A stretch of DNA of 64,000 nucleotides from the NCBI RefSeq assembly GCF_002894645.1, contig NZ_NCQY01000020.1:455926-519925 (forward strand), in the 5' to 3' direction. A program made the translations under genes and the position numbers. Under the pieces are notes generated by a model that searched no databases, was not told the origin of the DNA, and was given only the letters and a program-made list of their open reading frames with translations. Position 1 is the first letter of the stretch. The number at the start of each line of letters is the position of its first letter. Source of the stretch: Salinibacter altiplanensis (GTDB lineage Bacteria > Bacteroidota > Rhodothermia > Rhodothermales > Salinibacteraceae). This document shows positions 1-64,000 of the stretch, in pieces.

Positions 1-73
1 GAATGGGCTCCTCCGTCGGGCGGGCCTGGATGTGCGTCGCCCACATGCGTTGGGAGATGCAACCGTGGGCCGG

Positions 74-2122
74 TCACGTCGACAGTTCCGTCTCCGTCTG
101 TGCCGAAAAGATGTCGTGGGCCGTCTGCACCGCGTCGCTGGGGCCGACGAGCACGATGTGATCGCCTCCGCACACCTCGGTCTGCCCCCGTGGCACAACG
201 AACTTGTCCTCCCGAATGATGGCGGCCACCACACACTGCTCCGGAATGTCGATGTCTTGAATTTTCCGCTCGATGACCGTTCCGCCGTCGGGGACTTCCA
301 GGTCGATCAGGCTGGCCACGCCCGATTCGATCTCGAAGAGGTCGGCCACCTCGGGGCGATCCAGATAGTTCTCGACCATGGCGGACGTCGCGTAGGGCGC
401 GCTGATGCAGGTGATGCCGCTGTCTTCCATCAAGGAAACGTAGTCCGGGTCGCGGGCGATGGCGATGACCCGATCGATGCCCATCCGCCTGGCCTGCAGG
501 GCCACGATGGCATTCCGCTCGTCGCTGTTCGTGGCGGCGATGGCCACGTCCATCTTGCGGGGCTCCACCTGCTCAAGAATCTCCTGCTTGGTGCCGTCGC
601 CCTGGAAGATGGGGACGTTGTAGCGATGCTCCAGCTCTTCACAGCGCGCCTCGTCCTGTTCGATGAAGGTGATCTGATACTCCGAGGAGCGAAAGACCAT
701 TCGGAACTCGTCTTGCTTGAGGAGCCGGTCGGCAATGTTGCTGCCCTGGTTGCCACCGCCAATAATCAGTACGTTCATGTCAGGCCTCCAGTATGCTTGA
801 ACGAGAAGGTTGAGTCGGTGAATCGCGGCCGGAAGTCCGCTGAAGTCCGGGCGGTTGCTCGGCTGAATGAGGTAGAGCGCGCCGCCGACGGCCGTGAGTC
901 CGCTTCCCAGCAGCAGGCTCTGTACCTCCAGCAGGGGCACGAAGAACCAGCATGCGATCATGCCCAGGATCGGCACGGTGGGGTAGAGCGCAATCTTGAA
1001 CGGCCGCCGCAGGGCCGGCATCTTCTGGTGCAGCGCGATCACCGCGTAGTTCACGACGCCGATGGCGATCAGGTAGCCGAAGCTGCTGGCCGACGCCAGG
1101 AGCCGCACGATGCCGGAGGCGCCGAGGAGCGCGACGATGCCGGCGCAGACGAAGAGCGCGATGTGCGGCGTGTTGTGCGTGGGGTGCAGCCGTGCGAGGA
1201 CATCGGGCACGTACCCGTCCCGCCCGAGCGCGAAGAGGACCCGCGCACTGGCGCCCAGCGTCACGCTGAAGGCCGAGAGGCTCGCCATGATGGTCGCCAG
1301 CACGCCCGCCCAGCGGCCCCACGTCCCAAACAGAACGTCCGCGATGAAAATAAATGGCGTGCCCGTCTGTGCCAGCTCCGTGTAGTTTACGGCCCCCATC
1401 ATCACGTAGAGGAGCAGGATGTAGATGCCTACGCCCACGCCGAGGGTGATGAGGATGGCCCGCGGGATATTTTTCGCCGGCTCGATGATCTCCTCGGCGG
1501 CGACCGTAATAAGGTCGAAGCCCACGTACGAGATGTAGATGAACGCCATCGTGGGCAACAGCGGGCCGAGGCCCATCGGCGCGAACGGCTCCAGGTTCGC
1601 CGGTTCCACCTGCAGGACGCCGAGCACGCCCACGCCGATGAGGATGATGAGCTCGACGATGTTCATGACCGTGATCACCTGCAGCGCCTCGGCCTGGCCG
1701 CGGTAGTTGGAGGCGGTGAACACCACCGTCGTGGCCACCACCACGAGCACCACGCTGAGCTCGGAAAAGAAGTAGTTCTTGATCGTGAGCGCAAAGATGA
1801 CGGCGTAGAGCGAGCAGGCTAGCGTGTTGCCGATCCAGAAGAACCAGCCGGTGAGGAAGGCCACTGGATCCGGCAGAGTGCGGCTCACGAACGAGTAGCC
1901 GCCCCCCGCAATCGGGATGGCGGCGCCGAGCTCGCTGTAGCTGAGTGCCGTGAAGAGCGTGAGCCCGCCCATCAGCAGGTACGCAATGATGCCGAGCGGC
2001 CCCACCGACCCGGCCACCTCGCTGGGCAGCGCAAAGACGCCCGGCCCCATCATGGCCCCGATGCCGATCATCACGGCCATGAAGAGGCCCACGTTTCGTT
2101 CAAAGCCTGCTTGCTCGGCCAT
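74..2122 (-). CDS. APC-family amino acid permease fused to a C-terminal RCK (TrkA-N/TrkA-C) module
   Basis: This 682-residue inner-membrane protein has an APC-superfamily permease in its first ~430 residues. It begins with the family's GIGAMMGPGVFALP-type first helix, and about twelve hydrophobic segments follow. A Rossmann TrkA-N domain starts near residue 449 (IIGGGNQGSN nucleotide loop), and a TrkA-C domain fills ~590-672. RCK modules bind NAD(H), ATP or ions and gate K+ channels and transporters, so this one probably gates amino-acid or cation flux; the substrate cannot be read from sequence, though cationic amino acids are a reasonable guess. The ATG start gives a natural first helix. 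The gene lies 48 bases downstream of the 2-TM RCK channel gene on the same strand, so the two are probably cotranscribed. Such permease-RCK fusions are uncommon outside halophiles (family knowledge, not checked here). Confidence 0.9.
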   Translation of the reverse strand: MAEQAGFERNVGLFMAVMIGIGAMMGPGVFALPSEVAGSVGPLGIIAYLLMGGLTLFTALSYSELGAAIPIAGGGYSFVSRTLPDPVAFLTGWFFWIGNTLACSLYAVIFALTIKNYFFSELSVVLVVVATTVVFTASNYRGQAEALQVITVMNIVELIILIGVGVLGVLQVEPANLEPFAPMGLGPLLPTMAFIYISYVGFDLITVAAEEIIEPAKNIPRAILITLGVGVGIYILLLYVMMGAVNYTELAQTGTPFIFIADVLFGTWGRWAGVLATIMASLSAFSVTLGASARVLFALGRDGYVPDVLARLHPTHNTPHIALFVCAGIVALLGASGIVRLLASASSFGYLIAIGVVNYAVIALHQKMPALRRPFKIALYPTVPILGMIACWFFVPLLEVQSLLLGSGLTAVGGALYLIQPSNRPDFSGLPAAIHRLNLLVQAYWRPDMNVLIIGGGNQGSNIADRLLKQDEFRMVFRSSEYQITFIEQDEARCEELEHRYNVPIFQGDGTKQEILEQVEPRKMDVAIAATNSDERNAIVALQARRMGIDRVIAIARDPDYVSLMEDSGITCISAPYATSAMVENYLDRPEVADLFEIESGVASLIDLEVPDGGTVIERKIQDIDIPEQCVVAAIIREDKFVVPRGQTEVCGGDHIVLVGPSDAVQTAHDIFSAQTETELST

Positions 2123-2170
2123 GAGGGTCTGGGGATACGAAAAAGAGGGAGAGGGAGTTGTCCTGGGCGG

Positions 2171-3871
2171 TCACTCGTAGTGCTCAACGAACGTCTCCAT
2201 CTGGTCGTCGGATCCGATGAGGACCAGATGGTTGTCTGAAGACAGGGGTGTGTCGCCGCCAAGGTTTGTCTTGAAGGTGTCGTTGTGCTCGAGGGCCACC
2301 ACGTTAAGGCCGGTCTGTTCTCCAATGTGGCTTCCCGCCAGTGTTGTCCCCGCCAGTGAGGGCGGCACGGCCTGCGTGAAGAGGTCGACCCCCTCCCCGA
2401 GCACCACGAGGCGTCGTCCCCGCAGCGCCGCGTAGACTGCGTCGATGCCCAGCGTCGCGTAGCTGAGGACAAAGTCGGCCCCGGCGCGGTGGATGGCCTC
2501 CAGGTTGCGCTCGTGGGTGATGCGGCTTACCACGCGCATCTCGGAGTTGAGGCGGCGGCAGTACGAGGCGAGGTGGATGTTGATTGCGTCGTCGTGAGTC
2601 GTGAGCAACACGGACGGGGCCGTCTCGATCCCCGCCTCTTCCAGAAGGGCGTACTCGGCCGCGTCCCCACAGAACACCTCCGCGCAGTAGGGGCGAAGGA
2701 CCTTGCAGCGTGCCCGCTTCTGCTCGACGAGGTGCACGGGCACGCCGCGCTTGTGGAGGGCCTGCACGGCGGCGCCACCCACCCGTCCGCCGCCGATGAC
2801 GACGACCGGCTCGGTGTGGGTGTCGTCGGATACGACCATTCGGTTTAGGGCCCGGAGCTGCTCCGTCGTGCCCGTCACCACCAGTACACTCGTCGGGGCG
2901 AGGGGCGTGTTCGGCCGCACCGGCTGTAGGGAGCCCCGCTCCCAGAGGCCAACTACGGTCGCGCCCGTCTGCTCGCGAATTCGAGCCTCCCGAATCGTCT
3001 GGTGTTCGAGCGAGGTGTGTTGGACCGGCAGCTCCGCAAAGCGCAGGTCGCGGTACTGGCCAATCGGGTGCACCTCGCCGTACTCCGCGGTGATGCGGGT
3101 GGCCAGCTGCTCGCCCAGCCACCGCTTGATCGGAAGTACCTGCGTGGCCCCGCTCAGCTCCAGAATGTCCTGCGAGTTTTCGTGGCCGACGAGGGCCGCG
3201 ACCGGCACCTCCGGCGCCACCTCGCGCACCGTGAGCGTAATGTTTGTGTTCGTCTGGTCGTCGTGGTTGGCGAGCATGAACTGAGCCCGGTCGGCCCGCA
3301 CCGCCTCGTACGTCTCCTTATCGTCGATGTCTCCCGTCACAACCCGAACGCCGTCCATCTGCAGGTTCGCCGCGGTGGTAGGATCCGGCTCCAGCACGAC
3401 GTACGGGATTTCGTCTCGCTCCAGCCGTCGCACCACCCCCCTCGCAATGGGATCGTAGTTCGTGAGAATGACGTGGTCGGAGGCATCGGCCGGCAGCGAC
3501 CGCGGGGCCCGGTTGCGGATCTGCGACTCCAGCCACGGGGCGTAGAAGAAGCGAATGAACGCGAACGGCAGCACGATCAGCAGCATCACGATGCCGGACA
3601 TCAGGACGAACACGCTGAAGAGGCGCCCGATGTCCGACTGGAACGTAATGTCCCCGAACCCGAGCGTGCTCATCACGGTCAGCGTCCAGTAGAGACCCGT
3701 GATCCAGGAGTGCTCCTTTCCCTCCACGTACAGCATGATGAAGTGGAAGACCACCGTAAAGACGGCGATGACCGCGACGAGCACGGCGACGTAGCGCAGC
3801 AGGATCGACAGGTTGCGCTTGACCTCCCGGTCCTTTAGGAAGTAGGAAAGATGGGTACTGATCGTTTTCAT
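2171..3871 (-). CDS. Two-TM potassium channel with tandem RCK domains (MthK/GsuK type)
   Basis: The product is a 566-residue predicted K+ channel. Hydrophobic segments at ~24-48 and ~84-106 flank a pore loop with a K+ selectivity filter, TLGFGD, at residues 69-74. Two cytoplasmic RCK units follow: TrkA-N from ~133 with TrkA-C to ~330, then a second TrkA-N with the GGGRVGG nucleotide loop from ~345 and a final TrkA-C. Tandem RCKs in one chain are typical of GsuK-type channels, where ligands on the gating ring open the pore. The frame is open far upstream, but the ATG at 3871 puts the first helix at the right distance and the upstream residues look non-coding. It is divergent from a second channel gene at 4384 and precedes the APC-RCK gene. 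It could mediate K+ uptake or release. Confidence 0.9.
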   Translation of the reverse strand: MKTISTHLSYFLKDREVKRNLSILLRYVAVLVAVIAVFTVVFHFIMLYVEGKEHSWITGLYWTLTVMSTLGFGDITFQSDIGRLFSVFVLMSGIVMLLIVLPFAFIRFFYAPWLESQIRNRAPRSLPADASDHVILTNYDPIARGVVRRLERDEIPYVVLEPDPTTAANLQMDGVRVVTGDIDDKETYEAVRADRAQFMLANHDDQTNTNITLTVREVAPEVPVAALVGHENSQDILELSGATQVLPIKRWLGEQLATRITAEYGEVHPIGQYRDLRFAELPVQHTSLEHQTIREARIREQTGATVVGLWERGSLQPVRPNTPLAPTSVLVVTGTTEQLRALNRMVVSDDTHTEPVVVIGGGRVGGAAVQALHKRGVPVHLVEQKRARCKVLRPYCAEVFCGDAAEYALLEEAGIETAPSVLLTTHDDAINIHLASYCRRLNSEMRVVSRITHERNLEAIHRAGADFVLSYATLGIDAVYAALRGRRLVVLGEGVDLFTQAVPPSLAGTTLAGSHIGEQTGLNVVALEHNDTFKTNLGGDTPLSSDNHLVLIGSDDQMETFVEHYE

Positions 3872-3995
3872 AGATGGAACCGGTCGACACCGAAATGAAC
3901 GACGGATCAATGGAACGCACGGATACGAGGGCCCCTTTTTAGGGACAAGAGGCCAACAGTCAACCCAGTGCTTTCCTTTTCTTGACGGATCCCAT

Positions 3996-4175
3996 TTACA
4001 GTAACTGTCCGGCAGCGTTGACGTTTTTGGCCGGGTTCCGAACAACAATGATGGACACGTCGACCATCGTGGCGTCGAGTTCGAGACGACTTGGGTCGAG
4101 GCCTTGGTCTTGCATCCACGCCGCGGCCGGCTTGCCACTCTTGTACGCGAGGGCACCATTATTTCCCAAAGACAT
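3996..4175 (-). CDS. Candidate 59-residue small protein
   Basis: An ATG at 4175 follows directly after an in-frame TGA and opens a 60-codon frame ending in TAA. Codons are mostly G/C-ending, like the neighbouring genes, and the product looks protein-like: it starts MSLGNNGALAYKSGKP and has a WMQDQG turn and a hydrophobic VDVSIIVVRNP strand near residues 38-48. There is no signal peptide or membrane helix and I recognise no family. It lies 124 bases upstream of the RCK channel gene on the same strand, so it could be cotranscribed with it. It is short enough to be missed by length cut-offs. The evidence is codon bias and peptide composition only. Confidence 0.5.
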   Translation of the reverse strand: MSLGNNGALAYKSGKPAAAWMQDQGLDPSRLELDATMVDVSIIVVRNPAKNVNAAGQLL

Positions 4176-4383
4176 TCAAGACTCATACATTTCCTTCGGT
4201 TCGTAGATCGGCTCGTCCGCGGCATAGGGAAAAATGACCGTGGGTCCGCAGGGGGACGGTCTGGCACGGCCCGTCGTCATCGAAGGGAACGGCTGCTCGC
4301 TTCAGACAAACTAGGCTTTTTCATTTCTCAGATCCGCCAGGCTGGAGATTTGCCGCCGGGGATGAGGCCAACCCGACGAGCGC

Positions 4384-6018
4384 ATGAGCGACTGGCAGCG
4401 ACGCGTCCTGAGAGCGGTGGGCATCGTGGGAACGATCCTCCTGTCGTATGCCCTCGTCTACCAGTGGGGCATGGGGGTGCATGAAGGCCAATCGGTGCTC
4501 TTCGTTCAGGCGCTGCAGGTGGTGATCGAGGCGGTCACGACGGCGGGGTTTGGGAGCCACGCGCCCTGGTCGAGCCCGCAGATGAACGCGCTGGTTCTCT
4601 TCATGAACCTGACGGGGGTGCTGTTTGTCTTCCTCGCCATTCCGCTGTTTGCCGTCCCGGTGCTGCGGGAGGCCTTCGAGCAGCGCCCGCCGGAGACGTT
4701 CTCCGAGGCCGGCCACATCGTGCTCGCGCCCCACACGTCCCGCATCGAGGCACTGATCGGCGAGCTGGAGGCCCAAGGCCGGAGCTACGTGCTCCTCGAG
4801 CCGCGCCGCGAAAAGGCCAAGGCCCTGCACGCCGATGGGTACTCAGTCGCCTATGGCGATCCGGAGTCGGTATCCGCCCTCGAGCGGGTCGATCTCCGCG
4901 CTGCCTCCGCGCTGGTGGTCGATGGGCGGGACGAGGTGGACACGAGCGTGATCCTCTCGGCGCGGGAGATCAGCGAGGAGATTCAGACCGTGGCCGTCAT
5001 TGAGGACAAGGCGCTCGAATCCTACCACCGCATGGCGGGGACCGACCATGTCCTCTCCCCGCGCCAGCTACTGGGCCGAGGACTGGCCGGAGAGATTCCG
5101 TTCCTCCTCCCGATGGCGGAAGGCGCGACGATTGGAATCGGCGAGGACCTGGAGGTCGCCGAGCTCGACATCGAGACGGGGAGCCCGCTCTGCGGCCAAA
5201 CGATCGGCCAGCTGCGGCTGCGCGAGCGCTTCGGGATTGACGTGATTGGCGCGTGGTTCGGTGGTACGTTCGAGAGCCCCGTCGGCCCGGAAACCACCAT
5301 CAGTTGCCGGGCGCGTCTCCTCGTGTCCGGGGCGCCGGGGCGCATCCAGGCGCTCAGGCGGGAAGACAGCTCGACGCTTCAGCTGCGGAAGCGGCAGCGT
5401 GTCGTTGTCATCGGGTACGGCCAGTCCGGACAGGCCGCCGTCGACGTACTGGCAGATACGGAGGCCCGGCTCACCATCATCGACGCGAAGGATCGCCTGG
5501 ACGTGGACATTGTGGGAGACGCCCGCGATCCCGAGGTGTACGAGAAGGCACGTGCCGGGGCGGCCGACGCCATCATCATCGACCTCGATGACGACACGAC
5601 CACGCTGTTTGCCACGCTCATCGCGCGGGACGCCAACCCCGGGGCCCACATCGTTGCCCGCGCGAACGAAGAGGAAAATGAGCGGAAGATCTACCGAGCC
5701 GGGGCGGACTACGTTCAGTCGCTTGCGGCCATCAGTGGGCGCATGATGGCCGCGACCGTCCTCGATCGAGAAGAGGTGCTCTCGTTCCGGACGAAGATTG
5801 ACGTGGTGCGCCTTCCGGCGGGGCGTCTGGCCGGGTGCACGCTCGCAGGGGAGGATGTGCGGGCCCGTACGGGGTGTACCGTCGTTGCGGCGGTCCGCGA
5901 GGGGGACGTGATCACGTCGCTCGACCCGGAGGCACACGCGTTTGAGGAGGGCGACGAGCTCGTCGTGGTGGGTACGGACGAGGGGGTGCAGCGCTTCGAA
6001 GAACAGTTCTTCCACTGA
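4384..6018 (+). CDS. Two-TM pore protein with tandem RCK domains and an atypical filter (haloarchaeal type)
   Basis: This 544-residue protein has two hydrophobic segments (~11-28 and ~68-92) around a pore-like loop. The filter position reads TAGFGS at residues 53-58, followed by HAPW, so serine replaces the usual final aspartate. RCK1 spans ~110-310, and RCK2 begins at the VVVIGYGQSG loop near 340 and runs to the end. As I recall, haloarchaeal TrkA-type proteins have the same layout and a TT-x-G-[FY]-GS-x-APW pore, which suggests exchange between haloarchaea and Salinibacter-like bacteria. The gene is divergent from the channel at 2171-3871. Ion selectivity is uncertain: it could pass K+ or be non-selective. 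Confidence 0.85.
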   Translation: MSDWQRRVLRAVGIVGTILLSYALVYQWGMGVHEGQSVLFVQALQVVIEAVTTAGFGSHAPWSSPQMNALVLFMNLTGVLFVFLAIPLFAVPVLREAFEQRPPETFSEAGHIVLAPHTSRIEALIGELEAQGRSYVLLEPRREKAKALHADGYSVAYGDPESVSALERVDLRAASALVVDGRDEVDTSVILSAREISEEIQTVAVIEDKALESYHRMAGTDHVLSPRQLLGRGLAGEIPFLLPMAEGATIGIGEDLEVAELDIETGSPLCGQTIGQLRLRERFGIDVIGAWFGGTFESPVGPETTISCRARLLVSGAPGRIQALRREDSSTLQLRKRQRVVVIGYGQSGQAAVDVLADTEARLTIIDAKDRLDVDIVGDARDPEVYEKARAGAADAIIIDLDDDTTTLFATLIARDANPGAHIVARANEEENERKIYRAGADYVQSLAAISGRMMAATVLDREEVLSFRTKIDVVRLPAGRLAGCTLAGEDVRARTGCTVVAAVREGDVITSLDPEAHAFEEGDELVVVGTDEGVQRFEEQFFH

Positions 6019-6449
6019 GCTCCTCACTGTCGGGCTCTCAGCCTACACCACCCCTGTAACCAGAGCGTCCAGCCCTCGCCGCATCTCTGGCAGGGACGTG
6101 CTGAGGCCGAGCGTACCTCGTTGCCGCCAAGACGCCCGGGCCTGCGTCGTCTGTTCGGCGGCATTCACGTCCTCGTCCCCGTGCCGATGGCTAGCGCGGG
6201 CAGCACCCAGGCGTTCGCGCTATCCCATTCTGGTCGGGAGAGAAACATGCGGGGCTCCGAAGACGCTGGCGGAGAAGGGGCTGGAGAGGACAACGCTCCG
6301 ATGCTCGGCCTTCCCCGCACCCGTCTAGACTGGACGAAATCGATCGTTTCAATCTGGAACCCACGAAAAGAGCGCGAGGGCAATTGTTGATTGCAGGCCG
6401 TTTTCTGGCGGGAGTTGTGTGTTCCGATGCCTCTGGCATCCCCACACGG
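6019..6449. other. Convergent intergenic region, no gene seen
   Basis: This 431-base gap lies between the ends of the RCK pore gene (+) and the NKCC gene (-). Short frames cross it, but none has coding-like codon use or a recognisable product. I saw no clear terminator hairpin with a T-run. Confidence 0.5.
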
Positions 6450-8714
6450 TCAGGCCAGGACTTCGCGGAACGAGATGTCCTCGGCGGCCAGCACGAACAC
6501 AGTCGGCGGCAGGCCCGCGGTCCGCTCAAGCAGGCGGGTGTAGTACGACGCATAGTCCTCTTCCTCCTCCGGCGTCGCCATGCCGAGAAAGACAATGTCG
6601 GCGTCGGCGGAGGTGTCGTGCACAATCTCGTCGAAGACGCGCCCGCCCGCCTCAATTACGTTCAGTGTGGCGCCCGTCCGCAGTTGGTCCAGAATCGGGG
6701 CCACCGTTCGGCGCCGCTCCTCGGCTTCCTCGGTGTCGGTCGCCACGACGTTGACCCGCACCTGGGCGCCCTGCCACTCAAGGCTCGTCTGGAGCAGGTA
6801 GGCGAGGATCTTCATGAGCCCGCCGTTGCCCTTCAGTCCGCTCCACCACACGTCGATGCGCGCCCGATCCCCGAACCCCTGTTCCCGGCCGCGCAGCACG
6901 ACGACGTTGCGGTGGGCCGCGTACAGATGCTCGATGAGCGTGCAAAACCTCTGGTGATGGGTCGAGTCCTCCGTGTCCCCGAGCATGATGGTATTGGGCT
7001 TCAGTACGCCGAGCCCGTAGTCCTCGATCAGCCGCTCGCCGCCTGCAAACGGGTCCTCGGCGGTCGTGGTGCGGACGAGGCTCTGCACCCCCCGGCTGCT
7101 GAGGTACTCGCGGAGGGTTGCTTCGGCCTCCTGCTGCTTCTCAAAGTCCGACGCCTCGCTCGGCCGGAGCACTGTGCCCACCGTCATGAGTGCCTGGTTG
7201 TGTGTGAGGGCACTCGCCAGCTCGATGACGGGCCAGCGCCGCCGGGGCGCCCCCGAGAGGACGAGAATGTGGGGCCGCCAGTTTTTGGGGTCCTGGTTGG
7301 CGTTGAGGTGAAGCAGGCCCGCCCGGGTCAGGCTCATCCAGAGGCCCTGCCGCACGTCGCCCCAGGCGGTGCGCAGGCTGCGGCGCTGCAGCCAGGCAAA
7401 CACGACGCCCACGAACACGATGGCGATCAGCGTGGCCCACCAGTTGATGAGAAACATGACCGCTGTACAGCCCGCCGCCCCCAGAAGCGAGAGGGACCAG
7501 TGCACCTTGAACTCGGGCCGGAAGGAGGGACTGTCCAGAAAGGTCTCCACGCCGGCCGCCACGTTCAGGACCGCGTAGGTGGTGAGAAAGAACATCGTGA
7601 GGACCGGCGCAATCGCGTTGAGGTTGCCCGTCATCACCGCCCCCAGCGCGAGCCCCAGCGTGAGGACGGTGCCGCTCCGCGGGATGTTCTCTTCGCCGGC
7701 TCCCTTCCCCAGCCATTTCAGGGAGCTGGGCAGCACCCCGTCGAGCGCCAGGGCCTGCAGCACGCGCGGCGCCCCCAGGATCGAGCCGATGGCGCTGGAG
7801 AGCGTCGCCCCCCACACGCCCAGCAGAATGGCGTCGCCCCACCACGCCATGCGGCGCATGATGAGCGTGTCCTCGATTAGCGTCGCGGAGTTGGCCCACA
7901 GGCCCAGCAGAAGGGGCAGTGCCATGTACACGAGATACCCCACGCCCACCGCCCCGAAGGTGCCCCACGGAATGGCCGTGTTGGGGTCTTCGAGGTCGCC
8001 GGACAGGTTGACGCCCGCCATGATGCCGGTCACGGCCGGGAAGAAGACGGCAAAGACCTCCCAGAAGCCGGCGGCCTGGGTGTCGCCCGTCGCCCCCCAC
8101 ATCTGAATGTCGGACGGCTCCACCGGGCGCCCCGCCACCAGCGACACGAGGGACACGACGATGGCCGCGAGGATGAAGTACTGCGCCTTGATGGCGACAT
8201 TCGGAGACCCCAGTGCCAGCACCGCGACCAGGATGGTAATCACGATCCCCACCATCTGAATGCCGGAGAGGCCCAAGACGCTCAGGGTCTGGAGTGCCGG
8301 AAAGGCGTTCACCATGCTCTCCGCAAACCCCACCGTATAGAGCGCCACCGAGAGCCCCTGCGCGATGTAGAGGGGGATGCCCACGGCCCCGCCGATTTCG
8401 ATTCCGAGCGACCGGCTGATCATGTAGTACGCCCCGCCCACCCGCACGCGCTGATCGGTGGCAATCGCCGCGATCGACAGGGCCGTCAGGAAGGTGATGC
8501 CTGTCGAGATGGTGACGATGAGCAGCGTGCCGAGCAGCCCGGCATTGCCCACCACCCACCCGAACCGGAGGTACATGATGACACCGAGGATCGTGAGGAT
8601 CGACGGGGTAAAGACGCCCCCGAACATCCCCAGTCCCCCCGGTTTTCCCGATGCGACGACCTCCTGTTGGTCGGCCTCGGCGGAGCGTTGGAGCGTATCG
8701 AGATCAGGCTTCAT
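6450..8714 (-). CDS. Cation-chloride cotransporter (Na-K-Cl / SLC12-like)
   Basis: This 754-residue protein starts with a short hydrophilic tail, then an SLC12-type core of about twelve helices over residues ~30-480 (FTPSILTILGVIMYLRFGWV start and the GIMAGVNLSGDLEDP signature near the sixth helix). The ~270-residue cytoplasmic tail resembles the universal-stress-like regulatory domain of bacterial and animal NKCC proteins. The predicted role is electroneutral Na+/K+/2Cl- or K+/Cl- transport, which would let a salt-in organism load KCl. The frame is open upstream, but the ATG at 8714 (MKPDLDT) gives the normal family N-terminus. It is followed by a convergent gene and preceded by the NhaP antiporter gene on the same strand. 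Confidence 0.92.
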   Translation of the reverse strand: MKPDLDTLQRSAEADQQEVVASGKPGGLGMFGGVFTPSILTILGVIMYLRFGWVVGNAGLLGTLLIVTISTGITFLTALSIAAIATDQRVRVGGAYYMISRSLGIEIGGAVGIPLYIAQGLSVALYTVGFAESMVNAFPALQTLSVLGLSGIQMVGIVITILVAVLALGSPNVAIKAQYFILAAIVVSLVSLVAGRPVEPSDIQMWGATGDTQAAGFWEVFAVFFPAVTGIMAGVNLSGDLEDPNTAIPWGTFGAVGVGYLVYMALPLLLGLWANSATLIEDTLIMRRMAWWGDAILLGVWGATLSSAIGSILGAPRVLQALALDGVLPSSLKWLGKGAGEENIPRSGTVLTLGLALGAVMTGNLNAIAPVLTMFFLTTYAVLNVAAGVETFLDSPSFRPEFKVHWSLSLLGAAGCTAVMFLINWWATLIAIVFVGVVFAWLQRRSLRTAWGDVRQGLWMSLTRAGLLHLNANQDPKNWRPHILVLSGAPRRRWPVIELASALTHNQALMTVGTVLRPSEASDFEKQQEAEATLREYLSSRGVQSLVRTTTAEDPFAGGERLIEDYGLGVLKPNTIMLGDTEDSTHHQRFCTLIEHLYAAHRNVVVLRGREQGFGDRARIDVWWSGLKGNGGLMKILAYLLQTSLEWQGAQVRVNVVATDTEEAEERRRTVAPILDQLRTGATLNVIEAGGRVFDEIVHDTSADADIVFLGMATPEEEEDYASYYTRLLERTAGLPPTVFVLAAEDISFREVLA

Positions 8715-8943
8715 CTTGAAGAGCGAGCGGGACAGCAGAACAAATGGCGATCGGAATCGAGCGGCCGCGGAGTGTCCGCCGGACTCGAGGTGGCTCTTCG
8801 GGAGACATCGTGAACTCGGCGAGCTCCGTCGGGCACTTGCCGCCCTGTATGGCCTGGGCCGCGAGGAGATCGGGCACGTGACGGCGCACCGCATCCACCA
8901 CATCGGTCACTACCGAGGGCTCGGTCTCCTGTCGGGCAAACAC
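8704..8943 (-). CDS. Possible small ORF between the antiporter and cotransporter genes
   Basis: A GTG-initiated 79-codon frame overlaps the start of the cotransporter gene by 11 bases. Its first ~50 codons have the G/C-ending codon use of real genes here and an amphipathic, helix-like product containing VVDAVRRHVPDLLAAQAIQGG and a cysteine. The last third, VRRTLRGRSIPIAICSAV, looks less protein-like. No ATG is available, no family is recognised, and the frame stays open into the antiporter 3' end. It could be a coupled small protein or chance. Confidence 0.35.
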   Translation of the reverse strand: MFARQETEPSVVTDVVDAVRRHVPDLLAAQAIQGGKCPTELAEFTMSPEEPPRVRRTLRGRSIPIAICSAVPLALQDEA

Positions 8944-9002
8944 CGCAGGCCTCGTACATGCGTGCTGAGGGGTGGTTCGAAATGTCTTCCACGAAACGGG
9001 CT

Positions 9003-10955
9003 CTACGAAGCCCCATCGCTTGCGTCAGTGGGGGCCTTCTCCAGGGCCGGTCCCTCGTGCTTGGCCACCCGGTCCACCTCGGGGGTCTTGTGATCCTGAT
9101 CGCGGACATCATCCTCCGTCCCCACGAGGGCGATGAACTGATCGTCGGGGCGCAGTTGGAACTGGCTCGTCTCGGACACGATCTCCAGCGTCTCGCCCCC
9201 GCGAAGGATGAAGAGGGGAATGACGGTCGCGTCCTCGTACGTGGCCGACAGGTCGTCGTAGGTGTAGTACTCCTGGGCCTCATCGGTGTCCTCGTCGACC
9301 AGCGAGAGGACCTCGATTCGGTCGCCCCGCTGGACGTGCGCCCTGAGCGACTGGTAGCTGGTGTTCTCTCCGAAGAGAGGGCGGCCGCGGAGGTGCCCTG
9401 GCATCACACCCTCGCCCCCGTGGCGGCTGTCGGGCTGGGCCGCCAGCTGGTAGATGTCGGTCGACTCGAACACCTCGGAGAAGTGGAGGGCCGTGAGGGA
9501 GGCCACCTCGTCGTTCGGGATCGTAATGAGTAGGTGCCCGATCCCGCTGAGGCTAATCTCGTCCAGGATGTTTTCCGACAGGGCGTTGCCCTGGTGAGCG
9601 GGCAGGCCCGCCTCGCGGGCGGCGTGGACGTGGTCCGGGTTGTTGTCGAGAAGCAGGACGGAATGGCCGAGCTCCTGCACATGCTGGGCCACCGTGCGTG
9701 CCCAGGGCGCCGCGCCGACAAACAGGAGTCCGTTTGGGTTGGGCTCGGCCAGGTTGAGCCACCGGGCGAGGGGCGAGAGCGTGAGGCCGTAGATGGCCAC
9801 CGTCCCTACGATGACCGCAAAGATAATTGGCACCATGCCGTCGATCGCCTCCGGGTAGAAGGGGCGCAGCTGGTACGCGAACAGAGAGGCCACGGCGGCG
9901 GCCACGATGCCGCGGGGGGCGAGCCACGAGAGGAACGCCTTCTCCTCCCAGTCCAGGTTCGACCCGAACGAAGACAAGAAGACGGCGAGGGGCCGCACGA
10001 GCACCACCAGGATGCCCAAGAAGACGAGCACCCGCAGGTCGATGTACTCCAGGGCGCTCAGCTCCAGCCGCGCGCTGAGAAGCACGAAGAGGGATCCAAT
10101 GAGCAGCACCTGGAGGTTTTCCTTGAACTCGATGATGCGTTGGACGGACACGTAGGGCTGGTTGGCCAGAGCGATGCCCATGAGCGTGGTGGCCAGGAGG
10201 CCGGACTCGTGCTGGAGCACGTTGGCGACGACGAACGCCACGACCACCACCATTAGTGTCACGGCATTCCGGAGGAAATCGGGCACCATGCGCCGCCGCA
10301 GGATCACCACGAGCAGAATGGTAGCGACCACGCTGATGCCCAGAGCCACGAAAATTTCGAGGCCGATGCCGATGGCCACGTGCTCGGCGGCGGCAGCCGT
10401 GCCGGCTCCTGCCCGCTGGGGGTCGTTGAGCAGAATCAGGGTCTCGAGCACCAGCACGGCCAGGATGGCCCCCACTGGGTCAATCGTAATGCCCTCCCAC
10501 TTGGCAACGGTATTGACCCGTCCCTTGGGCCGAACGTGCCGCAAGAGGGGAACGACGACAGTCGGCCCCGTCACCGTGAGAATGGCCCCGATGAGGACCG
10601 CCAGGCCCACCTCGAACTCGAGGATGTAATGGGCTGCGGCTGCGCCGAGGCCCCACGTCGTAAGGACCCCGATCGTAATGAGGTTCAGGACCGTACTGCC
10701 CACCTCGCGCAGCTCGGACAACTGGAGGCTCAGTCCCCCTTCGAATAGGATAATGCCGATCGACAGAGACACGAACGCAAACAACCAGTCGCCCCGAAGG
10801 GACTGGGGGTCGAGCACGCCCAGTACTGGGCCGGCGAGGAAGCCCACCAGCAGCAGCAGCAGGATGGAGGGCAGCCGAAACCGCCACGCGGCCCACTGGG
10901 CCCCAATGCCCAGCACGACGACGACGGTGATGCTGAGAAGAATGGATTCAGGCAC
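9003..10955 (-). CDS. CPA1/NhaP-type cation:proton antiporter with RCK tail
   Basis: The product is 650 residues. About twelve helices cover residues 1-390, including the LFEGGLSL and GAILTVTGPTVVVPLL segments of CPA antiporters and a DPVGAILAVL helix with the usual ion-site aspartate. A TrkA-N-like domain follows at ~405-500 (LLFVGAAPWARTVAQHV), then an acidic linker and a TrkA-C-like domain to ~630. The likely role is Na+ or K+ extrusion in exchange for H+, gated by the RCK tail. The start is GTG at 10955, which places the first helix directly at the N-terminus; no better upstream start is seen. It belongs to the ion island with the cotransporter downstream and is divergent from glutamate dehydrogenase. 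Confidence 0.92.
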   Translation of the reverse strand: MPESILLSITVVVVLGIGAQWAAWRFRLPSILLLLLVGFLAGPVLGVLDPQSLRGDWLFAFVSLSIGIILFEGGLSLQLSELREVGSTVLNLITIGVLTTWGLGAAAAHYILEFEVGLAVLIGAILTVTGPTVVVPLLRHVRPKGRVNTVAKWEGITIDPVGAILAVLVLETLILLNDPQRAGAGTAAAAEHVAIGIGLEIFVALGISVVATILLVVILRRRMVPDFLRNAVTLMVVVVAFVVANVLQHESGLLATTLMGIALANQPYVSVQRIIEFKENLQVLLIGSLFVLLSARLELSALEYIDLRVLVFLGILVVLVRPLAVFLSSFGSNLDWEEKAFLSWLAPRGIVAAAVASLFAYQLRPFYPEAIDGMVPIIFAVIVGTVAIYGLTLSPLARWLNLAEPNPNGLLFVGAAPWARTVAQHVQELGHSVLLLDNNPDHVHAAREAGLPAHQGNALSENILDEISLSGIGHLLITIPNDEVASLTALHFSEVFESTDIYQLAAQPDSRHGGEGVMPGHLRGRPLFGENTSYQSLRAHVQRGDRIEVLSLVDEDTDEAQEYYTYDDLSATYEDATVIPLFILRGGETLEIVSETSQFQLRPDDQFIALVGTEDDVRDQDHKTPEVDRVAKHEGPALEKAPTDASDGAS

Positions 10956-11226
10956 GGCCTGAAGGAATCGACGAGAAAACCGCGAACCCGGAGCGTCCGG
11001 GGAAGAGAGCCTAGCGAATGCCTTCGATCAGTCGCACCCGGGCGTCCCGACCGCGAAGGCCGGAAGGTTGAGGGGCGCGACCTGGAGAGAACAATGCAAA
11101 ATGGCCACGCATGTTACTGGCGAGCCGCAGGCGTGTCCCGTCCCCCCGCTGGAGGGCACTGCCGAGGCAAAAGACACAGAGCCTCCGAAGAAATTTCGCA
11201 GCGAACGGACGTGGAAGTGCTTGCGG

Positions 11227-11254
11227 TTTGGGACAGTTCTCATTTTTATATGTG
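11227..11254 (+). promoter_or_regulatory. Candidate Bacteroidota-type promoter for glutamate dehydrogenase
   Basis: TTTG at 11227-11230 and TATATGTG at 11247-11254 resemble the -33 (TTTG) and -7 (TAnnTTTG) elements of Bacteroidota promoters. The spacer is 16 bases, a little short. They lie ~40 bases before the ATG. Only sequence resemblance supports this. Confidence 0.35.
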
Positions 11255-11293
11255 CACCGCGTCTCCTTTCACAGGCCGTCCCTTCTGTCCTCC

Positions 11294-12748
11294 ATGTCCA
11301 CCTCATCCTCGCAACCCAACGCCCACGCTGAATCGTCCGACGGCTTCTTCGGCGAGGTCAACCAAATGTTTGATGAAGCGGCGGCCCAAACGGACCACCC
11401 ACGCGGTGTGCTCCACCAGATTCGGGCCTGTGACAACATCGTCCGGTTCGAGTTTCCCATCGAGCGGGACGACGGCAGTATCCAGGTCATTCGGGGCTAC
11501 CGAGGAGAGCACAGCCATCACATGCAGCCCACGAAGGGCGGCATCCGCTACGCCCCCAGTGTGAACGTGGACGAGGTGATGGCCCTCTCGGCGCTCATGA
11601 GCTACAAGTGCGCCATCGTGGACGTCCCGTTCGGGGGGGCGAAAGGGGGCGTATGCATTGACGCCCGCAACTACTCAACGACAGAGCTGCAGCGCATCAC
11701 GCGCCGGTACACCTTTGAGCTCGAGCGCAAGAACTTCATCGGGCCGGGGACGGATGTGCCGGCGCCCGACTACGGCACGGGGTCGCAGGAGATGGCGTGG
11801 ATCATGGACACGTACAACCAGATTGGCGACGAAGACCTCAACGCCCTGGCGTGCGTGACCGGCAAGCCGGTGGGGCAGGGCGGCGTGCGGGGCCGGACCG
11901 AGGCCACCGGGCGTGGCGTCTACTACGGCATCCGAGAGGCGTGCGAGTATCTGAAAGACATGAATCGCCTCGGCTTGGAGCCGGGCCTGGAGGGGAAGAA
12001 CATCGTCATCCAGGGACTCGGCAACGTCGGCTACCACGCCGCCCGGTTCCTGGAGAAGGGCGGGGCGGACATCGTCGGCATCGCCGAAATTGAAGGGGCC
12101 ATCTATGACCCGGACGGCCTCGACGTGGACGACGTGGTCGCCCACCGCGAGGAGACGGAGTCCATCCTTGGCTTCCCCGGCGCCGAAAACATTGAGACCT
12201 CCGCGGAGGCGCTCGAACTTCCCTGCGACATCCTCATCCCGGCGGCGCTGGAGGGGGTGATTACCGCCGACAACGCCCCGGACATCCAGGCGAGCATCGT
12301 TGCGGAGGCGGCCAACGGCCCCGTGACCACGGAGGCCGACGAGATTCTTCAAGAGAAGAATATTATGATCCTTCCGGACGTCTACCTCAACGCGGGCGGC
12401 GTTACGGTGTCGTACTTCGAATGGCTCCGCAACCTCTCGCACGTGCGGCACGGGCGCATGAGTCGCCGCTTCGAGGAGCGCAACGCCGAGCGCATCCTCC
12501 GGGCCATCGACGAACTGACCGCGGAAGACTTCAACGAGGACCTCATGGAGACGCTCATCGAACAAGTCGGCTTCGGGGCGGGTGAGCGGGACCTTGTGCA
12601 CTCGGGGCTCGAGGACACGATGAGTCACGCCTACGATGAGATCCGGGCCATCCGTGAGAAGAAAGACATCGACATGCGCACGGCGGCCTTCGTCAGTGCC
12701 ATCGACAAGATTGCGAGCTCCTACGACCAGATGGGCATCTTTCCATAG
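11294..12748 (+). CDS. gdhA: Glutamate dehydrogenase (Glu/Leu/Phe/Val dehydrogenase family)
   Basis: This 484-residue cytoplasmic enzyme interconverts 2-oxoglutarate plus ammonia and glutamate using NAD(P)H. The substrate-binding half includes KGGIRY, SYKCAIVDVPFGGAKGG (with the catalytic lysine) and GTDVPAPDYGT. The nucleotide-binding half carries the GLGNVGYHAARFL Rossmann loop near residue 245. Length and order are normal for hexameric bacterial or archaeal GDHs. The frame opens earlier, but the ATG at 11294 gives a short Ser-rich N-terminus; an internal ATG at FDEAAA is less likely. Cofactor preference is unclear. It is divergent from the antiporter gene; glutamate is a common counter-ion and compatible solute in halophiles. 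Confidence 0.93.
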   Translation: MSTSSSQPNAHAESSDGFFGEVNQMFDEAAAQTDHPRGVLHQIRACDNIVRFEFPIERDDGSIQVIRGYRGEHSHHMQPTKGGIRYAPSVNVDEVMALSALMSYKCAIVDVPFGGAKGGVCIDARNYSTTELQRITRRYTFELERKNFIGPGTDVPAPDYGTGSQEMAWIMDTYNQIGDEDLNALACVTGKPVGQGGVRGRTEATGRGVYYGIREACEYLKDMNRLGLEPGLEGKNIVIQGLGNVGYHAARFLEKGGADIVGIAEIEGAIYDPDGLDVDDVVAHREETESILGFPGAENIETSAEALELPCDILIPAALEGVITADNAPDIQASIVAEAANGPVTTEADEILQEKNIMILPDVYLNAGGVTVSYFEWLRNLSHVRHGRMSRRFEERNAERILRAIDELTAEDFNEDLMETLIEQVGFGAGERDLVHSGLEDTMSHAYDEIRAIREKKDIDMRTAAFVSAIDKIASSYDQMGIFP

Positions 12749-13156
12749 TGTCACTCCCCTTCTTGCGCGCGACTTTGCTTTGCGCGCGAACGACGAGAAG
12801 GGTTGTCAGTGGAGGGGAGAACACGTGAGAGACGAGTTGCCGTGCCGAGGGCGTTTCCGCCGTTCCCTCCGCTCTCCTAAAGACGTTTCTCGCGCACGTG
12901 AGCTGATGTCTTCTCGGCCTCGTCTTTGTAACCGTACCCGTTGGCACAGGGAAGTCCAAGCCTGTCCCGGCATCCCCTGGGGCCGTCGACGTGAGGCCCT
13001 GGGAACGAGACGGGGGGCACGGCGGAGCGAGGTGCCCAGAACCCCCGTGAGGTCTGGAAGCGGCGAGAACGGAGCCGGGCCGGTTCAGGCTCCGCGAGAA
13101 CGTCGCGATGATGAAAGAGGGACGTGCCCAGTTCCGACGACCTGCACGGTGAAGAG
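12749..13156. other. Convergent intergenic region
   Basis: This gap separates the ends of glutamate dehydrogenase (+) and the LOG-family gene (-). Apart from the hairpin at 12763-12789 I see no feature; the short frames crossing it have no coding-like composition. Confidence 0.5.
12763..12789 (+). terminator. GC-rich hairpin after glutamate dehydrogenase
   Basis: TTGCGCGCGA occurs twice, separated by the 7-base loop CTTTGCT. Because the GCGCGC core is self-complementary, the copies can pair over ten positions (two G-U), 15 bases after the gdh stop codon. There is no T-run, so it may be a weak or Rho-assisted terminator or an mRNA-end stabiliser. Confidence 0.45.
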
Positions 13157-14314
13157 CTACGTCCTTCGGGGTGGAGCGTACTCCTCGATGCGCGAGACGG
13201 CCGTGTCCACGTCGTCGGTGAGCGTGAGGCAGTTCTGGTAGGGAGTTCCCGTGGCCAAGGTCTCCACGAGCGGATACACCGGCTTTGTCTCGGTCCAGTA
13301 CGTCCGGTCGAGGAAAATCATGGGGCTGGCGGGGCCGACGGTCTCGTAGTGGTTCTGGGCCGCGTCCATGAACACCTCCTGGATCGTGCCGGCGCTGCCG
13401 GGGGCGTATACGATCCCGTACGTGGCGATGGCGAGCAGGCCGTCCTCCCGGATGCTGTTCGCAAAGTATTTGGCCACGTGCGTAGAGAAGAGATTGGACG
13501 GCTCGTGGCCGTAAAACCAGGTGGGCACGGCGAGGCTCTCTGCGCGGTCGGGGTAGCGCTCGCGGACGTCGTAGGCGCGGTCGAGGTAGGCGTCGTCCTC
13601 GTAGTGGGGGGCGGCGGCGAGGCAGTCAACGGCGTCGTCGAGCGCCTCGGACTCGTGGGGGGCCAGGGCGGCGCCCAGGTTGGCCGCTTCCATGGCGCCG
13701 GGCCCTCCCCCCGTCGCGACGAAGAAGCCGGCCCGCGTCAGGCGCCAGGCCAGTCGGGCCACCTGTCGGTAGAGGGAGGCGTCCCGGTCGAGCTGGTGGC
13801 CGCCCATGATGCCGACCACCCGCCGCTCGGCCCCCTCGCCGGGGGCCAAGAGGTCGCGCAGCGCATTGTCGACGGCGTGGTCGTGGATGCGAAAGGCGAG
13901 AGCGTCCATCACGGGTGCGTCGCGCCCGTCGCGCTTCCGGTCTTTGAAGTACCGGTAGATGCGGGCGTCGGTGGTCTCGTCGCGTGTCTCGGGGTGGCCC
14001 CGCTCGTAGCCGTCCATCAATTCGGCGGGGGTGTACAGCGACGACCGGTACGGGCGAAAGGGCACGCCCACAAAGCCGGGAAAGACTGTCCCCCCGGTTT
14101 CACGCACGTGCTCCTCGGCGGCGTCGGAGAGGGTGCAGCCGAGGAAGCACGCATCTTCGGCCGACACAGAGGTCAGGGTCGCCTCGGCGTCCGCAGCGGT
14201 AAGGTCGACGCCCTGCACGGCGGTGTTTTTCAGAGAGCGCTCGTGCTCGATGTGCCGCAGGAGGGCCTCTGTAGATTCGAGTTCCGTGAGGTCGTGGGGG
14301 CAGCAGTCGTACAT
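13157..14314 (-). CDS. LOG-family Rossmann nucleotide-binding protein
   Basis: This 385-residue cytoplasmic protein contains a LOG/lysine-decarboxylase-like fold in its second half: VVGIMGGHQ near residue 178, ATGGGPGAMEAAN, and an APGSAGTIQEVF loop in place of the canonical PGG-x-GT-x-x-E. LOG enzymes hydrolyse nucleotide 5'-monophosphates (cytokinin ribotides in plants; nucleotide homeostasis for PpnN in E. coli). The first ~170 residues are a hydrophilic extension absent from short LOGs. As I recall, the glycine-to-serine change typifies a known subgroup, so activity is plausible but the substrate is not inferable. The ATG at 14314 (MYDCCPHDL) is preferred over an upstream in-frame start with low-complexity residues. 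It is convergent with gdh. Confidence 0.8.
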   Translation of the reverse strand: MYDCCPHDLTELESTEALLRHIEHERSLKNTAVQGVDLTAADAEATLTSVSAEDACFLGCTLSDAAEEHVRETGGTVFPGFVGVPFRPYRSSLYTPAELMDGYERGHPETRDETTDARIYRYFKDRKRDGRDAPVMDALAFRIHDHAVDNALRDLLAPGEGAERRVVGIMGGHQLDRDASLYRQVARLAWRLTRAGFFVATGGGPGAMEAANLGAALAPHESEALDDAVDCLAAAPHYEDDAYLDRAYDVRERYPDRAESLAVPTWFYGHEPSNLFSTHVAKYFANSIREDGLLAIATYGIVYAPGSAGTIQEVFMDAAQNHYETVGPASPMIFLDRTYWTETKPVYPLVETLATGTPYQNCLTLTDDVDTAVSRIEEYAPPRRT

Positions 14315-14556
14315 CGGAAAGAGGAGCGACGAGACAACAAAGGACAGATTCCGTTGTCTCGTCGATGGGGGCGTTACGGCACAACAACGACCGAAACAGG
14401 TCCGTGAACGAGCGCCCACTCTGACGCGGGCCTTTGGGGGTTCCTCGCTGCACGTCGTATCCTGATCGGTGGCGCATCAGAAAATCCCGTCATCAGTCGT
14501 CAACATTGCGCCCGAAGGGAGCTCGTCCCATACTCTCATTGTCCGTACCTGCCGTA

Positions 14557-16695
14557 ATGGCCTTCCGCTTCTCGTTCGGCCTTGCTGTCAGCATTGTCGC
14601 CGCACTCGCACTGTTCCTGCCCGCCTGTTCCTCCAACGAGCACATGATTGTGACTTCCCCCGACAGCACCCTCACCATTGGCGTGGAGCTACGCGACGGG
14701 CGTCCCCACTACCACGTGGAGGCGGACGGTGAGTCGTTGGTGGCGCCCTCTCCCCTCGGCTTCGAGCTGAACAACGGCCCGCCCCTGCGCGACGGGTTTG
14801 AGGTGGTAGAGACGACGCAGCGCACGGTGGAGGCCTCGTGGACGCCGGTCTGGGGCACGCAGGACACCGTGCGCAACCACTTCGCCGAGCGCACAATTCG
14901 GCTGCGGGAGGCGAATGGTCCAGAACGGCGGCTGACCCTCGTCCTGCGGGCGTACGACGACGGGGTGGCGTTCCGCTACCGCTGGCCCGAGCAGCCCAAT
15001 CTCGACACGCTCCGCATTGCGTCGGAGGACACGCAGTTTCGCCTCACAGCGGACCACACCGCCTGGTGGATTCCGGATGACCACGACAATTACGAGTGGG
15101 TCTACCGCGAGACCCCACTGAGTGCTATTCGCGACAGCGCCGCCGCGATCAGTTATAACTCGTATCTCGAAGAGGCAGACGGGGGCGCGCCCGACACGAG
15201 TGAGAAAGAAGCGGCCCCCGGGACCGTCAACCCGCCGCTCACGCTGCGCAGCCCGGACGAGAGCCGATACCTTGCCCTCCACGAGGCCGCTCTCACCGAC
15301 TATTCGAGCATGACGCTGCGGGCCGACTCGGAGACGGCCACCACGCTCCACACTACCCTCGTGCCCTGGCCCGACGGCGTGAAGGTGAAGGCCAGCGTGC
15401 CCCACCAGACGCCCTGGCGCGTGATTCAGGTGGCCGACCGGCCCGGCGCGCTCGTCGAGTCGCATCTCCTGCAGAACCTCAACGAACCGTCCAAGATCGA
15501 AGATCCCTCCTGGATCGCTCCGATGACGTACGTGGGCATCTGGTGGGGCATGCACATTGACAAGTACTCGTGGGGACAGAAGGGCACCCACGGCGCCACC
15601 ACCGAGCGGACGAAGCGGTACATGGACTTCGCCGCCGAGCACGACATCGACGGGGTGCTCGTGGAAGGATGGAATACGGGATGGGAGACCTGGCTTGGGG
15701 GCGACGAGTTCGACTTTACCGAGTCCTACCCCGACTTCGATCTCCAGGAGATCGTGGACTACGGCGAGGAAAAGGGCGTCGCGCTCATCGGCCACCACGA
15801 AACCGGGGGCGACGTACCCGCCTACGAGCAGCAGATGGACGAGGCCTTCGCGCTGTACGACTCGGTGGGGGTGCCGGCCATCAAGACCGGCTACGCAGGC
15901 CCCATCCGGCCCGAGGGCGTGCATCACCACGGCCAACAGATGGTCAACCACTACCGGCGGGTCGTGAAGACGGCTGCCGAGCACGAGATTGTGCTCGACG
16001 TGCACGAGCCGGTGATGGGCACCGGCATCGAGCGCACCTGGCCCAACATGATGACCCGAGAGGGCGTTCGCGGCATGGAGTACAACGCATGGGCCGAGCC
16101 CAATCCGCCGTCCCACACCGTCACCCTGCCCTTCACGCGCATGCTGGCCGGTCCCCTCGACTACACGCCCGGGGTGTTCAACCTCACGCCGGAGGAGACG
16201 ATGCCGGACCACCGCGTGCTCACGACCCTCTCGAAGCAGTTGGCCAACATGGTCGTGCTCTACAGCCCCCTGCAGATGGCGGCCGACCTCGTTGAAAACT
16301 ACGAGGGGCACGACGCGGTCGAGTTCATCGAGCGTGTGCCGGCGGACTGGGCGGAGAGCCACGTCCTCCAGGCCCGCATTGGGGAATACACTACCATCGC
16401 CCGCCGAAAAAAGAACAGCAACGAATGGTACGTGGGCACCACGACGAACGCTGAGGCCCGCACCCTGAACGTTCCGCTTGGTTTTCTGGACGCGGGAAAG
16501 GCCTACGTGGCCCACGTCTTCGAAGACACGCCGGACACGGACTACGAGGACACCCCCCATGCCTACCGCGTCCGCCGTGGGCTGGTGACCCATGAGGACG
16601 TGATCGAGGCGAACCTGGCGCGCGGCGGAGGGCAGGCGGTGATCTTAGAGCCGGCGACGGAGCAGGACCGGCAGAGGCACGAGGGACTGGAGTAA
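14557..16695 (+). CDS. GH97 alpha-glucosidase-type lipoprotein (SusB-like)
   Basis: The 712-residue product has a lipoprotein signal, with helix ~5-22 and lipobox LPAC, so the enzyme is probably anchored in the periplasm or outer membrane. The N-terminal beta-sandwich is followed by a GH97 (beta/alpha)8 barrel with HHETGG at 413-418, a glutamate in DVHEPV (484) and another in MEYNAW (508), then a small C-terminal beta domain. The glutamates correspond, by motif position, to the base and acid residues of inverting GH97 enzymes; KTGYAG occupies the strand where retaining GH97 galactosidases have their aspartate nucleophile. This suggests inverting alpha-glucosidase activity on starch-type oligosaccharides. 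No SusC/SusD pair is nearby, so it is an orphan. The ATG at 14557 begins the signal peptide. Confidence 0.9.
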   Translation: MAFRFSFGLAVSIVAALALFLPACSSNEHMIVTSPDSTLTIGVELRDGRPHYHVEADGESLVAPSPLGFELNNGPPLRDGFEVVETTQRTVEASWTPVWGTQDTVRNHFAERTIRLREANGPERRLTLVLRAYDDGVAFRYRWPEQPNLDTLRIASEDTQFRLTADHTAWWIPDDHDNYEWVYRETPLSAIRDSAAAISYNSYLEEADGGAPDTSEKEAAPGTVNPPLTLRSPDESRYLALHEAALTDYSSMTLRADSETATTLHTTLVPWPDGVKVKASVPHQTPWRVIQVADRPGALVESHLLQNLNEPSKIEDPSWIAPMTYVGIWWGMHIDKYSWGQKGTHGATTERTKRYMDFAAEHDIDGVLVEGWNTGWETWLGGDEFDFTESYPDFDLQEIVDYGEEKGVALIGHHETGGDVPAYEQQMDEAFALYDSVGVPAIKTGYAGPIRPEGVHHHGQQMVNHYRRVVKTAAEHEIVLDVHEPVMGTGIERTWPNMMTREGVRGMEYNAWAEPNPPSHTVTLPFTRMLAGPLDYTPGVFNLTPEETMPDHRVLTTLSKQLANMVVLYSPLQMAADLVENYEGHDAVEFIERVPADWAESHVLQARIGEYTTIARRKKNSNEWYVGTTTNAEARTLNVPLGFLDAGKAYVAHVFEDTPDTDYEDTPHAYRVRRGLVTHEDVIEANLARGGGQAVILEPATEQDRQRHEGLE

Positions 16696-16864
16696 GGGGG
16701 ACGTGGGCTCGTCTGCACTCTGGCGAGACGAGGCCTCCCGCCCCATCCCCGCCTTCACGTCGAAAAGCATCCTGTGCACGAGGCCAGGGGAGTGGCACCG
16801 GTCATGGAAGAAGCCTGGGGCGTCCGTGCTTGTGCAGTCCACGGTGCAACGTTGCAATCCGCAC

Positions 16865-17308
16865 CTACAGATCTGTCGTCCGGTCAATCGCGTCGCTGTA
16901 GTGCTCCTTCCACCCCTCAAGACTCTCTTCTGAGAGGTGTTCGACCTCGTTGGCAATGTCCTCGATGGAGGTGCGGATGCCGGTCAGCTCCTGCTCGACG
17001 AGCTCCTGGTCCGTCTCCTCGGGCAGGTACATGTTGATGGCGGCGAGCTTGTTTTTGAGCACGTCGGAGAGCATCTGCTGGATCTCGCGAATCGACTGCC
17101 GACGCGCCTGCCGTTGCCGCCGTCGTACCGTCCAGAAGATGAACCCGTGTACGACGCCGACCCCCACGGCGATCAATGCAATCAGGCGCCAGAGGACGAG
17201 GCCCGTTCCCCCGGCGATGGCGGGAATGCCGAAAATCAAGACGAGGCCCAGGCCACTGAGCCACAATTCGATGTGGTTGACGAAAGACGAGGGGAGTCGG
17301 TCCAACAT
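16865..17308 (-). CDS. Small membrane protein with a histidine-kinase-like helical hairpin
   Basis: This 147-residue protein has two hydrophobic helices (~15-36 and ~38-60), a basic RRRQRQARR stretch at the membrane edge, and a ~75-residue helical tail (~72-135). The tail resembles the dimerisation hairpin of sensor kinases (EIQQMLSDVLKNKLAAINMY), but it lacks a phospho-accepting histidine in the usual H-E/D motif and has no ATPase domain. It could be a signalling remnant, a scaffold or simply a coiled-coil membrane protein. The frame is open upstream; the ATG at 17308 gives the sensible N-terminus. The receptor gene upstream ends 319 bases away. Confidence 0.65.
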   Translation of the reverse strand: MLDRLPSSFVNHIELWLSGLGLVLIFGIPAIAGGTGLVLWRLIALIAVGVGVVHGFIFWTVRRRQRQARRQSIREIQQMLSDVLKNKLAAINMYLPEETDQELVEQELTGIRTSIEDIANEVEHLSEESLEGWKEHYSDAIDRTTDL

Positions 17309-17627
17309 GGCTACAACCAATAGGGAAAACACGTAGGCGAGAGGACATTTTGCCTCCGCAAATTTCCGTCCACTGTCTGGCAGGCCGCAGTAGGATGGGC
17401 CGTTTCGGGGCGAAAAACGGAGAAAGGCTTTCTGCAAGGCCCATTGGAAGAGGGGAGGGCTCATTGGAAACCCCCACGAGGGACCCGTAAGACCGAAGAT
17501 CATGCCGGGGCCGAGTGGAGGGCAACGACCCGGACGCTGCCAAGGATTCTGGTGCCCCGCTGGCGTGCCGGGGCGTTGCTGTCGCCCGTAACGGGACCCT
17601 GTGGGGTCTCCTGGAATGCCCTCGGGG
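17309..17627. other. Intergenic region with a GC hairpin
   Basis: No coding-like frame is seen here. GCCCCG at 17554-17559 and CGGGGC at 17569-17574 form a 6-bp hairpin with a 9-base loop, ~55 bases past the stop of the minus-strand receptor gene. It lacks a T-run and is a candidate 3' end. Confidence 0.35.
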
Positions 17628-20426
17628 TCAATAGTGCAGTTCCAGCAGGAGCGATACACGGCGTCCGGGCAGGGTGCGCCGGACGGGGGCTGATCGAGAG
17701 CCGGCGGGGGCGAGGCTCCAATCGAATGTGTTGTGGCGGTCGAACACGTTCACGAGGTTGAGCCGAGCCTCTGCTGTGAGTGATCGGAGGGTCGTCTTTG
17801 CTGTGAGGCCGAGGTCAACCCGTGAGAATGGAGCGAGGACCTGATCGCCGGGGCGGCTAAGGTCGTACGGGGCAAAATCCTGCGGGTCCTCTGTGCGGGC
17901 GAGGTAGTCGTAGTAGGCGCGCCGCAGGGCCCACGGGCGGTCCCAGGTGCCCTGCCAGTGGGCGTGGGCCTCAAATCCGTCGACAAGCGACACGTCGAGG
18001 TCGGTGGTGAGGCGGACCGGCTGGGACCATGGGGCTGGGACCGACCGGCCATCAAATCGGCCTGGGTAGCGACGGGTGGTGCGGCTCCAGGCCGCGCTCG
18101 CCTGTGCCGACACGCGCTCCCCGTCGCGCTGCAGATGAAAGGCGACCCCGTAGGAGCGCCCTTGCCCGGACGCCATGAACGCAGATTGGTCGTCGAGCGA
18201 CCGCCGCGGGAGCGGGGCCCCATCGCTAGGGGAATGCACCAGCCCGGCGTAGTCGACGTGAAGGGTGCGCGGCTGCCATTTGTGATACGTTTCGAGGCGG
18301 GCGGTCCAGCCGGGCATAGGGGTCAGAAGGAGGCTGCCGGCGGTGTGATAGGCCCGAGGGGGCGCGACGCTCCGGTCGAGCGGAAGCCAGAACTGAACCG
18401 ACGGCACGACAGACGTAGGGCCCGTGCTGCTCAGTTCCGACTGCATCACGTACTGCCGATAGAGGCCCCCCGCCAGGCGGACCGCCAGGTCGCCCAGCGG
18501 GGTGTCCGCCCGGTCGTAGCGAAGGGAAAGGCGGGGCTCGGCATAGACGCCGTGTTGGGCAGGCACGTACGTGAGGCGTGCGCCGGCGGTGGCTGTGAGG
18601 TGAAGGCCGGGGGTGGTTTCGGCCTCCACGTAGCTGCCGATTTGCCAGGCCGCCGTTTCGTGGGACAGTACGCCCAGGTACCGGTTGCGCACGCGAAACT
18701 CCCCGCGCAGGCGCTGTGGAGAAACGGCCGCCCGGAGGCGCGTGCTGGACGACAGACTTGCGTCCATCGCGAAGCGCCCTCCCCACTCGGCCACCGAATT
18801 GCCCTCCGTGGCGTGGGCGCCGGCGCGGGGAGCAAACGATGGGGGCGAAGCGTCCGGAGAGGTGCGTCGGGTGGAGTCCCGAAAGCCGTAGAAGGTGTGG
18901 GCGTCGTGCCGGCTGCCCCACACCTGGGCCGAGCCGGTCACGCGGCTGCTTGCCATCCACTCGTAGCGGCCCTGGAGGGCCGTGTTGGTCCAGTCGTAGT
19001 GGTTCTCCGAGAGCAGAAAGCGGGTCCGATCCGCGCCGTCGGCTACGACGGTGGCCACGTCGGTGCTCAGGCGCGTACGCCCATGATAGCCCGACACGGA
19101 CACCTGCTCAAACGGGGAGATCGACTGCTGCACGGCCCCGTGTACGTCCGAAAACTGCACACGCGGGGCCTGACTCTGCGAGAGGGGGGCGGAGGCCTCC
19201 GGCAGAGGAGCGTCGGTCCAGGTGGGAGTGAGGGGGCGGTCGAGGGTCGTTCGGGCGTTCAGAAGCGTGTGGAGAGACGCAGCACGGTGAAGGTCCCACA
19301 CGCTCGTGCGGCCCGCCCCCATGGCGTGCCCGCTCCGGCCGTCTGCGCTGCCCCATTCCGTGTCGACGCGGCCGTTGACGCTGACCGGATCGGCGGTGGC
19401 AGTGGCGTACCGGGCCGTCGACCGGGACAGGTCGTGAGAGGCCCCCAGCACGCCGGCGGTGTAGCTGCCGTGCGACGCCCCAAAGCCCGCCTTGTGCACC
19501 GTTATGCGCTCCAGGGCCTGCGGGCTGAAGGCGCTGAGAAGCCGTCCCACACTGACGGGCTTTCGGACCGGAACTCCGTCCAGAAGCGTGACGTGCTCGC
19601 CGCTGTTTCCCCCCTGCACATGCACCTCCGCGAGGGGACGGTTGACCGAGACTCCGACTCGCCGTCCCACCTGCCGCAGCACCTCGGGGGTCCCCTGCCC
19701 CGACGGCTGCCGAAGGGCGGCCGCGTCGACCGTGGCGGCCCCGAGCCCAGCGGAGGGAAGGCGTTGCTGAAGGCCGTCGATGACGATCGGGGTCGTTTCC
19801 AAAACGTCGCGGGTGAGGGCCACGCGGATCGTGTCTCGGCCGTTGGGGGGCACGCGCACGCTGTCGACGGCCCGGGTGTAGCCGACGTAGGTTACCACGA
19901 GGCGGTGGAGTCCGGTTCGCACGGGGGCCACGGTGAACTGTCCGGCGTCGTTGGTTGCAGTGCCGGACTCCGCGTCGGCCAGCAGGACGTTGGCGCTGGG
20001 CAGCGGCTCGCCCGTGGCGGCGTCCACGACCGTCCCGGCGATGCGTCCGGTTGCGGGCGGGGTCTCCGGAGACTCGACGAGGAGGTAGCTGCCGCTGGCG
20101 GTGCGGAGGTAGTCGACGCCCGTTCCGGTCAGTAGACACCGGAGCAGGGCCTCTACCGGGGCGTCGCGCCGCTGACAGTAGACGCGGCGGCCTTCCACGA
20201 GTGCGGTGGAGTAGGCGAGGTCGATGCCCGTGTGTGCCACGAGCCGCTGCAGGGCCGTTTCGAGGGACACGTCGCGCAGTGTCATCGTGTATTCCCCCGA
20301 GTTGTCTTCGGTGGACTGGGCGTGGCCCGGGGACGGGCCCGTGCAGAAGAGCAGCACCACACCGGCCACGCCGAACACGGTCCGTAAGAGGAGCCTGTGG
20401 AGGGGCTCGTAGAGAGAAGAGCGCAT
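17628..20426 (-). CDS. TonB-dependent receptor with STN signalling domain (FecA-like)
   Basis: The product is a 932-residue outer-membrane receptor. Its order is signal peptide (~1-36, ending HAQ), STN/secretin-like domain (~45-115; LRDVSLETALQRLV), carboxypeptidase-D regulatory-like domain (~128-205; GRIAGTVVDAATGEPLPSANV), plug (~225-330; LLDGVPV) and a long beta-barrel ending in an aromatic residue (LLLELHY). STN domains touch the periplasmic part of a FecR anti-sigma factor and signal ligand uptake. The fecR and sigma genes lie directly upstream (4-base gap to fecR), so this is the transporter and sensor of that set. The ligand is not predictable: a siderophore, cobamide or glycan could fit. 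Confidence 0.92.
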   Translation of the reverse strand: MRSSLYEPLHRLLLRTVFGVAGVVLLFCTGPSPGHAQSTEDNSGEYTMTLRDVSLETALQRLVAHTGIDLAYSTALVEGRRVYCQRRDAPVEALLRCLLTGTGVDYLRTASGSYLLVESPETPPATGRIAGTVVDAATGEPLPSANVLLADAESGTATNDAGQFTVAPVRTGLHRLVVTYVGYTRAVDSVRVPPNGRDTIRVALTRDVLETTPIVIDGLQQRLPSAGLGAATVDAAALRQPSGQGTPEVLRQVGRRVGVSVNRPLAEVHVQGGNSGEHVTLLDGVPVRKPVSVGRLLSAFSPQALERITVHKAGFGASHGSYTAGVLGASHDLSRSTARYATATADPVSVNGRVDTEWGSADGRSGHAMGAGRTSVWDLHRAASLHTLLNARTTLDRPLTPTWTDAPLPEASAPLSQSQAPRVQFSDVHGAVQQSISPFEQVSVSGYHGRTRLSTDVATVVADGADRTRFLLSENHYDWTNTALQGRYEWMASSRVTGSAQVWGSRHDAHTFYGFRDSTRRTSPDASPPSFAPRAGAHATEGNSVAEWGGRFAMDASLSSSTRLRAAVSPQRLRGEFRVRNRYLGVLSHETAAWQIGSYVEAETTPGLHLTATAGARLTYVPAQHGVYAEPRLSLRYDRADTPLGDLAVRLAGGLYRQYVMQSELSSTGPTSVVPSVQFWLPLDRSVAPPRAYHTAGSLLLTPMPGWTARLETYHKWQPRTLHVDYAGLVHSPSDGAPLPRRSLDDQSAFMASGQGRSYGVAFHLQRDGERVSAQASAAWSRTTRRYPGRFDGRSVPAPWSQPVRLTTDLDVSLVDGFEAHAHWQGTWDRPWALRRAYYDYLARTEDPQDFAPYDLSRPGDQVLAPFSRVDLGLTAKTTLRSLTAEARLNLVNVFDRHNTFDWSLAPAGSRSAPVRRTLPGRRVSLLLELHY

Positions 20427-20430
20427 GCTG

Positions 20431-21435
20431 TTAGTCGTCGCGGACGAGTTCGTATCCCTGGCTCGTTTCGCGATACGAGAGGCCCTGAATCACGCAGATG
20501 TCGCGGAGCACCTCTTCGATCTGGGCCTCTGCTGCGTAGTGCAGCGTCATGGGGGCCGTTTCGGAGGGGGCCACGCGGAGCGAAAGAGGCACGCCGAACC
20601 GGCGTTCGAGTTCATCAAGAACGGTGGGCAGTGCGGCGTTCCGGATGGCAAACCCTCCGTTCCGCCACGCCCGTACGTACTTGAGGTCAACGGTCTCCGG
20701 CGAGGTGGGCCCCTGCTCCTCCACGACCCGGCTCCTGTCTCCCGCTTCGGAGAGGGTGACCTCCGAAGTGGCGGAGGTCGCGGTCGTCGGCGTCAAGCGC
20801 ACCCGTCCCGACGAGAGAGTGACGGTCGTTTCGGAACGATCGTCGGCGGTTCGTGCACGCACGCCGAACGTTGTGCCCAGGACCTCGATGCGGGCGTTGG
20901 GCGTGACGACGTGAAAGGGACGGTCCGCCTCGTCAACGTCGAAGAAGGCCTCTCCGGTCAGCCGCACGCGCCGCCTCGAAGCGGGCACCCACGGAAGAGA
21001 CTGAAACCCTCGACGGTAGGAAAGCCTGGTGGCGCTGTTGACCTCTGCGGTCGACCCGTCCGGGAGGGTGACCGTCGTCTGCTCGCCCGCCGCCGTCGTG
21101 ACCGAGACGGGCTGTTGCCACCACCACCCCGCCGCCACGGCACACACCACGAGCACTGCGGTTGCCAGGGTGCGGACGTAGCGCGACGAGCGAGCGTCGT
21201 CTTTCTCATGAGGCGGGCGGGCCGTGCGTTCGTTCCGCCGATCCTCCACCGGGTCGGGGAGGGGGGCGAGGTCAAGCCGATCGGCCAGGTCGGCCCAGGC
21301 GGCGTCCACGTCGTACTCGGAGGCTTGTGCCGCGTCGGTTCGGTAGAGGGCCGTCCAGATCCGCTCGTAGTCCCGTGCCGCATCCGCATCGGGCGGGCGG
21401 AGGTCTGGGGGAAGGGGGGGCATGTTGTGGTCCAT
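20431..21435 (-). CDS. FecR-family anti-sigma factor
   Basis: This 334-residue inner-membrane protein starts with a ~85-residue cytoplasmic part for sigma binding, followed by one membrane helix (~92-110, ATAVLVVCAVAAGWWW). A periplasmic FecR domain follows (~125-225; TVTLPDGSTAEVNSATRLSY), and a C-terminal DUF4974/STN-like domain (~262-330) contacts the receptor. It normally holds the ECF sigma factor until the receptor signals. It lies 38 bases downstream of the sigma gene and 4 bases upstream of the receptor gene, so the three form one operon. Confidence 0.92.
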   Translation of the reverse strand: MDHNMPPLPPDLRPPDADAARDYERIWTALYRTDAAQASEYDVDAAWADLADRLDLAPLPDPVEDRRNERTARPPHEKDDARSSRYVRTLATAVLVVCAVAAGWWWQQPVSVTTAAGEQTTVTLPDGSTAEVNSATRLSYRRGFQSLPWVPASRRRVRLTGEAFFDVDEADRPFHVVTPNARIEVLGTTFGVRARTADDRSETTVTLSSGRVRLTPTTATSATSEVTLSEAGDRSRVVEEQGPTSPETVDLKYVRAWRNGGFAIRNAALPTVLDELERRFGVPLSLRVAPSETAPMTLHYAAEAQIEEVLRDICVIQGLSYRETSQGYELVRDD

Positions 21436-21473
21436 GGGCTCGCGGGACGAGCGAAAAAAGCAGGAGAAAGAAA

Positions 21474-22097
21474 TTAGGAGTGCGGGTCAGAACGATGTTC
21501 GCGGAGGCGCTCCCGGAGGTGCTTCAGGGCCCGGGTGATGTGGTTGTTGACGGTGCTCGGGGCGATGTCCATGAGGTCCGCAATCGTGTCGTGGCTTAGG
21601 TCCTGTTGGCGCCGGAGCGTGAGGGCCTCCCGTTGTCGATTGGGAAGCTCGTCGATCCATTCCCGGAGACGGTCCCGGAGGAGATTGGCGTCGAGGGCCC
21701 GGTCCGGGGCCGGGGGGGATCCATGTGGGGGCGCCTTCCGCAGCTGATCCCGGTTTTTGCGGCGCGTTTGGGCGTCCCGCTGCTGGTTGTACACGCGGTT
21801 GCGGGCCATCCGAAAGACGTATGCGCGGAGTGAGCCAACCGAGGTCATCCGGTCGCGGGCCGTCCACAGCTTGGCAAATGTGTCCTGCGTGAGGTCGTGG
21901 GCCAGAGACTCGTCCGACACCATTCCGCACACGTACCGGAAGATAGGCTCCGACAGGCGCCGAAAAATCGTCTCGAACGCCTCCGCGTCGCCATTTGCGA
22001 GGCGGGTGCACAGAGCGTCGAGGGAAGGCTCCGTCGAAGCCACATCCCGCTGGAGACTGGACTCGCGTGACGAGTCGTGTGCAGCAGCATCGTCCAT
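21474..22097 (-). CDS. ECF RNA polymerase sigma factor (FecI-like, sigma-70 family)
   Basis: The 207-residue product has sigma region 2 (~32-100; FRYVCGMVSDESLAHDLTQD and the AYVFRMARNRVYNQQR -10-recognition helix) and region 4 (~140-195; LPNRQREALTLR, then a helix-turn-helix around DIAPSTVNNHITRALK). Region 3 is missing, as in all ECF factors. It should direct transcription of the downstream fecR-receptor operon and possibly of itself. I prefer the ATG at 22097; a GTG six codons upstream is also in frame. Confidence 0.93.
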   Translation of the reverse strand: MDDAAAHDSSRESSLQRDVASTEPSLDALCTRLANGDAEAFETIFRRLSEPIFRYVCGMVSDESLAHDLTQDTFAKLWTARDRMTSVGSLRAYVFRMARNRVYNQQRDAQTRRKNRDQLRKAPPHGSPPAPDRALDANLLRDRLREWIDELPNRQREALTLRRQQDLSHDTIADLMDIAPSTVNNHITRALKHLRERLREHRSDPHS

Positions 22098-22589
22098 CGG
22101 TTGAAAAGCGGCCACGACACACAGCGCCTGGCTCTTGGAGAGACCGGATGCGAAGAGAATCCTCTACCATGTGACTGTCCCCGGCCCATTCAGAGTGTTT
22201 TCGTCTACGGTGCCACACAACACTCAAGAGACACAGATCACAACGGAAGCACCCAGCGTATGCGTTTCTGTTTTTGAGAAGAAAAAGTGAAGACTAGAAA
22301 CAGTTGGCATCGGCTGCTACGAAGCATGTCTTGCCCGCCTTCCGGGCGTCTTGCTCTCGGGGACTCCGAGGCGCCAATTCCTTCAGGATCGAAGCGGCGT
22401 TCTTGCGCATGTGCATGCCGATTTTCGGCATCCGGTATCAGAAGGTCACGACCCCATCGGGCCCCGGTCCCGAAGGACCCCAAAATACGCGGGGCCCACT
22501 TCCGTGTTAAGGAAGGGGCCCGGCGTTGCTACGGAAGGTCTGAACCGGCACGGCGTCTTCGCGGTGCGGGCCCGGCCTCCTCGGGAAAG
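22098..22589. other. Intergenic region between fasciclin and sigma-factor genes
   Basis: It separates the end of the fasciclin gene from the start of the sigma-factor operon, both on the minus strand. It holds the hairpin at 22459-22497; the rest must include the sigma promoter, which I could not locate. Short frames here do not look coding. Confidence 0.4.
22459..22497 (-). terminator. Two-tier hairpin with UUCG tetraloop downstream of the fasciclin gene
   Basis: On the minus strand an outer 7-bp stem, GGGCCCC/GGGGCCC, encloses GGTCC-TTCG-GGACC, a 5-bp stem capped by the very stable UUCG tetraloop. It lies ~93 bases after the fasciclin stop codon. There is no T-run, so it is either a Rho-assisted terminator or an mRNA-stabilising structure. 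Confidence 0.5.
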
Positions 22590-24395
22590 CTAATTGCCCG
22601 ACGGAATCTGCAGGACAGTGTCGATGCCGTGGATCACGCCGTTCGTGACATCCACGTCCGGGGCCGCCACGCTCGCCGCCTTGTTTTCGGGGTTTAGCGT
22701 GACGCTACTGCCGTCACGCCGGACGAGAATGTTTGACCCTTCGAGCGTCGCCACGTCGGTGTCCTGCCCATCGGGAATCATTGTGCCGGAGGGGGCGGTC
22801 GGCTGGTCGGCGGCGTAGAAGACGCCGTCGCCGACGTGATACTCCAGGAGCTCCTTGGCGTTGGCGGGCACCTCGTCGTCGTCGATCTCGCCATTGTCGT
22901 TCGCATCGAGGGCGGCGAGGAACGCGTCGTCCGTCGGTGCGAAGACGGTGAGGGCAGCGTCCTCCTTGCTCAGGTTGCCCGCGAGACCCGCCTGACCGAC
23001 CAGGTCCACCAGGATGTTGAAGCCGGGGGCCACCGTGGCCCGCTGCACAACATTGGTTCGTCGCAGGAGCACGTCGTCGAGCAGATGGACCACACCGTTT
23101 CGGACTTGGATGTCGGCGGTGGTGACCGTCACGCGTCCATTCAGGGTGACGCCGTCGTCGAGGCCGATCGTGAGGGTCCCGCTCTCAAGCGTTCCCGGAC
23201 TTTCTCCCTCGGAGAGGTCTCCGGAGGCGAGGGCCTGTCCCGGGATGACGTGGTACTTCAGGATGCGCTCCAGGAGGCCCTGCGGCCGGTTTTCGCCGAC
23301 CAGCGCGTCCGTGTTGTACTGGTCGAACGCGTCGTTCGTCGGTGCGAAGACCGTAAACGGCCCGTCGCCCTTCAGGCGACTGGCGAGACCGGCCCCGCTC
23401 ACCCCTGTGGCGAGCGTGCTGAGGGCGCTCGTGACGGTGGCACGCTGGACCACGTCTAGGCGCTCCAGGAGCACGCCGTCGATCAAGTGGATGACCGCGT
23501 TTTTCGCCTGAATGTCAGTCGTGCTCACCGGAATGCCGTTTACGGTCGGCGTTCCGTCGTCGGCCTCCCCAACCGCGATTGTCCCGCCTTCGAGCGTCGC
23601 GGGGGTCTCGCCGCTTGTTGGAAGGTCGCCGGATCCGAGGCGCTGATCGGAGATGACATGGTAGTCCAGGACGCGACTCAGGATCTGGTCGCTTCCGGTC
23701 AGGGCATCGAGGGCCAAGCCTTCGAATCCATCATTGACCGGCGCGAAGATCGTCAGGTCTTGGTCGGGATCGTTGAGCGTAGAGGCCGTGCCCTCGTCGA
23801 CGGCCTGGAAGAGCGTCTCGGTTGCGTTTGTGAACTGCAGCCGCTCGGCGGCCGTGCGGTTGGTGAGAAGGACATCGTCGACGACGTGCGCCACGCCGTT
23901 CGTCGCCTCCACGTCGGGCGTGGTCACCCGCGCGCCCTCGACGAAGATAGTGCTGTCGTCGATGCGGACCGTAAGCTCGTCGCCCTGCACCGTCGTGAGG
24001 GTCTGCCCATCTTCCAACTCGCTCGCCGTGAGCGCGTCGCCCTGCACGACGTGGTAGCCGAGCACGGAGCTCAGAAGGTCTTCGTTGCTGGTAAGGGCGT
24101 CGACGTCGTAGGAGCCGAAGCCGGCGTTCGAGGGGGCAAAGACCGTGAAGGTCGCGTCGTCGTTGCCGAGCGTCTCGGCCTGGCCGGTGACGCCAAGGGC
24201 CGTGTTGAGTGTGCTCAGCGCGTCCTGGTTTGAGACCCGCTGCGCGAGGGTAAGGGTGGTGCTGGGGTCATCGAAGTCATCCATTCCACTGTCGTCGCTG
24301 TCGCACCCGGTAACCACGAGGGCAACGGCGAGGAGGCCAACGCCGAGGCCGGCCCCCCAGCGGCGCATCGAAGAAAGAAATTGACGGGGTTGCAT
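22590..24395 (-). CDS. Lipoprotein with four fasciclin (FAS1) domains and an EF-hand-like loop
   Basis: This 601-residue protein has a lipoprotein signal (helix ~12-30, lipobox VVTGC) and an acidic DSDDSGMDDFDD spacer. Four FAS1 repeats of ~135 residues follow (~45-180, 185-315, 318-450, 455-601), each with the TVFAPSNAGF/TIFAPVNDGF-type H1 motif and a YHV-type H2 motif. FAS1 domains mediate adhesion or matrix interactions at the cell surface. The fourth repeat contains a 12-residue loop at 497-508 (DANDNGEIDDDE) matching a canonical calcium-binding EF-hand or dockerin loop. It is a single gene, divergent from the carboxylase gene. The ligand is unknown. Confidence 0.9.
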   Translation of the reverse strand: MQPRQFLSSMRRWGAGLGVGLLAVALVVTGCDSDDSGMDDFDDPSTTLTLAQRVSNQDALSTLNTALGVTGQAETLGNDDATFTVFAPSNAGFGSYDVDALTSNEDLLSSVLGYHVVQGDALTASELEDGQTLTTVQGDELTVRIDDSTIFVEGARVTTPDVEATNGVAHVVDDVLLTNRTAAERLQFTNATETLFQAVDEGTASTLNDPDQDLTIFAPVNDGFEGLALDALTGSDQILSRVLDYHVISDQRLGSGDLPTSGETPATLEGGTIAVGEADDGTPTVNGIPVSTTDIQAKNAVIHLIDGVLLERLDVVQRATVTSALSTLATGVSGAGLASRLKGDGPFTVFAPTNDAFDQYNTDALVGENRPQGLLERILKYHVIPGQALASGDLSEGESPGTLESGTLTIGLDDGVTLNGRVTVTTADIQVRNGVVHLLDDVLLRRTNVVQRATVAPGFNILVDLVGQAGLAGNLSKEDAALTVFAPTDDAFLAALDANDNGEIDDDEVPANAKELLEYHVGDGVFYAADQPTAPSGTMIPDGQDTDVATLEGSNILVRRDGSSVTLNPENKAASVAAPDVDVTNGVIHGIDTVLQIPSGN

Positions 24396-24594
24396 GGTAG
24401 AACGTACGTGCTAATTTTTGAGGTCGACGAGCGCAGGATGTATCCTTTGCTTGAATGTGCACCCCGACGACACGCAGAAGCCTCCCCGTACCCATCCACG
24501 AACGAAACGAAGAAGTAACGGGCGCCGACGCGATCCTCTCGATCCCGGTCGTCCGTTCTCCATCGCGTTTTCCCGAGTGCAACCCCGTGCTAAC

Positions 24595-26172
24595 ATGAGT
24601 ACATCCGAACACGCCGCCCGTGCCCATCGCGAGCTGTACGAGGCCCTGCAGCGCCGCCGCGAGGAGGCCGCAACCGGAGGGGGGGAGGCACGCATCGAGC
24701 GGCAGCACGACAAGGACAAGCTGACGGCCCGCGAGCGGCTCGACATCCTGCTCGACGACGACTCGTTTGAGGAGCTGGGCACGTTCGTCCGCCACCAGGA
24801 GACCCACTTTGATCTCGACGAGAACCGCCCGCCAGGTGATGGGGTGGTCACCGGCTACGGCACCATCAATGGCCGTCTCGTCTACGTCTTCAGCCAGGAC
24901 TTTACCGTTTACGGCGGCTCGCTGGGCCGGGCGCACGCCGACAAGATCGTGAACGTGATGGAGAAGGCCCTCGAAAACGGCGCGCCCGTTATCGGCCTCA
25001 ACGACTCTGGCGGGGCGCGCATCCAGGAGGGCGTCAAGTCGCTCGGCGGCTACGCGGACATCTTCAAGCTCAACACGGAGGCCTCCGGTGTCGTCCCGCA
25101 GATTTCGGCGATCATGGGGCCGTGCGCCGGGGGAGCGGTCTACAGCCCCGCCATCACCGACTTTACGGTCATGGTGGAGGACACCAGCTACATGTTTGTG
25201 ACCGGGCCCAACGTGGTCAAGACGGTTACACAGGAGGAGGTGACGGCGGCCGACCTGGGTGGGGCGCGCACCCACGCCACCAAGAGCGGCGTGAGTCATC
25301 TTACCTGCGCGAACGACGTGGACTGCCTCCGACGGATCCGTGAGCTCGTGGGCTACCTGCCGCAGAACTGTGAGGAGGACCCGCCGCGGGTGCCGCGGGC
25401 GGAGGTGGAGGATGCGCACGACGGGGCGGCCCTCGACGCGCTGGTGCCGGAGGACCCGAACAAGCCCTACGACATGCGCGACGTGATCCGGCACCTCGTC
25501 GACGCCGACGATTTCTTCGAGATCCAGCCCGACTTCGGCGAGAACCTGATCACGGGCTTTTCGCGCATCGGGGGGCGCCCGGTGGGCATCGTCGCGAACC
25601 AGCCGGCGGTGCTGGCCGGCACGCTCAACATCGACGCGTCGATCAAGGGCGCCCGCTTTGTGCGGACCTGCGACGCGTTCAACGTACCGCTGCTCGTGTT
25701 GGAGGACGTGCCCGGCTTCCTGCCCGGCACCGACCAGGAGTGGAACGGCATCATCAAGCACGGGGCCAAGCTGCTCTACGCCTTCTGCGAGGCCACCGTC
25801 CCCAGGGTTACCGTCATCACGCGCAAGGCGTACGGCGGGGCCTACGACGTGATGAACTCGAAGCACATTGGCGGCGACCTCAACTTCGCCTGGCCCACCG
25901 CCGAGGTGGCCGTGATGGGGCCGAAGAGCGCCGTCGAGATCATCTACCGCGACGAGCTGGACGCGGCGGACGACCCGGAAGCGGCGAAGGAGGAGTTCAC
26001 GGAGCAGTACCGCGACCGCTTCGCCACCCCCTACGTGGTGGCGGAGCACGGCTACGTCGACGATGTCATCAAACCCAGCGAAACGCGCGAGCGTCTCATC
26101 CGAGGCTTCGACATGCTGGAAAACAAGGTCGTCAACAATCCGCGAAAGAAGCACGGCAACATGCCACTGTAG
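24595..26172 (+). CDS. pccB: Propionyl/acyl-CoA carboxylase carboxyltransferase (beta) subunit
   Basis: The 525-residue cytoplasmic product has both crotonase-like halves of a biotin-dependent carboxyltransferase: N-terminal ~25-270 ([47 protein letters not shown]) and C-terminal ~290-525 ([31 protein letters not shown]). It transfers carboxyl from carboxybiotin to propionyl- or acetyl-CoA. Length and motifs match PccB. No biotin carboxylase or biotin-carrier gene is in the window, so the partner is encoded elsewhere. The ATG at 24595 ([18 protein letters not shown]) is the family-typical start. Confidence 0.93.
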
Positions 26173-26292
26173 CGCGATCCACGGTGGCGTGACGGTCTTC
26201 TTTTGAAGCCCCCCTCTTTTGAAGACCCCACGCAAAGGAGGGGCGCGTTCGAATCATCCACAGAATGGGCAGGCACCGCACTCGACATTTGA

Positions 26293-26406
26293 GCACCCGC
26301 TGCTGGGGGCGTCCCGGCGTGGCGTACTGCCACGACTGGGGCTGAGACTGCACCCTTCGAACCTGACCCGGTTCACACCGGCGTAGGAATGGATTGCGTT
26401 CGGTGC
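26293..26406 (+). ncRNA. TPP (thiamin pyrophosphate) riboswitch aptamer
   Basis: The conserved core of a THI-box is present in order: GGGG..., then CTGAGA at 26342-26347, CACCC, GAACCTGA, the P5 pair CCGG/CCGG around a short loop, and GCGTAGGAA at 26381-26389. GCACC at 26293-26297 can pair with GGTGC at 26402-26406 as closing stem P1. A variable P3 arm (GGCGT...ACTGCC region) sits between the first GGGG and CTGAGA, as is common. It binds TPP and normally turns off the downstream gene. Expression is further controlled by the intrinsic terminator at 26433-26470; the downstream gene is a TonB-dependent receptor, fitting thiamin uptake. Confidence 0.94.
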
Positions 26407-26432
26407 CCGTTTGGGCGCCGTCCTATGGCACG

Positions 26433-26470
26433 AGCCGCTTCCCATCAGTTCTGATGGAGGCGGCTTTTTT
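26433..26470 (+). terminator. Intrinsic terminator of the TPP riboswitch
   Basis: AGCCGCTTCCCATCAG (26433-26448), loop TT and CTGATGGAGGCGGCT (26451-26465) make a ~15-bp stem with one bulge and one G-U pair, followed by six T residues. It starts 27 bases after the aptamer. This is the expected expression platform: TPP-bound aptamer allows the terminator to form, giving transcription attenuation. Confidence 0.85.
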
Positions 26471-26483
26471 GGTGGCCCCCATC

Positions 26484-26678
26484 AGAAGCTGTTTGGTGAA
26501 TGGATATTTTACCGAGACACAGCGGGCGACGGGCACGAGCGGGGCCCAAACGAGCCCTGTAGCGGGGGCCGAGCAGGAGCGAGGTCATGCCCGTGGTGAG
26601 CGACCGGGCGAGTGCAGAACCTGTTCTGCCCAAGATCCGCAAAGTCGCAGGTCATAGACAGTCCGCCAAACAGCTTCT
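26484..26678. repeat. 195-base element bounded by a perfect 13-bp inverted repeat (MITE-like)
   Basis: AGAAGCTGTTTGG at 26484-26496 and its exact complement CCAAACAGCTTCT at 26666-26678 enclose ~170 bases with no coding frame. The repeat could be extended with one mismatch. I did not see a clear target-site duplication. It lies between the riboswitch terminator and the receptor gene, so it lengthens the leader. It looks like a miniature inverted-repeat element or IS remnant, but could be a long-range RNA stem. Confidence 0.5.
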
Positions 26679-26718
26679 CAGTGTTTCACCGCCTTGTCTG
26701 CGCATCTCCGACTGACTG

Positions 26719-28700
26719 ATGGCTTCGTTCCGGCATACGTTTGCGCGTTCCGTGTTTGTGTTGAGCATCCTCCTGTGTGCAGGAGATGGTGTGGGCGCCC
26801 ATGCCCAATCCGACCCGACGGCGACCGTTGCAGGACGCGTCGTTCAAACGGCAACCGGGGCCCCGCTTCCAGGGGCCAACATCGTCCTGCGTGACCCGAA
26901 CACGGCGGCCCGCCGCTACGGCACCGGGGCCGACTCGACGGGCGCCTTCATCTTGCAAGACGTCGCCCCGGCGCGCTACCGGCTCGTCGTCACCTTCGTC
27001 GGCCATGCCCGCTACACCGACCGCCTGCGGGTCCGGGCCGGCACGACGGTGCACGACACGATTGCCCTTGATGCACGGGCCCTCTCTGCACAAGAGGTTA
27101 CGGTAACGGCACGCCGCGCCGAGGCCCGGCTTGATCCCGTCACGGTGAGCACCCTGACGGAGACAGAGGTCGACCGTCAACTCGGCGTACAGGACGTGCC
27201 CTCGCTCCTTTCGGACATGCCGTCCACCACGTTTCACTCCCAGAACGGAAACGGCATTGGGTACTCCACCCTCCGCATTCGCGGATTTGGCCAGCGGCGC
27301 CTCGCAGTCTCCCTCAACGGCGTTCCGCAAAACGACCCGGAGGACTACGACGTCTACTGGGTCAACCTCTACGGGATGGAGCCCGCGATTGAGGACGTGC
27401 AGGTGCAGCGGGGGGCCGGGGCCTCGACGTATGGCTCGGTCGGCATCGGAGGGGGCATCAACGTCGTTACCGATCCCTTCGAGCCCACGCCGTTTGTTCG
27501 GGCGCGAGTTGGGGCCGGCTCGTTCGACACGCGCCGCCTCTCGGTGACGGCCAACAGTGGCCTGCTCGGCGACCGCTACGTGGTCAACGCCCGCTTCAGC
27601 CGCGTGTCCTCGGACGGCTACCGCCGAAATGCATGGACCACCTTTACCCGATTCTTTGGGGGACTGGCCCGCTACGGGGACCGGTCGACCCTCAAGGTGC
27701 AGGCGTTTGGGGGGCTCCAGAAAGACGGGCTCGCGTTCAGTGGCATTCCCAAATCTGCCAACGACGACGTGGAGGCACGCCGACAGACCCCAAGTGCCGT
27801 CTCCGACGACCGCGAGCGGTTCATCCACCGCAGATTCACCTCACCCACGAGTGGCGGGTTTCGCCGACGTGGATGCTCAATCAGACAGCTTTTTGGATCA
27901 AGGGCGACGGACACTTCGACTACGGCGCTCCGTACCACTCAGCCGCCTTTCTCCGCCTGCCGGACGACGTTGCAAGTGGCGGGGAGAGGCTGACCGACGC
28001 CGATCCCCGACGCTGTAGTGGGGGCGGACGCGACCCATCGACTCTGGCAGTACCGGAGCGAAAAGATCATCACGTCGGCCTTTGCTTCGCATCTGTTTCG
28101 TCCGGTCGACCAATTGGCCATTCAGGCCGATCTGCAGCGTACCGGACGCCGGTATCGCTTCTACGATGAGAACACGTTCGGCCGTGAGAACATGCGGTCG
28201 CACACGTTCACAAAGCCCTATTTCTTTGCCAATCCACGGCTCGGCGCCACGCCCCGGTTCGAACAACGCGCCGACGGCACCTACAACTACGACCAGACGC
28301 TCATTGAGCCCGAGCAGCTCGTGGACGTAGAGCTGGGGGGCACCCTGGAGCGTCGTCGCTATCGCCTTTCGGTCAACGGCTTTTGGATGGAGTTCTGGGA
28401 TGAGATTGTGCAGTACGTCGACAACGCAGGGGGCACAACGGCTTCGCGACGAGAAGACGGGACGGTGACGGAGGAGGAAGAGGACACCTTTACGGTTGTC
28501 CCCTACGCCCTCTTCGGGGCATCTCTCACCTACGAGCCCCCTCAACGTCTCTGTTTGGTGGCCTCCGGCTACAGGTGAAAGCCGATAATTTGTTCGACAC
28601 GCACGTGCTCCGGCACGGCTTTCTGGGGACGGGCGGCCCCCGGTTCTACCCGGCGGCGACGCGAAATCTCTTCGTCGAACTGCGGTATACACTTCGCTGA
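26719..28700 (+). pseudogene. TonB-dependent receptor, frameshifted (probable thiamin receptor)
   Basis: The frame starting at 26719 encodes a signal peptide (~1-28), a carboxypeptidase-regulatory domain (~33-115) and the plug plus first barrel strands (TLRIRGFGQRRLAVSLNG, VQRGAGASTYGSVGIGGG). It is normal to ~27830. Coding then continues in another frame (THEWRVSPTWMLNQTAFWIK), returns to the first near 28005 within a CCCC run, and moves again near 28535-28550 so that the C-terminus (VKADNLFDTHVLRHGFLG ... ending VELRYTLR) ends at 28700. At least three single-base indels, probably four, break an otherwise full-length ~660-residue receptor. The TPP riboswitch upstream identifies it as the likely thiamin receptor. 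Sequencing errors in homopolymers are the alternative. Confidence 0.8.
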
Positions 28701-29007
28701 TGACGCATCTGTGAAGCCGAAGAGCCCGGAAGGCGCTCCGCTCTCCCCTTCCCAGTCATCGCCTGAAATGGTTGTGGCCGTCGTTGCGTGAGCCGGGACC
28801 ATTCGGCGACGCAGGACGCTGGAGATCGGCAGTGTCTGGACTCTGGACCCCGACGGCGCGGCCAGTGGGGGGCGGAGGAGGGGCAGTGCCGTTGCTTGTG
28901 TCGGCAATAGGGGCGTGGATGTATTCGGGCAGCCGGCGGCACACTATGCCCTCAACCAACCTCGGCAGGGGGCGCCGTACAGCCGTTCGCTGGGCAGTCA
29001 GAAGATC
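28701..29007. other. Intergenic region, nothing identified
   Basis: This gap lies between the end of the broken receptor and the GIY-YIG gene end (convergent). One frame reads protein-like for ~35 codons (VDVFGQPAAHYALNQPRQG around 28915-28975), but it has no start, no family match and ends without context; it may be debris from the same decaying locus. Confidence 0.3.
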
Positions 29008-29292
29008 CTATTCCGCGGGGCGTATGAGCTGCTCCTTCGCTGCCCGTCGCAACTGCTTGATCGCGTACTCCCGCTGCATGGCCGCCGACTGGCTCTCGTG
29101 GGGCTCGGTGTAGACCAGTTCGACGGGGCGCCGCCCGCGGGTGTACTTCGCCGCCGTGCCGTCGTTGTGCTCCGCGACCCGCCGCTCCACGTCCGTCGTG
29201 TACCCGGTGTAGTAGGTGCCGTCGCTACACTCGACGACGTACACGTGGTGCCCGCCGGAGGCATCGGAATGGGGGGAGGACGAGGGGGGCAC
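29008..29292 (-). CDS. GIY-YIG domain protein (YhbQ/UPF0213-like)
   Basis: This 94-residue protein is almost entirely one GIY-YIG nuclease-fold domain: VYVVECSDGTYYTGYT carries the two signature strands, followed by R-x-x-EHN (RRVAEHN), RRPVELVY and a conserved E in AMQREYAIKQL. Family members are small, single-domain proteins of uncertain DNA-processing role. The start is a GTG at 29292 (MPPSSSPHS); no ATG lies close, and upstream in-frame residues look non-coding. It is divergent from the RAM-domain gene across a 112-base intergenic region. Confidence 0.85.
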   Translation of the reverse strand: MPPSSSPHSDASGGHHVYVVECSDGTYYTGYTTDVERRVAEHNDGTAAKYTRGRRPVELVYTEPHESQSAAMQREYAIKQLRRAAKEQLIRPAE

Positions 29293-29349
29293 GGGAGAGA
29301 ACTGTGGTCTGGTGGGTGTGCGTTTGGCGGTCTGGGAGTTTAGGTGTAT

Positions 29350-29370
29350 GTTAACTGCGGAAACGTTAAC
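29350..29370. promoter_or_regulatory. Operator-like GTTAAC dyad
   Basis: Two GTTAAC palindromes at 29350-29355 and 29365-29370 are separated by nine bases, 34 bases before the ATG of the RAM-domain gene. The spacing of ~15 bases between centres would suit a dimeric DNA-binding protein. A TTTG at 29323-29326 could be the matching promoter -33 element. Function is inferred only. Confidence 0.35.
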
Positions 29371-29404
29371 GGCCTCTTTCTGCACACAACTCCCCTCCCG
29401 CAGC

Positions 29405-29683
29405 ATGGTCACTGCAATTGTTCTTCTCGACACCAAGCGTGCCAAAGTCAACGAGGTGGCCGACACCCTCGCGGCCCTCGACGGCATCACCGAAGTCCAC
29501 TCCGTGGCGGGGCGCGTCGACCTCGTCGCCATGTTGCGCGTTGCCGAAAACGAGGCGCTCGCCGATCTCGTGACGAACCAAATTCGCCAGGTGGAGGGCA
29601 TCACGGACACCGAAACGCTCATCGGGTTTCGCGTCCACTCCAGCCACAACCTGGAGAACATGTTCGGGGTTGGCATGGACTGA
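29405..29683 (+). CDS. Stand-alone Lrp/AsnC ligand-binding (RAM) domain protein
   Basis: The 92-residue product is only the alpha/beta RAM fold of Lrp/AsnC regulators: AIVLLDTKRAKVNEVADTL, EVHSVAGRVDLVAMLRV and the closing HSSHNLENMF. There is no helix-turn-helix. Such proteins bind amino acids or partners and may modulate full-length Lrp regulators by mixed oligomers. Full length and normal composition argue against a truncated regulator. It is the first gene of its strand, with the dyad just upstream. Confidence 0.85.
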   Translation: MVTAIVLLDTKRAKVNEVADTLAALDGITEVHSVAGRVDLVAMLRVAENEALADLVTNQIRQVEGITDTETLIGFRVHSSHNLENMFGVGMD

Positions 29684-29722
29684 GCCCGCGGGGCAAAATG
29701 ATTGCCCCTGCCCGTCGCCGTC

Positions 29723-32266
29723 CTACCCATTTCCCACGAAGAAGACGGCGTTGGCGAAGAGAACCTGTCCGTTGTACCAGAAGCCCCGGAAGAGGGGATT
29801 GTCGACGAAGTACGTCACCTGCCCGTCCCCGAGCGGCTGCGTGCCGAAGAGGAACGTGTCGTCGACCGTCCGCTGTGCCTCGTGGCCCATGAAGCCGCTG
29901 ACGGGCGCTGGGGGTTGGAGGGCGCCTACGGTCTGCCCCTCGTCGAGATAGGCAAACGCATCGTCGTTGCGCTTGAGCGTGAAGTAGGGCGGCTCGACGC
30001 CGAAGCCGAGCGGATGGGAGTCGTCCAGCTGCACGCGGTGCACGCTGCCCGGGGTGGCGCCGGACAGGCGCTGCCGCGTCTGGGCGTCGTAGGGCGTGAG
30101 TGCATCGTCCGCGGCCGAGTCCGTGGCGTCAGCCGGTTTGCGTGTGAGGACGTACGGGGCCTGTCCCGTCAGGGCGTCGTTGGCGGCGCCCATGGCGATG
30201 AGGCGTCCGCCCTGCCGCACCCAGTCCGTGAGGGCCTCGGCCCGCGCGTCGGTGAGCCACTCGCCGTATCGCCCCCCAGGAAGCACGAGCACGTCCACGT
30301 CGTCCAGCATCGAGGCCTCAAAGTCGTCGGCGGGCAGGAGGGTAACGGGGTAGTCGAGCTGCCGGTCGAAGAAGTGCCACACCTCGCCGGCCCGGGACGG
30401 ACCCGTGGGCGGTCCCGAAAGAGCGGCCACGTGCGGGGCCTCCAGAAATCCCACGTTGTCGGACCCGAAGTCCGGCCCCTGTGAGGTCAATCCGGTGGAG
30501 GCGCCGTGGAGCGATTGACCATGGGCCTCGGCCAGTCGGCGCACCGTCGTGTCGAAGCGGTCGGTTCGGTTTGTATTGCCGGCCCGTGTGAGGACGAGGG
30601 CGCCCGGCTCGAACGAGCGGTCGTCCACCGTGAACGACTCCGTGGCGAAGCGGAGACGAAGTCCTTCTTTGAGCAGCGCCGCCGCGAAGCGGGCGTCGGC
30701 CCGGCTCGTCCAGGGCGTGACGTAGGCGTAGGGGGCGTCCGCGTCGCCGGTCATCGAAGCGGGCGAGGCCGGGGCGGCGCCGGTGTCGGGGAGGACCGAT
30801 TCTGGCAGGGCGAGGGCCTCCAGGCCGTAGGCGTACGGCAGGCTCCAGGCGGTGATGTCGTACGTCAGGGAGTCCACAATCGTCGTCTTCGGTTCCAGGA
30901 GCACCTTTGCGAGGCGGGCCTTCGGCTGGGCCGCGTTCACGAGCAGATCGCCCTTTTGCAGGCGCGTCTGCTCCATTTCGCCGCTGCGGTAGCTGCGCCC
31001 GCGTACCGTCCGCGGCTCGGTCGCGTAGCCGTAGCGGATCCGCTGGCGGTCGAGGTGATCGGCAAGGGCCGAAAGTCGGTGTCCCTGCGCGTCCCGCCGC
31101 ACGACGTAGGTCCGGTACTCGCCGGGCGGGGTCTCCTGGGCCGAGGCGTAGTAGTCCTCAAACTGCCGCACCACCCGCTCGTGGTGCTCGGCGGTCGCCT
31201 CGACGGTGGAGAGGCCCGTGGTGTGGTGGCGGCGGAGGCGGTCCTGCAGCGTGAGCGTGTCGTCCTCGGCGGTGACGATGGCGCGCCCGGCCCGGCCCGA
31301 GCCGCCCTGCTCGTAGGTCATCCCGACGGCGCCGTTGAAGAGAGGCCACGTGTCCCCGTAGCCCGGATAGAACAGGTCGAAGACCTCCTCGGTGAAGTAG
31401 AGCCAGCCGTTCTCGTCGAAGTAGTCGGCGTTGTTGCGGCCGATGGTGAACTGAAAGTCGCGCTGCCACTCGGTCAGGGTTTCGTGGAACGGCTCGGCAC
31501 CCGGGGCAAAGTAGTACGGCTCGTCGACGCCCATCTCGTGGAAGTCGACGTGGACGTGTGGCATCCAGCGGTGGTAGGCGTCGAGGCGCTGTCGGGTCTC
31601 TGGCTGCACGCCCCAGGCCCAGTCGCGGTTGAGGTCGAAGTAGTAGTGGTTCGTGCGCCCCCCGGGCCAGGGCTCGTGGTGCTCGCGAGCTGCCGGCCGG
31701 GCGTTGGGAGAATCGCCGGTCATGCGCTTGTACCACTGCACGTAGCGGGCCCGGCCGTCGGGATTGAGGAGCGGATCGAGCAGCACCACCGTATCGTCGA
31801 GCCAAGCGCCGGTGCGGCTGTTCTGTGGATTGCCGAGGGCGTAGAGGGTGCGGAGCGCCGCCTCGGTGGAGACGGATTCGTTGCCGTGTACCCCGTAGCT
31901 GAGCCAGACGACGGCCGTGGGGGCGGCCGTAGGGGCGCCCTCCACGAGGCCGGCGCGCTTTCGGTTGTCGCGGCGGAGCGTCCCGATGCGGTCGTGGTTG
32001 TTCGGCGCCGTCACGGTGGCGAGGAGGAGGGGACGGCCCTCTACCGACGTGCCGTACTGGCGATGAGCGACCCGGGGCGAGTGGGCGGCCACGTGTCGCA
32101 TGTAGTCGACGACGCGGTGGTGCGGCGTGAACTGCTCGCCGAGCTCGTAGCCCAGGAAGGTGGTGGGGGACTGCAGGGCCTCCGACGGCTGGGCCGGAGC
32201 CGTGAGGGGGAGAACCAGGAGGGCGAGGCCCATGAGGCCAAGGCGGGAGCGAACGGCAGTGCGCAT
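29723..32266 (-). CDS. Secreted M14-family zinc carboxypeptidase with GATase-like C-terminus
   Basis: The 847-residue product has a signal peptide (~1-26, ending APAQ). The M14 domain carries the zinc ligands HGNE at 127-130 and a histidine in VDFHEMG near 243. The C-terminal third contains a glutamine-amidotransferase-like segment (VDVLVLPGGRYGEWL, GGRLIAMGAAND), a pairing I recall from large secreted M14 proteins of Bacteroidota. It probably trims peptides in the periplasm or outside the cell. The frame is open upstream through the 16-base tandem repeat, but the ATG at 32266 begins the signal peptide. Confidence 0.88.
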   Translation of the reverse strand: MRTAVRSRLGLMGLALLVLPLTAPAQPSEALQSPTTFLGYELGEQFTPHHRVVDYMRHVAAHSPRVAHRQYGTSVEGRPLLLATVTAPNNHDRIGTLRRDNRKRAGLVEGAPTAAPTAVVWLSYGVHGNESVSTEAALRTLYALGNPQNSRTGAWLDDTVVLLDPLLNPDGRARYVQWYKRMTGDSPNARPAAREHHEPWPGGRTNHYYFDLNRDWAWGVQPETRQRLDAYHRWMPHVHVDFHEMGVDEPYYFAPGAEPFHETLTEWQRDFQFTIGRNNADYFDENGWLYFTEEVFDLFYPGYGDTWPLFNGAVGMTYEQGGSGRAGRAIVTAEDDTLTLQDRLRRHHTTGLSTVEATAEHHERVVRQFEDYYASAQETPPGEYRTYVVRRDAQGHRLSALADHLDRQRIRYGYATEPRTVRGRSYRSGEMEQTRLQKGDLLVNAAQPKARLAKVLLEPKTTIVDSLTYDITAWSLPYAYGLEALALPESVLPDTGAAPASPASMTGDADAPYAYVTPWTSRADARFAAALLKEGLRLRFATESFTVDDRSFEPGALVLTRAGNTNRTDRFDTTVRRLAEAHGQSLHGASTGLTSQGPDFGSDNVGFLEAPHVAALSGPPTGPSRAGEVWHFFDRQLDYPVTLLPADDFEASMLDDVDVLVLPGGRYGEWLTDARAEALTDWVRQGGRLIAMGAANDALTGQAPYVLTRKPADATDSAADDALTPYDAQTRQRLSGATPGSVHRVQLDDSHPLGFGVEPPYFTLKRNDDAFAYLDEGQTVGALQPPAPVSGFMGHEAQRTVDDTFLFGTQPLGDGQVTYFVDNPLFRGFWYNGQVLFANAVFFVGNG

Positions 32267-32332
32267 GGGGGCGATGGCGATGAGAAGAATGGACGATGCG
32301 CCTCCATAACAAACGACGACGGCACGGCACTT

Positions 32333-32396
32333 ACAAGGGACTCCACGAACAAGGGACTCCACGAACAAGGGACTCCACGAACAAGGGACTCCACGA
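32333..32396. repeat. Four perfect tandem copies of a 16-base unit
   Basis: The unit ACAAGGGACTCCACGA is repeated four times without mismatch, 67 bases upstream of the M14 peptidase start and 84 bases before the PHA-region gene. A 16-base period is not a multiple of three, arguing against coding. Copy number is likely variable by slippage and could influence either flanking promoter. Confidence 0.95.
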
Positions 32397-32480
32397 ACGA
32401 ATCGCAAACGGAGCGAACGGACCCCGTGGCTCCCCGTAGTCCTTACTCTAACTTGTCCCTTCGAAAACGCATCTCCGACA

Positions 32481-32765
32481 ATGGCCGACATCGACATCAC
32501 TCGCTCGCATTCTCTGGGGCTCGACGACGGCCGGGCGGCCGTCGGGCGCGTCGCCGATAAGCTCGAAACCGACCTTGGGGTCGATGCCGAGTGGACGGGC
32601 GACACGCTGCAGTTTAGTGGGCAGGGGGCCGACGGGCACATCGAGGTGGAGGCCGACGCGGTGCACGTCGCAATCAACCTCAGTGCTTTTCTGCAGCCGA
32701 TGCAAGGGCGAGTGCAGGCGGAGGCCGAAGACTACCTGGACCAGTCCCTTCAGTCGGAGTCGTAG
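32481..32765 (+). CDS. Polyhydroxyalkanoic-acid-system (PHA_gran_rgn) family protein
   Basis: This 94-residue cytoplasmic protein has the family pattern: an N-terminal I-x-[IV]-x-x-x-HSLG (IDITRSHSLGLDDGRAAV), a central WTGDTLQFSGQGADGHIEV, and a C-terminal helix (LSAFLQPMQGRVQAEAEDYL). Relatives are found near PHA granule genes in proteobacteria, but the biochemical role is unknown. No PHA synthase is in the window. It starts at ATG 32481, ten bases before the convergent DinB gene end. Confidence 0.8.
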   Translation: MADIDITRSHSLGLDDGRAAVGRVADKLETDLGVDAEWTGDTLQFSGQGADGHIEVEADAVHVAINLSAFLQPMQGRVQAEAEDYLDQSLQSES

Positions 32766-32775
32766 AGGTTGCCGG

Positions 32776-33270
32776 TCATTGGGCGTCCCCGCTTGGGGGC
32801 CAGAGGCCGAGCTCGCGGCGTACGGTGACAATCTGCCCGACGTGGTAGGCGGTGTGGTCGGCCACGAGCATGACTTCGCGGAGGTACGTGTGCTCGTCGC
32901 TGGACGGGACCGTGTCGTAGAGGTCGGTCGTCTCGTCGGCAATCAGATCGCACAGGGCCTCCTGATCCTCGTGAACCTGTGCCACGGACGTGTCCCATGC
33001 CGTGAGGGGGGAGGGAACGGGTGCCTCGGGCCAGTAGTCGTGGGGCCAATCGCCAGCCTCGTAGTCCGGAGTGCGGCAGTAGTCGAGAATGTCGCGCTGG
33101 GCGCGCCGGATGTGCTCGACGAGTTCCCACGCCGAGTACGGGAGGGCGTCGGGACGCTCGCCCCGACGCTCCGTCGGCATGTGGGCCACGGCGTCCGCAA
33201 ACGTGCAGTGGGCCTGCCGGGCGGTGAGGAGGTCCGTGAGATGGGAGCGGAGGGCGGCGTTTGAGTCCAT
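32776..33270 (-). CDS. DinB-superfamily protein
   Basis: The 164-residue product is predicted to form the DinB/YfiT four-helix bundle. Candidate metal-ligand histidines are in SAWELVEHIRRAQRD (~47-61) and DHTAYHVGQIVTVRRELG (~138-155), the latter being the usual H-x-x-x-H-x-G-Q motif. DinB proteins include bacillithiol/mycothiol-dependent transferases and damage-inducible proteins; the substrate is not predictable. It is convergent with the PHA-region gene and divergent from the DUF2459 gene. Confidence 0.85.
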   Translation of the reverse strand: MDSNAALRSHLTDLLTARQAHCTFADAVAHMPTERRGERPDALPYSAWELVEHIRRAQRDILDYCRTPDYEAGDWPHDYWPEAPVPSPLTAWDTSVAQVHEDQEALCDLIADETTDLYDTVPSSDEHTYLREVMLVADHTAYHVGQIVTVRRELGLWPPSGDAQ

Positions 33271-33449
33271 GGGGGGCTGTTGATTCCGAGAACGTCGTGT
33301 GGCCCCAGCATAGTTACTGGACGGCGCGAATGCAGGGCAGGAGAGACGAGGCCTCGGCGGAATGGGGGGGAGAATACCCCGGACCTTGAGAGCGGCGCTG
33401 CTGATTGAAGGAAGCCCTCGCTGTTCTTCCGCTTCGCGTGCCCAGGTAT

Positions 33450-34124
33450 ATGCAGTGGTGGCGGAGTCTTCTCTCCGGTGCAGTGGCCGTCTGGCTCATC
33501 GTGTTGGCGGCCCGGTGCCACCTGCCGCGCCCGACCGTCTCGTCGGACGGGGGAGAGCCCACGAATGCTGTCTACGTCGTGCAGCACGGGTGGCACGCAG
33601 GCATCGCCGTGCGTCGGGCCGACGTTCCGGAGGGACGGTGGCCGGCCCTCGAAGCATTTCCCGACGCGCAGTACCTAGAGGTGGGCTGGGGGGAGGCACG
33701 GTACTATCCGGGCCGGTCGCGGGGCGTGTGGGGCGTGCTTCGGGCCGGCGCCTGGCCCACGGGCAGCGTGGTGCATGTCGTGCCCCTCGACCGGCCTGTG
33801 CCCGACCGGTTTCCGGCGCAGACCGTCGTGCGGGTATCGGTGTCGCCCGCTGAGCTGGACGCCCTCACCGCGTTCGTGGCGGCGTCGTTGGCGACGGACG
33901 CAACGGGGAGCGCCGTGCCTACTGCCCCGGGGAACGATGCCGACGGCCGGTTCTACGCGTCGCCCTTTACGTACCACGTCTTCAACAACTGCAACCACTG
34001 GGCCGCGGCGGCGCTCGAGGCGGCGGGGTGCGACGCATCCCCGCGCTGGGCCTTCACAGTCGGGCAGGTGATTCGTCGGGCGAAGGAGTGTGGGGCGCTC
34101 GTCCAGGAGGAAGCGCAGGCGTGA
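33450..34124 (+). CDS. DUF2459 (TIGR02117-like) membrane-anchored protein
   Basis: The 224-residue product has one N-terminal hydrophobic helix (~5-22, a signal anchor or uncleaved signal). The DUF2459 fold follows, with YVVQHGWHAGIAV, YLEVGWGEARYYPG and FNNCNHWAAAAL. The conserved H, C and N/H residues resemble a cysteine-peptidase-like site, but no activity is established. I prefer the ATG at 33450; a TTG 15 codons upstream is in frame. It stands alone and ends 39 bases before the convergent SulP gene. Confidence 0.8.
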   Translation: MQWWRSLLSGAVAVWLIVLAARCHLPRPTVSSDGGEPTNAVYVVQHGWHAGIAVRRADVPEGRWPALEAFPDAQYLEVGWGEARYYPGRSRGVWGVLRAGAWPTGSVVHVVPLDRPVPDRFPAQTVVRVSVSPAELDALTAFVAASLATDATGSAVPTAPGNDADGRFYASPFTYHVFNNCNHWAAAALEAAGCDASPRWAFTVGQVIRRAKECGALVQEEAQA

Positions 34125-34163
34125 CGCCCGGTCCCGGGTGCCCGCCCGTGATTCTTGCGCCTC

Positions 34164-35942
34164 CTACGACGCCGCGGGCGTGGCCTCCGTCTCTTCCGAC
34201 TCCGCCATGTTGAAGTAGTGCGAGACGCGGTCGGTCTCCTCCCCGGCGTCCCAGCGCTCCAGCACGCTCACGACGGCCTCGTGGGGGTCGAGGTGAAACT
34301 TGTTCTCGCCGAGCAGGGCGTGCAGCCCCGAGCGCCGGACCACCTCGCGCACCGGGCCGATGAGGCCCGTCAGGTGAAGCTCGATGCCCTCCTCCTCCAG
34401 CGACTCGGTCACCGAAAACAGGGCGTCGATGGCCGTCGTGTCGAGGCCGTTGATGCTGCTCCCGTCCACGATCACCACCTTTACCGGGCGCCCCTCGCGC
34501 TCGCTTTTCTCCAGGATGAAGTCCTTGAAGTACTCGGCATTGGCGAACGAGAAGGCCGCGTCCACCCGCAGGACCATGATGTCGCGGAGGCGGGCGGCCT
34601 GCTCAAAGCGGTCCAGGTCGCGGAAGAGGCGGGTGCCGGGGACGTGCCCGAGCTCCGCGACGTTGGGGCGGCTGATGCGGTAGAGCATCACAACGACGGA
34701 CGTGCCGATGCCCAGCAGGATGCCCTCCTGAATGCCGATGAAGAGGGTGCAGCCCGCCGTGAAAAGGGCGATGTACCCGTCTCGCCGTCGCGCCTTGAAC
34801 AAGCTGCGCAGCTCTCGCAGATCGAACAGCCCGAAGCCCGATACGATGATGATGGCGGCGAGCACCGGCGTGGGAAGGTGGTAGAACAGCGGCGTCAGGA
34901 AGAGTAGGGTGAGCGCGATGACCCCGGCCGCAAAGACGTTGGCGAGGGCCGTCTGGGCCCCCGACTGCTCGTTGACCGCCGAGCGGGAAAAACTACCCGA
35001 CGCGGGAATGCTCTGGAACAGGCTGCCGAAGAAGTTCCCCGCCCCCACCCCAATCAGCTCCCGGTTGGCGTCGATCGTGTAGCCGTGCCGGGCCGCAAAG
35101 ATGCGGTCCAGCGAGATGTCCTTCATGAACTGCACGAGCGCGAGGGTGATGGCCGCCGGCAGGAGCGTGTTGAGGTCCGAGAAGCTGAGTGCCCACAGCT
35201 CGGGGGCGGGAAGGCCCTCTGGGATGGATCCGACGACGGAGACGCCGTCCTCTCGGAGCCCGAATCCCCACCCGGCAAGGGTGCCGGCCGTGACGACGAC
35301 CAGGGCCTCCGGAACCGTGGGGAGCCAGCGGGGAAGGACCGTCAGCAGCACGATGCTTGCGGCCCCAATTCCCAACGTGAGGAGGTGTGTCTCGCCCGCG
35401 TGCTGGGCAGCCTCCCCCAGAAGCACGTGGATGTACTGGGATCGCCCCAGCTCCACGCCGAGCAGATTTCCGATCTGACTGAAGGCGATGATGAACGAGG
35501 CGGCCGTTGTGAGGCCGGCGATGACGGGACGCGACAGCAGGTTGGCCACGAACCCGAGCTTCATGGCCCCCATGGACATTTGCAGCAGCCCGACCATGGC
35601 GGTGAGCAGGATGGCAAGGGCCACGTAGCGCTCCGTTCCGGCCTGGGCGATCGCCCCCACGCCCGCCGCGATGATCAGCATGTCGATCGACACGGGCCCG
35701 AGCGCAAGATGCCGCGAGCTTCCGATCAACGGGTACACGAGCAGCGGCACGAGGCCGGCGTAGAGCCCGTAGATCGGGGGAACGCCCGCGATAACGGCGT
35801 AGGCCATGCCCTGTGGAATGAGCATGACGCCCACCGTGAGTCCGGCCGTCGCGTCCCCGCGCAGTGCCTCCGTCGTGTAGTCCGGAAGCCACTGAAGCAG
35901 CGGAAGTGTGTCGCGAAGCCACGTCCAGGCTTGGATCCACAT
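34164..35942 (-). CDS. SulP/SLC26-family anion transporter with STAS domain
   Basis: This 592-residue inner-membrane protein has a SulP core of ~10-14 helices over residues ~25-425, starting with the GLTVGVMLIPQGMAYAVIAG signature. A cytoplasmic STAS domain follows (~440-560; VVIVDGSSINGLDTTAIDAL). SulP proteins carry sulfate, bicarbonate or other anions, and the STAS domain regulates or sorts them. Residues that would fix the substrate are not certain; sulfate or bicarbonate are the main options. The ATG at 35942 is the only reasonable start. Confidence 0.9.
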   Translation of the reverse strand: MWIQAWTWLRDTLPLLQWLPDYTTEALRGDATAGLTVGVMLIPQGMAYAVIAGVPPIYGLYAGLVPLLVYPLIGSSRHLALGPVSIDMLIIAAGVGAIAQAGTERYVALAILLTAMVGLLQMSMGAMKLGFVANLLSRPVIAGLTTAASFIIAFSQIGNLLGVELGRSQYIHVLLGEAAQHAGETHLLTLGIGAASIVLLTVLPRWLPTVPEALVVVTAGTLAGWGFGLREDGVSVVGSIPEGLPAPELWALSFSDLNTLLPAAITLALVQFMKDISLDRIFAARHGYTIDANRELIGVGAGNFFGSLFQSIPASGSFSRSAVNEQSGAQTALANVFAAGVIALTLLFLTPLFYHLPTPVLAAIIIVSGFGLFDLRELRSLFKARRRDGYIALFTAGCTLFIGIQEGILLGIGTSVVVMLYRISRPNVAELGHVPGTRLFRDLDRFEQAARLRDIMVLRVDAAFSFANAEYFKDFILEKSEREGRPVKVVIVDGSSINGLDTTAIDALFSVTESLEEEGIELHLTGLIGPVREVVRRSGLHALLGENKFHLDPHEAVVSVLERWDAGEETDRVSHYFNMAESEETEATPAAS

Positions 35943-36751
35943 GGTATGCGTCTTGCAACCGACCTAGTCTCAAAAAGGAGCGAGTGTAGCTGGACGGGCC
36001 CGAGGGAGAACCAGACGGGATACAGAGCACCGGAAAGAGAGACGGCGACTGTTGATCCGGGTCCATTGTGAAGTGAATACAAGAATGTTATTGCCCTACG
36101 GAGCAAACCGCATGCCTGTTGGGGCAGAGCAAAGTCGTTCCTTTGGTGAATCCCAGAACTGAGAGAGTGGCGGTGGACTTTGTGGGCGAGGACAAACAAG
36201 GCCACAGGACGCTCGTCTACGTGTTGGTCGAACGTGTTTTGGGGCCTGTGTCCCGAAACAGTTGTGAAGCCGGAGCGGCAAGCACGGAGCGAAGGGAGGG
36301 CACGGCAGGAGTTCCTACGGCGCGGTGCGTTGATCATGCTTTTGTGTGCGTCTGTCCCGGCCCACAATCCTGCGTTGTCTACGATTACGGAGCGTGGACT
36401 CCCCGCCGTCGAGGAGGACCTGCGACTGTGGACGACGCCGGAGGGGGGCGACGGAACGAGCCCCGTGCTCGCAGTGGATGCTCGGGCCCAGGGCAATCGC
36501 ATCGTAGCGACGGAAGCTGTTTGCACGGTCCGGTAGAAGCGGAAATTTGGTGCCCCGGCGTCTCCACTCGCACATTCTCCCGTGCATTCCTGGCTTCCCC
36601 CTACGATCAGCCGCAGTGGCGCCTCCATCACTCGACGAATCTTTCAACACGCAATTGCCCTGGCAGCCAGGGCTCGTGTGTTGCATTCGGTCTGCTCAGT
36701 GGACACTTTAGAGAAAACTCATTGTTCTGCATCCACAGTCTCGTCGAGTCC
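35943..36751. other. Long intergenic region
   Basis: Apart from the promoters of the divergent SulP and OmpA genes, I can assign nothing here. A frame at 36336-36536 (66 residues, starting MLLCASVPAHNPALST) has fairly coding-like codons but no recognisable family, no signal and no neighbours on which to base a call. I also see no clear transposase remnant or terminal repeats. Confidence 0.4.
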
Positions 36752-37297
36752 ATGCGCTTCTTTTTTGGGCTTCTTTTGGCAATTGTCCTCGGGGGGTGCC
36801 AGCAGGGAAACCAGGGCGCCGCGCTGCAGGACCTGCAGGGACGGGTCGACTCTTTTCAGACGGCCACCCAGGACCTGAAGCGTCAGGTGCAGGCCCTTCG
36901 CGACTCGATACAGGTCCCGGAAGAGGATACCACGCTTCGGCCGCCGATCTACTTTCCCTCGGGTAGCGCCTGGATCCCGGACCGCGGGCGCCAGCGGCTC
37001 AATGAGCACGCCGCTACACTCAAGGACGAGCATCCGGATGCGGGATTTCGTGTGCAGGGCTACACCGATCCGGTGCCCATCGGGGCCAGTCTCGAGGACA
37101 CGTATCCGAGCAACTGGTACCTGTCGGCCCAGCGTGCGGCGGCGGTGGCCCATTACCTTGACACGAATCACGGCATCCGGACCGAAAGCCTTGAGATCGA
37201 GGCGTTCGGGCCGCGAACGACGGTCGGGCCGAACGAAACGCCGGAGCGAAGGCGTGAGGACCGCCGGGTGGAGATTGTCGTAGAGGGCGGTTCGTAG
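36752..37297 (+). CDS. OmpA-family lipoprotein
   Basis: The 181-residue product begins with a lipoprotein signal (lipobox VLGGC), followed by a short coiled coil (~25-55) and an OmpA C-terminal peptidoglycan-binding domain (~65-180). The domain includes FRVQGYTDPVP, a NWYLSAQRAAAVAHYL helix and ERRREDRRVEIVV. It should tether the outer membrane to peptidoglycan. The domain is a slightly divergent OmpA: P and PIG replace the more usual GHTD-x-x-G tail. The ATG at 36752 starts the signal peptide. Confidence 0.88.
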   Translation: MRFFFGLLLAIVLGGCQQGNQGAALQDLQGRVDSFQTATQDLKRQVQALRDSIQVPEEDTTLRPPIYFPSGSAWIPDRGRQRLNEHAATLKDEHPDAGFRVQGYTDPVPIGASLEDTYPSNWYLSAQRAAAVAHYLDTNHGIRTESLEIEAFGPRTTVGPNETPERRREDRRVEIVVEGGS

Positions 37298-37393
37298 GCG
37301 GTGCGGGGGCGTGGGCAATAAAAATGGCAGACCCAGGCGGTACCCGAGTCTGCCAAAACACTGGAGGCACATGGGCCCCACGATGATAGAGGG

Positions 37394-38140
37394 CTACCGC
37401 GTCGTCTGGGCGGGCGTGCGTTCTCCGAGGGTGGACAGCACCTCGGGCAGCGTGTGAAGGTCATCGATGACAACATGCGCCCCGTGCTCTTCAAGCAGGG
37501 GTTTGTGTTCGTCGGTCTCCACGTAGGGCGGCACGACCCCGACGCGCCACATGTCAGCCTCTTGGGCCGCGTCCATGTCGTCAACCGAGTCGCCAACGTA
37601 TACGGCCTCCTCTGGATCGATGGGGCAGCCGGCGGCGGCCAGCATGGTGAGGGAGTGTTCGAGGGGAAAAGGGTTGGGCTTCGCGCGGTCGCCCTGCTTC
37701 TCCTTGCCCACGAGAAGGGGAAAGTAGTCCGTCCAGCTCTGGTGGTCGAGGGTCCACTGCGCCTCCTCCTCGGGCCGTCCGGTGACGATGCCCAGGATGT
37801 GGTTCTGGTTGAGCTGGGCGAGGGTTTCGTCGTCGATCAGCGGGGGCTCTTCGGTGATAAAGCCATCCCAGTCGTCGCCGCGGTAGCGGTCCTGAAACTC
37901 GTCAATCACGCGGCTGATCGGGACCTCCATCGCCGTATCGGTGACGATGGCGTGGGTCAACTTCCAGTCGTCCTCGAAGCCGCCGTAGTTTTTGTACCGC
38001 TGAATGGCATTCTCGCCGATCTGGCGGCCGGTAAAGTGCTCGACGGTCTCTTCAATCGCGCGCCGGTACGAGCGGGAGACGTCCACCAGGACGCCATCCA
38101 TGTCGAACAGCAACGCATTCAGGTCTACGTTCTCGGGCAT
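37394..38140 (-). CDS. HAD-superfamily phosphatase (subfamily IA)
   Basis: The 248-residue cytoplasmic product shows the four HAD motifs: nucleophile FDMDGVLVD (~11-19), TGRP (~119), lysine in DRAKPNPFP (~153), and the acidic VGDSVDDMDAA (~186). The helical cap between motifs I and II identifies subfamily IA. It resembles a group I recall from haloarchaea and cyanobacteria as TIGR01548-like, of unknown substrate; phosphoglycolate- or histidinol-phosphate-type substrates are possible. The ATG at 38140 (MPENVD) is chosen over an upstream in-frame start lacking similarity. Confidence 0.85.
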   Translation of the reverse strand: MPENVDLNALLFDMDGVLVDVSRSYRRAIEETVEHFTGRQIGENAIQRYKNYGGFEDDWKLTHAIVTDTAMEVPISRVIDEFQDRYRGDDWDGFITEEPPLIDDETLAQLNQNHILGIVTGRPEEEAQWTLDHQSWTDYFPLLVGKEKQGDRAKPNPFPLEHSLTMLAAAGCPIDPEEAVYVGDSVDDMDAAQEADMWRVGVVPPYVETDEHKPLLEEHGAHVVIDDLHTLPEVLSTLGERTPAQTTR

Positions 38141-38327
38141 GGAGCGGGGTTGGAAGATGGATGAGACGACTGCGGCCAATCTTCTCACACAATGGAGCAG
38201 CGATTCAGTTCCGGAGCAGCCTGGGGGCAGGCCCTCGCAGGGAGGGCCGAGGACTGCCTCGTTCCGGAGGCGGCCTCTTCCAGGACGCCACTACCGACCC
38301 AAGAGAACATGGGCGAGAGGTGTGCGG

Positions 38328-41300
38328 CTACTCGCCCGTCTCATTCAACAGGGTCTCCACGGAGCGGCGCAGCTGCGGGTCTTCATCCTCGGCCTTAATG
38401 CCCGGCGGGTTTGCGACCTGGATGTCCGGTCGGGCGGGGCCGTGCTCCATGTTCTTGTCGGTCTGGTGAACGTACCAGCCCCGGAAGGGCATGCGCACGT
38501 AGGACCCGTCGAGGAGGCCCGCGCCGCCGGTTGAGATGACCGCCCCGAAGGTGGGCTGGCCCACGAGCGTTCCGTGGTCGAGATTTTTGAAGGCGTGGGA
38601 GAAAATCTCGGCGTTGGAGTAGCTGTTCTCGTTGGCGAGGGCGGCCACCGGCTTCGTCCAGGCCGCGTAGGGGAGCCGCTCCCCAAACGGATAGTGCCCA
38701 CGGAACTGCTCGTGGTTCTGGTCGAGGTCGTCCGTGGCGCCGCGGGGCACCGTGTAAGCGTGCTGGCGCACATTGAGGACCGTCATCAGGTAGTCGGTCG
38801 TCCAGCCGCCGCCGTTGTAGCGCACATCGATGATGAGTCCCTCCTTGTCGTGGCCGCTGGCGTACAGCTCCCGCTCGAAGTGCTCGAAGCTCTCCCAGTT
38901 CATCCCCTCCACGTGGACGTAGCCGAGGCGCCCGTCGGAGTACTCCTCGACGAGCTCCTTGCGGTCCTCCACCCATTCGCGGTAGAGTTCGTCGCCGAGG
39001 TCGACGGTGGGGCGGATGCGAACGGTACGCTCCTCACCGCCGGCCCCCGTGACGCCAAGGAGGACCTTCTCCTCAACCGTGCCTTCCAGCAGCCCGTAGA
39101 AGTTGTTGGCCGCCGCCACAGGCTGTCCGTCCACGGTGGTAATGACGTCTCCCTCCCGGAGCGTGCTGGCCTCCCGGTCGGCGGGGGAGCGAGGCACAAC
39201 TCGCTGCACCTCCACGCCGGCCTCGACCGGATCAAGCTCCACGCCGAGGCGGCCGGTGCGCTCGTCCTGCGTCTCGGCCCGGTCGCCGGCGTAGTACCCC
39301 ATGTGGCTGGCGTTGAGCTCGCCGAGCATGCGGTTGACGACGACCTGAAAGTCCTGGGCGGTCGAGGCCGCCAGGGCCCGCGGGCGGTATTCCTCCAGAA
39401 GTGCCTGCCAGTCGTCGCCGTGGAAGTCGGGGTCGTAGAAGCCCTGGCCGAGTGCCCGGCCCACCTCGTCGAAGATCTGGGTGCGCTCCGCCGCGTGGTC
39501 GACCGTCATGGAGGCGCTGAAGGAGAGGGGCTCCAGCTCGTTGCTCTTGACCGGGACGCGGGCCAACTGGCCGCCGGAGTGGGCGAAGAAAATCTGGGAG
39601 TAGTCCGGCGAGAGGCGGACGTCGGAGGGGCCGACGTCCCGCTCCGTGACGCGCGTCCGCTCGGAGCCGTCCCACTGGATGCTGTACAGGTCGACCTCCG
39701 AGTCGTAGTCAGCGGGGCCGGCATCCCGGCCGCCCACGAAGTAGAAGGTGTCCCCGTCCTCGGCGATGACCGGGTCGCCTTCGCCCCCGGGCAGGGCCGT
39801 GACGCGCTCGAGGCGGTCGTGGATGTTGGCGAGGTCGATGTTCACTTCAGGGGGCCCGTCGTCTTCGGAGCGCTCCGCGCCGGACTCGTCCTCAAGCTCC
39901 TCCCAGTCGCGCTCCGTTTTTTCCCAGTCCTCTTCCTGCAGCCACACGAACCAGACGTCCGCGTCGTTGCCGCTGCGGTTGGAGACGAAGCCCAGCTTCG
40001 AGCCGTCGGGGCTCCACACCGGCTCGCCGTCGCTCTTGGGATGCTGGCTCACGTTGACCGGGCCGGTGGAGCCGTCGGCGGCGTGGACGTAGACGTCGGC
40101 GTTAAAGTTGAGGTTGTTCTGGCTGTAGGCGAGCCAGTCGCCGTCGGGGCTCCAGGCCACGTCGGTGGGGGCGTTCCAGCCCTCCACGAGCACGGTCTCG
40201 TCCTCGATCGTACCGTCGGAGAGTGTGGCCGTCAGGAGCTGCCCGTCTCCGTAGCCCGTCATCGCACCTCGTCGAAAGGCAACGCGCGAATGGTTGGGCG
40301 CCATCGCCAGCACACGCTCGCTCTCCGGCGTATCGGTAAGCCGGGTCACCTCGTGCTGCAGGGCGTCATGCAGGTCGCCCGGGTGCTCGGGGTCGGCGGA
40401 CGTGAGCCGATAGAGGTCGTACTGGTTCCCCTTGCGGTCAGACGAGAAGACGAGGGTCGAGTCGTTCATCCAGGCCACGCTGCGGTCCCGGTGCGTGTGG
40501 TCGGTGAGGCGTGTGGTGCGGGGCTCGCCCGGTTCGTTCCGCATGAGGAAGATCTCTCCCCGGAGCACGAGGGCCACCTGTTCGCCGTCGGGCGAGACGG
40601 CGTAGTCGCGAAGGCCCTTGGTCATCTGCATCTTCTCGGTGGGGCTGAACCGGTAGTCGCTCGGGACCGTCACGTCGAGCGGGCGCGGCTCGCCGCCGTT
40701 CTCAATCAGGTAGACGTCGGTCTGTCGCTGGACGGCCACGACCGACCCGTCCTGGCTCGCGCTGAGGCTCCGCACGTCGTGATCGTCGAACGTGGTGACG
40801 GCCTCGGGCGCCCCGTCCGCCGCGCCCTGGTCGGTGAGGGAGAGACGGTGGACGTTGTAGGTGCCGCTCTGCTCGCTCACGTACAGCAGCGTGCGTGGGC
40901 CGGTCCAGACCGGCGTGTGGTCGTTGCCCGCATAGGTGGTGACCTGTGTGTACGTGTCGTCCTCCGTGTCGTACACCCACACATTCCGATCGGCGGGGCC
41001 CTCGTAGCCCTTCTTGGTGACGTCGTTGGCCCCGCGCTCAAAGGCGATGAAGCGGCCGTCGGGCGACATGCGGGGCGCGCTGCCGACGGCGTCGAGGCGC
41101 CGGTCGGGCGTGCCGCCGTCCCCGATTACCGTGTAGATCTCGTCCGACCACTCGGCCTGCGCGTAGGTGCGACGCGTGGTGAAGAGGAGCTGCCCGTCCG
41201 GCGTCCAGCCCCCGATGGCGTCGCCCGTGGAGTGGTGCGTGAGGCGCGTCGGCGTGCTGCCGGTGGCGTCCATCACGTACAGGTCGTCGTTGCCGAAGCG

Positions 41301-41564
41301 GTCGCTCGTGAAGGCGATCCGGTCGCCGTTGGGGCCCCAGCGGGGCGCTCCCTCGTAGGCCTCGTGGATCGTGAGGCGCTCGGGCGTGCCGCCGCCCACG
41401 GGGACGGTCCAGAGGTCGCCCTGGTAGGAAAAGGCAATCCGGTCGCCGTCCGGGTGCACGGCCGGGTGGCGGACGAACGGATCATCATCCTGGGCCGACG
41501 CCGGGGCAGCCGCAAAGAGAAGGGAAAGAAACGAGAGTCCTAGCGTGCGCAGAGTGGTTTGCAT
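38328..41564 (-). CDS. Tricorn-like S41 protease with beta-propellers and PDZ domain
   Basis: This 1078-residue secreted or periplasmic protein begins with a signal peptide (~1-24, ending ASAQ). Two PD40/TolB-type beta-propellers follow (~30-690; repeats such as GGWTPDGQLLFTT and VWSPDGSKLGFVSNR). A tricorn core (~695-780) is followed by a PDZ domain (~790-870; LREGDVITTVDG) and an S41 peptidase domain (~890-1070) with the nucleophile region NENSYSNAEIF. A histidine in LNASHMG (~772) is the likely partner. Tricorn-type proteases degrade peptides or misfolded proteins; a substrate is not inferable. A short spacer separates it from rho, so they may be read through. Confidence 0.9.
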   Translation of the reverse strand: MQTTLRTLGLSFLSLLFAAAPASAQDDDPFVRHPAVHPDGDRIAFSYQGDLWTVPVGGGTPERLTIHEAYEGAPRWGPNGDRIAFTSDRFGNDDLYVMDATGSTPTRLTHHSTGDAIGGWTPDGQLLFTTRRTYAQAEWSDEIYTVIGDGGTPDRRLDAVGSAPRMSPDGRFIAFERGANDVTKKGYEGPADRNVWVYDTEDDTYTQVTTYAGNDHTPVWTGPRTLLYVSEQSGTYNVHRLSLTDQGAADGAPEAVTTFDDHDVRSLSASQDGSVVAVQRQTDVYLIENGGEPRPLDVTVPSDYRFSPTEKMQMTKGLRDYAVSPDGEQVALVLRGEIFLMRNEPGEPRTTRLTDHTHRDRSVAWMNDSTLVFSSDRKGNQYDLYRLTSADPEHPGDLHDALQHEVTRLTDTPESERVLAMAPNHSRVAFRRGAMTGYGDGQLLTATLSDGTIEDETVLVEGWNAPTDVAWSPDGDWLAYSQNNLNFNADVYVHAADGSTGPVNVSQHPKSDGEPVWSPDGSKLGFVSNRSGNDADVWFVWLQEEDWEKTERDWEELEDESGAERSEDDGPPEVNIDLANIHDRLERVTALPGGEGDPVIAEDGDTFYFVGGRDAGPADYDSEVDLYSIQWDGSERTRVTERDVGPSDVRLSPDYSQIFFAHSGGQLARVPVKSNELEPLSFSASMTVDHAAERTQIFDEVGRALGQGFYDPDFHGDDWQALLEEYRPRALAASTAQDFQVVVNRMLGELNASHMGYYAGDRAETQDERTGRLGVELDPVEAGVEVQRVVPRSPADREASTLREGDVITTVDGQPVAAANNFYGLLEGTVEEKVLLGVTGAGGEERTVRIRPTVDLGDELYREWVEDRKELVEEYSDGRLGYVHVEGMNWESFEHFERELYASGHDKEGLIIDVRYNGGGWTTDYLMTVLNVRQHAYTVPRGATDDLDQNHEQFRGHYPFGERLPYAAWTKPVAALANENSYSNAEIFSHAFKNLDHGTLVGQPTFGAVISTGGAGLLDGSYVRMPFRGWYVHQTDKNMEHGPARPDIQVANPPGIKAEDEDPQLRRSVETLLNETGE

Positions 41565-41655
41565 GGGAACGCAGACAGACGTGCTGGACGTGGGAAGACG
41601 TGTAGCTACGGAAGAGAGTTGTGCTCGGCAAAAAAGAAAGGGCCGAACAGAATGT

Positions 41656-43062
41656 CTAGTTCATCATCTCCAGGAATTCCTCGTTGTCGTCAGTGCCCCT
41701 CATCTTGTCGAGCAGAAACTCCATGGCTTCGATTGGCTCCATGTCGGCCAGAATTTTGCGCATCACCCACACGCGCTTGAGCATCGGCTTGGGCAGCAGC
41801 TCCTCCTCACGGCGGGTGCCGGACAGGATGAGGTCGATGGCCGGGTAGAGGCGCCGGTCGGCCATCTCGCGGTCGAGGACGAGCTCCATGTTGCCGGTGC
41901 CCTTGAACTCCTCGAAGATGACCTGGTCCATGCGGCTGCCCGTGTCGATGAGGGCGGTGCCAATAATGGTGAGGGACCCGCTCTCCTCCACGTTGCGCGC
42001 CGCGCCGAAGAACCGCTTCGGGCCGCGCAGCGCCCCCGCCTCAATGCCACCGGACAGCGTGCGTCCCTTCTCCGGCGTCACGGCGTTGTGGGCCCGCGCC
42101 AGGCGTGTGATCGAGTCGAGCAGCACGCACACGTCCTGCCCTGACTCCACGAGGCGACGAACCTTCAGTAGCACCGTGTTCGCCACCTCCACGTGGCGCT
42201 CCGGCTCCTTGTCGAATGTTGAGGCCACGACCTCTCCCTCCACCGTCCGGTCCATGTCGGTGACCTCCTCCGGGCGCTCGTCAATGAGCAGGGTCAGGAG
42301 GTGCGTGTCCGGATGGTTGGTCGTGATGCCGTGGGCGATCTTCTGCAGCAGCACCGTCTTGCCGGCCTTGGGCGGCGAGACGATGAGGCCCCGCTGTCCC
42401 TTCCCGATGGGGGCGAACAGGTCGAGAATCCGTGGGCCGTAGCTGTCCGCCTCCGCCTCGAGCGTAAAGCGCTCGTCGGGGAAAATGGGGGTCAAAAACT
42501 CAAAGTCCGACCGTTCGTCGATCTCGCTCGGGTCGCAGCCGTTGATCGAGGCGACCTGAATGAGGGCGAAAAACTTTTCCCCTTCCTTTGGCGGACGCAC
42601 CCGCCCTGCGACCGTGTCGCCCTCTTCGAGCCCAAAGCGCTTGATCTGAGAGGGCGAGACGTAAATGTCGTCGGGGCTCGACTGGTAGCTGTACTCGTCG
42701 GACCGGAGGAACCCGTACCCGTCCGGCAGAACCTCAAGCACACCGGTCTTCTCGATCATGCCCCGGAGCTCCGTCTGGTTGGGATCGTACCGGCGCATGT
42801 AGTCCGGCTTTCCGGTCCCCGTCCCTCCTGCCTCCTCGGGGGAGGCCTGGTCGGACTCCGTGGAGTCACTGCCCGGCGCGGAGGAGTTCGTCGTCTCGTC
42901 GAGATTGGGGGTCTCCTCCGACGCGGCGCCCTCGGCCTGCGCCTCCAAGATTTGATAGATGAGGTCCTGTTTCCGCAGGTCGGAGTAGTCGGCAAGATCG
43001 AGCTCTTGCGCAATCTGGCGGAGTTCGTCGAGCTTCTTGTCCTGCAGGGTAGAGATTTTCAT
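41656..43062 (-). CDS. rho: Transcription termination factor Rho
   Basis: This 468-residue hexameric RNA helicase starts with a SAP-like Rho-N domain (~1-45) and an acidic Glu/Ser/Thr-rich insert (~46-90). The cold-shock RNA-binding domain (~100-185; [10 protein letters not shown]) is followed by the ATPase with Walker A SPPKAGKT, Walker [15 protein letters not shown], and the C-terminal arginine and Q/R-loop regions. All core motifs are intact. The insert is longer than in E. coli Rho and is acidic, as in other halophiles. The ATG at 43062 is used; a GTG four codons upstream is also in frame. It is divergent from recJ. Confidence 0.95.
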
Positions 43063-43643
43063 TGAGTTGCTCACGGGTCAAAAGGGCCGCTCGGGGCCGA
43101 TGGGTTATCGAAGGGGCCGAAGTGGAAACGACCTGCCGAGGCAAGAGACGATGCGACAGGCTGATCGCTCGTGGGGCTGGCGACGGCAAGGGCCGTGGTG
43201 ATGGAAGGGCATGGGGGCGGAAAACCTGAATCGGTCGGGTCCGGTGTGGAACAGACAGTCCGGACCGTCAGCGCTCGGGCGAGGGGCGGGAACCTCACCC
43301 GTTAGGGACGATGCGGCCGAGGCCTGAATGGGCCCAAGGCCCTCATCTGAGATGGCACCTGCGGCAAATCGGACTCGCTGCTACGGGCTGAGCACCCAGT
43401 TGATTCACGAGAACAGACGGTCTGGGGGGGCAAAAGGGGCGCACCGTAAGCCGTTTCGGACGGTCGAGGCCCTCTTCCCACACTCTTGAGAGTCCCCTCG
43501 CCCAGACCCTATTTTTTGCCATCTTCTTATATGCGTCTGTTTTTAAACGGAATGAGTCCGTCGCGTTACAACGGGGACTTCGGTGTGTCTTACATATTCC
43601 AACCCCGTTACGCGTCTTGTTTGGCCATCTTGCCCTGCTGTTG
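43063..43643. other. Divergent promoter region between rho and recJ
   Basis: This 581-base gap has no coding-like frame. It must contain the promoters and 5' leaders of both genes; an AT-rich patch around 43510-43560 is the likely recJ promoter side, but no motif fits the Bacteroidota -33/-7 spacing well. Confidence 0.4.
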
Positions 43644-45398
43644 ATGACCTACCGATGGATCCCGCGTTCCCTCGACGAGCCCGACACAGTGCCTCGTCTA
43701 CAGCGTGCTCTCAACGACCTGCCCGAGTCCCTGGCCCGCGCCCTTGCCCTGCGCGAGATCACGACCCTCGAGGAGGCGAAGCATTTCTTCCGGGCCGACC
43801 GGGCGGCCCTGCACGACCCATTCGACATGACCGACATGGACGCGGCGGCGGCCCGCCTGTCCGCGGCCATCGACGATGGGGCGTCTGTGCTCGTCTACGG
43901 CGACTATGACGTGGACGGGACGACGGGCACGGCGCTCGTCACGGACTTTCTGCGCTCCCAGGGCGTGGACGTGTCCTTCTTCATCCCGGACCGGTACGAG
44001 GACGGATATGGACTCTGCCGGCGGGGCCTCGACGTGGCCGCTGAGCGTGGGGCCTCCCTGGTCGTGGCCCTGGACTGTGGCATCACGGCCCACGAGGAGG
44101 CGGCCCATGCGCAGGAGCTAGGGCTCGACCTCATCATTGCGGACCACCACACGCCCAAGGAGACGCTGCCCGAGGCGCTCGCCGTGCTCGACCCGAAACG
44201 GCCGGACGACGAGTATCCGTTCGACGAGCTGTCCGGGTGCGGGCTTGCCTTCAAGCTTGTGCAGGCCACCCGTGCGCACCGCGACGCGGCCCCCGACGCG
44301 GCCTTTGAGTACCTCGATCTCATCGCCCTCTCCACGGCGAGCGACATCGTTCCGCTCTACGGCGAGAATCGGGTGCTCATGGCAGAGGGACTGGACGCCC
44401 TGCAGCGAAGCACGCGTCCGGGGGTTCAGGCCCTGGCGGCGGCCGCCGACCTTGATCTGGAGACCGTCACGTCCACCGGCAACATCGTGTTCACCCTCGG
44501 CCCCCGCATCAACGCCGCGGGCCGCATGGAGCACGCCTCGGCGGCCGTCGAGCTGCTCCTAGCCCAAAGCGATGACGAGGCCGAGCCGCTCGCCGCCGAG
44601 CTTGAGGAACTGAACCGCGAGCGCCGCCGCGTCGACGACACCATTGAGAAAGAAGCCATCGAACGGGCGGAGCGCCAGATCACGGCCCGCAGCCCGCACG
44701 CACTGGTGCTGTACGACCCGGATTGGCACCTCGGGGTCATCGGCATCGTGGCCAGCAGCATTGTCGAGCGCTTCCACAAGCCGACCATCCTGCTCACCCA
44801 CAACGGGGAGGCGGTCAAGGGCTCGGCCCGTTCCATCGAGGGCATCAACATCTACGAGGCCCTTGCGGACTGCGAGGACGTGCTCACGCAGTTTGGGGGG
44901 CACGACCACGCGGCCGGCATGTCGCTGGAGGCTGAGGCCGTCGATGCCTTCCGGGACCGGTTCGACGACGCCGTCGGCGAGCGGGTGACACCGGAGCTGC
45001 TCAGGCCGTCGATCAAGGTGGACGCCCCGGTAGACCTCGGCACGATCGGAGCGGTCAACGATCGCTTTTGGGCAGTGCTCAAGCAGTTCGGCCCGTTTGG
45101 CCCCTCCAACCCGACGCCGGTCTTCCACGCCGAGGACCTGGAGGTTGTCTCCGCCCGCACGGTGGGGGGGGACGACAGTCACCTCAAGTTTGAGGTACGA
45201 CAGCGAGATGCCCCGACCGGTGCGACCTACGACGCGATCGGGTTCGGGATGGGCGAGAAGCTGTCGGTGCTCCGGGAGAGCCAGGAGACTGGTACCCCAG
45301 TGGAGCTGCTCTTCTCACTGGAGGAAAATACCTGGAATGGGCGGACAACCCTACAGCTGAAGGCGCGGGACGTACGACTCGTGGAGGAGGAGGCGTGA
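43644..45398 (+). CDS. recJ: Single-stranded-DNA exonuclease RecJ
   Basis: The 584-residue DHH-family 5'-3' exonuclease acts in recombination and mismatch repair. The DHH domain contains GDYDVDG (~90-96), ALDCGITAH, IADHHTPKE (~168) and DPK. The DHHA1 domain has the GHDHAAGMSL motif (~425), and a C-terminal OB domain ends the chain (LKFEVRQRD). All manganese-binding motifs are intact. The ATG at 43644 (MTYRWIP) matches the usual RecJ N-terminus; an upstream in-frame ATG would add nine residues. Confidence 0.95.
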   Translation: MTYRWIPRSLDEPDTVPRLQRALNDLPESLARALALREITTLEEAKHFFRADRAALHDPFDMTDMDAAAARLSAAIDDGASVLVYGDYDVDGTTGTALVTDFLRSQGVDVSFFIPDRYEDGYGLCRRGLDVAAERGASLVVALDCGITAHEEAAHAQELGLDLIIADHHTPKETLPEALAVLDPKRPDDEYPFDELSGCGLAFKLVQATRAHRDAAPDAAFEYLDLIALSTASDIVPLYGENRVLMAEGLDALQRSTRPGVQALAAAADLDLETVTSTGNIVFTLGPRINAAGRMEHASAAVELLLAQSDDEAEPLAAELEELNRERRRVDDTIEKEAIERAERQITARSPHALVLYDPDWHLGVIGIVASSIVERFHKPTILLTHNGEAVKGSARSIEGINIYEALADCEDVLTQFGGHDHAAGMSLEAEAVDAFRDRFDDAVGERVTPELLRPSIKVDAPVDLGTIGAVNDRFWAVLKQFGPFGPSNPTPVFHAEDLEVVSARTVGGDDSHLKFEVRQRDAPTGATYDAIGFGMGEKLSVLRESQETGTPVELLFSLEENTWNGRTTLQLKARDVRLVEEEA

Positions 45399-45414
45399 CG
45401 GCGAGATCAGGGCA

Positions 45415-46380
45415 TCACGAGAGAAACGACGTGGTGCGGCGCTCGGACCAGTACTCGCCGCGGTCGTTGAAGGACACAAAGCCGACGTGACCGCCGCTCT
45501 CTGGCACCTCCAGGGTCAACGGAGGGTGGTCCCGTGCAATTTTGCGGGGATAGCACGAGGGCGGAAGGAACGGGTCGTCGGCGGCGTTGAGAAGGAGGGT
45601 TGGTACGGCCAGGTCCGAGAGCAAGGGCTTGCTGCTTGCCTGCCGGTAGTAGTCGGCGGCGTCCGTGAAGCCGTGGAGGGGGGCCGTGTAGGCCTCGTCG
45701 AACCCACGAAGAGTGTGAATCTTTTGGAGGTGCCGGGTCGACACCCGATCTGAATGCTGCCGGGCCTTCACGCGCATCTTCCGGCGAAGCGATCGGAGAA
45801 AGTACTGGACGTAGTGCCGGTTCGTCCACCGATCGATCCGGTCGGCCGAGGCACTGAGGTCGACGGGGGCCGACAGCGCCACAGCGCCGCGGATGCGGGC
45901 GTCCACGTCCGGGCCACGCTCGCCAAGGTACTTGAGCGTGAGGTTGCCGCCGAGGCTGAAGCCGATCAGGGCCACGGACGGGTATCCGGAGTCCAACACG
46001 TGGTCGACGACGCGGGCAAGGTCGTCGGTCTTGCCGCTGTGGTAGGTGGCCACTTGTTGGTTCGGTGTGCCACTGCAGCCGCGCAGATTGAGCGCACAGG
46101 CGTCCCACCCGCGCCGGACCAACGCCCGGGCCATGCCCCGCATGTATCCGCGGTCGGCACTGCCCTCCAGCCCGTGCGTCAGAATGACGACGCGGTCCGA
46201 GGGGGACGACGAGCCGGCCCAGGCCCAGTCGAGGTCGAGAAAGTCGCCGTCCGGGGTGTCCAGTCGCTCGCGGCAGTCGTACGCAAAGTCGACGCGCCGC
46301 ACCAGCGACGCGTACAGGGTTTGCCGGTGGCCGCCGTCGAGGCACAGAGGGGACGAGTACGTCGAGTGGGCGATGGGCAC
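45415..46380 (-). CDS. YheT-like alpha/beta hydrolase
   Basis: The 321-residue product belongs to the YheT/ABHD1-3 hydrolase group: HGLEGSADRGYMRGMA, the nucleophile elbow GFSLGGN (~140-146), an acidic DDPFLPP (~262) and catalytic histidine GGHVGF (~300), plus the NLRGCSG motif. It probably hydrolyses carboxylic esters, perhaps lipids. The start codon is GTG at 46380 (MPIAHSTYS); no ATG is better placed. It is convergent with recJ, 16 bases away. Confidence 0.88.
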   Translation of the reverse strand: MPIAHSTYSSPLCLDGGHRQTLYASLVRRVDFAYDCRERLDTPDGDFLDLDWAWAGSSSPSDRVVILTHGLEGSADRGYMRGMARALVRRGWDACALNLRGCSGTPNQQVATYHSGKTDDLARVVDHVLDSGYPSVALIGFSLGGNLTLKYLGERGPDVDARIRGAVALSAPVDLSASADRIDRWTNRHYVQYFLRSLRRKMRVKARQHSDRVSTRHLQKIHTLRGFDEAYTAPLHGFTDAADYYRQASSKPLLSDLAVPTLLLNAADDPFLPPSCYPRKIARDHPPLTLEVPESGGHVGFVSFNDRGEYWSERRTTSFLS

Positions 46381-46458
46381 TGCTAGCGGAGGGACGTGGG
46401 GGGAACGAGAAGCAGCCGGGGCCCCAATCTCGGGCAGGGCAACGCCGGGGCCGTGGTC

Positions 46459-47226
46459 TTAGTGGCGGAGCACGAGGGCCCCGAACATGCGTCCCGTAGG
46501 ACCGTCGGCGGCGCGGTAGGAGAAGAAGTCGTCTGAGCTCTGTCGCGTGCATCGGGCAGACACCTCGATGGCGTCGTCCGGCACCCCTGCCGCTTCGAGC
46601 TGGCGGCGGAGGGCGGCCTTGAGGTCGACGTGGGGACGGTCGGCGTCCTCGGGATGAGCCACGACGGCGTCGTCAAATTCGGCCGCGACCTCCGGGCCCA
46701 CCTCGAAGGCCTGCCGGGAGAGGCACGGTCCCACGTAGGCGCGGATCTGTGCGGGCTCCGCCCCGCAGTCCACCATGGTCGCCACCGTGTCGCCGGCGAC
46801 CCGACGAACCGTGCCCCGCCACCCGGCGTGGCACGCCCCGACGACCTCGTGCGCCGGATCGGCCAGAAGCACAGGCGCACAGTCGGCCGTGGCGATGGCG
46901 AGGAGTAGGCCGGGGGTCGTCGTGACGAGGCCGTCGCAAAAGGGCTCGTGTCGTGGCGCATCGATCACCCGTACGGTGGACCCGTGGACCTGTCCGGCCG
47001 TGGCCAACCGGGCCGGGTCGGTGTGGAAGGAGGCACAAAACCGGCGTCGGTTCTCTTCTACACAACTGGCTGTGTCCCCCACGTGGCGTCCCAGGTTGAG
47101 GGTGTCGTAGGGCGGGCCGCTCACGCCGCCGTGACGAGTGCTCATGCCGGCCCCCACGGATGGCACGTGCGCAAAGATGCGGGGGCGGAGAAGGGGCGAC
47201 CGGTGGGTCGTGGAGGCCCGAGGCAC
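46459..47226 (-). CDS. YfiH/LACC1-family purine nucleoside phosphorylase-oxidase
   Basis: The 255-residue product has the YfiH fold with zinc-site motifs: STRHGGVSGPPY, TADCAPVL (cysteine), CHAGWRGTV (histidine and cysteine) and GPCLS. Relatives have purine-nucleoside phosphorylase, adenosine deaminase or laccase activity; which applies here cannot be read from sequence. The start is ambiguous: the GTG at 47226 preserves the usual N-terminal strand, while the ATG at MSTRHGG would remove it. The gene is divergent from the NfeD operon. Confidence 0.85.
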   Translation of the reverse strand: MPRASTTHRSPLLRPRIFAHVPSVGAGMSTRHGGVSGPPYDTLNLGRHVGDTASCVEENRRRFCASFHTDPARLATAGQVHGSTVRVIDAPRHEPFCDGLVTTTPGLLLAIATADCAPVLLADPAHEVVGACHAGWRGTVRRVAGDTVATMVDCGAEPAQIRAYVGPCLSRQAFEVGPEVAAEFDDAVVAHPEDADRPHVDLKAALRRQLEAAGVPDDAIEVSARCTRQSSDDFFSYRAADGPTGRMFGALVLRH

Positions 47227-47412
47227 GAGGGAGGACGGTGAATGGAAAAAAGTGTAGTTCGTCGACCTAACAGAAAGTGCGCGGATCGGTTCGCGAAACG
47301 TGGAGTGGGGGGATCGGAACGGCGAAGCCGATGCAACCTCTGCCTCCTTCACGCGTGCCAAAAATTCCCTGGTTCCAAAGGGCGAGTGCTCTCAAACACG
47401 ATTCTTTGCTCT

Positions 47413-48009
47413 ATGGACTTGGATCCAACCCTCCTCACCTGGGCCTTCGTCGTCGGCGGGGTGCTCCTCATGCTGATCGAGGCCGTGGTGCCGGGCGGCA
47501 TTGCATTTTTTCTCGGGATCGGGGGTGTGGTGGTGGGGGGACTTCGGGGAATGGGCCTCCTGGTCGATCCCCTGTCGTCGGTCGTGACGTGGGTGTTTTT
47601 GTCGACCGGCCTCACGATTGCGCTGCGGCCCCTCATGCTGCGCTTTGTGCGGGGCGATGTGTCGCTGGCCATGACCGACGAGGACGCGGAGGCCATGGGG
47701 GAGACCGTCACGGTTCTTGAACCGGTCGGGCCGGAGAGCCCGGGGCGCATTCGCTTTCGAGGGGCCGGTTGGGACGCCCGAACGCTTGAGGGCCGACTGC
47801 CGGAGGGGGCCGAGGCCCAGCTGCTCTACCGCGACAACCTGACGTGGGTTGTGGAGCCCGCCGCCCACGCCGACCTTGACGCCGAGCTGTCGGAGGCAAT
47901 CGGCTCCGACGTGTCCAAGCGGAGCGCCGACCGTTCGTCGGGCACCGACGACACGACGTCGGAAGGCTCGGGGTTGGGATACGACCCATCCGCGCGCTCG
48001 CCCAGCTAG
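47413..48009 (+). CDS. NfeD-like membrane protein
   Basis: The 198-residue product has three hydrophobic segments in ~1-80 (LLTWAFVVGGVLLMLIEAVVP, GIAFFLGIGGVVVGG, SVVTWVFLSTGLTIALRPL), then a beta-rich NfeD OB-like domain (~95-155; RIRFRGAGWDARTLEG) and an acidic Ser/Thr tail. NfeD proteins partner with stomatins, and this gene is directly followed by two stomatin-like genes on the same strand. It lacks the ClpP-type protease domain of long NfeDs. The ATG at 47413 begins the first helix region. Confidence 0.85.
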   Translation: MDLDPTLLTWAFVVGGVLLMLIEAVVPGGIAFFLGIGGVVVGGLRGMGLLVDPLSSVVTWVFLSTGLTIALRPLMLRFVRGDVSLAMTDEDAEAMGETVTVLEPVGPESPGRIRFRGAGWDARTLEGRLPEGAEAQLLYRDNLTWVVEPAAHADLDAELSEAIGSDVSKRSADRSSGTDDTTSEGSGLGYDPSARSPS

Positions 48010-48051
48010 TCCCCTGCCCGTTCGCTTCTCACACCCGCTTTCTTCGTGCTC

Positions 48052-48966
48052 ATGTGGACCCTTCTGCTTGCCCTCATTGCCCTGGGGCTGTTTATCTTCT
48101 ACAACACGTTCGTGATCGTCGAGATGCGCGAGGAGGTCATCCTCGAACGCTTCGGCAAGTATCACGACACGCTGCATCCCGGGCTCCACTTTACCATTCC
48201 GCTGGTCGACCGTGTGGCCTACCGGCAGGAGACCCGTGAGCAGGTGCTCGACGTGCCGCACCAGAAGTGCATCACGCAGGACAATATTGAGGTGGATGTG
48301 GACGGCATCGTCTACCTGAAGGTGATGGACCCCTACAAGGCCAGCTACGGCATCAACAACTACCGTCTGGCCGCCGTCAACCTGGCACAGACGACCATGC
48401 GGAGCGAGGTGGGCAAAATTACGCTCGACGATACGTTCAGTGAGCGAGACTCGATGAACGAGGCCATCGTGGAGGAGCTGGACAAGGCCTCCGACCCGTG
48501 GGGCGTGAAGGTGATGCGCTACGAGCTAAAGGACATTCAGCCGTCGCAGGACATCGTGCTCACGATGGAGAAGCAGATGGAGGCCGAGCGCGAGAAGCGC
48601 GCCGAGATCACGGAGTCGAGCGGAGAGCGCGACGCCCGGATCAACGTGTCGGAAGGAAACCGGCAGAAATCGATCCTCATGTCGGAGGGCCAGCGGGAGG
48701 CCCGCGTGAACGAGGCGGAGGGCGAGGCCCGCGAAATGGAGCTCATTGCGGAGGCGACGGCCAACGGCATTGAACGCATCGCGGACGCGATCGCTCAGCC
48801 CGGTGGCTCCCTTGCCGTCAAGATGCGCCTTACCGAGCAATTCGTGGATCGCCTCGGCGAGGTTGTGGACGGTGCCAACGTGAGTGTGCTTCCGATGGAG
48901 GCTGCCAACCTGAAGTCGTTCTTCGAAGGGGCGTCCGAGGTTACAAACCCGATCCAGAACACGTAG
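48052..48966 (+). CDS. Stomatin/SPFH (Band 7) membrane protein
   Basis: The 304-residue protein has one N-terminal membrane helix (~3-20) and an SPFH domain (~22-190; REEVILERFGKYHDTLHPGLHFTIP). A long charged coiled coil (~190-250; GNRQKSILMSEGQREARVNEAEG) precedes the C-terminus. It probably oligomerises into membrane microdomain rings. The ATG at 48052 is preferred over an in-frame GTG two codons earlier. It lies 42 bases after the NfeD gene and 46 bases before a paralogue, so all three are likely one operon. Confidence 0.9.
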   Translation: MWTLLLALIALGLFIFYNTFVIVEMREEVILERFGKYHDTLHPGLHFTIPLVDRVAYRQETREQVLDVPHQKCITQDNIEVDVDGIVYLKVMDPYKASYGINNYRLAAVNLAQTTMRSEVGKITLDDTFSERDSMNEAIVEELDKASDPWGVKVMRYELKDIQPSQDIVLTMEKQMEAEREKRAEITESSGERDARINVSEGNRQKSILMSEGQREARVNEAEGEAREMELIAEATANGIERIADAIAQPGGSLAVKMRLTEQFVDRLGEVVDGANVSVLPMEAANLKSFFEGASEVTNPIQNT

Positions 48967-49012
48967 TCCGCTTCCCGCCTGCTCCGCTCTCTACGTCAAG
49001 TCCCTTAGTTCT

Positions 49013-50023
49013 ATGGACGCGTCTCCCCTTGAATTCCTCAACACCCTCAGCCTCGGCATCCTGTCGCTGTTGGCGATCTACGTGGCCTACAAGTTCCTGC
49101 GGGCCATCCGGTTCGTGCCGCAACAGAACGCATACGTGGTGGAGCGGCTCGGCAACTACCACAAGACGCTGCGCGCCGGCTTCCATGCCCTGATCCCCTT
49201 CATCGACCGTGTCGCCTACACGCTCGACCTTCGGGAGCAGGCCATCCCCGTGGAACCGCAGGAGTGCTTCACGGAAGACAACGTGCGGGTCGAGGTTGAC
49301 GGCATCATCTACCTGAGCGTCACCAATCCGGAGAATGCGGCCTACGGCGTGACCGACTATCGCCGCGGGGCCATTCAGTTGGCGCAGACCACGACCCGCT
49401 CGGTCATCGGGCGCATGGAGCTGGACACCACCTTCCAGGAGCGGGCGGCCATCAGCCAGGCGGTCGTCGAGGTGCTGAGCGAGGTGGAGCAGACGTGGGG
49501 CATCAAGGTGCACCGCTACGAGATCAAGAACATCGACACGCCCCGCACGGTGCAGCAGGCCATGGAGCGGCAGATGACTGCCGAGCGGGAGCGCCGCGCC
49601 ACGGTGGCCCGGTCCGAGGGCAAGCAGCAGTCCACGGTCAACGACGCGGAGGGCGAGAAGCAGGAGTTGATCAACCAGTCGGAAGGGGAGAAGCAGCGCC
49701 GGATCAACGAGGCCGAAGGCCAGGCCCAAGAAATCGAAGCGCTGGCCGAGGCGACGGCGGAGGCGATCGAGCGCGTGGCCGCGTCCGTTTCCGCCCCGGG
49801 GGGAGAGGAGGCCGTGAAGCTGCGCCTGGCGGAGCAGTACCTCGACACGATTGCCAAGCTGGGCAAAGAGGAGAACGAGGTGCTCTTGCCGGCCGACCTG
49901 ACGAAGTACGAGTCGGTCATCGATGGCCTCTCGCTCGACGAGTTCACGCTGCGGTCCGACGGTGAGACGTCGCACCCGTCTGGGGATGGCGCGGCCGGAG
50001 AAAGCCGATCGCAAAGCGACTAG
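49013..50023 (+). CDS. Second stomatin/SPFH (Band 7) membrane protein
   Basis: The 336-residue protein has a membrane helix (~10-28), an SPFH domain (~32-200; RFVPQQNAYVVERLGNYHKTLRAGFHALIP) and a coiled coil with three Gly-Glu-Gly-Lys-type repeats (~200-255). A Ser/Gly/Asp tail ends the chain. It parallels the upstream stomatin but is clearly divergent, suggesting an old duplication. It is the last gene of the NfeD operon and convergent with the methyltransferase gene. Confidence 0.9.
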   Translation: MDASPLEFLNTLSLGILSLLAIYVAYKFLRAIRFVPQQNAYVVERLGNYHKTLRAGFHALIPFIDRVAYTLDLREQAIPVEPQECFTEDNVRVEVDGIIYLSVTNPENAAYGVTDYRRGAIQLAQTTTRSVIGRMELDTTFQERAAISQAVVEVLSEVEQTWGIKVHRYEIKNIDTPRTVQQAMERQMTAERERRATVARSEGKQQSTVNDAEGEKQELINQSEGEKQRRINEAEGQAQEIEALAEATAEAIERVAASVSAPGGEEAVKLRLAEQYLDTIAKLGKEENEVLLPADLTKYESVIDGLSLDEFTLRSDGETSHPSGDGAAGESRSQSD

Positions 50024-50053
50024 AGCGGTGCTGGCGACGAAGCCGTGTGCCGG

Positions 50054-50830
50054 CTACTCGACTGGCTTTCGGAAGACCATGAAGTGCTGGCGGGGAAGCA
50101 TGTCTTTGGTCTCCACCCACTCCAGGCCCACCGCCCGCATCTCTTTTCGGGCCTGGGTCTCCGTCATCTTGTGCAGCGTCTTGATGGGAATGCTTGGGTC
50201 CTCCCGGGGATACTCGACAAGCACGACGCGCCCGCCGGGTGTGAGGTCTTCTGCGAGTGCTGTCATCATCTCGTAAGGGTGGGAAAACTCGTGGTAGGCA
50301 TCCACCATGTAGGCGAGGTCGACAGAGTCGGCTGGGAGCTGTGGGTCCGTCGCCGTCCCGCGGACAGGCACCACGTTCTCCACGCCCCGCTCGTCGATGC
50401 GCTCCCGCATCATGGTCAGCATCTCCGGCTGGATGTCGACCGCGAGGACGTTGCCCCGCGGCACCCGCGGGGCGACGCGGAACGAGAGATACCCTGTTCC
50501 GGCCCCGATGTCGGCCACGGTGTCGGACGGGTCGAGCGGCAGACTGTCGACGAGCAGGTCGGGGCGCTCCTTCTTCTCCCGCGCAGGGCGCTCTAGCCAG
50601 TCTGCCCCGCGGTGGCCCATGACCTTCGAAATTTCACGGCCCATGTACACCTTGCCGATGCCGTTTCGGCTCGGCGAGCGCTGGGTGTAGACCTCCGATG
50701 TATCGGTTGTGTCCGACCGAGCGGAAGGGACTTGTGTGGGAGGAATGTTCGGGGCCGGGACGCCCAGTAGGCCGCCGGCCATGAGCACGAGCATGAGACT
50801 GCCCGTTGTGAAAAGTAGAGATTTAGACAT
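50054..50830 (-). CDS. Exported SAM-dependent methyltransferase
   Basis: The 258-residue product has an N-terminal hydrophobic segment (~8-25; LMLVLMAGGLLGVPA) that looks like a signal or anchor, followed by a class I methyltransferase fold: VADIGAGTGYLSF (motif I, ~97-109), VDIQPEM, LPADSVDLAYMVDAYHEF and GGRVVLVEYP. Export of a SAM enzyme is odd, since SAM is cytoplasmic; the segment may simply anchor it. The ATG at 50830 (MSKSLLFTTGS) is chosen over an upstream start. The substrate is unknown. Confidence 0.85.
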   Translation of the reverse strand: MSKSLLFTTGSLMLVLMAGGLLGVPAPNIPPTQVPSARSDTTDTSEVYTQRSPSRNGIGKVYMGREISKVMGHRGADWLERPAREKKERPDLLVDSLPLDPSDTVADIGAGTGYLSFRVAPRVPRGNVLAVDIQPEMLTMMRERIDERGVENVVPVRGTATDPQLPADSVDLAYMVDAYHEFSHPYEMMTALAEDLTPGGRVVLVEYPREDPSIPIKTLHKMTETQARKEMRAVGLEWVETKDMLPRQHFMVFRKPVE

Positions 50831-50976
50831 GGGCGGGCGACGCAGCGATGACGGAAAACCGGGGAGCTGCCCCAATGCAAATGACCGCTGGGGGGTTGTC
50901 CCACAGCGGCCAAACGGACAGGCGTATCAGCCTTCTTACAATACCAGTCCGGCAGGAATGCAGGACCGGGAAGGAC

Positions 50977-51228
50977 TCACCCAATCAGCTTCTTGCGGTC
51001 TGTTCGTGCAAACTGTTGCTTGGACGCCCACGCGGTCCGGTAGGCCGTTTCAACGCGCTCGCGAAGCACGCCGCCCGTTGCGGAAAGCATGAATGAGACC
51101 GGGGCAAGCAGTGTGTTGAGAATCAAGAACCCGACGATGTGTGGACGCGACTGTGGACGCCCAAAAATGTACGTCTCGAGCCCAACGTACGCAGTCCAGA
51201 GAAAAGCGAGTGTAAGATATACAGCCAT
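50977..51228 (-). CDS. Small membrane protein, unknown function
   Basis: This 83-residue protein starts at ATG 51228 with two hydrophobic helices (~2-20 and ~33-52) and a basic C-terminus (ERVETAYRTAWASKQQF..., ending KKLIG). Codon use matches real genes here. I recognise no family. It stands between the exported methyltransferase and an AT-richer gap, on the same strand as the methyltransferase. Confidence 0.6.
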   Translation of the reverse strand: MAVYLTLAFLWTAYVGLETYIFGRPQSRPHIVGFLILNTLLAPVSFMLSATGGVLRERVETAYRTAWASKQQFARTDRKKLIG

Positions 51229-51843
51229 ATGAAGCTTATGTGGTTTGATTAGAATGTATGAGGTCGATGGGCAGCGTGCCCGAAAAAATTGGGGGCATCG
51301 TTGAGGAAGACAATCCAACTTTTTAGACCAGTTTGTGGTATTGTGCCTCCTCGAAGCCGGATCAGGTAATACAAGAGAAAGCCCCCACAGTTTTGGGATA
51401 GATAGATCTTTACGACGACGATCATCAGATGAAGGAAGAAGTTCAAGTTGTTGTGAGTAGATGAAGGGGCGTGTACAAAAGAATCGATGCTCTTCCCAGA
51501 GATCCGGCGGACAATCCCGACAAGGGGACAGGTCCCCTTGGCCCTGAGAAACATGACGGTGGAGACAAGAGGGGGACGTTGGACACAGATCCTCCCGCGG
51601 GACTGGGGGACACCTCGCGTATTGGTTCTGCCCCATCGTTTCTGTTGACCGACGGTGCCGATCGGTGACCTCCGTCTGTGTCGTCCACGTGGAGACGGGG
51701 AAAAATGCGGAGACCAGATGGATCTGAGGTGCACAATCGAACCCCACTCGTCCGCGTGCATTGGATTTGAATCCACTTAAACTGCTGACCGGAATGTTTT
51801 CCCCGGCCTCGGCATTACATTTCCCATACTTCCTCCCCGCCTT
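51229..51843. other. AT-richer intergenic region
   Basis: This 615-base gap between the divergent small membrane protein and UPF0182 genes is noticeably AT-richer in its first ~220 bases (51240-51460) than the surrounding DNA. Short frames cross it, but none has convincing composition; an imperfect stem around 51302-51351 is too weak to call. It could be a transferred or regulatory segment. Confidence 0.4.
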
Positions 51844-54702
51844 ATGTCGATTCTCCGGTCGAGTCGCCTCCTCCAGGTCCTGCTCGGCGTCGTTGGTGTC
51901 GTGTTTACCGTGTTGCTCGTGACCCCGGAGCTGGTCGTTGAGTACTTCTGGTTGAGCGAGCTGGACTACTCGAGCGTGTTCTGGACGATTCGGGGCACGC
52001 AGGTATTGCTGTTTGTGCTCGTCTTTTTGGTCGCGGGGTTGTACTTCGGGGGCAATTTTCGCGTCCTGGTCCGCAACATTCCCCCCCTCTGGGCCTCGCG
52101 GTGGGCGCAGGAGGGAGAGGCGCCCCAAGTGGGGGGCGAGCCGCTCACGCGCGGTCGCCTGGAGCGCCTGGCCTACGTTGTTGCGGGGGTGCTCAGCCTG
52201 CTTTTCGCTGCGGGGTTTTCGGGGCGGTGGAATGACCTGCTCCGGTTCTGGTACGCGGGCTCTTACGGACAAAGCGACCCTGTCTACGGGGTGGACCTGG
52301 CGTTCTACATGCTGGAGCTTCCGTTTCTGCAGGCCCTCCAGAGCGGTGTCGTCGGACTGGCGTTTCTCGGTTTGCTGGCGCTCGTGACCGGATACGTTAT
52401 CGCCGGACAGATCGGCATTCAAGACGGTGGGTTCGAGGCCGACTCGGGGGCCCTCCGGCATCTGGGGGCGAATATTATCTTTCTTCTGGTTGGATGGGCC
52501 TGGGGCTTCTATCTGGACCTGTATGAGCTGTTGCAGGAGGGGGGAGGGGCCGTTTATGGCGCGGGCTACACGGACGTCAATGTCATGATTCCGGCCCTTT
52601 ACGTGATGGTCGCGGCTACCATCGGGCTCGCGGCACTGATTGGGCTCAACCTGTACCGGCGGCGGCTTCGGCTCCTTGGAATCGGGGCCGTGGGGTACAT
52701 TGCGCTGCTGATCGGCGGGCTGGTGTTGGCCCCGTCCCTCGTCACGCAGCTGACCGTGCTGCCGAGTGAGTTGCAGGTGGAGCGCCCCTACCTGCAGAAC
52801 AACATCGACATGACCCGGGAGGCGTACGCGCTTAAGGACTTCAAGGAGCGGTCGTATCCGGCCCAGCCGGACCTTCCGGCGGACGCCGTGGAAGACAACG
52901 AGGCAACCATCGACAACGTGCGGCTCTGGGACCCCCGGCTTCTCATCGACACCTACCGGCAGCTGCAGGAGATTCGTCTCTACTATGAGTTCTACAACGT
53001 GGACGTGGACCGGTACATGCTTGACGGGGACTACCGGCAGGTAATGGTGTCGCCCCGAGAGCTTACCCAGCAGCTTCCGGAGGATACCTGGGACAACCGG
53101 CATGTCCGCTTCACGCACGGGTACGGCTCGGTGTCCAACCTCGTGGCGCGGGAGGGGTCGGAGGGGAGTCCGGAGTTTCTCACGCAGGACATTCCGCCGC
53201 AGTCCAGGTACGAGTCGTTGGACGTCGACAATCCGGCGCTCTATTACGGGGAGCGCACGCCCAACTACCGCATCGTGCCGGCGGGGGTCTCGGAAGACTC
53301 ATTGGAGCTGGACTTTCCCCGGTCTGGAGGCAACAAGTACACCCGGTACGGCGGCGAAGGAGGCGTGTCCGTGGGGAGCTTCTGGAAGCAGCTGCTCTTC
53401 TCGTACTACTTGAGCGACTTCAACATCCTCCTCACCGACTACGTCCAAGACGACAGTCAGATTCAGTTCTGGAATCAGGTGGAAGAGCGGGTGCGCCACG
53501 TGGCGCCCTTCTTGAAGCTCGACAAGGACCCCTATCTGGTCCACGGCGACGACCGCCACTACTACATCGTGGACGCCTACACGACCAGCAACTTCTTTCC
53601 CTACTCGGAGCCCATTCGGGGGCAGCAGGGCTACGAGGGCACGCGCTACATCCGAAACTCCGTGAAGGTGGTGGTCGACGCATACAGTGGAGAGGTGTCC
53701 CTGTACGTGTCGGATTCGGAAGACCCAATTGTTCAGACCTACGAGCGAATCTTCCCGGAGCTCTTCCAGTCGCTTGACACCATGCCGCAGTTGCTGCAGG
53801 ACCACATCCGGTACCCGCAAGACTTTTTCGAGATTCAGATGGAGCGGTATCGGCGCTACCACCAGACGCAGCCCCAGGTCTTCTACAACAACGAGGACCT
53901 CTGGACGCGTCCGAACGAGCAGTACGCGAACCGGCAGCGCAAGATGGAGCCGTACTACATTCTCACGGACCTGCCGGGAAAAGACGATGCCGGGCTGGAA
54001 TTCATGCTCATGCTGCCCATGACGCCCGACGGGCGGGACAACATGATCGGCTGGGTGGCGGCCCGCTCCGACCCTGAAAACTACGGAGAGGTCGTCGTCT
54101 ACGAGCTCCCGAAGGACCGGCTCATTCGCGGACCCAACCAGATTGAGTCGCGCATCGACCAGGACACTGAGATCTCCCAACAGCTGTCGCTGTGGGACCA
54201 GCGGGGGTCGAGCGTCATCCGCGGCAACTTGATTGTGGTGCCTATTGAGGAGTCGTTCCTCTACGTGGAGCCGATCTACCTGATTGCCGACGACATCCAG
54301 ATTCCGGAAATGCAGCGCGTCATCGCGGCGACCGATCAGGGGGTGGCCATGCAGCGCACCCTGCGCCAGTCGCTCAACAGCGTGCTAGGGGAGCAGGTGG
54401 TGGAGACCCGCGACCAGGCGCTGGCCCAGATGGAGCAGGCCGCACAGACGGCACAGGCGGCGTCCCCGGAGCAGGTGGAGGGGCTGGAGCGGGCCAAAGA
54501 CCTTATCCAGGAGGCACGGGATGCCCTTCAGGGAGGCGACTTTGCCACCTTTGGCGATCGGTTCGACGAGTTGCAGCGGGTCCTCAACGACGTGCCGCTT
54601 CCCGACACGACCGGCACCGTCCCGCCCCCGACATCGTCCGACACGACCGGCACCACCACGCCCTCGACAGGAGAGGTATCAGCGGTCAGTGGAGGAGCGT
54701 AG
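51844..54702 (+). CDS. UPF0182 family membrane protein
   Basis: This 952-residue integral membrane protein has about seven helices in residues ~8-330, followed by a large hydrophilic domain (~330-860) rich in Tyr/Asp/Arg (YYGERTPNYRIVP, YIRNSVKVVVDAYSG). A coiled-coil stretch (~862-920) and a short Pro/Thr-rich tail end the chain. UPF0182 (COG1615) proteins are widespread and full-length here, but their function is not established; I make no claim. The ATG at 51844 gives the first helix at the expected position. Confidence 0.9.
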   Translation: MSILRSSRLLQVLLGVVGVVFTVLLVTPELVVEYFWLSELDYSSVFWTIRGTQVLLFVLVFLVAGLYFGGNFRVLVRNIPPLWASRWAQEGEAPQVGGEPLTRGRLERLAYVVAGVLSLLFAAGFSGRWNDLLRFWYAGSYGQSDPVYGVDLAFYMLELPFLQALQSGVVGLAFLGLLALVTGYVIAGQIGIQDGGFEADSGALRHLGANIIFLLVGWAWGFYLDLYELLQEGGGAVYGAGYTDVNVMIPALYVMVAATIGLAALIGLNLYRRRLRLLGIGAVGYIALLIGGLVLAPSLVTQLTVLPSELQVERPYLQNNIDMTREAYALKDFKERSYPAQPDLPADAVEDNEATIDNVRLWDPRLLIDTYRQLQEIRLYYEFYNVDVDRYMLDGDYRQVMVSPRELTQQLPEDTWDNRHVRFTHGYGSVSNLVAREGSEGSPEFLTQDIPPQSRYESLDVDNPALYYGERTPNYRIVPAGVSEDSLELDFPRSGGNKYTRYGGEGGVSVGSFWKQLLFSYYLSDFNILLTDYVQDDSQIQFWNQVEERVRHVAPFLKLDKDPYLVHGDDRHYYIVDAYTTSNFFPYSEPIRGQQGYEGTRYIRNSVKVVVDAYSGEVSLYVSDSEDPIVQTYERIFPELFQSLDTMPQLLQDHIRYPQDFFEIQMERYRRYHQTQPQVFYNNEDLWTRPNEQYANRQRKMEPYYILTDLPGKDDAGLEFMLMLPMTPDGRDNMIGWVAARSDPENYGEVVVYELPKDRLIRGPNQIESRIDQDTEISQQLSLWDQRGSSVIRGNLIVVPIEESFLYVEPIYLIADDIQIPEMQRVIAATDQGVAMQRTLRQSLNSVLGEQVVETRDQALAQMEQAAQTAQAASPEQVEGLERAKDLIQEARDALQGGDFATFGDRFDELQRVLNDVPLPDTTGTVPPPTSSDTTGTTTPSTGEVSAVSGGA

Positions 54703-54714
54703 GCCCGTGTGCCC

Positions 54715-55185
54715 TCAGCGCTTCTGAATCAGAATCCAGTTGTTCTCTGCTTCGTCGCGGTAGAGCCGCACGTCCACCAGGGTGGGGCGCATCTGGTAGG
54801 TGAACGTATACGTGAAGTACTCGTCGAGCCCCCCCTCCCGAACCCCATCCTTGAAGCGGCCGAAGAACAGAGGGTTGTTGCTGCACGGGGCCAGCTCGGT
54901 GAAGAAGTTGGCCCCGACGGCATCTGCGGGATCGATGCCACTCAGGTTCGACTCGTAGCGGTTGTAGAGCTGCACAACCCCAGCGTCGTTGATCTGAATA
55001 ATGCCGAACGGAGCTGCGTTCAACTCGTCCTCGTCGGCATGGCGTAGCGCCTCCCCCACGCCGTCGTCGCCGAACTCCAGGTCTGTCGCCGGGGGCTCGG
55101 GCTCCTTGGGGCCATCAGTGTCGCCGGAGGACGACTCCGGGCCGTCCTCGCGCAGGTATGAGTATGGATTCTGGGCGTCAGACAT
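54715..55185 (-). CDS. pyp: Photoactive yellow protein (PAS-type blue-light sensor)
   Basis: The 156-residue soluble protein aligns without gaps to PYP after a 32-residue acidic N-terminal extension. The chromophore cysteine is Cys101 in ELAPC, with Tyr74 and Glu78 (the residues that hydrogen-bond p-coumarate) and Met132 conserved. Positions equivalent to Thr50 and Arg52 are Ser82 and Ile84, likely shifting colour and kinetics. p-Coumaric acid bound by thioester gives blue-light photocycling. A PYP from Salinibacter ruber has been described, as I recall; its tyrosine ammonia lyase and coumarate ligase genes are not in this window. No partner kinase or cyclase is adjacent, so its output is unknown. 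The ATG at 55185 is clear. Confidence 0.93.
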   Translation of the reverse strand: MSDAQNPYSYLREDGPESSSGDTDGPKEPEPPATDLEFGDDGVGEALRHADEDELNAAPFGIIQINDAGVVQLYNRYESNLSGIDPADAVGANFFTELAPCSNNPLFFGRFKDGVREGGLDEYFTYTFTYQMRPTLVDVRLYRDEAENNWILIQKR

Positions 55186-55557
55186 GAGGGCGAGCGCGGC
55201 AGAGAGACTGTCAAGAAGGTGGTGATGTCTGCAGGCCCACGTCTAGGCGGTGGAAGAGACCCTTTCTGGCAGTTCACGTCCCCTGTCGTGGTCGGAAAAC
55301 ATTGCGTTCGGGATGAACGGCCTCAATCCACCGTGTGGACGGTGGCGTCCTCGTTTTGGGGAAGAGGCGGATGTAACCAATCCGCTATGAACAAAGTCCC
55401 GGGCAGCCCGCGAGAATCCTTGGCTAATGCCTTCAATATGACTCCATCGAGGACATCAACCTACGGACTACGCATCACTTTTCGAAGTCGTCGCCGAACT
55501 GGGGAGAGCACAACTGGGAGAGCACAGCGACCGTCATTGAATCTGTGGCAGAAGCAC
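55186..55557. other. Intergenic region between PYP and a hypothetical gene
   Basis: The gap holds the divergent promoters of both genes. The frame of the downstream hypothetical gene stays open through most of it, with an ATG at 55387, but its residues (GSPRESLANAFNM...) are not convincing. No other feature is seen. Confidence 0.4.
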
Positions 55558-56001
55558 ATGGGACAAAACACAGGCCAGCCGACGGGGGCCACCCCCACGT
55601 TCGACGATCTTAGACAGCAGGTCGAAACGGCCCTGCACGGCTCGTTGGAGAAAGAGTGGGACGAGGTGTTGGGGCAGTGGGCGGAAGGAAGCCCGTCCGA
55701 ACGCCAGGCCGTGCGCCGGTACGTGACCGAGCTCCGAGACCGGGTGCTCGATAGCCTGCTGGCCGCCGACACGGTCGATGAACTCAGGCGAGGTCTTGCC
55801 CTCGGATACGCTGAGATGAAGTGCCACTGGACGATGCTCAACACACGCATCCAGCACCAGACGGCTCAGAATGGCCGTCCGGAACAGCCGCTCATCTACC
55901 GGGCCACCTGTGTGAGTCTCATCGTGCAGGCCCTTGAGCCCCTTCTCGACCGCGAGCACGTCGAGGACCTCGCCTCCTTTCTGGCCGAGCCGCTCGCGTA
56001 G
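55558..56001 (+). CDS. Hypothetical protein
   Basis: The 147-residue, helix-rich soluble protein has an acidic-basic amphipathic composition (FDDLRQQVETALHGSLEKEWDEVL, ELRDRVLDSLLAADTVDELRRGLALGYAEM). I recognise no family. Codon use is normal for this genome. The start is chosen at ATG 55558 (MGQNTGQP); an earlier in-frame ATG at 55387 would add 57 residues of low-quality sequence. Confidence 0.6.
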   Translation: MGQNTGQPTGATPTFDDLRQQVETALHGSLEKEWDEVLGQWAEGSPSERQAVRRYVTELRDRVLDSLLAADTVDELRRGLALGYAEMKCHWTMLNTRIQHQTAQNGRPEQPLIYRATCVSLIVQALEPLLDREHVEDLASFLAEPLA

Positions 56002-56059
56002 TCAGCGGGGCAAGTCCCGACTACCCCCCGGCGCGGTCTCAAGGCAAATCTCCAGCCCC

Positions 56060-56625
56060 ACGGCGTGGACCGCCTCTCCCGAAGCCTGGATCGCCCTCGG
56101 CGCGCTCACGACCCTGAAGATCGACAACATCGTCTTCATCTCGATCCTGTCGAACAAGCTGCCGACGGATCAGCAGCCCCTCGCGCACCAGGTAGGGCCG
56201 AGACTGGCCTTCGCCGGACGCATCCCGCTGCTGTTCTCCATCAGCCGGGGAATGTTCCTCACTGCGCCCCTCTTCTCCGTGTTCGCGTACGCCTTCAGCG
56301 GGCGCGATCTGACTTTGCGGGTCGGTGGGTGCTTCTTGATCGGCAAGGCGACGACGGAAATCCACGTCCTGTCTGAGAGGGAAGGGGCTCATAGGACCGA
56401 CATGCTACCCTGGCACTGAGCTCTCTGCCCCTTGTTAGCGTCACACTCGTGGCGGAGGGGCTCGGCCAGCAGATCTCGAAGGGGTACATCTACTCGGCCA
56501 TGGCCTTCTCGCTGCCCGTCGAGATGCTCAACCTGAGCGCCGTGCGCGACGAGGAGACGGAGGCGCCGATGCACCTGTACAAGCTGCGGCGGGCGGTGGA
56601 GCGTGCGGTTGAAAAGGAGCGGTGA
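56060..56625 (+). pseudogene. TerC-family membrane protein remnant (internal deletion)
   Basis: The first part in one frame has TerC helices: ASPEAWIALGALTTL, IDNIVFISILSNKLP, LLFSISRGMFLTAPLF, DLTLRVGGCFLIGKATTEIH. It breaks near 56390, and the C-terminal TerC block ([20 protein letters not shown]) continues in another frame to the TGA at 56625. The expected middle helices (roughly 90 residues) are missing, and the first conserved acidic LEIVLGIDN is shortened to LKIDN. There is no clear start codon. TerC proteins export metal ions; this copy is almost certainly non-functional. It sits directly beyond argH. Confidence 0.8.
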
Positions 56626-56657
56626 CCGAGCAAAAAGCCCTGGACGCAACGTGAGGG

Positions 56658-57980
56658 CTAGGAGGTCGCGATCCAGGCGCGGTGCGGGTCGAGCTGGGCC
56701 CGGACGCGGTCGGGGCGTTCCTGGCCCGGAGTGCCGTCGGTCTCGTATGCGTCGAGAACGGCGTCCGGGTCGGCGCGCTCGGCGGTAGATGCCTGCCCCA
56801 CCGTCCGGTAGGCGGACCGGAATGGCACGCCCTCGGCGACCTGCTCCAATGCCCGCTGGGTCGCCAGGAGTGCCGGGGTGCACGCTGCCCGGGTCTGCTC
56901 GGGATTGAAGGCGACGCCACGGACCACGTTGGTCAGCGCCGTGAGCATATCGGACGTCATCTGCACGCTGCGCAGTACGGCCGCCTTCGTGAGTTGAAGG
57001 TCGCGGTGGTAGCCGCCGGGCAGGTTCGACGGGCCGGTGGCCAGTGACTGCATCTCGGCGGCCAGGCGGTGGTGGGAGGCCCGCACCAGCTCCAGCACGT
57101 CCGGGTTTTGCTTCTGCGGCATGATGCTGCTGCCGGTGCAATGCTCGGGGGGAAGGTCGACAAAATCAAACTCGGCGGTGGCGAAGAGCACGAGGTCGGA
57201 CGCCAGCCGGTTGCCGGTGGCGCCGACCTGCGTGCAGGCGTGGCTGACGGCGAGCTCGTGCTTGCCGCGGCCCAGCTGCACGGCGGTCGCGTGTGTCTGT
57301 ACGTCGCGGAAGCCGAGGCGCTCGGCGACGGCCTCACGGGGGAGGTCGAGGACCGGCACGCCGTACCCCGCAGCGCTGCCGAGGGGGGAGACGTTGATCT
57401 GGTGCCGGGCATGCCGGAGGGCCTCCAGGTCGGTCGTCAGCGTCTCCGCGTAGCCTAGGGCCCACAGGGCGACCGTGGAGGGCATGGCCCGTTGCAGGTG
57501 CGTGTAGCCGGGCATCAGCACGTCCGGGTGCCGCTCGGCGAGGTCACACAGCGCCTCGGCCAGCGCGGCGGTCCGGCGGCCGATTGTGGCGAGGGCCCTG
57601 CGGAGATAGAGCCGGAGAGCGGCCAGCACTTGGTCGTTGCGGGAGCGGCCCGTGTGCAGCTTCTCGCCGGCCGTTTCGGCGTGCTCGGTCACGAATTGCT
57701 CAATGACGGTGTGGCAATCTTCGTCCTGGGGCGTGACGGTCACGTCTCCGGCCTCAAACGCGTCGAGCAGTGCGTCCAGGGCGTCGCTGATCTGTTCCCA
57801 GTCCTCCTCGGACAGCACGTCGATCTGGCGAAGGCCCCAGGCGTGAGCGCGGCTTGCTTCGACGTCGTACGGCAGCAAGAGGCGGTCCCATTCGTAGTCG
57901 TCCCCAACCGTGAAGCGATGGACCCAGTCGTCGGTCACCGATTCGGCGGTGGGGTCTTTTTGCCAGAGGGGGGTGGTCAT
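56658..57980 (-). CDS. argH: Argininosuccinate lyase
   Basis: The 440-residue homotetrameric enzyme cleaves argininosuccinate to arginine and fumarate, the last step of the pathway. The fumarase/aspartase-superfamily blocks are intact: LHTGRSRNDQ (~108-117), MPGYTHLQRAMPST, and the signature GSSIMPQKQNPD with the catalytic serine. It is slightly shorter than E. coli ArgH (457). It is the last gene of the minus-strand arginine cluster, 94 bases after argE. ATG at 57980. Confidence 0.95.
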   Translation of the reverse strand: MTTPLWQKDPTAESVTDDWVHRFTVGDDYEWDRLLLPYDVEASRAHAWGLRQIDVLSEEDWEQISDALDALLDAFEAGDVTVTPQDEDCHTVIEQFVTEHAETAGEKLHTGRSRNDQVLAALRLYLRRALATIGRRTAALAEALCDLAERHPDVLMPGYTHLQRAMPSTVALWALGYAETLTTDLEALRHARHQINVSPLGSAAGYGVPVLDLPREAVAERLGFRDVQTHATAVQLGRGKHELAVSHACTQVGATGNRLASDLVLFATAEFDFVDLPPEHCTGSSIMPQKQNPDVLELVRASHHRLAAEMQSLATGPSNLPGGYHRDLQLTKAAVLRSVQMTSDMLTALTNVVRGVAFNPEQTRAACTPALLATQRALEQVAEGVPFRSAYRTVGQASTAERADPDAVLDAYETDGTPGQERPDRVRAQLDPHRAWIATS

Positions 57981-58074
57981 TTGGGGAAGAGGAAAGGGGG
58001 AGGAGGGAGTGAGGGATGGGGGAATGAAAGAGAGGGTGAGCGGACGTTGGCGGCAAAGAGCATCGGGGTATCCA

Positions 58075-59172
58075 TCACGCCCCGTCGCGACCTGGGGAAA
58101 AGTAGGATTGGATCAGGGCTTGGTAGACGTTGACGGCCTCCCGGACCTCAGACACATCGATGCGTTCTTCGGCGGTGTGCGAGCGGTCGCTCAGGCCGGG
58201 GCCCATCTTGACGGTAGGTACGTCGTGGAGAAAGACCCAGTCCGACGAGGTCGGGGAGCCGAAGGGCTCGGCGTTGGGGCGCGCGGATTGGGCGGCGCGG
58301 ACGATGCGTGCGTCCATGGGAGTGGTGCAGGGCACGAGGCGGTCGCTGTAGACCTCGACCTCGGCGTCCACGGCCTCGCGCACCGTTTCCACGATCTCGG
58401 CGTGCGTGTAGGCGGGCGTGGTGCGGCAGTCGACGGTACAGACGCAGTGCTCGGGCACCACGTTGTGTGCGTCGCCCCCGTCGATGGTCGTGACGGTGAC
58501 GGTCGGGGCCCCGAGGTGCGGGTCCTTGCGATTGAGGGAGAGGCCCTCAAGCTGCTGGATCGCCGCGATCGCCGCCGGAATGGCATTTTCTCCGAGATGG
58601 GCGCGCCCGGCGTGTGCGGCCTGTCCTTGGGCGTGGAGTTTGAGGATGAGGAGGCCCTTCTGGGCGATGCAGGGGCGGAGTTGTGTCGGTTCGCCCACGA
58701 CGGCGGCCGAAAGGGACGGAAGGTGCGGACGAAGGTCCCGAAGCCCGTTCTTTTTGCCACCGGACTCCTCGTGGGTGGTCAGGCCCACGAGGACCTGTCC
58801 GTTCGGGGGCCTCCAGCCCTCGTCCGCGAGGGAAAGCAGGGCCGTCGTCATGGCCGCCCCGCTGGCCTTGGCGTCCACGCTGCCCCGCCCGTAGAGCACC
58901 CCGTCGGTCGTCACCGGCTCAAACGGGGCGTATGGATGGCCGTCCGCGGGCGGCACGACGTCGAGGTGCGAGTTGAGCACAAGCGTGTCGTTCCCGTCCC
59001 CGACGCCGAAGGCCACGTTGTCCTCGTGGCGTAGCACGTCGACGCCGGCGCGTCGGGCCTGGGCCTCCACGAAGTCGGCAATCTCCGCCTCCTCGCCCGT
59101 GAGGGAGGGGAAGCGAATCAGATCCTTGAGGAGATTGACGGCGTCGGTCGGGTTCATTAAGCGAGTCGCCAT
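58075..59172 (-). CDS. argE: M20-family deacetylase of arginine synthesis (ArgE-like)
   Basis: The 365-residue zinc peptidase-like enzyme has the M20 metal motifs: NSHLDVVPP (His and Asp), GRGSVDAKAS, the catalytic glutamate in THEESGG, and GEPTQL. A dimerisation domain sits at ~170-280. In clusters with ArgF' it deacylates N-acetylcitrulline rather than N-acetylornithine. The ATG at 59172 (MATRLMNPTDAV) is preferred over ATGs further upstream. It lies 95 bases after argB. Confidence 0.88.
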   Translation of the reverse strand: MATRLMNPTDAVNLLKDLIRFPSLTGEEAEIADFVEAQARRAGVDVLRHEDNVAFGVGDGNDTLVLNSHLDVVPPADGHPYAPFEPVTTDGVLYGRGSVDAKASGAAMTTALLSLADEGWRPPNGQVLVGLTTHEESGGKKNGLRDLRPHLPSLSAAVVGEPTQLRPCIAQKGLLILKLHAQGQAAHAGRAHLGENAIPAAIAAIQQLEGLSLNRKDPHLGAPTVTVTTIDGGDAHNVVPEHCVCTVDCRTTPAYTHAEIVETVREAVDAEVEVYSDRLVPCTTPMDARIVRAAQSARPNAEPFGSPTSSDWVFLHDVPTVKMGPGLSDRSHTAEERIDVSEVREAVNVYQALIQSYFSPGRDGA

Positions 59173-59267
59173 TGCACCGGTCTGTTGGGAAGGCATCTTG
59201 CGTTGCTGCTTTGAGGGCCGTGTGATGGGTGACGCGTGATGCGCGAGAGAGGCTGCACGCCCCACGT

Positions 59268-60074
59268 TTATGCCTCACGTACCACGACCTCTGTCGCCTC
59301 AGACCGGGACAAGAGGTCGTCCGGGCCGCAGATGTGGACGTCACCAACGGCCCCAGCGAGGGCGCTGAGGGCCGTCTCCACCTTCACGCGCATACCCCCC
59401 TCGATCCAGCCGTCTGCCACTCCTCGTTGGGCGGTGGCCGTGTCACAGGTGTCCAGGCGGGAGGACGGATCGTCGGCGTCGCGGCGCACCGCCCCCGCCC
59501 CAGTCACAAAGAAAAGGGTCTCGGCGGCGAGCGCCTCGGCCAAGGCGCAGGCGACCGTGTCGGCGTTCACGTTATAAATCTGCCCGTCGTCGTCAATGCC
59601 GAGCGGGGCCACGACGGGCACGAGCGACTGGGTGAGCAGGCCTTCCAGCATGTCGGAATGAATGGTCTCGATGTCGCCCACCCATCCGAAGTCGACGGTG
59701 TGTCCGTTGATGGTCCAGGGCGGGCGCTTCGACACCTGGATTAGCTCGGCGTCGGCGCCGGAGAGGCCGATCGCCCTGAGGTCGTGCTGCTGGGCCTGCG
59801 AGACGAGCTTCGTGTTCAGGGCGCCGCCCATGGTCCACTGGGCAATTTCCAGATCCAGGTCGCCCGTGACGCGACGGCCCTGTACCCGCTCTGGCGTGTG
59901 GCCGAGCCGGTTGGCGAGGGCCGTCATCTGAGCACCGCCGCCATGGACGAGCACCACTGGGGCCTCGCCGTGCAGCACCCGGACTTCGGGCCACAGGTCG
60001 GCCAGCGCATCCGGCTCGTCGAGGAGCGATCCGCTGACCTTGACCACGGCTGGGGAGGACTTCTGATCAGTCAT
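59268..60074 (-). CDS. argB: N-acetylglutamate kinase
   Basis: The 268-residue amino-acid-kinase-family enzyme phosphorylates N-acetylglutamate. It has VKVSGSLLDE (~12-21), the VLVHGGGAQM nucleotide/substrate loop, the NVNADTVACALAEAL motif, and the C-terminal EGGMRVKVETAL. It lacks the long N-terminal helix of arginine-sensitive hexameric ArgBs, so feedback inhibition may act elsewhere. The ATG at 60074 is in the midst of a longer open frame. It follows argF' by 101 bases. Confidence 0.93.
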   Translation of the reverse strand: MTDQKSSPAVVKVSGSLLDEPDALADLWPEVRVLHGEAPVVLVHGGGAQMTALANRLGHTPERVQGRRVTGDLDLEIAQWTMGGALNTKLVSQAQQHDLRAIGLSGADAELIQVSKRPPWTINGHTVDFGWVGDIETIHSDMLEGLLTQSLVPVVAPLGIDDDGQIYNVNADTVACALAEALAAETLFFVTGAGAVRRDADDPSSRLDTCDTATAQRGVADGWIEGGMRVKVETALSALAGAVGDVHICGPDDLLSRSEATEVVVREA

Positions 60075-60175
60075 TGGAAAAGCCACTATTCGCTTCGTTT
60101 GAGGGGTGGCAAGAGGGCCTGGGAGTATGAGGTGTAGGAGGGAAGAGGATTCAACCTGCTCCCATGCTCCTGCGC

Positions 60176-61255
60176 TCACAAGCCCCAAACGTATTCGAGC
60201 AGGGCCTTCTGGGCGTGGAGGCGGTACTCGGCCTGGTCGAGGTGGGCGGCGTGCGGGCTGTCGAGCACCGCGTCGTCCACCACCACGTTGCGGCGGACGG
60301 GGAGGCAGTGCAGGAACGCCGCGTCGTCGGTGCGGGCCATGAGGGCCTCGGTAATGCACCAGTCGGCGTGCGCCGCCCGGGCCTCGGATTCGCCTTCCGG
60401 GTCGGTGTACATCAGCGGACCGCCCCACGACTTGGCATACACCACGTCGGCGTCGTCGACCGCAGCGGCCTGGTGGCTCGTCGCCGCCACGGAGCCGCCC
60501 TGTGCGTCGGCCATCGACTGCGCCTCGGCCATCAGGTCCGGATCGAGCGCATGGGAGTTAGGGCGGGCCACGGTCACGTCCATCCCGCAGCGGGCCGCCG
60601 TGCGGAGGGCGGTGTTCGGCACCGCCATGGGGAGGGGCTTCGGATGGGGGGCCCACGAGAGCACGAACTTTTTGTCCGTGAGGTCATCCCCGAAGCGCTC
60701 GGTCAGCAGGGCCGCGTCGGAGAGGCCCTGGCACGGGTGCGCCCAGGCGGACTCCAGGTTGACGACCGGCACGCTGGCGACTTCGGCGATGGTGCGGATG
60801 AGCGTGTCCCGCGCGTCCGCCGCGTAGTCGATACCGGAGGCAAAGACACGCACCCCGAGCGCGTCGTGGTAGCGGGACAGGACGCCGATCGCCTCCTTCA
60901 CGTGCTCGGGGGCGTTCCCGTCCATTACCGCGCCCTCTTCCCATTCGAGGTCCCAGCTTCCGTCGCCGGGTACCAGGGTGGTGTGGTGCGCCCCCAGATG
61001 CGTGGCGGCGCCCTCCATTGAGGTCCGCGTGCGGAGCGACGGATTGAGGAAGACGAGCCCGAGCGATGTGCCCGCCGCCGTGCCGGCCCCCCGCGTCTCG
61101 TCGTGTCGGTGCGCCACCGCCGCGTGGCGGAGGGCGTCCCAGGTCGCGTCCGAGAAGTCGTCGATCTGGAGCACGTGCCGGAGATCGGGGGGCGTGTCGG
61201 AGGGAGGCGACGGCGAGGGGGAGTGGGCGTTGAGGTCTGCATTGTAGACATCCAA
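60176..61255 (-). CDS. argF': N-acylornithine carbamoyltransferase (ArgF')
   Basis: The ~359-residue product has carbamoyl-phosphate motif FLNPSLRTRTS and ornithine-side HCLPVRRNV. It also carries the SWDLEWEEGAVMDG and SWAPHPKPLP motifs typical of the acetyl/succinyl-ornithine enzymes rather than ordinary ornithine carbamoyltransferase. The pathway therefore runs through N-acyl-citrulline, with ArgE removing the acyl group; acetyl versus succinyl preference is not decided here. No in-frame ATG exists near the N-terminus: the start is TTG 61255 or GTG 61174. It is preceded by a 487-base gap with nested repeats. Confidence 0.9.
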   Translation of the reverse strand: MDVYNADLNAHSPSPSPPSDTPPDLRHVLQIDDFSDATWDALRHAAVAHRHDETRGAGTAAGTSLGLVFLNPSLRTRTSMEGAATHLGAHHTTLVPGDGSWDLEWEEGAVMDGNAPEHVKEAIGVLSRYHDALGVRVFASGIDYAADARDTLIRTIAEVASVPVVNLESAWAHPCQGLSDAALLTERFGDDLTDKKFVLSWAPHPKPLPMAVPNTALRTAARCGMDVTVARPNSHALDPDLMAEAQSMADAQGGSVAATSHQAAAVDDADVVYAKSWGGPLMYTDPEGESEARAAHADWCITEALMARTDDAAFLHCLPVRRNVVVDDAVLDSPHAAHLDQAEYRLHAQKALLEYVWGL

Positions 61256-61742
61256 CTGTGGAATGGAATCGAACAGCGATGGACCACTGTGAGATTATCC
61301 GCCGGACATGCAAGTTTGCGGGACGAATTGCTCCATGCGTGGCCACGTTCTCTCCAGGAGTTTTCCTCTGAAAGCAAGGCATGCCGCCCTTTTCCAAACG
61401 GAGACGTTCATTTTTGACTAGATGCAAAAACGAACCAGACGAGCGAAGCGACTCACGAAGTAAAAAGATCACGGCTGTGAAGAAAATGCCTGACGACAGC
61501 TCCGACTTCGCTGAAATTCTTCAAACTCCCTTGCTTCACTCGGTCAGGCAGTGAAGAATTTTCGGGCGCTCGGGTCTTCGCCCTCGTCCGGGCGGCATTT
61601 TCTTCGAGGCCGGGGGAGCAATTTTCCTGCCTGGAAGCCATCACTCTGGACTGGGAACGGGGAAAATAGCATCCTGCGATTAATCTTGGAAAACCACACC
61701 GGCGCGTCGGGACTCGTCGTCGCGCGTTGTTTCAGCGGTGCA
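61256..61742. other. Intergenic region between argD and argF'
   Basis: This 487-base gap carries the nested repeat at 61479-61605 and the leader of argF'. No coding-like frame is seen. It is the longest break inside the arginine cluster, so argF'-argB-argE-argH may have its own promoter. Confidence 0.5.
61479..61605. repeat. Nested inverted repeats inside the arg cluster
   Basis: A perfect 12-bp inverted repeat, GAAGAAAATGCC (61479-61490) and GGCATTTTCTTC (61594-61605), encloses three more exact ones: TGCCTGAC/GTCAGGCA (61487-61494, 61543-61550), AAATTCTTCA/TGAAGAATTT (61514-61523, 61552-61561) and the compact CTTCACT/AGTGAAG hairpin (61534-61540, 61550-61556). They share arms, so alternative, mutually exclusive folds are possible. 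It could be a small mobile element or an RNA switch. Confidence 0.7.
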
Positions 61743-62930
<1,188 letters not shown>

Positions 62931-63020
62931 GGAGGATGCCTGGATTGGTGGTGGAGGGCGTGGGGATATGGGAGCGCGGGGATAGAGAGTCGAGACATCT
63001 CCGCCCGTCCGTCGCGCTCT

Positions 63021-64000
63021 TCAGGAGGCCGAAGCAGGAGCGGGGGGGGGAAGAAGCCCGGCCGTTTTGGGAAGGCCGAGCGCGCGGTTGAGATTCTGAA
63101 TCGCCTGGCTCGCAGCGCCCTTCAGCAGGTTGTCGAGCGCAAAGCCGACGACGAGGGTCGTGCCCTCATGCTTCCACCCGAGGTCGCAGAAGGGGGTGTG
63201 GACGGTGGGCTGGAGCGATGGAAGCCCCGGTGAGCAGCGGACACAGGGCGCCGTGCCGTATGCTTCCTTGTACCATCCGGCCACGGCGTTCGGCTCAACG
63301 GACGATTTCCATTCGATCTGCGCGGTCCCCCAGATGCCGCGGGCCCAGGGACCGGAGGCCGGGACGAAGTTGAGGGTCACGTGCGGGCCGAGGGTCTGCT
63401 GGATCTCGGGCCCGTGCTGGTGGTCCAGCACCTTGTAGGGACGCACGTTGCCGTCCCGATCCGGAAAGTGGGTAGCGGCGGACGGCGTCGCGCCGGAGCC
63501 GGAGGCCCCGGTGAGGACCGTGACGTGGGCGGTGAAGGGCACATCGTTCTGGGCCAGCGGCGCCAGCGCCAGCGTAATCCCGGTCGCGTAGCAGCCCGGA
63601 TTTGCCACCAGCGACGCCCCGGCGACGTCGCCGCTCCACTCCGGCAGGCCGTACACCGCCTCATTCAGCAACTCGGGCGCCGGGTGCTCCGTGTCGAACC
63701 ATTCGGGATAGACCGCCGGATCGGAAAAGCGAAAGTCGGCGCTTAGGTCGACGATCGACCCGTCGAAGCCACCCGCCATCAGTTCGGGAATAACCCGCAT
63801 GCTCTGCCCGTGCTCCGCCGCCACGAGGAGCGCGTCGAGCGCCCCGAGATTGACATCGCTTGGGGCCGCAAATGTGTGGTTGACTTGCCCCTGTAGGGAC
63901 GGGTGGGCTGCGCCGATGGGCTGGTCGGCAAACGTGCGACTCGTCACGGTCTGGAGCGCAGTGTGGGGGTGTGCGGCGAGGAGACGGATCAGTTCGCCCC
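63021..64000 (-). CDS. argC: N-acetyl-gamma-glutamyl-phosphate reductase (5' end beyond window)
   Basis: The visible 3' part encodes ArgC: an open frame reaching the window edge reads GELIRLLAAHPHTALQTVTSR, followed by ADFRFSDPAVYPEWF, the catalytic-cysteine motif VANPGCYATG and the C-terminal DNLLKGAASQAIQNLN. It reduces N-acetylglutamyl phosphate with NADPH. About 20-25 N-terminal residues including the start and first Gly-rich loop lie beyond 64000. It is the first gene of the cluster visible here; argG could lie further upstream. Confidence 0.92.
   Translation of the reverse strand, partial: GELIRLLAAHPHTALQTVTSRTFADQPIGAAHPSLQGQVNHTFAAPSDVNLGALDALLVAAEHGQSMRVIPELMAGGFDGSIVDLSADFRFSDPAVYPEWFDTEHPAPELLNEAVYGLPEWSGDVAGASLVANPGCYATGITLALAPLAQNDVPFTAHVTVLTGASGSGATPSAATHFPDRDGNVRPYKVLDHQHGPEIQQTLGPHVTLNFVPASGPWARGIWGTAQIEWKSSVEPNAVAGWYKEAYGTAPCVRCSPGLPSLQPTVHTPFCDLGWKHEGTTLVVGFALDNLLKGAASQAIQNLNRALGLPKTAGLLPPPAPASAS

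Follow-up and report, generated by a model that had tools for sequence, protein, structure and literature searches.

The receptor locus described here is very probably a pseudogene that lost its function recently. It derives from a TPP-riboswitch-linked gene for a TonB-dependent outer-membrane receptor, the substrate of which was presumably thiamin or a precursor, and its loss was probably tolerated through redundancy. It is a case of ordinary gene turnover, in which a known kind of receptor has become a young pseudogene. In the model that we favor, this receptor and a second one would have worked in parallel to take up thiamin or its pyrimidine precursors. Several deletions have cost the gene its reading frame and about 608 bp of barrel-coding sequence, and a 193-bp MITE has inserted upstream of the start codon, behind the riboswitch terminator.

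The locus is part of a 64,000-nucleotide stretch of DNA (the window; G000:C15:455926-519925) within a Salinibacter-group genome, G000, which comprises 3.59 Mb in 30 contigs with a completeness of 99.75%. The species is represented by this one genome, and the lesions at the locus are known from it alone. Gene presence and absence were counted in a genus set of 13 genomes, and five intact receptor copies served as references, namely, a paralogue on contig C3 of the same genome and one copy each in G004, G007, G008, and G009. A scan of named genomes found a single relative, a Salinivenus MAG, and a search of a plasmid collection returned short matches only, two of which were to the 193-bp repeat element described below, in Salinibacter ruber plasmids.

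Lesions in the receptor gene

The in-frame part of the remnant (Table 1) matched the Pfam Plug (2.9e-16) and CarboxypepD_reg (4.9e-13) domains and was 68% identical to the intact C3 paralogue. A tblastn search with that paralogue covered the window in five pieces, with the frame shifting between them. The paralogue carries barrel (1.8e-32) and plug (8.9e-18) in one protein, whereas the window remnant has the plug only, and none of its pieces gave a barrel match in the Pfam search. By alignment against the five intact copies, we determined that one base is gone after 27822, 194-197 bp near 27997, 108 bp near 28250, and 306 bp (318 bp relative to G008) near 28409, the last two in frame, and that a further base near 28547 is missing when the gene is compared with four of these five copies. 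These five disrupting lesions, set against five intact copies, mark the gene as a pseudogene, and all of the sequence lost comes from the barrel-coding part.

The original prediction had described a full-length receptor broken by several single-base indels. The position of the gene and its broken frame were confirmed, as was a first shift near 27830 with a base missing, which is the loss after 27822. The extra C reported in a CCCC run near 28005 proved to be the edge of the 194-197 bp deletion, and the two indels placed at 28535-28550 are in the right place but amount to one net frame change. The 108-bp and 306-bp in-frame deletions had been missed, and the receptor is not full-length.

Of the three large deletions, two have lengths divisible by three, a pattern that could reflect an origin of some of them while the frame still mattered or could be due to chance. 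We do not claim deletion via short direct repeats: G007 alone has a 10-bp in-register repeat on either side of the 108-bp segment, and no short direct repeats were found at the flanks of the other two large deletions.

Two of the lesions are single-base losses, within reach of base-calling errors, and the first reading of the sequence had raised homopolymer errors, in which case the organism would carry an intact gene and the indels would be artefacts. Deletions of 194-197, 108, and 306 bp, however, cannot be homopolymer errors. Furthermore, the flanking orthologues (carboxyltransferase, M14 peptidase, and sulfate permease) are single-frame against G010, G003, or G004, and the closest other copy that this genome contains has only about 70% identity, which makes collapse of paralogous reads implausible. 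We consider sequencing or assembly error to be highly improbable.

Table 1. Positions of the features at the receptor locus, with those of the ThiY-like genes elsewhere (window coordinates unless a locus is named)
Feature	Position	Strand	Details
Carboxyltransferase gene, intact, left flank	24418..26172	+	Pfam Carboxyl_trans 1.8e-195; 88% DNA identity to G004
TPP riboswitch aptamer (RF00059)	26295..26406	+	53.1 bits, E 1.4e-9; apparently undamaged
Rho-independent terminator-like hairpin with T run	26432..26470	+	-23.2 kcal/mol, z -4.8
TCA target duplications (3 bp) around MITE-like element	26482-26484 and 26678-26680
MITE-like element, 193 bp	26485..26677	+	ends GAAGCTGTTTGGTG ... CGCCAAACAGCTTC (terminal inverted repeats)
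Receptor remnant, in-frame part	26719..27822	+	signal region, CarboxypepD_reg domain, plug, barrel start
Receptor remnant after single-base loss	27823..27997	+	ends at 194-197 bp deletion
Receptor remnant, barrel piece	27998..28250	+	ends at 108-bp in-frame deletion
Receptor remnant, barrel piece	28251..28409	+	ends at 306-bp in-frame deletion
Receptor remnant, C-terminal barrel piece	28410..28700	+	single-base loss near 28547; normal stop position kept
tblastn pieces 1-3	26719-27822; 27786-28004; 28003-28410		frame 1; frame 3; frame 1
tblastn pieces 4-5	28411-28542; 28512-28697		frame 1, about 100 residues skipped; frame 3
GIY-YIG domain gene, intact, right flank	29008..29264	-	Pfam GIY-YIG 9.7e-20
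ThiY-like (NMT1) two-piece remnant, G000; frame change, G004	L143 3126-3420; L144 4018-5032	+; -

A second receptor and thiamin salvage in the genus

The intact paralogue, at G000:C3:469674-472271, has its own TPP riboswitch (62.2 bits) and is followed by a sodium:solute (SSS) symporter gene and then by TenA. The same three genes occur in G008, with the symporter 71% and TenA 74% identical; the window copy has neither a symporter nor TenA adjoining it. Together, the riboswitch and the TenA and symporter neighbors of the paralogue suggest that the substrate of the window receptor would have been thiamin or a pyrimidine precursor.

We also looked for thiamin synthesis genes, a check proposed in the original prediction. 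ThiC was found in none of the 13 genomes of the genus (against 13 positives among 14 control genomes), and both ThiG and ThiE were found in all 13. Because ThiC is missing while ThiG and ThiE are present, the genus probably relies on salvage of the pyrimidine half, in the manner of a pyrimidine auxotroph; without ThiC, each member has to take up either thiamin or a precursor of its pyrimidine part.

These data bear on the proposal, also made initially, that the break reflects the organism having lost thiamin uptake, read here as uptake of vitamin B1 or of a precursor. A TPP-riboswitch-linked receptor is indeed broken, and a second salvage gene, coding for a ThiY-like binding protein, is likewise a remnant in G000. 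However, the same genome holds an intact receptor-symporter-TenA operon under its own riboswitch, and a cell without ThiC must take its pyrimidine source from outside, so that a loss of uptake is very unlikely. Under the redundancy that we favor, loss of the window receptor would be tolerable because the intact riboswitch-linked C3 receptor, with its symporter and TenA, presumably serves the same need.

Other salvage genes also vary among the genomes. Intact genes for the ThiY-like (NMT1) binding protein are found in G003 and G010, and in G004 the gene is split over two frames. A separate contig of G004 (G004:C6; L127 1510-3087, minus strand) has two tandem TenA genes, with a sub-threshold TPP riboswitch match (46.8 bits) upstream of them. 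As a lead from few genomes, salvage routes seem to have been swapped within the genus.

The arrangement can be compared with two known systems. In Bacteroides, OMthi (BT2390) is a TPP-riboswitch-linked TonB receptor whose role in thiamin use has been tested (PMC5613172), and omr1 is also listed in PMC10881298. As with OMthi/OMR1 of Bacteroidetes, the TonB-dependent receptor here follows a TPP riboswitch, its gene order is variable, and it is kept or lost among relatives. Unlike OMthi/OMR1, the window copy is a pseudogene, and downstream of the C3 paralogue lie an SSS symporter and TenA instead of pnuT and tnr3. In thiC-lacking Pelagibacterales, the symporter gene thiV is found next to a TPP riboswitch and tenA (PMC10881298). 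This matches the missing thiC in the genus and the C3 operon, where a TPP riboswitch stands beside a sodium:solute symporter and tenA, but the C3 operon includes a TonB receptor too and the window copy lacks both partner genes.

The riboswitch and the element in the leader

At 53.1 bits, the TPP riboswitch in the receptor leader falls slightly below the Rfam gathering score of 54.3 and was missed by a default scan; it was recovered by a local search at an E-value threshold. The riboswitch at the syntenic G004 site scored 53.9 bits. The terminator hairpin was not reported by a simple scan but was seen by folding, which gave -25.8 kcal/mol (z -3.3) for its G004 equivalent, and it is presumably the expression platform of the riboswitch. 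Elsewhere, a weak TPP riboswitch match (49.7 bits) was seen at the start of a short-chain dehydrogenase gene at G000:C29:542276-542379 (L126 4277-4380, minus strand), and G003 has a match of 50.0 bits before a similar gene. Further sub-threshold matches were found in G010 and G004.

Between the terminator hairpin and the receptor start codon lies a 193-bp element, which separates the riboswitch from the gene. The receptor was correctly predicted to have a riboswitch; the insertion between that riboswitch and the start codon had been overlooked. The element has the anatomy of a MITE: it is short, has terminal inverted repeats and a target duplication, exists in many copies, and leaves no space for a transposase gene. 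It has 25 matches in its own genome and is present in 11 of the 13 genus genomes, and where both ends of a copy were measured, the two 3-bp flanks were mostly identical, either TCA or TGA. G004 represents the empty site, with one TCA only. In the search for a parent insertion sequence, an exact scan of G000 for the terminal inverted repeat pattern found no pair at full-element spacing, and a literature search combining Salinibacter, MITE, and insertion sequence found no paper. We note that up to 36 matches to the element were seen in G011.

The aptamer and hairpin look undamaged and the first 368 codons are open and conserved, as they would be if the riboswitch and the open frame of 424 residues, which covers the plug and N-terminal domain, had been kept for a new regulatory or periplasmic role after barrel loss, for example as a truncated periplasmic protein or a TPP-binding decoy RNA, but a young pseudogene would look identical, the MITE stands between riboswitch and gene, and no plug-only version was found among the relatives examined, leaving such a role extremely improbable.

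The same site in relatives and the age of the inactivation

The right flank of the locus is 84.8% identical to that of G004 over 7.1 kb. Between the corresponding neighbors, G004 carries a riboswitch and an intact receptor, which is therefore the syntenic orthologue; the comparison of orthologues that had been recommended at the outset thus found the gene unbroken at this position in G004. In G010, G003, G005, and G006, only 47-68 bp separate the neighbors, and both riboswitch and receptor are missing from the gap. The window copy and that of G004 have in common an insertion of one codon at 28449-28451, which is absent in the other four copies. The receptor tree paired the window with G004 weakly (63/54), and the common position and common codon insertion support this pairing. 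Two trees of the flanks conflict on the placement of the window, and the riboswitch and receptor may have been gained in the line toward G000 and G004, or lost elsewhere. The spacer at 28703-29023 gave no convincing match. The receptor is about 70-76% identical to that of G004, compared to 85-88% for the flanks, and the intact copies diverge equally; the receptor may have evolved fast or been replaced.

Across 598 codons aligned in six copies, the tip dN/dS was 0.17 for the window copy, compared to 0.19 for G004 and 0.20 for the C3 paralogue, although with dS of about 1 between copies any dating by dN/dS is coarse. The relaxed selection expected of an old, neutrally drifting pseudogene was not seen, and the remaining aligned codons contain no in-register stop before the normal end. 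Private changes sorted by codon position were uninformative because columns in which the five other copies agree are biased to conserved positions, and dN/dS was used instead. Since the substitutions still carry the mark of strong purifying selection and no in-register stop has appeared, the inactivation looks recent. Most of the separate history of the window copy appears to have passed under purifying selection, and on that coarse scale the break was probably recent, as the original prediction had suggested.

In Salmonella, young pseudogenes are removed fast by deletion (Kuo and Ochman 2010, PMC2916853). Like young bacterial pseudogenes in that study, the window copy has multiple deletions and substitutions that still show old purifying selection; unlike that study, ours concerns a single locus without a strain series to date the events.

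Taken together, these data show vitamin B1 salvage genes that come and go in a halophile group, with the same site empty in some relatives, intact in G004, and broken in G000. The genus seems to swap its import route. This is not surprising, but it helps annotation and the prediction of auxotrophy.
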